A DNA stretch of 24,616 nt from a virus. Positions 1 to 24,616 of the stretch are shown one piece after another (the first letter of the stretch is position 1; the number at the start of each line of letters is the position of its first letter). The DNA lies in the IMG/VR virus record IMGVR_UViG_3300006919_006398, positions 1 through 24,616 of that record; one strand, given 5' to 3'. The position numbers and the translations under genes are program-made. The notes beneath the pieces are model-generated. The model did not search any database. It was not told the DNA's origin and was given only the letters and a program-made list of their open reading frames with translations.

Positions 1-952
1 CCACATAATGCATCTTATCCACAAGATCATCCATATTAGGCTTAGCCCAAGCACCACACCCAGAATAAATACCACTCATACCTTCATTAGACCACTCAAA
101 ATCCAAAGGCACAGAAAGCGATGCATACTCTGTGCAAGAAGTAGCGTTAGTACAAATAGTAGGAGTACCACAAGCAATAGAATCAAAAGGAATCATTCCC
201 CAACCCTCACCCATAGTTGGATACAGCAAACAATGAGCAGAACGGTAAATGTCAGCCAACTCATCCTCACTAACCTCGTAATCAATAACCTGAATTCGGT
301 CGTGGTTTGTTATCGCCCCGTGATTCATTCCAGAATCCCGTATACGAGCGTCTGGTGGCCCCATAGACTTCACAATAAGCCGGAAGTCTTTCCGGTGCCC
401 ATACGTCCTCATAAAAGCGTTTACGGCCATTTGAGTATTCTTGCGAGTGGATGGGCTACCCACATGCAAAAATGTAAAAGGACCATCAGGCACACTGTCT
501 GACTTATAAAAAATATCAGACTCTATACCCAACCTGAAAGAATGAACATTGTCATGACCAGTGCTATCTTCAAAAACACTTTTAGCCCAAGACGAAGTAG
601 TCCAAACTTCATCACAGTTCTGAACATGCCTAACCCAATTGCTAGGCAGAGTGTTAGTCTCCCAATAGCTAAACCCTATGTTATAACAATCACCAAGCTT
701 ATAATCGTTAGGCAAACAATTATTCACTAATATATCATCGTCAAAAGCGGGGACATCAGGTATCAATTGAACACCTTCAGCCATAGACACAAACACATTG
801 CTAACGCTTTTATCCAAACATAGAAAATCCTCTGGCTCAAAGACAGGTAGACCAGCGTCCCTGAGGCCAGAGGAAATCCTATATGATGCGTAACCGTAAC
901 CGTCAGCCCTGCTCTTCGACAGCGCTCTCCAGTACAGATTCCTTTTCATCAT
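1..952 (-). CDS. GT4-like glycosyltransferase (3' end beyond the window)
   Basis: About 317 residues are visible; the C-terminus lies beyond base 1. Translating the minus strand from ATG 952 (a second ATG is at 949, and a TTG at 958 is preceded by an in-frame stop) gives a protein that looks like a retaining GT-B glycosyltransferase. The donor-site segment reads YPTMGEGWGMIPFDSIACGT, which matches the GT4 EX7E region, with Asp in place of the second Glu. The segment FTFLHVGSPSTRKNTQMAV resembles the start of the second Rossmann domain. It probably transfers a sugar from a nucleotide sugar to DNA, a virion protein or a host surface glycan; the acceptor cannot be read from the sequence. Its start lies inside the small ORF at 903-1031, so translation is probably coupled. 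GT-B family is a firm call, the substrate unknown. Confidence 0.82.
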   Translation of the reverse strand, partial: MMKRNLYWRALSKSRADGYGYASYRISSGLRDAGLPVFEPEDFLCLDKSVSNVFVSMAEGVQLIPDVPAFDDDILVNNCLPNDYKLGDCYNIGFSYWETNTLPSNWVRHVQNCDEVWTTSSWAKSVFEDSTGHDNVHSFRLGIESDIFYKSDSVPDGPFTFLHVGSPSTRKNTQMAVNAFMRTYGHRKDFRLIVKSMGPPDARIRDSGMNHGAITNHDRIQVIDYEVSEDELADIYRSAHCLLYPTMGEGWGMIPFDSIACGTPTICTNATSCTEYASLSVPLDFEWSNEGMSGIYSGCGAWAKPNMDDLVDKMHYV

Positions 953-1031
953 CTTCAACTACCTTGTACAAAGTATAGTCGCCTACTTTGGAAACTTTTT
1001 CAAGAGTTTCCTCAATACGCTTAATTTCCAC
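903..1031 (-). CDS. 42-residue acidic small protein
   Basis: GTG at 1031 is preceded by GGAGGGGGG (1037-1045), one of the strongest Shine-Dalgarno matches in the window. The 42-residue product starts MEIKRIEETLEKVSKVGDY and ends in an acidic tail ESAVEEQG. It has no membrane segment or cysteine motif, and I do not recognise the family. The last 50 bases overlap the start of the glycosyltransferase in another frame, so ribosomes ending here could reinitiate on the glycosyltransferase ATG. It could be a true small protein or mainly a leader that sets glycosyltransferase expression. The ribosome site and open frame are seen directly; the role is inference. Confidence 0.6.
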   Translation of the reverse strand: MEIKRIEETLEKVSKVGDYTLYKVVEDDEKESVLESAVEEQG

Positions 1032-1123
1032 AAACACCCCCCTCCAAAAAGGTCGGATCAATAATTCAGCAAAAGAATACTAGCCGATATTCTCTGGATT
1101 TGCAGGAGTTTGTATTTTTTTCT

Positions 1124-1882
1124 TTAGATTATTTCTCGGTCAAAAACTAACTTTTTGCCTATCGAAACAGCCTGCTCATGTAAATGGTCGTAACCATGAC
1201 CATGTTCTTTCGTATACTGGACTCTGTAGTTAACCCAACCATCTACAGCCTTCCAGAATTTCGCATCCGTCATCCGCTCCAGTTCTTCCAATTCCTCGGT
1301 AGACAAAAGGAACGAAAGAACACCCAAAGGCATATAGACAACCATGTCATAACCCGGGTCTTTACCACTAGTATACTCTTTCAACAAGTCCTGAAAAGAC
1401 TGAACAATCTTCTTAACCGCAGGGCCAGAGTAATAATCAATATTGCCATGAGCATTGCGAATCCTCGGGCAATAATCATCTACCGTAGTTATAGTACCAA
1501 AACTCCTACACACCATCGGTCTATAACCATAAATCGTACAACCACCTTTAAAAAACACACACTTACGATCAGTCTCACCACCAATCTGCCAAGACTCATC
1601 AAACATTGCCTCTTTCAGAGACTCAACAACACCATCCATCCACTCATCAGCAACAGCACGCCCCTGATCTTCAAGATACAAGTAATACTGCTGTCTGAGC
1701 CTGAAAGCAATATGGGCGCACTCAGTCATATGAATAGTCAACCCAATACTACAGCACTTACCAGAACCAAGACACTTATAATCAGTCTCATTCTGCTGAG
1801 CCTCCAGCATTCTAACCTGATTATAAATCATATCAAGCTTAGCAAAAGTTGATATATCAGAAGTGGTAACCGACTTTCTCAT
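1124..1882 (-). CDS. YkgJ-family cysteine cluster protein
   Basis: 252 residues. Eight cysteines follow the pattern of the CxxCxxCC (YkgJ) family: C37, C43 and C44 in CLGSGKCC, C55, C108, C115 in GGCTIYGYRP, C125 in MVCRSFG, and C138. The Gly-Cys-x-Ile-Tyr-x-x-Arg-Pro motif is the family hallmark. These proteins are thought to bind zinc or iron, and their biochemical role is poorly known. The C-terminal half (about 150-252) is helical with no recognised motif. ATG 1882 overlaps the stop of the upstream HTH gene as ATGA, so the two are probably co-translated. It has no obvious link to its neighbours. Bacterial homologues are common; in a phage it may modify or protect a metal-dependent host process, but that is a guess. 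Confidence 0.75.
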   Translation of the reverse strand: MRKSVTTSDISTFAKLDMIYNQVRMLEAQQNETDYKCLGSGKCCSIGLTIHMTECAHIAFRLRQQYYLYLEDQGRAVADEWMDGVVESLKEAMFDESWQIGGETDRKCVFFKGGCTIYGYRPMVCRSFGTITTVDDYCPRIRNAHGNIDYYSGPAVKKIVQSFQDLLKEYTSGKDPGYDMVVYMPLGVLSFLLSTEELEELERMTDAKFWKAVDGWVNYRVQYTKEHGHGYDHLHEQAVSIGKKLVFDREII

Positions 1883-2175
1883 CGTCCACGACCTTTCTTT
1901 TTCATATTATTCATCTTACGCATCTCACGACGCTTCCTTTCAACTCTTTCTTGCATAGGAGACTTCGGACGACGCATACTCGTTTTACCTAAATTACGCC
2001 CCTTACCGCGATACTTTAGCAAATCATACTTGGCAACCCAGTTATAAACAGCCTGAGGAGTAACTTCAATATTGTAAGAGTCTTTCAACTTTTTACAAAT
2101 ATCTGTGAGGTTCATACGTCGCTTGACGTACATATCGTATAGCCACTCCTTATCTTTGTAAGGTTCCATAGCCAT
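1879..2175 (-). CDS. Small basic helix-turn-helix protein
   Basis: Residues from about 5 to 52 form a helix-turn-helix of the transposase/resolvase (homeodomain-like) type: LYDMYVKRRMNLTDICKKL is followed by VTPQAVYNWVAKYDLLKYR. The C-terminus is strongly basic (RKRREMRKMNNMKKKGRGR) and should bind nucleic acid without specificity. No Shine-Dalgarno is visible before any start. ATG 2175 is chosen because TATTAT (2183-2188) sits 7 nt upstream, the spacing of a leaderless actinobacterial promoter; ATG 2169 and a start at 2199 are alternatives. It overlaps the RuvC-like gene upstream and joins the YkgJ gene by ATGA. It may be a small regulator or a DNA-packaging/recombination accessory; I cannot decide. 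Confidence 0.65.
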   Translation of the reverse strand: MAMEPYKDKEWLYDMYVKRRMNLTDICKKLKDSYNIEVTPQAVYNWVAKYDLLKYRGKGRNLGKTSMRRPKSPMQERVERKRREMRKMNNMKKKGRGR

Positions 2176-2737
2176 GATCAATATAATACCATAGGGCAAT
2201 GCCGATTGCGTCGTTTACGTCATCATCTTCAGTAGACTGACCGCAGAAATCATCAATAATTCTCTTCACACGATCCTTGCGCTCTTGAGTCAAACGCCTC
2301 TGCAACCCCTTAGACCCGTACTCTGTTTCAATCTTCTTCTTGTCTTCTTTTGAAACATTCTTATATCCAATCCTATTCTTCCAGATAAGAGGATTGATAT
2401 CAGTAACGCTATCACAATACTCATCTAAAACTCCCCAACTGTAACCAATAATGTAAGAAATAATCCTGCTAGACTGAAAGTTCTGAATATAAACAGACTG
2501 CTCAATCGCTGCCTGCCTAAAAGAATAATCTTCCCAAACATCCAACAAACCTGATCTAATAACAGCAAGTTTGCTTGAAACTTCTTTCTTGTCTTTAAAC
2601 TCTATCTTTCCAGTACTAACAATATCAAATTTGTTAATATCAAGATCAACAACACACCAAGCTAACGAGTTAGAAGAAGGGTCAATAGCAATCAACCTAT
2701 TAGACTTTATGGAACTAACAAGTTTACTTATACTCAT
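2150..2737 (-). CDS. RuvC-like Holliday junction resolvase
   Basis: 195 residues with an RNase H-like fold pattern. The first acidic residue is D19 in LIAIDPSSNSLAW, the second E79 in AAIEQSVYIQ, and the C-terminal acidic cluster D171-D176 in TEDDDVNDAIGIALWYY supplies the third and fourth. This matches the D-E-DD arrangement of RuvC-type crossover junction endonucleases, whose length (about 170-195) also fits. It should cut branched DNA formed by replication and RecA-mediated recombination before packaging. The ATG lies inside the end of the zinc-finger gene, with GAGGAG 10 bases upstream. It belongs to the recombination block with the RecA-like, Cas4-like and PD-(D/E)XK proteins encoded at 3022-5701. 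Confidence 0.85.
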   Translation of the reverse strand: MSISKLVSSIKSNRLIAIDPSSNSLAWCVVDLDINKFDIVSTGKIEFKDKKEVSSKLAVIRSGLLDVWEDYSFRQAAIEQSVYIQNFQSSRIISYIIGYSWGVLDEYCDSVTDINPLIWKNRIGYKNVSKEDKKKIETEYGSKGLQRRLTQERKDRVKRIIDDFCGQSTEDDDVNDAIGIALWYYIDHGYGTLQR

Positions 2738-3044
2738 CTCTTAGGGACTCCTCATCCCAACCCCAAGAAACAAGCCTGTTTATATACCTCTCTCTTTTGC
2801 ATCTTTCACAAATATCTTCTTTGTTGTAAGAAGACAATATTGTGTCACACTTTTTAGACTCGCAAACCCTTTTGCTGTTCTTTTTAGCCTTGTTCTTGTA
2901 GTAATTCTCAAGAAGTCTTTTGTTTGTGACAACTCTTCTGCAATCTGCGGAACAAAAGATCGCGTTGTACGTTTTAGGCGTAAAGATTTTCCCACATGCT
3001 TCATTTTTGCATGGTATGGGTTCAAAATGGTTCGTACTCCTCAA
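2724..3044 (-). CDS. Small double zinc-finger protein
   Basis: Four CxnC knuckles are visible: CKNEACGK and FCSADCRR form the first finger, CESKKCD and CERCKRE the second. The linker is rich in Lys and Arg, and the C-terminal tail reads WGWDEESLRDEYK. Such proteins in phages usually bind DNA or RNA, but I do not recognise this family. The start is uncertain: a GTG at 3092 would overlap the Cas4-like gene by 71 bases, while TTG 3044, preceded by GGAGAAGGAG, gives 106 residues and keeps every cysteine. The other frame in this stretch (2780-3025) lacks this cysteine pattern and is rejected. Its end overlaps the start of the RuvC-like gene. Confidence 0.7.
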   Translation of the reverse strand: MRSTNHFEPIPCKNEACGKIFTPKTYNAIFCSADCRRVVTNKRLLENYYKNKAKKNSKRVCESKKCDTILSSYNKEDICERCKRERYINRLVSWGWDEESLRDEYK

Positions 3045-3783
3045 CAGGCTCCTTCTCCGACCAGCACACTTCAGCCAAATCACATCTAGCACAGTGCTTC
3101 GAAGTACGCTTATAAGGACGATCAGGCTTTACACCGTCAAGAACATTCTTATAAATCTTTCTATACTTCTTAAATAGTTTATCAAGAAAAACGTCATCTC
3201 GCTCGATATAGATAGGTAAAATTTGTTGATTATTTTTGTTCTCGTAAATAACAAATCCACTATCTAAATTCAAACAATGCATGTAAAGATTAGCCTGACG
3301 AATGTGATCATCCGAAGGCTTGTGATACATTTGTCTATACCCAAACCCTTCAGCAGAAATAGACTTCAACTCAATAAGTTTATGTCCATCAAGATCAATA
3401 ATTCCATCCGCAGTGCCTTGAATCGGAGGATCGTCATTACTTACTGGAAACTCTTCTTCAACAAGAATACCCAGACCCCTAAAGTACTCGTACAAACGAT
3501 CATGCACTCTGTGACCATTATCAAAAATACGGTACGTCTGAGGGGCGAAAGAAGGGGTATACTCAATACCATCAAACATATACCACCAATACCTAGCACA
3601 CTGATTAGTAGAACTAGGTCTAAAATAATCCACCTTCTTATAAACAGGCTCATTACGTTCAGCAAGATGCTCATCAATCTTTTGAACAAGCAAGTCTTCC
3701 AACTGACCACCAGTCAAAGGCTCAGACTCAACCACAACCTTCTTCTCCGGCTGCGAACCTCTTAAAGCACCTAAAGCTTTCAT
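3022..3783 (-). CDS. Cas4-like PD-(D/E)XK exonuclease with Fe-S cluster
   Basis: 253 residues. The nuclease core shows H91/H94 in GHRVHDRL, D126 in GTADGIID, E138-x-K140 in KLIELKSI and Q163 in IRQANLYMHC: the RecB/Cas4 set of His, Asp, Glu-x-Lys and Gln. One cysteine before the core (C62) and three after it (C231, C234, C240 in CARCDLAEVC) match the four ligands of the 4Fe-4S cluster of Cas4 and AddB-type nucleases. It probably resects DNA ends for the recombinase encoded at 4784-5701. No Cas1, Cas2 or CRISPR repeats are nearby, so adaptation is not implied. ATG 3783 overlaps the preceding stop as ATGA, with AAGGA upstream. Its 3' end overlaps the zinc-finger gene. Confidence 0.85.
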   Translation of the reverse strand: MKALGALRGSQPEKKVVVESEPLTGGQLEDLLVQKIDEHLAERNEPVYKKVDYFRPSSTNQCARYWWYMFDGIEYTPSFAPQTYRIFDNGHRVHDRLYEYFRGLGILVEEEFPVSNDDPPIQGTADGIIDLDGHKLIELKSISAEGFGYRQMYHKPSDDHIRQANLYMHCLNLDSGFVIYENKNNQQILPIYIERDDVFLDKLFKKYRKIYKNVLDGVKPDRPYKRTSKHCARCDLAEVCWSEKEPVEEYEPF

Positions 3784-4100
3784 TGCACACCATTCCTTGC
3801 AGACAGTTTCAAAACGTTAATATTTTCACCAAGAGCCTCATACATTGTCTTCCAGATATCATTGACAAACTTGTCTTCCATATCCATCATGTTAGACTTC
3901 CTCTTAAACATCTGCGACTTAATAATCATAGTCGTTCTGTAAGCAGCCAGTTGATTAGCATAACGAATAGCCTGCCCACCCACATAATGATCAGGACGTT
4001 CAATGATGTCGTTAACAATCTTCATGCACTCAATAAACTCTTCAGCATTATCACCCATCATCTGATTGATGGTATCAATATCAATTATAAAATTACTCAC
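3780..4100 (-). CDS. Unknown all-helical protein
   Basis: 106 residues starting at GTG 4100 (GGAAGAAGA upstream). It begins MSNFIIDIDTINQMMGDNAE and is predicted by eye to be mostly alpha-helical, with a Met- and Lys-rich stretch (SQMFKRKSNMMDMEDKF) and no cysteine pair, nucleotide-binding loop or membrane segment. It overlaps the membrane-protein gene upstream by 8 bases and the Cas4-like nuclease gene by ATGA, so all three are probably translated together. Fixed adjacency to the nuclease would suggest an accessory protein of recombination, but no motif supports that. Family unknown to me. Confidence 0.7.
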   Translation of the reverse strand: MSNFIIDIDTINQMMGDNAEEFIECMKIVNDIIERPDHYVGGQAIRYANQLAAYRTTMIIKSQMFKRKSNMMDMEDKFVNDIWKTMYEALGENINVLKLSARNGVQ

Positions 4101-4365
4101 TCTTCTTCCAATCTAGGATAACAGAAAACAAATCAGTCTTTCTTAAAGAAGGAGGATGGAACAAATGCCATGTCAGCACAGCCCAACCAATAAACGTCGG
4201 TACACTAGTTGACTTTCTAAACAAGCCATTCTTGAAAGCAGTAGACATAGTTTGATGACGACTAGACATAGCCCAATAATCATAAGCAATGACAACACCA
4301 GCAGTCATGAACCAGCCCAAAATTCCGTGCTTCTCAATCTTCCTCATAAATTCTTTTACGCTCAA
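4093..4365 (-). CDS. Small membrane protein, two predicted helices
   Basis: 90 residues from TTG 4365, preceded by GAGGA at a spacing of 8; ATG 4347 (residue 7) is a weaker alternative. Two hydrophobic segments are seen, about 14-33 (GILGWFMTAGVVIAYDYWAM) and 56-70 (VPTFIGWAVLTWHLF), joined by a basic loop, with a charged C-terminus (LDWKKSE). It therefore should span the host inner membrane twice. It sits inside the recombination block, far from lysis-type genes, so a holin role is unlikely, though not excluded. It overlaps a 57-residue gene upstream by 32 bases. I do not recognise the family. Confidence 0.6.
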   Translation of the reverse strand: MSVKEFMRKIEKHGILGWFMTAGVVIAYDYWAMSSRHQTMSTAFKNGLFRKSTSVPTFIGWAVLTWHLFHPPSLRKTDLFSVILDWKKSE

Positions 4366-4507
4366 GGATTATATCCTCAGCCCGCTGAAGGAAACCATAA
4401 ACAAGTTCTACCTCAGGGATATCTTCATAGTACTCCATACCACTTATGACACCCACAACATAATAGAAGGCTGTTTCGTATAGTTCTTCATTCGTAATCT
4501 GAGTCAC
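4334..4507 (-). CDS. 57-residue acidic small protein
   Basis: GTG 4507 is preceded by AAGGA with an 8-base gap and lies just before the stop of the upstream PD-(D/E)XK gene. The product begins MTQITNEELYETAFYYVVGV and is helical and acidic, with a tyrosine-rich centre (GMEYYEDIPEVELVYGFL) and a charged tail (LERKRIYEED). It fills what would otherwise be a 122-base hole between genes, in phase with the overlapping layout of its neighbours. It has no known motif. The open frame plus ribosome site make it a credible gene; function unknown. Confidence 0.65.
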   Translation of the reverse strand: MTQITNEELYETAFYYVVGVISGMEYYEDIPEVELVYGFLQRAEDIILERKRIYEED

Positions 4508-4787
4508 GGATCAATTCCTTAAATACTTCCCAATCAATTATAGCAACCTTTGTGTCAGAATCATCGCCCAACACAACAGAAATGCAAGGATAACGATACT
4601 GACTTCTCCAAGCATCTTTACGATGCTTTATCCACGCAGTCCGGCTAAGAGTGAAGCTGCTACCATTATGCTTATAGTCAAGAAGGAAGCGATGAAAAGT
4701 CGCATCTCCCTTTCTAAAACCCCTGCCAGAGTTCTTAACCGGCTTTGCCTTGTCACGCTTTGCCTCTTGTCCTTCATCTCTTTTCAC
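4488..4787 (-). CDS. Putative small PD-(D/E)XK nuclease (resolvase-like)
   Basis: 99 residues from GTG 4787, with AAGGAG 8 bases upstream. After a basic N-terminus the core reads NSGRGFRKGDATFHRFLLDY, then K39-H40, then FTLSRTAWIKHRKDAW. D28 and the D37-Y-K39 element resemble the D...(D/E)xK catalytic strand-turn-strand of archaeal Hjc/VRR-type nucleases, followed by a conserved-looking Ser/Thr-x-x-x-W helix and a closing strand (YPCISVVLGDDS). It directly follows the RecA-like gene (ATGA/GTGA-type overlap). If active it would be a second structure-specific nuclease beside the RuvC-like protein. Small size and my reliance on a single motif keep confidence moderate. Confidence 0.5.
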   Translation of the reverse strand: MKRDEGQEAKRDKAKPVKNSGRGFRKGDATFHRFLLDYKHNGSSFTLSRTAWIKHRKDAWRSQYRYPCISVVLGDDSDTKVAIIDWEVFKELIRDSDYE

Positions 4788-5701
4788 CCAACCAACTCCT
4801 TATAAATTTCATCAACCTGATCCTCAGTCAACTCAATATTAGAAGTACCATTCCACTTCTGCTCACCATAAGAATACCAAGCACCACGACGCTGAATAAT
4901 GTCATTCTCCACCGCCATCTCAATCAACTCACGATCAATGTCAATACGCCCCTCCTGCGGAAGAACGTAATAGTAACCCTGAGTCCCAATCGTAGGAAGT
5001 TGCTTAGTCTTCTCAATAGTCCAAGTAGCACGCTGACTCATAATCTTATTAGTGCGATCCTCACGCTCCATCTCCTTCTGAGACATAGACAAGAACAACT
5101 TAATAATATTATGCATATTATGATGCACCGTATTACCCATCTTAGCCTTCATCACAGCATACATACCGCTCAAATCGACAGTCTGATGTGCCACAAAGAG
5201 CATAATGTTTCGCTCCTTATGTAGATGATTAACAAGCTTCTGCAAGAAATAGCCTTGCGAACGAGCCTGCAAACCCATCGCCTTACCACCATCAGGCTTA
5301 TCGTAAAACTCTTCTTTCACAATGTTTGAAAGACTATCGAACAAGAAAATATGCTTCTCATCAGGATGATTCAAATACCCAATCAAGTGTCTAAGAATAT
5401 CCTCAACAACAGTAGACTGAATCAGAACAACATCCTCAACATCAATCCCGCACTTTGCAGCATACTCTTCTGAATACGAATACTCAGAGTCCACAATAAT
5501 CGGGCGATACCCCATCTTTTGCGCCTCAGCAAGAATTCTAAAACACATAGTCGTCTTACCCACCGAAGGCGTACCCCAAAACAAATGAGTAGCCCCAGTA
5601 TACAAACCACCACCAAGAGCACGATTCAAACCGATACTAGGTGTAGGAATAACCTCATGGGTAGGAACCGTATCACCCTTGCGCTTATCAATAAATAACA
5701 T
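4784..5701 (-). CDS. RecA/UvsX-like recombinase
   Basis: 305 residues. Walker A is GTPSVGKTT (43-51), Walker B is HIFLFDSL ending near D122, and an adenine/ATP-sensor strand MLFVAHQTVDLSG follows, as in RecA-fold recombinases. The N-terminal 40 residues (IGLNRALGGGLYTGATHLFW) are the usual lead into the ATPase core. It lacks a RecA-type C-terminal domain and is nearer in size to viral UvsX/RadA-like recombinases. It should load on ssDNA and exchange strands during recombination-dependent replication and repair. ATG 5701 has AGGAG at spacing 5. Downstream lie a PD-(D/E)XK nuclease, a Cas4-like exonuclease and a RuvC-like resolvase. Confidence 0.88.
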   Translation of the reverse strand: MLFIDKRKGDTVPTHEVIPTPSIGLNRALGGGLYTGATHLFWGTPSVGKTTMCFRILAEAQKMGYRPIIVDSEYSYSEEYAAKCGIDVEDVVLIQSTVVEDILRHLIGYLNHPDEKHIFLFDSLSNIVKEEFYDKPDGGKAMGLQARSQGYFLQKLVNHLHKERNIMLFVAHQTVDLSGMYAVMKAKMGNTVHHNMHNIIKLFLSMSQKEMEREDRTNKIMSQRATWTIEKTKQLPTIGTQGYYYVLPQEGRIDIDRELIEMAVENDIIQRRGAWYSYGEQKWNGTSNIELTEDQVDEIYKELVG

Positions 5702-5702
5702 A

Positions 5703-6641
5703 CTATCTCCTAGAGTCTAGAATTTCATTAACCATTTTTTCAAACCAATCATCGTCAATCTCAACATGCCTTCTAACATCAAGACTATCAATGAACTTCA
5801 CGCCGTCCCCCTGAAGGACAACATTGTGAACCGCGAGGTCTCCATGAATCATATCACCTTTCATGAAGTCAGGTTTCTCATTCTCGCACAATTCTACAAT
5901 TCTTTCAGCATACGGAAGAACCCCACCCATCTCCATCCAAGTTTTCAAATTAATACCACGCCTCCATTGATGAAGAGCACCACCCTTCACATACTCTTTA
6001 TGATAATAATCTGAACGAATACTCAAAGCCGTGTCACGCAACGGAGTTCCAATATACGACTTAGCAAGAGTTTTCTTCTTATGCTGAGAAACAAACAAAG
6101 TACGCTCAGAACCATCCAAATGAGACTTAGGCTTACCCAACACTTTTGCGTTCTTAGGAACGTAAGTATCTTTAACAATATTTTGCCCACACGCTGGGCA
6201 TTCCAAAGCAACCTCAGAAATCAAAACATCACCCAAAGACATGAACGCATGAAGAATCTCATCAAAAGTACCACCCTCAACATGATGCATAACAGACAAA
6301 GCAAGAACAAGATCAAAATGCTCAACCTCAGCAAGAGCCTGCACATCCTGCAAAGTAAACTTCTTATCTAAAAGAACGACACGATCTTGCTTATTCTCAT
6401 CCAAAACCTCCATCAACCAATCAGTATAGATACTCTCAACAGCAACAACAGTACAATCATACTCTTCAACAAGACGCAAAGAATAATAACCAAGATTCGC
6501 ACCAAAATCCAGCACAGTAAACGGTCTCTTCCACCGATCAAACTCAGGTTTCATCATTTCCCACCTAGATTCACAATCACGAATACCAGGCTTTTTAACT
6601 TGACCATTAACCCAAATATCTTGATATTGCTCTAAAGTCAT
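5703..6641 (-). CDS. Methyltransferase fused to a kinase-like C-lobe
   Basis: 312 residues. The N-terminal half is a class I SAM-dependent methyltransferase: motif I is FTVLDFGANLGYYSL (41-55), an acidic residue ends strand 2 (VVAVES, E69) and motif IV-like FDLVLALSVMHHVEGG lies at 109-124. From about 200 the chain changes character. IHGDLAVHNVVLQGDGVKF followed by IDSLD (265-288) has the H-G-D-x5-N and the I-D-x-x-D elements of a protein-kinase-like or aminoglycoside/LPS-kinase catalytic loop, with an earlier hinge-like segment GINLKTWMEMGG. No glycine-rich loop is visible, so the kinase lobe may be minimal or inactive. The order resembles WbdD, a methyltransferase-kinase that caps O-antigen chains. 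It starts by ATGA overlap with the polymerase gene and precedes the recombinase gene. Confidence 0.72.
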   Translation of the reverse strand: MTLEQYQDIWVNGQVKKPGIRDCESRWEMMKPEFDRWKRPFTVLDFGANLGYYSLRLVEEYDCTVVAVESIYTDWLMEVLDENKQDRVVLLDKKFTLQDVQALAEVEHFDLVLALSVMHHVEGGTFDEILHAFMSLGDVLISEVALECPACGQNIVKDTYVPKNAKVLGKPKSHLDGSERTLFVSQHKKKTLAKSYIGTPLRDTALSIRSDYYHKEYVKGGALHQWRRGINLKTWMEMGGVLPYAERIVELCENEKPDFMKGDMIHGDLAVHNVVLQGDGVKFIDSLDVRRHVEIDDDWFEKMVNEILDSRR

Positions 6642-9600
6642 GGCTTCACCAAATTCTTTCTCTGAATATAGTTATCAATAGTAATCAACGAATTATCGTT
6701 CTCCAAAGTAAACGAGTCCAACCTAGTCGCAGCATCCAAATCTTTAACATCTTTCAACTTAGCAGCAAACCAGCCAGTACCACCAAGAACATGCCTCATC
6801 TTGTTATACAACATTGGGAAAACAACAACCTTAATAATTTTCTTGCCATCCCAAGCATAAAAGTTAGCCATATCTTTACCCTTAGCAGTAGTAAAAGTAC
6901 GAGTGCTAAACACATACAACAAACTACGCTCATCATCAGAATCACCAAGCCCAGTATCATACAACCAAGCATACTCATGATCCATACCCTGCTTACGCAA
7001 CTGAGTCAAATCATACAACTCAGAACCCACATACTCATAAGCATCACAAAACATGTGAAGCGTCCTATCACCAATCAAGAAATACATAAAATCACGATTA
7101 GCAATCTCAGCATTCCTATCACAAAACACCGACACAGAAGACGACTGATCCTCAATCTCAACACGCAAATACTTAGGAGTCTTCTTCGTAGAACGAACAA
7201 CACCCTTAATCATACGCAACTCAGAATAAATCTCATGGAACCCCTCAATCGGCTCCACAAGTTCATCCATCTCATTATTACTATCAGAAAGACCAGCAGC
7301 AAACCCCAAAATAGGAAGATAATAACGCTCATGATCATAACCACCATCATGACCAATAGTAGAGAAAGCCCCCACCTTCTCCAAACTCTCCCTCAACGGA
7401 GCCTTCACATGACGCTTAGAACACTTATTAACAAACTCATCATAAGACCCAAACGGACGATGCTTAAAAATCTCACCAATCGCACTATTACCACAACCAG
7501 AAACATTCCTCAACCCAAACCGAATACCAGCATCATCAATAGTGAAATACTCCCCAGACAAATTAACGTCAGGAGGAAGAACCTGAATACCAATACGCTT
7601 AGCCTCCATCAAGTAAGCAGTAATCTTACCCTTCTCAGACTCATTATACAGCATAGACCACACAAACTCTTTAGGATAATGAATCTTTAACCACATCGTC
7701 TGATACGACAACATCGAATAAGCAACAGCATGCGACTTATTAAACATATACAAAGACGCTAACTCAAACTCCGACCAAATCTTCTCAGACTGACGACGAG
7801 TCAAATAAGGATTACTACAAAACTTCTCCTTATACTCATCAAACCCAGCAGCATCACGCTTCTTACCAATAATCTTACGAAGCTTATCAGCCTCAGACCA
7901 AGAAAAATCAGCAAGCAACACAGCCATCTGCATCAACTGCTCCTGAAAAATAACCGTACCATACGTATCCTCCAAAATAGGCTTCACAACCTCATGAGGA
8001 TACTTAGGCTCAGCATCACCCTTCTTACAATCAATATAAGCCTGACCCTGAGACAACAACGCACCCGGACGCACTAACGCATTAGAAACAACCAAATCAT
8101 TAAAATCATCAATACCCATACGATCAATAAGGTTTCTGTAAGCAGCTGCATCAGCCTGAAACACACCCACAGTGTTGCCCTCATTAAAATTCTGAAACAC
8201 AGCAGGATCATCCAACCCAAGCGACGCATCAGTAACATCAACACCGTACAACTCCCGAACTTTATCAATACAATCTTTGATAACAGAAACAGTCTTCAAA
8301 CCAAGAATATCAACCTTAATCAAACCAACAGCCTCAGCATCCTCCATATCAAAAGACGTAACAGCAGCACGACCCTCAACAGACGTACCCTTACGAGTCT
8401 CAACAGGACACACCTCAGTCAAAGGAACAGACGACACAACCATACCAGCAGCATGAATACCAGTATTACGAATACGCCCCTCCAACTTCTTAGCAACAGG
8501 CAACACATCAGGATAATTACGAATAAACGTCTTACCCTTATCAGTAGCCTGCAACTCTTCCAAAGTCTCAAAAAACGGAGTCACACTATTAGTCTCATCA
8601 AAAGGAACCTGAAACACACGCGCAACATCCTTAATCACAGACTTAGGCTTAAACACACCATACGTCGCAATCGCAGCAACATTATCCTCCCCCCAACGCT
8701 CAGCCAAATAATCCTTCACACGCTCACGCTGCTTATCCTCAAAATCCAAATCAATATCAGGATAATCATTACGATCAGGATTCAAAAACCTCGCAAACAA
8801 CAAATCATACTTAATCGGATCAACCTTAGAAATATCTAACAAAAACGCAATAAGCGACCCACCAACAGAACCACGACCAGTACCACGACCAACACCATTA
8901 CGATCACACCACTTAACCAAATCCCAAACCATCAAAAAATAGTCAGAAAAACCAAGCTTCGCAATAACCGCAAGTTCCTCATCCAAACGATCACGATACA
9001 CAACATCATCCAAACCAAAATCAGACAACGCCGTCACACACAACTCACGCAAATAATCATCAGAATCCAAAGCCTTCATATACTTAGGCAACAAATTCTT
9101 ACGCTTCTCCAAACGAGCAGCACACTTATCCGCAACCTCAACAGTATTCTCCAAAAACTCAGGACAATCAAAACCCCTATCCCTAAACCACGACAACACC
9201 TCATCAGCAGGAGCAACATAAGGATTAATCTGATCAAACCTCAAAAACCGATCAGGATACATACGATTCAACTTCTCAGTAACATCACCACCACCAGCAA
9301 GATTCTCCTTAGCATGACGCAACTGACCAGCATTCAAAGAAGGATACTGCGACACCATCAACAAAACCTCCTCATCATGCTTATCATGAGCAGAAGGAAA
9401 ATGACAATCAGCAGTAGCAACAACCTTAGAACCAAAAGACTGAGCAAGATCAATCAAACCATCATTCAACGACTTAGGATTCCACGCCTGAACCTCAAAA
9501 TAAAAATCATCACCAAAAATCTTGATAAACCGCTCAGACAACCTCTCAGCCTCAGCATGATCACCACGCTCCAAAGCCTTAGAAATCGCACCACCCATAC

Positions 9601-10018
9601 ACCCAGACAACGCAATCACATCATCATCAACCAAATCCTCCAACAACTCAAAATCAATACGAGGCTTATAATAAAAATTATCCTTCCACCCCACCTGATT
9701 AGCCCTAAACAACTTCTGCAAACCCTCATTAGACTTCGCCAACAAAATCAAATGAAACCGCTCAGCCTTAGAATCAGAATCAGAACCAACAGACGGAACA
9801 AAATACGCCTCAACACCAAACAACGGCCTCACATTGGCCTTATCACAAGCATCCTGAAACTTCAACACACCACCCATCGTCCCATGATCCGTAATAGCAG
9901 CAGCAAACTGCCCATTAGACGACGCAATCGACGCAATATCCTCAGGACGAGACATACCATCCAACAACGAATACTCACTATGACAATGCAAATGCACAAA
10001 ATCAGACACAACACTCAC
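6638..10018 (-). CDS. dnaE: DNA polymerase III alpha subunit (DnaE type)
   Basis: 1126 residues, close to full bacterial DnaE length. The N-terminal PHP domain keeps all nine metal ligands seen in mycobacterial DnaE1: H11, H13, D20, H45, E70, H89, C140, D204 and H206, so it may be an active proofreading exonuclease. The palm contains GRGTGRGSVGGS (378-388), the catalytic aspartates D423 and D425 in YPDIDLDFED, and a third in KVDILGLKT near 570. An HhH/OB-like region follows and the extreme C-terminus is short, without an obvious tau-binding domain. The frame opens at GTG 10018 (GTGA overlap), but GAGGGG lies 8 bases before an in-frame GTG at 10009, which may be the true start. Codons become extremely G/T-rich towards the 5' end. 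Confidence 0.93.
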   Translation of the reverse strand: MSVVSDFVHLHCHSEYSLLDGMSRPEDIASIASSNGQFAAAITDHGTMGGVLKFQDACDKANVRPLFGVEAYFVPSVGSDSDSKAERFHLILLAKSNEGLQKLFRANQVGWKDNFYYKPRIDFELLEDLVDDDVIALSGCMGGAISKALERGDHAEAERLSERFIKIFGDDFYFEVQAWNPKSLNDGLIDLAQSFGSKVVATADCHFPSAHDKHDEEVLLMVSQYPSLNAGQLRHAKENLAGGGDVTEKLNRMYPDRFLRFDQINPYVAPADEVLSWFRDRGFDCPEFLENTVEVADKCAARLEKRKNLLPKYMKALDSDDYLRELCVTALSDFGLDDVVYRDRLDEELAVIAKLGFSDYFLMVWDLVKWCDRNGVGRGTGRGSVGGSLIAFLLDISKVDPIKYDLLFARFLNPDRNDYPDIDLDFEDKQRERVKDYLAERWGEDNVAAIATYGVFKPKSVIKDVARVFQVPFDETNSVTPFFETLEELQATDKGKTFIRNYPDVLPVAKKLEGRIRNTGIHAAGMVVSSVPLTEVCPVETRKGTSVEGRAAVTSFDMEDAEAVGLIKVDILGLKTVSVIKDCIDKVRELYGVDVTDASLGLDDPAVFQNFNEGNTVGVFQADAAAYRNLIDRMGIDDFNDLVVSNALVRPGALLSQGQAYIDCKKGDAEPKYPHEVVKPILEDTYGTVIFQEQLMQMAVLLADFSWSEADKLRKIIGKKRDAAGFDEYKEKFCSNPYLTRRQSEKIWSEFELASLYMFNKSHAVAYSMLSYQTMWLKIHYPKEFVWSMLYNESEKGKITAYLMEAKRIGIQVLPPDVNLSGEYFTIDDAGIRFGLRNVSGCGNSAIGEIFKHRPFGSYDEFVNKCSKRHVKAPLRESLEKVGAFSTIGHDGGYDHERYYLPILGFAAGLSDSNNEMDELVEPIEGFHEIYSELRMIKGVVRSTKKTPKYLRVEIEDQSSSVSVFCDRNAEIANRDFMYFLIGDRTLHMFCDAYEYVGSELYDLTQLRKQGMDHEYAWLYDTGLGDSDDERSLLYVFSTRTFTTAKGKDMANFYAWDGKKIIKVVVFPMLYNKMRHVLGGTGWFAAKLKDVKDLDAATRLDSFTLENDNSLITIDNYIQRKNLVKP

Positions 10019-10131
10019 CCCTCAGAAACAAAAAACGAAACCAACAACCAACCCAAAGCAAGCCTCCAATCAAAAACAAAAACACAAAACACAGCATACA
10101 AAGCACAAACAACAGCACCAAACTTAATCAT
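10015..10131 (-). CDS. 38-residue membrane protein
   Basis: ATG 10131 overlaps the stop of the upstream nucleotidase gene and has GGAGG 6-7 bases before it. The product, 38 residues, is almost entirely hydrophobic: FGAVVCALYAVFCVFVF and then RLALGWLLVSFFV, separated by an Asp-Trp-Arg turn. It is either one long or two short membrane spans. A longer reading from 10200 would run 70 bases into the upstream gene and is not supported by a ribosome site. It may be a true small membrane protein. Caution is needed because the coding strand here is so G/T-rich that any open frame would be read as Val, Leu, Phe and Cys. Confidence 0.5.
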   Translation of the reverse strand: MIKFGAVVCALYAVFCVFVFDWRLALGWLLVSFFVSEG

Positions 10132-10648
10132 CAACAACAACCTCCAACAACGAACCAACAGAATCAAACTCATCCCAAAACTGCGAATTATACCAAGCAC
10201 GCATCAAAAAACAATCCGTCCCAGACTCAACAATCTTCCTAGCCTCATAAGGATTATCCTCAACCATAAACTCAGCACCCAACCTCGAAACCACCTCAGC
10301 CTTCGAACCCATCTCAGCAAAAAACACATCCGAATACTGAAAATTCCACATATCCAACCACGGCCTCACCCACCGCCTAGACACATCAGAATAACGCGCA
10401 GTCACAAAAAACACATCATGACCCAAAGACCACCAATCATTCACCGCATACCAAGAATCAACAAACGGCTTCAAATTCCTCCAAAACACAGGAGAACCAA
10501 AAATCTCCCGAGTCAAATCATCCTCAAAAACACCCACAACCCAATGAGCATAATCAAAACCAGCCAAACCACGAACATCTAGTTCTTTATTAATTCCGCC
10601 AACCAAGTCGGCAACGACCCCATCAAGATCAAGACAAATAGTAGACAT
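10124..10648 (-). CDS. HAD-superfamily 5'-nucleotidase-like phosphatase
   Basis: 174 residues from ATG 10648 (GGAAAGGG at spacing 4-5); a longer frame from 10693 would start inside the hairpin region and is rejected. The N-terminal motif CLDLDGVVADLV gives the nucleophile D7 and acid/base D9 of the HAD family. VFFVTARYSD supplies motif II Thr, and MVEDNPYEA the acidic motif IV. The compact layout resembles 5'(3')-deoxyribonucleotidases and phage nucleotidase-like proteins, which adjust dNMP pools or act on polynucleotide ends. Its place between the ssDNA-binding protein and DNA polymerase fits nucleotide metabolism. The first about 25 codons have ordinary composition; from about base 10575 downstream the codons become strongly G/T-ending. 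Confidence 0.78.
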   Translation of the reverse strand: MSTICLDLDGVVADLVGGINKELDVRGLAGFDYAHWVVGVFEDDLTREIFGSPVFWRNLKPFVDSWYAVNDWWSLGHDVFFVTARYSDVSRRWVRPWLDMWNFQYSDVFFAEMGSKAEVVSRLGAEFMVEDNPYEARKIVESGTDCFLMRAWYNSQFWDEFDSVGSLLEVVVDD

Positions 10649-10667
10649 ACTACCCTTTCCGTTGGAG

Positions 10668-10689
10668 GTGGGGGGATTGCTCCCCCCAC
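10668..10689 (-). other. Perfect GC hairpin between ssb-like and nucleotidase genes
   Basis: On the minus strand GTGGGGGG and CCCCCCAC form a perfect 8-bp stem around the 6-base loop AGCAAT. No T-run follows (the next bases are ACCTCC), so it is not a standard intrinsic terminator. It sits 25 bases after the stop of the ssDNA-binding protein gene and 20 bases before the ATG of the nucleotidase. As RNA it could protect the 3' end of the ssb message or damp read-through. As DNA it lies close to the sharp change in strand composition near 10.58 kb. Confidence 0.7.
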
Positions 10690-10714
10690 ACAACCAACAA
10701 TCGCACCGTTGAGA

Positions 10715-11359
10715 TTACCAACTATCGTTGTTCAAATCACCAGTAGTAAGGAACTGCTTCTGCTTCTCGTAGCCAAGCACCATGTAAACGTTATCCAACT
10801 GATGCATAGTAAGGCTAGCAATCGAATCATCCGCATCGCTAGGACCAAGAGGAATCAAACTATAGTTTGTATCCTGAGCACCCGAACCAGTACGGCTATA
10901 CTTAAACGTCTGATTAGTGATCGTACCGAACTCCTTAGCGTACTCCATCAACATCATACCAACATGGCGCTGGTTGAAAGTCGTATCAAGAATGCGAGGC
11001 TCCCAACGACCATCAATCTCAACCGCAATGTTAATCAAAAGATGAGGCTTCGGCTTCCAACGACCATCCTGAGGCACCTGCTCAGTAGCCCAACAACGAT
11101 AACTGTGCTCTGCCATCGAAGCAGTAGACGCACACCGCCACTTCCAGTTAATCGGTGAAGTCACAACCGGCACAATAATACCAGTACCGGCATCTTCATT
11201 GTAATTCGTAGAGTCTTCAGTCAGTTCCTGACGAAAACGAATCTTGTACGTATCGCCAGACTGAATGTTGAAGTACTTCTTGCCACCACCAGACGAAGAG
11301 CCTGAAGATGGAATATTGCTTTCAATATCTTTTAATGTTTTAATGCTTGAAAATGTCAT
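10715..11359 (-). CDS. Probable single-stranded DNA-binding protein
   Basis: 214 residues. After a flexible Ser/Gly linker (SSGSSSGGGKK, 18-28) comes KYFNIQSGDTYKIRFRQEL, a strand pattern typical of OB-fold phage ssDNA-binding proteins, then a core rich in Trp, Tyr and Phe (INWKWRCA, YRCWATEQ, GRWKPKPHL). Cys76 and Cys89 could bind zinc or be incidental. The C-terminus (TTGDLNNDSW) is short, acidic and ends in an aromatic residue, like the protein-contact tail of SSBs. It has one of the best ribosome sites in the operon (AAGGAG, spacing 7), as expected for a protein needed in bulk. It overlaps the primase stop as ATGA. Assignment rests on these features and on its position among primase, helicase and polymerase. 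Confidence 0.62.
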   Translation of the reverse strand: MTFSSIKTLKDIESNIPSSGSSSGGGKKYFNIQSGDTYKIRFRQELTEDSTNYNEDAGTGIIVPVVTSPINWKWRCASTASMAEHSYRCWATEQVPQDGRWKPKPHLLINIAVEIDGRWEPRILDTTFNQRHVGMMLMEYAKEFGTITNQTFKYSRTGSGAQDTNYSLIPLGPSDADDSIASLTMHQLDNVYMVLGYEKQKQFLTTGDLNNDSW

Positions 11360-12285
11360 AATAATTCTCCTTGAAATAATTGCTTGCTTGTTATGGCTTG
11401 CTTAATTTGTTGTTCTGTCATGTCGCCGGGATCTTTAAGATCGTCAGGAATGCTGACGGTAAACATCTCTTTGCCACGACACTCTTCAAGTATAGCACGC
11501 CTCATCTCTGCACCAGCGTCATCATTGTCAGAAAATACGATGACAGAATCAAAATATTTTTTGATCATCTTGACCTGATTAAGAGATACCTTTGCACCTA
11601 GCGTAGCAACAACATTTTTGAAGCCCGCCTGTGCAATCTTAACAGCATCCAAACTGCCCTCACATACAATAACACTATCATACGTCTTAGCATTTTGAAT
11701 GTTGAAAAGAACATCTGCCCTTTTGAAACCTTTATTATATAGGTATCTAGGGTCTTGCCAGTCATGAATTGCTCTACCAATAAGCCCGACCAACTTATAC
11801 TGGGGGTCTCTAACGGGTATCACAACCCTATCCTTGACAGAAGAATATCCAATTTCAAAATCTTCTAGAACTTCTAGTTCATACCCTCTATCAACAAGAG
11901 TTTGAAGATTCTTAACTTCATCGGAATCGTAATCAATCTCAATCGCATCAATAGTCAACTCTTCATCATTCTTAACCTGCAAAGCAAGATCCAACTCACG
12001 TTGAAGATTAACAGGATCAAGAATCCACTCACGACCATACGTCTTACCAGTCATGTGCTTATACAACTGTCTAAAGTTGCCCTTCTTGCCACAAGAAGGA
12101 TTAAAGCACTGCCACAAACCAGTCTTAGTATTTATGTAGCAAGCGGGACTATTGTGATTATCATGAAAAGGACAGTAAATAGCAACCTCAGTGCCAGACT
12201 GAGTATGCACCTCAACCCCTTGACTGCTCAAAAGGTCATTAACCGCTTTTTCAATGTTACCTGAAGAACTGAATCTGGAATCCAA
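11356..12285 (-). CDS. DnaG-type primase
   Basis: 309 residues. The N-terminal CHC2-type zinc finger has C38, H41, C60 and C65 (IYCPFHDNHNSPACY ... LWQCFNPSCGKKGNF). The TOPRIM core shows the catalytic Glu (E209 in VIVCEGSLDAVK) and the D-x-D motif (D253, D255 in IVFSDNDDAGAE). The helicase-binding C-terminal domain of bacterial DnaG is missing, as in many phage primases. It should make RNA primers for the DnaE-type polymerase. The frame begins at TTG 12285 with only a weak GAG upstream, 29 bases inside the preceding small gene; an internal start would lose little. The helicase gene lies just upstream, separated by one small unknown gene. Confidence 0.88.
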   Translation of the reverse strand: MDSRFSSSGNIEKAVNDLLSSQGVEVHTQSGTEVAIYCPFHDNHNSPACYINTKTGLWQCFNPSCGKKGNFRQLYKHMTGKTYGREWILDPVNLQRELDLALQVKNDEELTIDAIEIDYDSDEVKNLQTLVDRGYELEVLEDFEIGYSSVKDRVVIPVRDPQYKLVGLIGRAIHDWQDPRYLYNKGFKRADVLFNIQNAKTYDSVIVCEGSLDAVKIAQAGFKNVVATLGAKVSLNQVKMIKKYFDSVIVFSDNDDAGAEMRRAILEECRGKEMFTVSIPDDLKDPGDMTEQQIKQAITSKQLFQGELL

Positions 12286-12442
12286 AGATTTCTCGTTTCT
12301 GATCGTAATCAGTAATCAAGGACGACTTGTTAAAGTCGCCATGTGTCTGCTTCACCTCATCTTCCATCCAAGAACGAAGACGGATAATTGTTTCAATATC
12401 CGCAGCCTCGCCCTTTAATGTATAAAAAGGATCAGCACTCAC
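12257..12442 (-). CDS. Small unknown protein between helicase and primase
   Basis: 61 residues from GTG 12442, which overlaps the helicase stop as GTGA; a longer reading from 12466 is possible but has no ribosome site. It starts VSADPFYTLKGEAADIETII and continues with a helix (RLRSWMEDEVKQTHGD) and an aromatic C-terminus (IFGFQIQFFR). No motif is recognised. Its conserved-looking position and overlaps on both sides suggest it is translated with the helicase and primase. A role in coupling the two would be attractive, but nothing in the residues shows it. Confidence 0.55.
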   Translation of the reverse strand: MSADPFYTLKGEAADIETIIRLRSWMEDEVKQTHGDFNKSSLITDYDQKREIFGFQIQFFR

Positions 12443-13659
12443 CCTACATCCCATTCCTCTCTCCAATCTCCAGTTTCTAGGTTCCAGCGCAAATAGAAAC
12501 CAAAATGAGTAGCCCTACGCACCTTCCTAGATACCACCTGAAACTGGTCAGAGTTGAACTCTCTATGGATCGCAAGAACCAAGTCAGCGTCATAAGCCAA
12601 CTGCTTAGACCAAGCAACCTCTTCCAACTCAGGCGGTCTGTCCCCATGACCATCCGTCATAGTCACTGCTGCTACGTCAATGATAGGAACATTGTTCTTA
12701 ACAGCAATTCTTTTGAAAGCCTTCGAAAGATTCTTAGCTTTCTCTGTTTCTGTTCGAGCGCCAGTAGCGTCATCGAATAGACCATGATAATCAAGAATAA
12801 CCATATCAGGCTGATACTGATCAATCTTAGCCTGCACCATGTTTTGGTCAGCAGTCTCAAGACCCTCTGAAGTAATCAGATAGATAGGCTGCTTGCCTTC
12901 AAACATATTCTCACCCCAAGACTCGTAGGTGTCTACAATATCAGGGTTTGCTTTAATCAAATCAGTGTTGGTAAAGTGACCCTCACCATTATTAAGCAAA
13001 GTATCAAGCCTCTGACCCTCCTGCTTCTTATTCATCTCCAGAGAGATAATCATTGGGCGATAACCAGCCTTCCATGCGTTAACTGCAAACAGTCTTGCAA
13101 TAAACGATTTACCAACGCCAGTCCAGCCCAACAAAACAACAAAGTCGCCTGCTTGCCAGCCACCAAAAGTCTTATCAATAACATCGATACCGCTAGGAAT
13201 ACCAATGTACTGTTGATCAGGATTAAGTGAACGCTCTTTAAGATCTTCATAACGATCACGCCACTCACTAACAAGGTCAGTATCTTTCAAAGAAGAAGAA
13301 TACTTGTACAACTTGCTAGTTTGCTCCATCAGATACGACAACGCATCCTTAGGACCAACCTCACCAATCAAAGAATGAGCCTTAGCAACAATCTGCCGTG
13401 TCTGATACGACAAAGACTCTTTCTTCGCCTCATCAACATAGTAAGCCAAAGGTTCTGGAGTGTTAAAGAATTCAAAGTCTGAAAAGTGAGACTTTACCGT
13501 ATCTTTAGAAGGAACCTTGCTATGCTCATCGTAATGCGAAACAACAAAGTTCCAAACATCACGGTACTCAATAAATACGTTTTCTACACCGCTATTGACT
13601 GCATCAACGTACTCTCCACTTTCAATAATGGAGTTTAACAGTTTAATTTCGTAGTTCAA
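12439..13659 (-). CDS. DnaB-type replicative helicase
   Basis: 406 residues. The C-terminal RecA-like core starts near 150 (IPSGIDVIDKTFGGWQAGDF). Walker A is GWTGVGKS (178-185), the DnaB-typical strand PMIISLEMNKKQEGQRL follows, and MVILDYHGLF gives Walker B. A DnaB-like ATPase C-terminus (LVLAIHREFNSDQF) completes the core. The N-terminal 120 residues are short and helical, like a reduced DnaB N-domain for primase contact. It should form the hexameric 5'-3' replication helicase. The frame opens at TTG 13659 by TTGA overlap with the upstream gene, with only GGA as a ribosome cue, so coupled translation is likely. Confidence 0.9.
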   Translation of the reverse strand: MNYEIKLLNSIIESGEYVDAVNSGVENVFIEYRDVWNFVVSHYDEHSKVPSKDTVKSHFSDFEFFNTPEPLAYYVDEAKKESLSYQTRQIVAKAHSLIGEVGPKDALSYLMEQTSKLYKYSSSLKDTDLVSEWRDRYEDLKERSLNPDQQYIGIPSGIDVIDKTFGGWQAGDFVVLLGWTGVGKSFIARLFAVNAWKAGYRPMIISLEMNKKQEGQRLDTLLNNGEGHFTNTDLIKANPDIVDTYESWGENMFEGKQPIYLITSEGLETADQNMVQAKIDQYQPDMVILDYHGLFDDATGARTETEKAKNLSKAFKRIAVKNNVPIIDVAAVTMTDGHGDRPPELEEVAWSKQLAYDADLVLAIHREFNSDQFQVVSRKVRRATHFGFYLRWNLETGDWREEWDVG

Positions 13660-13961
13660 GAATTTTCCATTCTCTTGCGTGTTTCGGCTACGATATCTTG
13701 AAAGCGAGACTTAGCCTCGTTTTCATACTTGACCTTTTCAACCATATCCCTAGATTCAACGGCAAAGTCAAAAACCAAGAACGGCCCCGGCCTGTTGTCT
13801 ATGTACCACATCACCGCCTTCTGCAACAGTTCTCCGTCGTAATGAGCAGCAAGACTATCAGCAACCTGATCTTGCCGTGGGGAATCTGGAATAAAAAGTT
13901 TATGCGATTTCTCGGAATAACTTTTGAATAAGTCGATCAGGCTTTCGCCAGTTACTTTCAT
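13656..13961 (-). CDS. Unknown protein upstream of helicase (possible loader)
   Basis: 101 residues from ATG 13961, preceded by AGGTGA at a good spacing; GTG 13970 is an alternative. It is mostly helical (LIDLFKSYSEKSHKL, QVADSLAAHYDGELLQKAVM), has a central WYIDNRPGPFLVFDFAVES segment and a charged helical C-terminus (EAKSRFQDIVAETRKRM). No nucleotide-binding motif is present, so it is not a DnaC-type AAA loader. Helicase loaders or adaptors without ATPase activity commonly sit immediately before the phage helicase gene, and this one overlaps the helicase start by TTGA. That is positional inference only. It overlaps the whiB-like gene upstream by more than 60 bases. Confidence 0.6.
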   Translation of the reverse strand: MKVTGESLIDLFKSYSEKSHKLFIPDSPRQDQVADSLAAHYDGELLQKAVMWYIDNRPGPFLVFDFAVESRDMVEKVKYENEAKSRFQDIVAETRKRMENS

Positions 13962-14196
13962 CTTCGTCACCTGCTTCTTCCCAAGTACGTATCAAATATT
14001 CTATCTCAGAGAACCCACCGTTAACACCGATAAAGCCATCTCTTTCATAAACCGCTGAGTACAAGCACTCAATGCGGACAGAACACATCATACACACATT
14101 CTTAGCATAATTGATATCATCAATATTAGATGACAACCAAAAATGAGGATTATCGTCTTTTTTACAAAGAGCGCTCTTTAACCAGTCAGCCTTCAC
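13900..14196 (-). CDS. WhiB-family Fe-S regulator
   Basis: 98 residues. Four cysteines are spaced as in WhiB proteins: C11, then C35 and C38 (NVCMMCSV), then C44 (RIECLYSA), which together hold a 4Fe-4S cluster. The following turn is DGFIGVNGGFSE, where most family members have G-V/I-W-G-G; the Trp is Asn here. WhiB proteins bind the primary sigma factor and alter promoter choice, and they occur only in Actinobacteria and their phages. The basic C-terminal half (WRKPDRLIQKLFREIA) may contact DNA. The start is GTG 14196, overlapping the upstream stop, with a weak ribosome site. It could switch host or phage transcription; it is also the clearest host marker in the window. Confidence 0.85.
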   Translation of the reverse strand: MKADWLKSALCKKDDNPHFWLSSNIDDINYAKNVCMMCSVRIECLYSAVYERDGFIGVNGGFSEIEYLIRTWEEAGDEDESNWRKPDRLIQKLFREIA

Positions 14197-14389
14197 TCTC
14201 GCTGTCTAACTCCCGAAGCTTAGCCTCAATCTGTTCGTCAACAGCCTTCCACAGATCAGCCCAAGCCTGCTCGTCATCCTCTGACGAAGCCTTTACTCTT
14301 GCGCCCGCATCAAGGCGCAGTGATTCGTAATTACCAAGATTCTTAGTAATACCGATAGATGCCCAAATCTCAACATTAGACTCTTGCAT
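14186..14389 (-). CDS. Small acidic protein of unknown function
   Basis: 67 residues from ATG 14389 with AAGGAG 8 bases upstream. It opens with a beta-type segment (VEIWASIGITKNLGNYESL, then RLDAGARV) and ends in an acidic helix (WADLWKAVDEQIEAKLREL followed by DSESEG). I have seen similar short proteins with the G-V/I-T-x-N-L-G-N-Y/F-E pattern in actinobacteriophage genomes, where they have no assigned role; this is memory, not a search result. It lies between the MerR-like gene and whiB, overlapping both. Confidence 0.7.
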   Translation of the reverse strand: MQESNVEIWASIGITKNLGNYESLRLDAGARVKASSEDDEQAWADLWKAVDEQIEAKLRELDSESEG

Positions 14390-14840
14390 TGTTAAAACTC
14401 CTTGCAGTCATTTTTACTTTTTGATTTAACGAGTTAATCCTAGAATTAACTTTATCCGAAGCAGAACCCTCTTTCGTTGGTCTACCCGGAGTTCTTTCCG
14501 AAAAGAAATTAAGAATCTCATGCACATCTGAATACATGTAGAACCTCCAATTCTTATACGAAGAATACTCATCACCGAAAGAAGTAGGCTTAGGAATCAA
14601 ACCGCTTCTTTCATATTTCCTGATCGTATCAGGTCGCCTCTCAACAATCTTAGCGACTTCCCCGATAGTATACACACGACTAAGCAAAACATCCGCACCT
14701 GCCATCGGAATCGTCAACTCAGAAGAATCAATCATATTCTGAAGCACGACCGTTGATTTTGTCTTTTGAATCTTCTTAACCTTGTGCAGAACACCTGCAT
14801 ACATGTAAACCTTGTTAGTTATAATCTTGTCGCTTAACAT
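14376..14840 (-). CDS. MerR-like winged helix-turn-helix protein
   Basis: 154 residues. Residues 56-113 match a MerR-type DNA-binding domain: VYTIGEVAKIVERRPDTIRK is helix 1-turn-helix 2, followed by YERSGLIPKPTS and a wing leading to FYMYSDVHEILNFF. The N-terminal 55 residues look like a small beta domain (KVYMYAGVLHKVKKIQ, TVVLQNMIDSSELTIPMAG), unlike standard MerR proteins where the HTH comes first. The C-terminal tail is basic (KVNSRINSLNQKVKMTARS). It probably regulates phage promoters or binds DNA as an excisionase-like factor; no ligand domain is visible. ATG 14840 has no clear ribosome site; AAGG lies 15 bases upstream. Confidence 0.75.
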   Translation of the reverse strand: MLSDKIITNKVYMYAGVLHKVKKIQKTKSTVVLQNMIDSSELTIPMAGADVLLSRVYTIGEVAKIVERRPDTIRKYERSGLIPKPTSFGDEYSSYKNWRFYMYSDVHEILNFFSERTPGRPTKEGSASDKVNSRINSLNQKVKMTARSFNNARV

Positions 14841-14844
14841 TTAA

Positions 14845-15033
14845 TTACTTAATAGCCTTATTGAGTTTAGCAAGAAAAGCCTTAAACTCTTCAACAGGGA
14901 TATCTTTAGTGTGACCGCACAATAAACAAACAATGTCTACAAACCAAGTATCAAAAAGCAAGTACGGCTCATCAGCATACTTAGCCCCTCCACACTTAGT
15001 GCAACGTAACGGAACATTCACTTTAATATCCAT
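14845..15033 (-). CDS. Small zinc-ribbon protein
   Basis: 62 residues with two CxxC knuckles: C11 and C14 in RCTKCGGAKY, C36 and C39 in VCLLCGHTK. That spacing fits a rubredoxin-type zinc ribbon. The C-terminal helix is basic (FKAFLAKLNKAIK). Small ribbons like this usually bind nucleic acid or other proteins; no specific role can be read. There is no Shine-Dalgarno before ATG 15033. Instead a TAAAAT box lies 6 bases upstream, so the mRNA probably begins at the start codon. It heads the regulatory block (MerR-like, acidic protein, WhiB) that leads into replication. Confidence 0.72.
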   Translation of the reverse strand: MDIKVNVPLRCTKCGGAKYADEPYLLFDTWFVDIVCLLCGHTKDIPVEEFKAFLAKLNKAIK

Positions 15034-15039
15034 ATGAAT

Positions 15040-15045
15040 ATTTTA
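15040..15045 (-). promoter_or_regulatory. Leaderless-type -10 box before the zinc-ribbon gene
   Basis: TAAAAT on the minus strand is followed by six bases (ATTCAT) and then ATG 15033. Actinobacterial transcripts usually begin about 7 bases after a TANNNT box, which would put the first base of the mRNA on the start codon. No -35 match and no ribosome site are visible. The gap of 55 bases before the upstream gene leaves room for a promoter here. Confidence 0.5.
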
Positions 15046-15088
15046 CCACGGCTTTCAGTACGGAGGGGCTTTGTACACTAATTTTTAA

Positions 15089-15283
15089 TTACGAACCAGC
15101 ATTTTTACCGAACGACTGGTCGCCCGGATTCAAGAAACGCATAGCAACAGGAATCAAAGCAGCCCAAAACGAGTTAAGCGCCATCTTCCAATCACTTGTT
15201 GCGGAATAAGTCGCAACAGCAGCACCCAGCACGCTTCGTGCATACGATGCAATCATTCTCTTATTTGCTTCTGATAAGTTCAT
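15089..15283 (-). CDS. Small membrane protein, holin-like
   Basis: 64 residues from ATG 15283 with a near-perfect ribosome site (AAGGAGG, spacing 6). Two hydrophobic stretches, about 12-29 (ASYARSVLGAAVATYSAT) and 35-50 (ALNSFWAALIPVAMRF), are followed by LNPGDQSFGKNAGS. Short two-helix proteins ending in an R-F/Y-L-N-P element are frequent in phages and are often labelled holins; I recall this pattern but did not search it. No endolysin gene is adjacent, so the lysis role is only probable. A second holin-like gene lies at 17645-17890. Confidence 0.55.
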   Translation of the reverse strand: MNLSEANKRMIASYARSVLGAAVATYSATSDWKMALNSFWAALIPVAMRFLNPGDQSFGKNAGS

Positions 15284-15294
15284 TTATTTCCTCC

Positions 15295-16464
15295 TTAGTC
15301 CAGCCAGACATTATATTCTGCTGTAACTATACCCTTATCAGGGTGTACAAACATCAAAGGCTGAGAAGGTCTTCCAATAGCAGCAAGACTTTCCATAGCA
15401 TAAGTGTTTGTTGACTCAGGACTGCCAGACACTCTAACCTGAATAGTATTAAACGTCATCTTAGTTGGAGTGTGCCAGTGACCAAGATAAACATCATCGA
15501 AATCTTCTCCAAGAGCACCGACTTTCCACCCATACACCTTTTTCTGGAACGAGTAGAACGAAGATAAACCATTGAATTGATCACCGTGGCAAAGCAAACT
15601 CTTGTAATTACCAATTTGCGGGACAGCAAACCAATGCTTTTCACCCCGACCATCTGGAATATCAAAAGTAATGCGTTTTTCCTTCTCAAACATCCATTGT
15701 ACTACACGATACAGCATTCTGTCAGCATTGGTCTCAGGGTCATGATCACGCCTAGCCCTACCACCAATAGAACCATGATTACCAATAACACCAGTAAAAT
15801 GAACCTCATCAAAGTTCTCAAGCATCTTAGTTATAAAGTTCTTGATAATACGAGGACCATCAACAGTAACCTGACGATACAAACCACCATCAATTAAAAA
15901 AGACTGACCCGGGAAAATAAGTTCACCCTCAACAATATCGCCCAAAGCCCAGACATGCAGTTTCTTCACAGGATGATCAGCACGCTGAATCTCAGTCAAA
16001 TCAATAACTTTTTGAGCGTACTGCTCAATACGCTGTTCACAAATCTCTGAGTTGTAATCAGGAGTAATCTTTGCTAACTGCCAGTCTGCAATTACAGCGA
16101 CTGCAACTTCTTCAGTCTTACCCTTGCGCTTATCTTTAACAGGAGCAGGAACCTTCTTAGCCTTCTCAGTGCTATCTAATTCAAGAGTAGCCCTGTACAC
16201 GGCATCAACAAGATCATCCTTCTTATTCTTAACCTTATCGTATTCTTTCTGGAGTTTAGCGTAAGCAATACGCAACTCACTATCTGACTCTGGTCTATCA
16301 CCAGATGTAATATCTACAGGCATTTCTACCAATCCATTCTCTTTACGATATCTACAAACCCCAAGACTATCTAAAGTCTTACGGCAAGTAGAATCTGCAT
16401 ATTTTTGGTTAGACGAGTTAGGCGTAAACTCAACACTACACCCGTCTGCTTGACACGATTTCAT
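15295..16464 (-). CDS. Metallophosphoesterase with N-terminal zinc finger
   Basis: 389 residues from ATG 16464 (GGGAG at spacing about 6; a GTG 12 bases upstream is less likely). Residue numbers here count from that GTG. The N-terminus has a possible zinc finger (C8, C13, C31, C41) and a helical, coiled-coil-like segment (about 66-105). The calcineurin-like core has D131 in VIADWQLAK, LGDIVEG (D180), IGNHGSIGG (N233, H234), LLCHGDQ (H297) and LGHWHTPT (H333, H335). The first motif is D-x-Q, not the usual D-x-H. Core order suits Mre11/SbcD-type nucleases and cyclic phosphodiesterases. As a phage protein it probably trims or repairs DNA. It lies downstream of an HNH gene, outside the main replication block. 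Confidence 0.82.
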   Translation of the reverse strand: MKSCQADGCSVEFTPNSSNQKYADSTCRKTLDSLGVCRYRKENGLVEMPVDITSGDRPESDSELRIAYAKLQKEYDKVKNKKDDLVDAVYRATLELDSTEKAKKVPAPVKDKRKGKTEEVAVAVIADWQLAKITPDYNSEICEQRIEQYAQKVIDLTEIQRADHPVKKLHVWALGDIVEGELIFPGQSFLIDGGLYRQVTVDGPRIIKNFITKMLENFDEVHFTGVIGNHGSIGGRARRDHDPETNADRMLYRVVQWMFEKEKRITFDIPDGRGEKHWFAVPQIGNYKSLLCHGDQFNGLSSFYSFQKKVYGWKVGALGEDFDDVYLGHWHTPTKMTFNTIQVRVSGSPESTNTYAMESLAAIGRPSQPLMFVHPDKGIVTAEYNVWLD

Positions 16465-16488
16465 TAGAACTCCCACGGTCTATAGGAC

Positions 16489-16494
16489 AGTATA
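16489..16494 (-). promoter_or_regulatory. Possible -10 box before the metallophosphoesterase gene
   Basis: TATACT lies in the 66-base gap between the HNH stop and ATG 16464, leaving a leader of roughly 18 bases that includes the GGGAG ribosome site. No convincing -35 is found at 16-18 bases upstream. The call is tentative. Confidence 0.3.
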
Positions 16495-16530
16495 CAAATG
16501 GTAGCAGGTATCGGGGCGCAAAAGGGTGAT

Positions 16531-16953
16531 CTAAGAGAATTTTTCTCTCGGCGCTCTCAAAGAGTTATGCTTCTTCTTCAAATGAGGCTTATTCTTCTTC
16601 GCGACCTCACGCATCTTATTACGATGAGCCTCCGAAGGGCGCTTACCTTCACGGTGAATAGCACTATGCTCTGGAACAGTACACAAGAACAAGTTCTCAA
16701 CCCGATTATCTAGTTTAACCTCATTAATATGATGAACAGTTTCCCAAGGCTCTAACTGCCTACCTAAATAATCTTCCATTACAGCACGATGTTCATAAAT
16801 ATAACCACGAATGTTCTTAGGATGCTCAGGTCTTAAAATCTTCACATAACCCTTGTCATCAATATACTTCCCACCTTGAAAAGTAGGAGCATCTTTACCG
16901 CTCAAAATACCAGCTTTCCACTCAACATCTTTACGCTGAGAAGCCAGACCCAT
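16531..16953 (-). CDS. HNH endonuclease
   Basis: 140 residues. The nuclease core is YIYEHRAVMEDYLGRQLEPW then ETVHHINEVKLDNRVENLFL, with H74-H75, N77, N83 and N87 followed by H96 and H100 in PEHSAIHRE. This is the H-N-H beta-beta-alpha metal site common in free-standing phage homing endonucleases. The C-terminus is very basic (KKNKPHLKKKHNSLRAPREK). It starts 4 bases after the tail-gene stop, with GGAGGA 12 bases upstream inside that gene. Position between a tail gene and a metallophosphoesterase, with no intron visible, suggests a mobile gene inserted at a gene boundary. Confidence 0.87.
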   Translation of the reverse strand: MGLASQRKDVEWKAGILSGKDAPTFQGGKYIDDKGYVKILRPEHPKNIRGYIYEHRAVMEDYLGRQLEPWETVHHINEVKLDNRVENLFLCTVPEHSAIHREGKRPSEAHRNKMREVAKKNKPHLKKKHNSLRAPREKFS

Positions 16954-16956
16954 ACT

Positions 16957-17619
16957 TTAGGATGTTCCTCCAATATCCTCAGCATAAAACTCTAAAGGAG
17001 AAGTAGAAGAAGACATAACAGTATAACCCGGCGAGTTAATCATATTAGAATTAGCAATCCTCTTTACAGAAACAAAAAAGTTTACATTAGTCAAACCAGT
17101 AGAAGAGTCAATCACAGTCGAATAACTACCAGCACCAAAATAAACATCATTACCACCACTTCTTACACTTACAGTCGTAGTGGAAGCACTAGCACTTACA
17201 TCGTAAAAAGCATACAAATGTGGATTCAAATAAAACTTAGCAAGAGTTACAGGAGAAGGGTCAGTATCCAAACCCTGCTTAATAGTCAACTCATACCTTG
17301 TATCTTCAGCACCACGGGCAGTAATTTTAATACCCGGAAAAGTAACCATAAGTCTAACATACCGATCAGAGTCAGCACTAACACGATTATCAGAACCCGA
17401 AGGAGTATCATCTCTCAAATTAACAAGAGTATTTTCTGCAACATTACCAGCAGCGTAAGACTGAAGCGCAGTCAGCTTAGAATGCTTAATAATACCCTGA
17501 GGGCGATCATCAGTAGCAAGTTTTACCTGCTCAATATTAGTAGACAACTGAGCCATCCGATCACCAGTAATAGGTGTACCGTTGCTCCAAGAAACAAAAC
17601 GATAGTTTTCGTAAGCCAT
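16957..17619 (-). CDS. Minor tail or appendage protein
   Basis: 220 residues starting MAYENYRFVSWSNGTPITGD at ATG 17619. The N-terminus, with RMAQLSTNIEQVK, resembles the anchoring segment of tail-appendage proteins in actinobacteriophages (family recalled, not searched). The rest is beta-rich with many Ser, Thr and Gly (SASASTTTVSVRSGGNDVYF) and no enzyme motif, as expected for a virion surface protein. It lies between a holin-like gene and an HNH gene, next to the tail genes. A TATAAT box lies 10 bases upstream of the ATG and no Shine-Dalgarno is present, so the leader would be about 3-5 bases. Confidence 0.62.
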   Translation of the reverse strand: MAYENYRFVSWSNGTPITGDRMAQLSTNIEQVKLATDDRPQGIIKHSKLTALQSYAAGNVAENTLVNLRDDTPSGSDNRVSADSDRYVRLMVTFPGIKITARGAEDTRYELTIKQGLDTDPSPVTLAKFYLNPHLYAFYDVSASASTTTVSVRSGGNDVYFGAGSYSTVIDSSTGLTNVNFFVSVKRIANSNMINSPGYTVMSSSTSPLEFYAEDIGGTS

Positions 17620-17629
17620 ATTAACTACT

Positions 17630-17635
17630 ATTATA
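17630..17635 (-). promoter_or_regulatory. TATAAT box before the 220-residue tail gene
   Basis: TATAAT lies in the 25-base gap after the holin-like gene, with 10 bases between it and ATG 17619. Transcription would begin about 3-5 bases before the ATG. No ribosome site and no good -35 are visible. The exact consensus -10 and its location in a gap support it. Confidence 0.45.
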
Positions 17636-17644
17636 CACTATTTA

Positions 17645-17890
17645 CTATTCAGAAGCCGACTTCTTATCAACCTTCTGAAAAGCAGCATTGATCTCTTCCT
17701 CATCCAAAACACCGTCATCCATATAAGAATGAGCGAGAGCTTCAACAACAGTAGCCATACCACCAATACCAGCCATCATAGCGGCTTTCCAGAGTTCAAC
17801 ACCAGCAAGAGCACCAGCACCAATAACACTCAAAGCAGAAGCAGCAAAAACAGCAATTATTCTAGTAATAATTGACTTAAACTTACCCAT
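17645..17890 (-). CDS. Small two-helix membrane protein, holin-like
   Basis: 81 residues from ATG 17890. A longer frame from 17953 would overlap the tail-fibre gene and run across its promoter, so it is rejected. Basic MGKFKSIITR leads into two hydrophobic stretches, about 10-30 (IIAVFAASALSVIGAGALAG) and 34-53 (WKAAMMAGIGGMATVVEALA). The tail is acidic, YMDDGVLDEEEINAAFQKVD, resembling a degenerate EF-hand loop. Topology and size fit a class II holin or a related phage membrane protein; no lysin is adjacent. No ribosome site is seen. A strong promoter ends 6 bases before the ATG, so translation is probably leaderless. Confidence 0.65.
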   Translation of the reverse strand: MGKFKSIITRIIAVFAASALSVIGAGALAGVELWKAAMMAGIGGMATVVEALAHSYMDDGVLDEEEINAAFQKVDKKSASE

Positions 17891-17896
17891 ATAATT

Positions 17897-17925
17897 ATTA
17901 TATATGATAAAAGTTAATGTATCAA
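17897..17925 (-). promoter_or_regulatory. Consensus promoter giving a leaderless mRNA
   Basis: On the minus strand TTGATA (17920-17925) and TATAAT (17897-17902) are separated by exactly 17 bases. Six bases (AATTAT) separate the -10 box from ATG 17890, so transcription should begin at or within a base of the start codon. It lies in the only gap after the tail-fibre stop, and part of the -35 overlaps that stop. This is the best sigma-70-type promoter I found in the window. Confidence 0.7.
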
Positions 17926-19991
17926 TTACTTCTGGTTGAAGTAGGTAACTCAACTAACAAGTTTCCATCAGAATCAGTTGTTGTACCGTTTAACACGACG
18001 CTATCGTTTCTTGTAGCAATAACCATCCAAGAAACGATAGCGTTAGAGCTGCTATTTTTACATGTTATTGTTAAAATATTTCCGTTAACAGACCCTTTAA
18101 CTGCATCCCAATCGGACTCGTTGGTAGTATAACATTGTACATCTTTAACAAGTGCAACAAATGTACCCTCTGTCATTCTTGAATCCGTGTCGATATTGAC
18201 CGTTGCAGACCCATTAACCAGCTGAACAGTGCCCCTGTATAAAAGATCAATCTTTGGACCTTCAATACAAGCATGTACCAAGTCCATGCCTTCAACAATT
18301 GGATGATAGATTCTAAAGCTTTTACTTGACCCAAATGCTTGGAAATTTTCACATGTCAAATCAGCATTACTATTTATCCCTACATAACTAGAAGTGGGGT
18401 CTGCCCCGCCACCACGGATCTTTACAAGTCCACCAGAGCCACCACCGGCAACAATATGCATATTTCCATCAGGGGTGTAGATACCTGATTCGCTGTATAA
18501 TTCACCAATTCTTACTTTAAAGTAGTTAGGATTTACAAAGCTGCTTATAGTAGAATAAGCCTGTTGTACACTCAAATCTCCAAAACCAGAAATTATTTTA
18601 ACAGAACTTATACTTGTACCAGAATCTATTTCAATACCACCAACCGGTGTTATTCCAAGGTCTATTGATCCACCCAGCTCAGAAAGAACTTTGAATTTAG
18701 CAGTAGATCTTATAACACCTTTGTAACTTTGATTTAAAGGTTCAAAACGAATTTCTGCTGCATCACCACCACCATTATCCAAAGTCATCTGCGAACCTGA
18801 AAGAGTAATATTATTACTTCCTGAAGTTGAGAAAGTTGAACCTGTCACAGAAGCGCCTGAAAGTGTCCCGCCAGTTATTGTTCCACTAGCAGTTATGTTT
18901 CCTGAAAAAGTACCTGCGGTTGCATTTATGGTTCCGGTAATCGTTGCACTAGTTGCAGTAATGGCACCACCTGAAGAAACTCTAAACGGTGCAGTAGAAT
19001 AAGCAGAACTTCCTGCCCAATGAGCGCCATTAGAAGCAACATGAAAAGATGTTGTATCAGAACCACCAATATCAAGAGTGCCTCCCGTAATTGCAACAGA
19101 ACTCGCTCTTAAAGCACCACCAGAAGAAACTCTAAATGGAGCAGTGGAATAGGCAGAACTGCCCGCCCAATGAGCGCCATTAGAGGCGACATGGAAAGAC
19201 GTTGAGTCAGATCCTCCTATATCAAGAGTGCCGCCTGTGATGGCAACAGAACTTGCTGTCAGAGAACCGGTAGAAGAAACTCTAAATGGTGCTGACGCAA
19301 ACGCAGCATTTCCTGACCACATGTTACCGGAAGCATCTACATGGAAAGATGTTGTATCAGCACCGCCAATGTCAATAGTGCCACCAGAAATATTTGCTCC
19401 GCTTAAATCTCCAGTAAAAGTACCGGAAGCGGCACTAATATCACCAGCGAAGGAAGCGTTACCACTAGAGTCAATAGCAAACTGTTCAGATATGATGCTA
19501 CCATCACTTAAATTAAAAAAAGTTCCAGCAGTAGAGTAGACACCAGATGTATAACTATAATTAAGTGATTTTATAGAATCAGTAGCAAGTTCATTTGTAG
19601 TGATTGCCGAAGCAGCAATATTATTAGCAGTAATTGTGTTAGCAGCAATTAACTCAGAATCAATAGATCCAGAAACAATATTTGTAGCATTAATAACATT
19701 TTCACCAAGGACAACACCAGCAGGTTCTAAAACAGAGTTATTAACAATATTGACAACGAATTTTTTAAATTGCTCAATGTGCCTATCTTGCCTTTCTGCT
19801 CTTGGAGTAGTGCTATAAACAGTATTGACAGGAAAATCCCAAACACTGTACTTGGTGGCATCTATTAGGCTTGAATTGGAACCGTCATGTGTATGACCGC
19901 CAGAACTCTGAAAGACAACAGCATTTTCAGAAATTGCTCCAGTAGAAGACGTAACAGAACTTCTTTTATAACCCGATCTATATCTAGGCAT
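17922..19991 (-). CDS. Tail fibre protein with 50-residue repeats
   Basis: 689 residues from ATG 19991 (GGAAGGTGG at spacing 4; TTG 19994 is an in-frame alternative). Residue numbers here count from the TTG. After a short N-terminus, 95-142 contains tandem short elements (INATNIVSGSIDSELIAANT) typical of fibre shafts. Three 50-residue repeats follow at 203-352, each with GG-T-x-DIGG, TSFHV and APFRVSS. A Gly/Ser/Thr-rich stretch leads to a C-terminal domain (about 558-690) containing FRIYHPIVEGMDLVHACIEG, LLYRGTVQLVNGSATV and a terminal SWMVIATRND segment, a module widespread in phage fibres. It should form a trimeric host-binding fibre. A perfect 16-bp inverted repeat lies near its 3' end. 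Confidence 0.8.
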   Translation of the reverse strand: MPRYRSGYKRSSVTSSTGAISENAVVFQSSGGHTHDGSNSSLIDATKYSVWDFPVNTVYSTTPRAERQDRHIEQFKKFVVNIVNNSVLEPAGVVLGENVINATNIVSGSIDSELIAANTITANNIAASAITTNELATDSIKSLNYSYTSGVYSTAGTFFNLSDGSIISEQFAIDSSGNASFAGDISAASGTFTGDLSGANISGGTIDIGGADTTSFHVDASGNMWSGNAAFASAPFRVSSTGSLTASSVAITGGTLDIGGSDSTSFHVASNGAHWAGSSAYSTAPFRVSSGGALRASSVAITGGTLDIGGSDTTSFHVASNGAHWAGSSAYSTAPFRVSSGGAITATSATITGTINATAGTFSGNITASGTITGGTLSGASVTGSTFSTSGSNNITLSGSQMTLDNGGGDAAEIRFEPLNQSYKGVIRSTAKFKVLSELGGSIDLGITPVGGIEIDSGTSISSVKIISGFGDLSVQQAYSTISSFVNPNYFKVRIGELYSESGIYTPDGNMHIVAGGGSGGLVKIRGGGADPTSSYVGINSNADLTCENFQAFGSSKSFRIYHPIVEGMDLVHACIEGPKIDLLYRGTVQLVNGSATVNIDTDSRMTEGTFVALVKDVQCYTTNESDWDAVKGSVNGNILTITCKNSSSNAIVSWMVIATRNDSVVLNGTTTDSDGNLLVELPTSTRSN
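17998..18043 (-). repeat. Perfect 16-bp inverted repeat inside the fibre gene
   Basis: Arms ACGCTATCGTTTCTTG and CAAGAAACGATAGCGT (minus-strand reading) flank a 14-base loop. They pair without a mismatch. The repeat falls within codons for the NAIVSWMVIATRNDSV segment, about 75 bases before the stop. No T-run follows, so it is not a normal terminator. Confidence 0.85.
18939..19388 (-). repeat. Three tandem 150-bp coding repeats
   Basis: Three in-frame units of exactly 150 bases: 19239-19388, 19089-19238 and 18939-19088. Each encodes one 50-residue fibre module. Units two and three are almost identical in protein. Hand alignment of 126 bases (18963-19088 against 19113-19238) gave about 19 base differences but one Ser/Thr change. 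Unit one is more divergent. Confidence 0.85.
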
Positions 19992-22900
19992 CAAACCACC
20001 TTCCTTAACATCAAAGACTGGGACGGGCTATCACTATAAGAAACCCTCTTAGAAGTAACCCAATACTCACCATTAATTATATCAAAAGCATCAAGACTTG
20101 TAATCCTAATCCTGTCACCTGTCATAACTTTAGGAGTCAACAGAGTATTCAAATTTAAAACAGGAACAGGATCGCTCATTTTTGAAATAATAAAATTAGC
20201 AATCTTTTGTCCGTGATCAAAATCAGTAATAAAAGGATTCTCAATAACAACTTCTTTCAAACCATAAAGACGTATATTCTCACTCAAGTTTGCAGACTGC
20301 TCCTTGATTTGACTCTTCTGCTCAGTAAGCAAAACAGGAGTGCCAGAAACAGCAGTAAAAGCAACTTTCTCCGTAACAGGATCTGTACCTTCAGCAAACA
20401 CAAAAGTTCCTTTATCAACATTAGCATTAGCAGAAATCACAAGCTCTGCCCCATAAGCCTCAGGATTCCACTTAAGAATATCAATCTCAGGAGGATACTC
20501 AAATCTAATCCCAGTAATAAAAGGATCTTTAACCTCAAAAGCAGGAGCTTTATCATACTTAAGATCCCAATACCTAGCTTCACGAACAGCAGTGTTAGCC
20601 GAATGAGAAACAGCATCAGTACCAAACTGACCCCTTTCTAAACCACCAAAAGTATTATCAGATTTAGAACTATACTTAATAATTTCACTATCAATAACTA
20701 AATACCCTGCCTTAAAGAAAGGTGGATCAGTAGTTGAAGAAACAGTCATGACATTGGCACTAGCAGAAAGATTAGACTCAAGATTAACAACAGCCAGAGT
20801 CGTCGGAGAATCAGCCCTCCACAAAGATTGAACACCAACCAAATTGCTTGAAAGACCCGCAATCTTTACAACAACCTTATTAGCCTGCAACTGAACATTA
20901 TAACTAGCATCAATAATATTAGTATCATCATCAATAGTAACCTGAGTGTTAGCGTGCTGATCAATTGAAGGCTCAAAGAAAGCATAAAAATGCTCATAAC
21001 GTGCTTTATTTTCTTCATCAATATAAAAACGACCAAGATCCGCCAAAGTCACTTGCTCAATAATATCTTTAATAGAAGACTCATTGCCATACAGGAAAGG
21101 ATAAGTCGTAAGAGGCTGCATAACCGCTTCCGTATACCTATTCCCAACTTCAGAAGCAGTTAAAGTCTTCTTGTAAATCAAAAACTGATCGCAGAAAAAA
21201 TCTTTTAAAGATACCGGCGAGACCTCACCAGTCCCGATAAGGTAGTAAGCATTCCTGCCACCGAAGGCGATATCGCAATTGTTCCATGAAGCAATAGACC
21301 CCACAACAGACAAAGTGTCTTCCAAAACTCCATTTATGTAGTACTTAAGATCAGATCCATCAAAAGTCACAACGATGTGACTCCAAGCACTAGCCTCAAG
21401 AGGGCCAGAAGATTCAACATACTCAGTTCCACTAGAAGTAACCACCTTAAACCCGTTTGCAGTTGAGCTATTGTAAAACTCAAACCCCGCAGTAGGAGTC
21501 GAAGAGTGATTAAAAGAACTTAAATACGCATAGTCGCTAGAAAAGCCACTACTATTAGGTTTAATATAAAGTTCAAAACTCCACTGGCCAGTATAGTTTT
21601 CACTAGTAGAGTTGTTTAAATCCCAAGATAAATCATAAGGAAGCCTCATATACTTTTCACTAGTAAATCTAACCGATTTGTTTTCAGGGTCAGATGTCAA
21701 ACCACCAGAAGAATTAACGTTAGCCTCACCAATATAAATACCATCATTAGTAGTCTTATTACGATCAGTCGAACCAGCAGTATAAGGTGCATCTTTAGAA
21801 CCAATACGATCCAATGCAGCCATTGTGTAGCAATTCTCAGCAGGAACTGACGACAAAGGATCGGACCCAATAGCATACTGCAAATACATGCTAAACTCAT
21901 CGTTCCCATTTGTAGAAACAGTATGATAAGCCTCAATTCTTAACTTATAAGGTTTTCCAGCAACAAGATTTACAATCTCCGATTCAAGATCAGAGTACAC
22001 ACCAATCCCCACAGGATGAGCCACATACTCATCAAGAATTAAAGTATCTTCAAGATAGAGGCGCACACCGCCATGAGCAATTCCAACTGCAAGAATTTGA
22101 TCGCCAGAGTCTGGTGGAACATAGTATCCATCAAAGACCATGTTGTAGTAATCAGAAATAGTTTCACCATTGACATCAGTAAAGCTAAAGTCAACAATGT
22201 CTAACGCCAGTCCAGCCGTATACGCATTATCAGCAGAGTTAAAGGTGTAGTCAGGCAAAGTAAAAGCAATGTCCCCCATAGCCTTCTCTAGATCACTAAG
22301 CTGCCTATCTAGAGCATCAGCAATAATATCTTTTACCTTATTGTAACGACCAGCGGGCAAAGCAAAAAATCTACCTCGCAAACCATTTTTAACCGGAATA
22401 GTTGTACCATCACGATCAGCAACCGACTCAGAAAAATTTAAATGAAGAATAGCTTCTTTTTGTTTAGCCGAACGATCAAAAGTATTCAACGATTTGATGT
22501 CAGCCTTAGGGAAATTAACATTCATCATCAACGACTGAACAGCGTCAGCAGTCGTAACGCCTTCCATAAAGAAACCGTTAGTAATAACTTTCTCAGAAGC
22601 AAACTTATTAAAATCAGTAGAAGAAGCGCTAACAGCCATACTGCCAGTATCACTTGACCACTCATCTACATAGCTTTTGACAGCCGTAGGATATTCGTAA
22701 GTCTCAAAAACAACTTTTGTACCAGCAGCATGGCTTCTTGCAATAGAATTATTATATCCTCGCTCGGCAGCAGTAAGGGTATACGTATCATCCTTAGATG
22801 AAATTAAGACATACTCTCTAGTGTAATTATCAGGATCGATAATCATCACATACTCATCACCAGAACCGCCATCAGGAAATTCGATTGTATTGTCAACAGA

Positions 22901-23887
22901 AATAGTTGTAGCGGAGTTGCTTAAAGACGCTCTCAGATTAGACTCAATGTACAGAGAGTCTGATTTTTTTATTTGCCATCCCAATGCAGTCTCAATAGAA
23001 ACATTCTTCTTCATGTACTGACCATAAGTCGAAGAACTATTAAAGACACTATAATCTTTATCTGTATTATCAATATTCAAAGAAACAGTATTATTACCGG
23101 AACCAGCAATCGGAAGTTCCGTAACATGAAGATCCCTAGTGAAATCAATATCTGCACTAATGATATCATCACTGATATCAGTCTGATACATTACATTTAC
23201 TTCTTGAACTCTAGCATAGTCTACTGGGTTTCTAGTTGATAAGACTTCAATCTCAACTTCATTAATTGTTTCATGACCAACGGACTCAGGAAGATAGTGA
23301 CTGTATGAATATTCATCTTCATTTATAGTTATAACCTCTGTGTACAGCGGACTTGGGACACCAGCGTCATTACTTCTAACAGTCAATCTGTATGTATGAA
23401 CTTGACCATAAAATTCAGATGTAAACACTTTAATCATGTTGCAGGCTCTATCATCAAAAGTAAAAGTAACTGTTGGGTTATTAGTAAACTCATAACCACC
23501 ATAAGTAGCATTAACATTAGATGTAGAAACAGAACCAGACCACCAACCGAACTCGTAGTCATCATCAAGATCATTAGGCATAACAAACCAGTTGCCATCT
23601 GCCCTGATAACAGAACCATTTTTGTCCTTAGCACCTGCTACAGCCCAAGTAAATGACTGGCGCTCGTAGCCATTCACAGCCTGCTCCGGTGAGAAATAGT
23701 AACCAAGATCACCCTGATCTGTAGACACATGCTGGTTATTCACATCCACAGAAGAAGACAAGCCAGTAATATTCTTACTCTCTAGCCAGTTAACAACAAC
23801 TTTAGGCTTTAACCTTTGAGAAGGAGAAACTATCTTACTATCAAACGTAGAACTTAAAGTTTTTCCATGAATATCTTTAGTTAACAA
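19991..23887 (-). CDS. Large tail protein with PA14-like and LamG-like modules
   Basis: 1298 residues from TTG 23887, directly after the upstream stop, with GGAGGAA at spacing 7. The N-terminal about 300 residues are beta-rich (a baseplate or tail-tip character). A recurring phage module (NLRASLSNSATTISV ... ERGYNNSIARSHAAGTKV) is at 317-394, with a divergent second copy at 1036-1103 (SASANVMTVSST ... LERGQFGTDAVSHSANTAV). Residues about 500-680 resemble a PA14 domain (GLRGRFFALPAG, GVRLYLEDTLILDEY, LVAGKPYKLRIEAYH). Residues about 735-925 resemble LamG/concanavalin (SVRFTSEKYMRLP, WSFELYIKP, WSHIVVTFDGSDLKYYINGV). Both modules bind sugars in other proteins, so host glycan contact is likely. 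The C-terminus (WVTSKRVSYSDSPSQSLML) is typical of tail-tip proteins. Confidence 0.8.
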   Translation of the reverse strand: MLTKDIHGKTLSSTFDSKIVSPSQRLKPKVVVNWLESKNITGLSSSVDVNNQHVSTDQGDLGYYFSPEQAVNGYERQSFTWAVAGAKDKNGSVIRADGNWFVMPNDLDDDYEFGWWSGSVSTSNVNATYGGYEFTNNPTVTFTFDDRACNMIKVFTSEFYGQVHTYRLTVRSNDAGVPSPLYTEVITINEDEYSYSHYLPESVGHETINEVEIEVLSTRNPVDYARVQEVNVMYQTDISDDIISADIDFTRDLHVTELPIAGSGNNTVSLNIDNTDKDYSVFNSSSTYGQYMKKNVSIETALGWQIKKSDSLYIESNLRASLSNSATTISVDNTIEFPDGGSGDEYVMIIDPDNYTREYVLISSKDDTYTLTAAERGYNNSIARSHAAGTKVVFETYEYPTAVKSYVDEWSSDTGSMAVSASSTDFNKFASEKVITNGFFMEGVTTADAVQSLMMNVNFPKADIKSLNTFDRSAKQKEAILHLNFSESVADRDGTTIPVKNGLRGRFFALPAGRYNKVKDIIADALDRQLSDLEKAMGDIAFTLPDYTFNSADNAYTAGLALDIVDFSFTDVNGETISDYYNMVFDGYYVPPDSGDQILAVGIAHGGVRLYLEDTLILDEYVAHPVGIGVYSDLESEIVNLVAGKPYKLRIEAYHTVSTNGNDEFSMYLQYAIGSDPLSSVPAENCYTMAALDRIGSKDAPYTAGSTDRNKTTNDGIYIGEANVNSSGGLTSDPENKSVRFTSEKYMRLPYDLSWDLNNSTSENYTGQWSFELYIKPNSSGFSSDYAYLSSFNHSSTPTAGFEFYNSSTANGFKVVTSSGTEYVESSGPLEASAWSHIVVTFDGSDLKYYINGVLEDTLSVVGSIASWNNCDIAFGGRNAYYLIGTGEVSPVSLKDFFCDQFLIYKKTLTASEVGNRYTEAVMQPLTTYPFLYGNESSIKDIIEQVTLADLGRFYIDEENKARYEHFYAFFEPSIDQHANTQVTIDDDTNIIDASYNVQLQANKVVVKIAGLSSNLVGVQSLWRADSPTTLAVVNLESNLSASANVMTVSSTTDPPFFKAGYLVIDSEIIKYSSKSDNTFGGLERGQFGTDAVSHSANTAVREARYWDLKYDKAPAFEVKDPFITGIRFEYPPEIDILKWNPEAYGAELVISANANVDKGTFVFAEGTDPVTEKVAFTAVSGTPVLLTEQKSQIKEQSANLSENIRLYGLKEVVIENPFITDFDHGQKIANFIISKMSDPVPVLNLNTLLTPKVMTGDRIRITSLDAFDIINGEYWVTSKRVSYSDSPSQSLMLRKVV

Positions 23888-24616
23888 CTACACTTCCTCC
23901 AACTGAATTGAACAATCCCACAAATACATGTCATTATTAATATCACGACGGACAAGGCTTTCAGAATAACCTTTCACTAAAACATTATACTCCGTTTCAG
24001 TATAAGGTGTGACACCATCGCTATCAAGATTCAAAATCTTTAGAGTATGAATATCTGGATCAGCAGCAATCTCTTGAATTTTATCTCTACCAAATCTAAG
24101 ATCAACAGTTTGCTCTCTAGAACTAGGCAACATACTCCAGTCCAAAGAAAAAGATTTACGACCGCTTGATGCCTTATAATACCTACTAGAAGTAGCATTC
24201 CAGTTTTTGTTTTCAACAAAACTTTGGACAACAGAAGTTTGCAACTTACGGTTATGTTCAGTCAATGGTTTACCATCAATCACAACCAAAGTCCTAATAA
24301 CTTGAACATCTTCAATAATGCTAGGGCTAAACTTAGTAGCACCAACAACAAGCCTAGCCTCTCCAGAAATAAGAGAAGTCCCGGGGACAACATTAGAGAA
24401 AGGTGAGCTAACCAGACCACTAAGACTTGTATTAGCATAAACAATTTCTTTACCAACAGCAACCACAATTGCAGCACCAGAAGTAATAGACCCTGTAAGC
24501 AAAATCTCCAAAGCCGTTGCAGACAAATCCCCTGAACCAGACTGATTAACAGGATCAGCATAAGCAATCTTTAAAGAAGTTACAGAAGACGAACCGTCAC
24601 CGGAAAAATCAGCAGA
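23888..24616 (-). CDS. Tail protein, N-terminus beyond the window
   Basis: The frame is open to the right edge, so the start lies outside; 242 residues are visible. An internal TTG at 24526 is not a convincing start because the reading frame continues upstream with plausible Ser/Gly-rich sequence (SADFSGDGSSSVTSLKIAYA). The chain is beta-rich, with a segment (RKSFSLDWSMLPSSREQTVD) and a C-terminus (NNDMYLWDCSIQLEEV) that resemble baseplate or distal-tail proteins. It has no enzyme motif. It abuts the 1298-residue tail gene with no gap (stop then TTG), so the two are likely co-translated and probably adjacent in the virion. Confidence 0.7.
   Translation of the reverse strand, partial: SADFSGDGSSSVTSLKIAYADPVNQSGSGDLSATALEILLTGSITSGAAIVVAVGKEIVYANTSLSGLVSSPFSNVVPGTSLISGEARLVVGATKFSPSIIEDVQVIRTLVVIDGKPLTEHNRKLQTSVVQSFVENKNWNATSSRYYKASSGRKSFSLDWSMLPSSREQTVDLRFGRDKIQEIAADPDIHTLKILNLDSDGVTPYTETEYNVLVKGYSESLVRRDINNDMYLWDCSIQLEEV

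Follow-up and report, generated by a model that had tools for sequence, protein, structure and literature searches.

RESULTS

Genes and features around the tail fiber gene. The window analyzed here is a virus record of 24,616 bases, and all of its genes that were recognized by family lie on the minus strand. Its family-search matches include Pol III alpha-, DnaB-, RecA-, and WhiB-like proteins; the WhiB-family protein is encoded at positions 13900 to 14196 and presumably points to an actinobacterial host. The tail fiber gene (17922 to 19994, minus strand) is an open reading frame (ORF) of 690 amino acids and contains a 150-bp tandem repeat of 2.2 copies at 18964 to 19289. It is followed by a gene of 81 amino acids (17645 to 17890, minus strand; ATG at 17890), whose PHROG matches carry one nuclease label (3.2e-24) and one holin label (2e-5). 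An HNH endonuclease gene at 16531 to 16953, close to the fiber gene, could encode a homing enzyme; in many relatives, too, the HNH endonuclease gene adjoins a gene of 220 amino acids and an exonuclease gene.

A promoter for the gene after the fiber had been proposed in an earlier note on this DNA. A promoter-like site is indeed present upstream of the 81-amino-acid gene (17897 to 17925, minus strand; consensus match TTGATA-17-TATAAT), but the number of such matches in the region is not above the chance expectation (4 observed between 16500 and 19000 versus 5.8 expected in shuffled sequences). The stretch that holds the match is similar in five of nine aligned syntenic relatives (L092, L096, L097, L111, and L139), which keep it regardless of the type of fiber end that they carry; L102, L103, L105, and L106 have a different version of it.

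The C-terminal module of the fiber has been swapped. The C-terminal part of the fiber (about 17925 to 18338, minus strand) is an exchangeable module of a kind also present in cyanophage structural proteins and in many uncultivated phages. Its structure was predicted with a pLDDT of 90.7, and the best Foldseek match was 7eea, the tailspike of Cyanophage Pam1 (E value of 2.9e-4; TMq of 0.41 over 75 columns). When phage records were searched by tblastn with the fiber, each of the 10 matches covered only its C-terminal 18%. The syntenic loci L091 to L093 have their gene order in common with the window from a tail gene of 1298 amino acids to the exonuclease gene, and residues 1 to 254 of the fiber are 73% identical to theirs. 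However, the L092 fiber ends in a Peptidase_S74 chaperone domain, whereas the window, L111, and L139 have the Pam1-tailspike-like module. Just past the fiber stop codon, at about 17918, the DNA becomes similar to L092 again, and similarity to the module relative L011 ends at about 17950. The different C termini of syntenic fibers, together with these breakpoints, identify the module as a swapped cassette; the domain exchange that had been suggested for this end of the fiber is borne out by a syntenic relative with another C terminus in the same gene.

A perfect inverted repeat lies within the coding sequence of the module. At 17998 to 18043 (minus strand), 48 to 80 nucleotides (nt) from the module edge, the fiber gene contains an inverted repeat of 16 bp with a 14-nt spacer. 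As had been reported from the sequence, the two arms are complementary at 16 of 16 positions. Arm 1, upstream in the transcript (18028 to 18043), lies in the codons for Asn-Ala-Ile-Val-Ser-Trp; the spacer (18014 to 18027) encodes M-V-I-A, a family-like reading in the direct orientation; and arm 2, downstream in the transcript (17998 to 18013), lies in the codons for Thr-Arg-Asn-Asp-Ser-Val. In the predicted fold, residues 101 to 110 form a strand that leads from arm 1 across the spacer to arm 2. The fiber frame is open through the repeat, and the protein is family-like on both sides. A frameshift at the hairpin was rejected, as stop codons lie near it in both other frames of the transcript strand. 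The fiber stop codon starts 73 nt past the hairpin.

The repeat is real and unusual. With loops of 3 to 60 nt, it is the only perfect stem longer than 10 bp in the window, and just one further stem reaches 10 bp; the other inverted repeats of the window include longer, imperfect ones (17 nt, 82%). When the window was shuffled 3000 times with dinucleotides preserved, the counts of stems of at least 12, 13, 14, 15, and 16 bp came to 199, 50, 13, 4, and 1, respectively. A 16-bp stem is thus expected at about 3e-4 per window, a figure that applies to a single window, while this repeat was picked from a scan of many. With the protein and the codon usage of the window held fixed, the probability that codon choice would give perfect pairing is about 4e-6, which points to a cause at the DNA level or to luck in a large scan. 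A partly redundant survey of 146 loci (922,318 bases, after exclusion of 7 own-window or duplicate loci) gave 16, 12, 1, and 1 perfect stems of 11, 12, 14, and 15 bp, respectively, and none of 13 bp or of 16 bp or more, the longest being 15 bp.

Shorter perfect stems were noted elsewhere. GC-rich ones occur in the relatives L114 (15 bp; 8431 to 8511) and L132 (14 bp; 5864 to 5900). In 9 of 48 scanned loci (L113, L114, L115, L117 to L120, L136, and L138), a perfect inverted repeat of 12 bp is found downstream of the exonuclease gene, with a spacer that is always 40 nt long. In L113 (2724 to 2787) this repeat reads as a MerR-like motif, and one pair that is A-T in the others is G-C there, both of its sides having changed. 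The MerR-like gene of the window (14376 to 14840, minus strand) lacks perfect stems of at least 10 bp.

Pairing is absent in the relatives of the module. Profile scans of IMG/VR gave 491 and at least 561 module relatives, and the best 80 of each were used. Combined with the single-query hit L001, 7 loci from phage records, and 3 syntenic loci, they formed an alignment of 103 relative rows, 79 of them distinct over the site and none dropped for gaps, which represents the nearer relatives of the module rather than the whole family. Perfect pairing is absent in all 79, which form 1 to 9 of the 16 pairs (mean, 4.65). When arms were swapped between sequences, the mean was 4.63 (standard deviation, 0.07), and 926 of 2000 permutations reached 4.65. 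The aligned sequences therefore give no sign of a conserved structure, and the suggestion that the repeat forms a conserved RNA structure did not hold up, since real arms pair no better than swapped ones. The hairpin is also missing from the syntenic L111 and L139, which have the module at the corresponding position with 52% identity. The more distant syntenic loci L102, L105, and L106 were kept out of the alignment and show no perfect stem that reaches 12 bp.

The earlier note had looked to relatives with the same protein but broken pairing as evidence against a role for the site. Pairing is broken, but the nearest relative found is only about 65% identical: the closest listed for the module, L011, shares 64 to 65% of its protein sequence, in scans that may omit records very near the window, and a closer relative of the module may lie outside their coverage. 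The exact arm-loop-arm pattern had no match in IMG/VR, and neither did a shorter-stem pattern at the same codons; the residue pattern A-T-R-N-D had two matches, which were set aside as their translations look unrelated. Scans of bacterial genomes found no relative of the module, and phage records held no near DNA match to the window. Partial pairing of a possible seed does occur among the relatives: arm 1 often contains TCT-TGG and arm 2 AGA, and L081 has GTTTCT and AGAAAC.

The two arms depart unequally from the family. When scored with the family profile, arm 1 does not stand out (10 of the 79 distinct aligned relatives score as low or lower), whereas none of the 79 scores as low as arm 2. 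In a sliding scan of 372 16-nt segments over the module, arm 2 ranked 4th (z score of -6.7) and arm 1 ranked 160th, and the strongest z outliers, 17999 to 18014 and 18000 to 18015 (both -7.4), overlap arm 2. All 103 relative rows align across the site without gaps, indicating a substitution tract and not an insertion; a palindromic insert was rejected on this ground. Inversion of the spacer was also rejected, the spacer being family-like in the direct orientation; the inverted form would be open as well.

Arm 2 falls in a motif that is nearly constant. All 68 distinct relatives compared keep its Arg and Asp, and the window has Thr at a position that is Glu in 66 of them, Asp in one, and Gln in one. 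The first base of this Glu-to-Thr change falls outside arm 2, and the same position reads Ile in the distant syntenic L102 and L105, so that Glu is not fixed in the wider family. The surroundings of arm 2 are atypical as well. Only 2 of the 79 distinct aligned relatives score as low as the spacer or lower, and only 1 scores as low as the downstream flank or lower. By raw score the segment 17986 to 18001 falls below the arm 2 segments, and the atypical stretch extends 12 nt past arm 2 (17986 to 17997), which leaves a part that a 16-nt copy does not explain. Compared with L011, the differences amount to 5 of 16 positions in arm 2 and 4 of 16 in arm 1; the arms are thus clearly unequal when the family is the reference, but not when the nearest relative is. 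The case made from this inequality is weakened by the atypical spacer and flank and by the Ile in L102 and L105.

DISCUSSION

We put the probability that the 16-bp repeat is a mutational scar of template switching, that is, of quasipalindrome correction, at roughly 55%. It is probably an ordinary scar of a one-off copying slip in replication rather than a working switch or signal. Among the three ideas that had been offered for this site, the scar fared best: pairing is absent in all 79 distinct aligned relatives and a single arm is the outlier, but the spacer and flank are atypical, too, and both arms differ from L011 to a similar degree.

The event that we infer, like its direction and its time, would have taken place during replication of the phage or of a donor of the fiber module. 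The growing strand would have folded back on itself at a short, imperfectly matched inverted repeat, for which the TCT-TGG of arm 1 and the AGA of arm 2, as often found in relatives, could have served as the seed. The folded-back strand would then have copied arm 1, the probable donor, before returning to its own template. Arm 2, the probable recipient, would thereby have been rewritten as the reverse complement of arm 1, bringing several neighboring amino acid changes while leaving length and frame as they were. Such copying accounts for the perfection of the repeat, its location in a constrained motif, its absence in relatives, the unchanged length, and the open frame, and it leaves the hairpin in need of no function. 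That codon choice also tracks pairing when the protein is given is in line with it, and we count in its favor that the window encodes replication and recombination proteins (Pol III alpha-, DnaB-, and RecA-like). The class of event is already known: homogenization of arms by template switching is reported from phage T4, E. coli, and yeast in the available parts of two papers (PMC7202029, PMC8604942). The former describes the process in E. coli and names yeast CYC1 and phage T4 rIIB as the systems in which it was first observed. The latter deals with yeast coding genes, with homogenized arms of 7 to 16 bp and spacers of up to 70; in the text available, its single 16-bp case comes without a statistical evaluation. 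A further paper, also consulted in part, describes patterns consistent with the making of RNA stems by template switching (PMC8794818).

The main rival is chance, in the form of ordinary substitutions in a fast-diverging fiber module from which a large scan then picked a striking outcome. We consider this possible but doubtful. One stem of this length in 3000 shuffles means that a few are expected if thousands of windows are scanned, and the divergence of the spacer and the downstream flank fits a module that changes quickly. Chance sits less well with the low probability of perfect pairing once the protein is given, with the position of the outlier arm in a motif nearly constant across 68 distinct relatives, and with the lack of any 16-bp stem in the 922 kb of surveyed loci.

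It is also unlikely, and to us more so than chance, that the hairpin was selected in this lineage for transcript stability, for ribosome pausing near the fiber end, or as a binding site before the next gene. The predicted hairpin is highly stable for its length on either strand (-32 and -30.8 kcal/mol in a 121-nt stretch; z scores of -4.47 and -4.45), and the next start codon lies 108 nt past its end. Yet it is absent from all 79 distinct aligned relatives, among them the module-bearing syntenic loci L111 and L139, and five of nine syntenic relatives that have no hairpin share a similar stretch upstream of the next gene. The window has no Rfam match, and translating ribosomes, which open hairpins in coding sequence, would open this stem. 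On the coding strand the stem is not followed by a U-run. An intrinsic terminator is not supported on this basis, the stem being followed directly by CGTGTTAAACGG; on the plus strand, 5 consecutive T's start 11 nt past the stem. The terminator scan did not list this hairpin, and its loop limit of 8 would in any case rule out a loop of 14 nt. A recently formed DNA cruciform or RNA hairpin at the margin of the exchangeable module that promotes further exchange of the receptor-binding fiber end, or that tunes translation of the fiber tip, in this lineage only, would be a long shot.

There is an even slimmer chance that the repeat arose by assembly or amplification in an environmental contig. Only the window sequence bears it, but frame and protein are intact and family-like on either side, and a simple foldback chimera would be expected to continue along the opposite strand and not to return.

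Least probable of all is a target at which a recombinase or a diversity-generating retroelement varies the fiber end: the C terminus is a swapped module and hairpins mark the target genes of retroelements (PMC3240598), but a match to a reverse transcriptase, resolvase, or tyrosine recombinase was found in 0 of 9 virus records, which are possibly fragments, the window holds no further copy of an arm at up to 3 mismatches, and a 16-bp stem with 7 of 16 GC pairs and a 14-nt loop is unlike the GC-rich stems of 7 to 10 bp with 4-nt GRNA loops that are described for phage retroelements in the part of that paper available to us. The invertase-type target proposed in the earlier note accordingly found no backing. 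An invertible DNA switch is not supported either, as no pair of sites flanks a segment of the window and the arms enclose nothing but the 14-nt spacer.

If the template-switch reading is true, the window offers a natural case, in an uncultivated phage, in which one replication slip altered several neighboring residues of a fiber tip. Tracts made in this way can imitate positive selection. For long perfect stems in metagenomic coding sequence, the test against relatives is needed before a function is proposed. None of the titles listed by literature searches is about a phage fiber, and such a case may nevertheless be in print.

Comparison with known systems. In the published descriptions that were available to us in part, the likeness of the repeat to known systems varies. 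The target hairpin of the phage BPP-1 retroelement lies near the 3' end of its target gene, as the hairpin of the window does, but its stem, loop, and partner gene do not fit (PMC3240598). The palindromes in mitochondrial coding sequences of Nematomorpha have both arms in protein-coding sequence, as seen here; they are, however, numerous, up to 284 bp long, and found in four species, whereas the repeat of the window is single and short (PMC6649704). Arm homogenization in yeast shares with the window a perfect repeat in coding sequence, a spacer below 70, changes in neighboring amino acids, and, in one case, a length of 16 bp; the yeast cases rest on a strain tree with ancestral states and ours on relatives that are at most 65% identical (PMC8604942). 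In quasipalindrome mutation, as described for T4 rIIB and for thyA and lacZ reporters in E. coli, an imperfect repeat is made perfect by the copying of one arm (PMC7202029). Those systems provide the states before and after the event, whereas the window provides the state after it, and its 16 of 16 pairs, compared with 1 to 9 of 16 in the 79 distinct aligned relatives, fit a repeat that has been perfected in this way.
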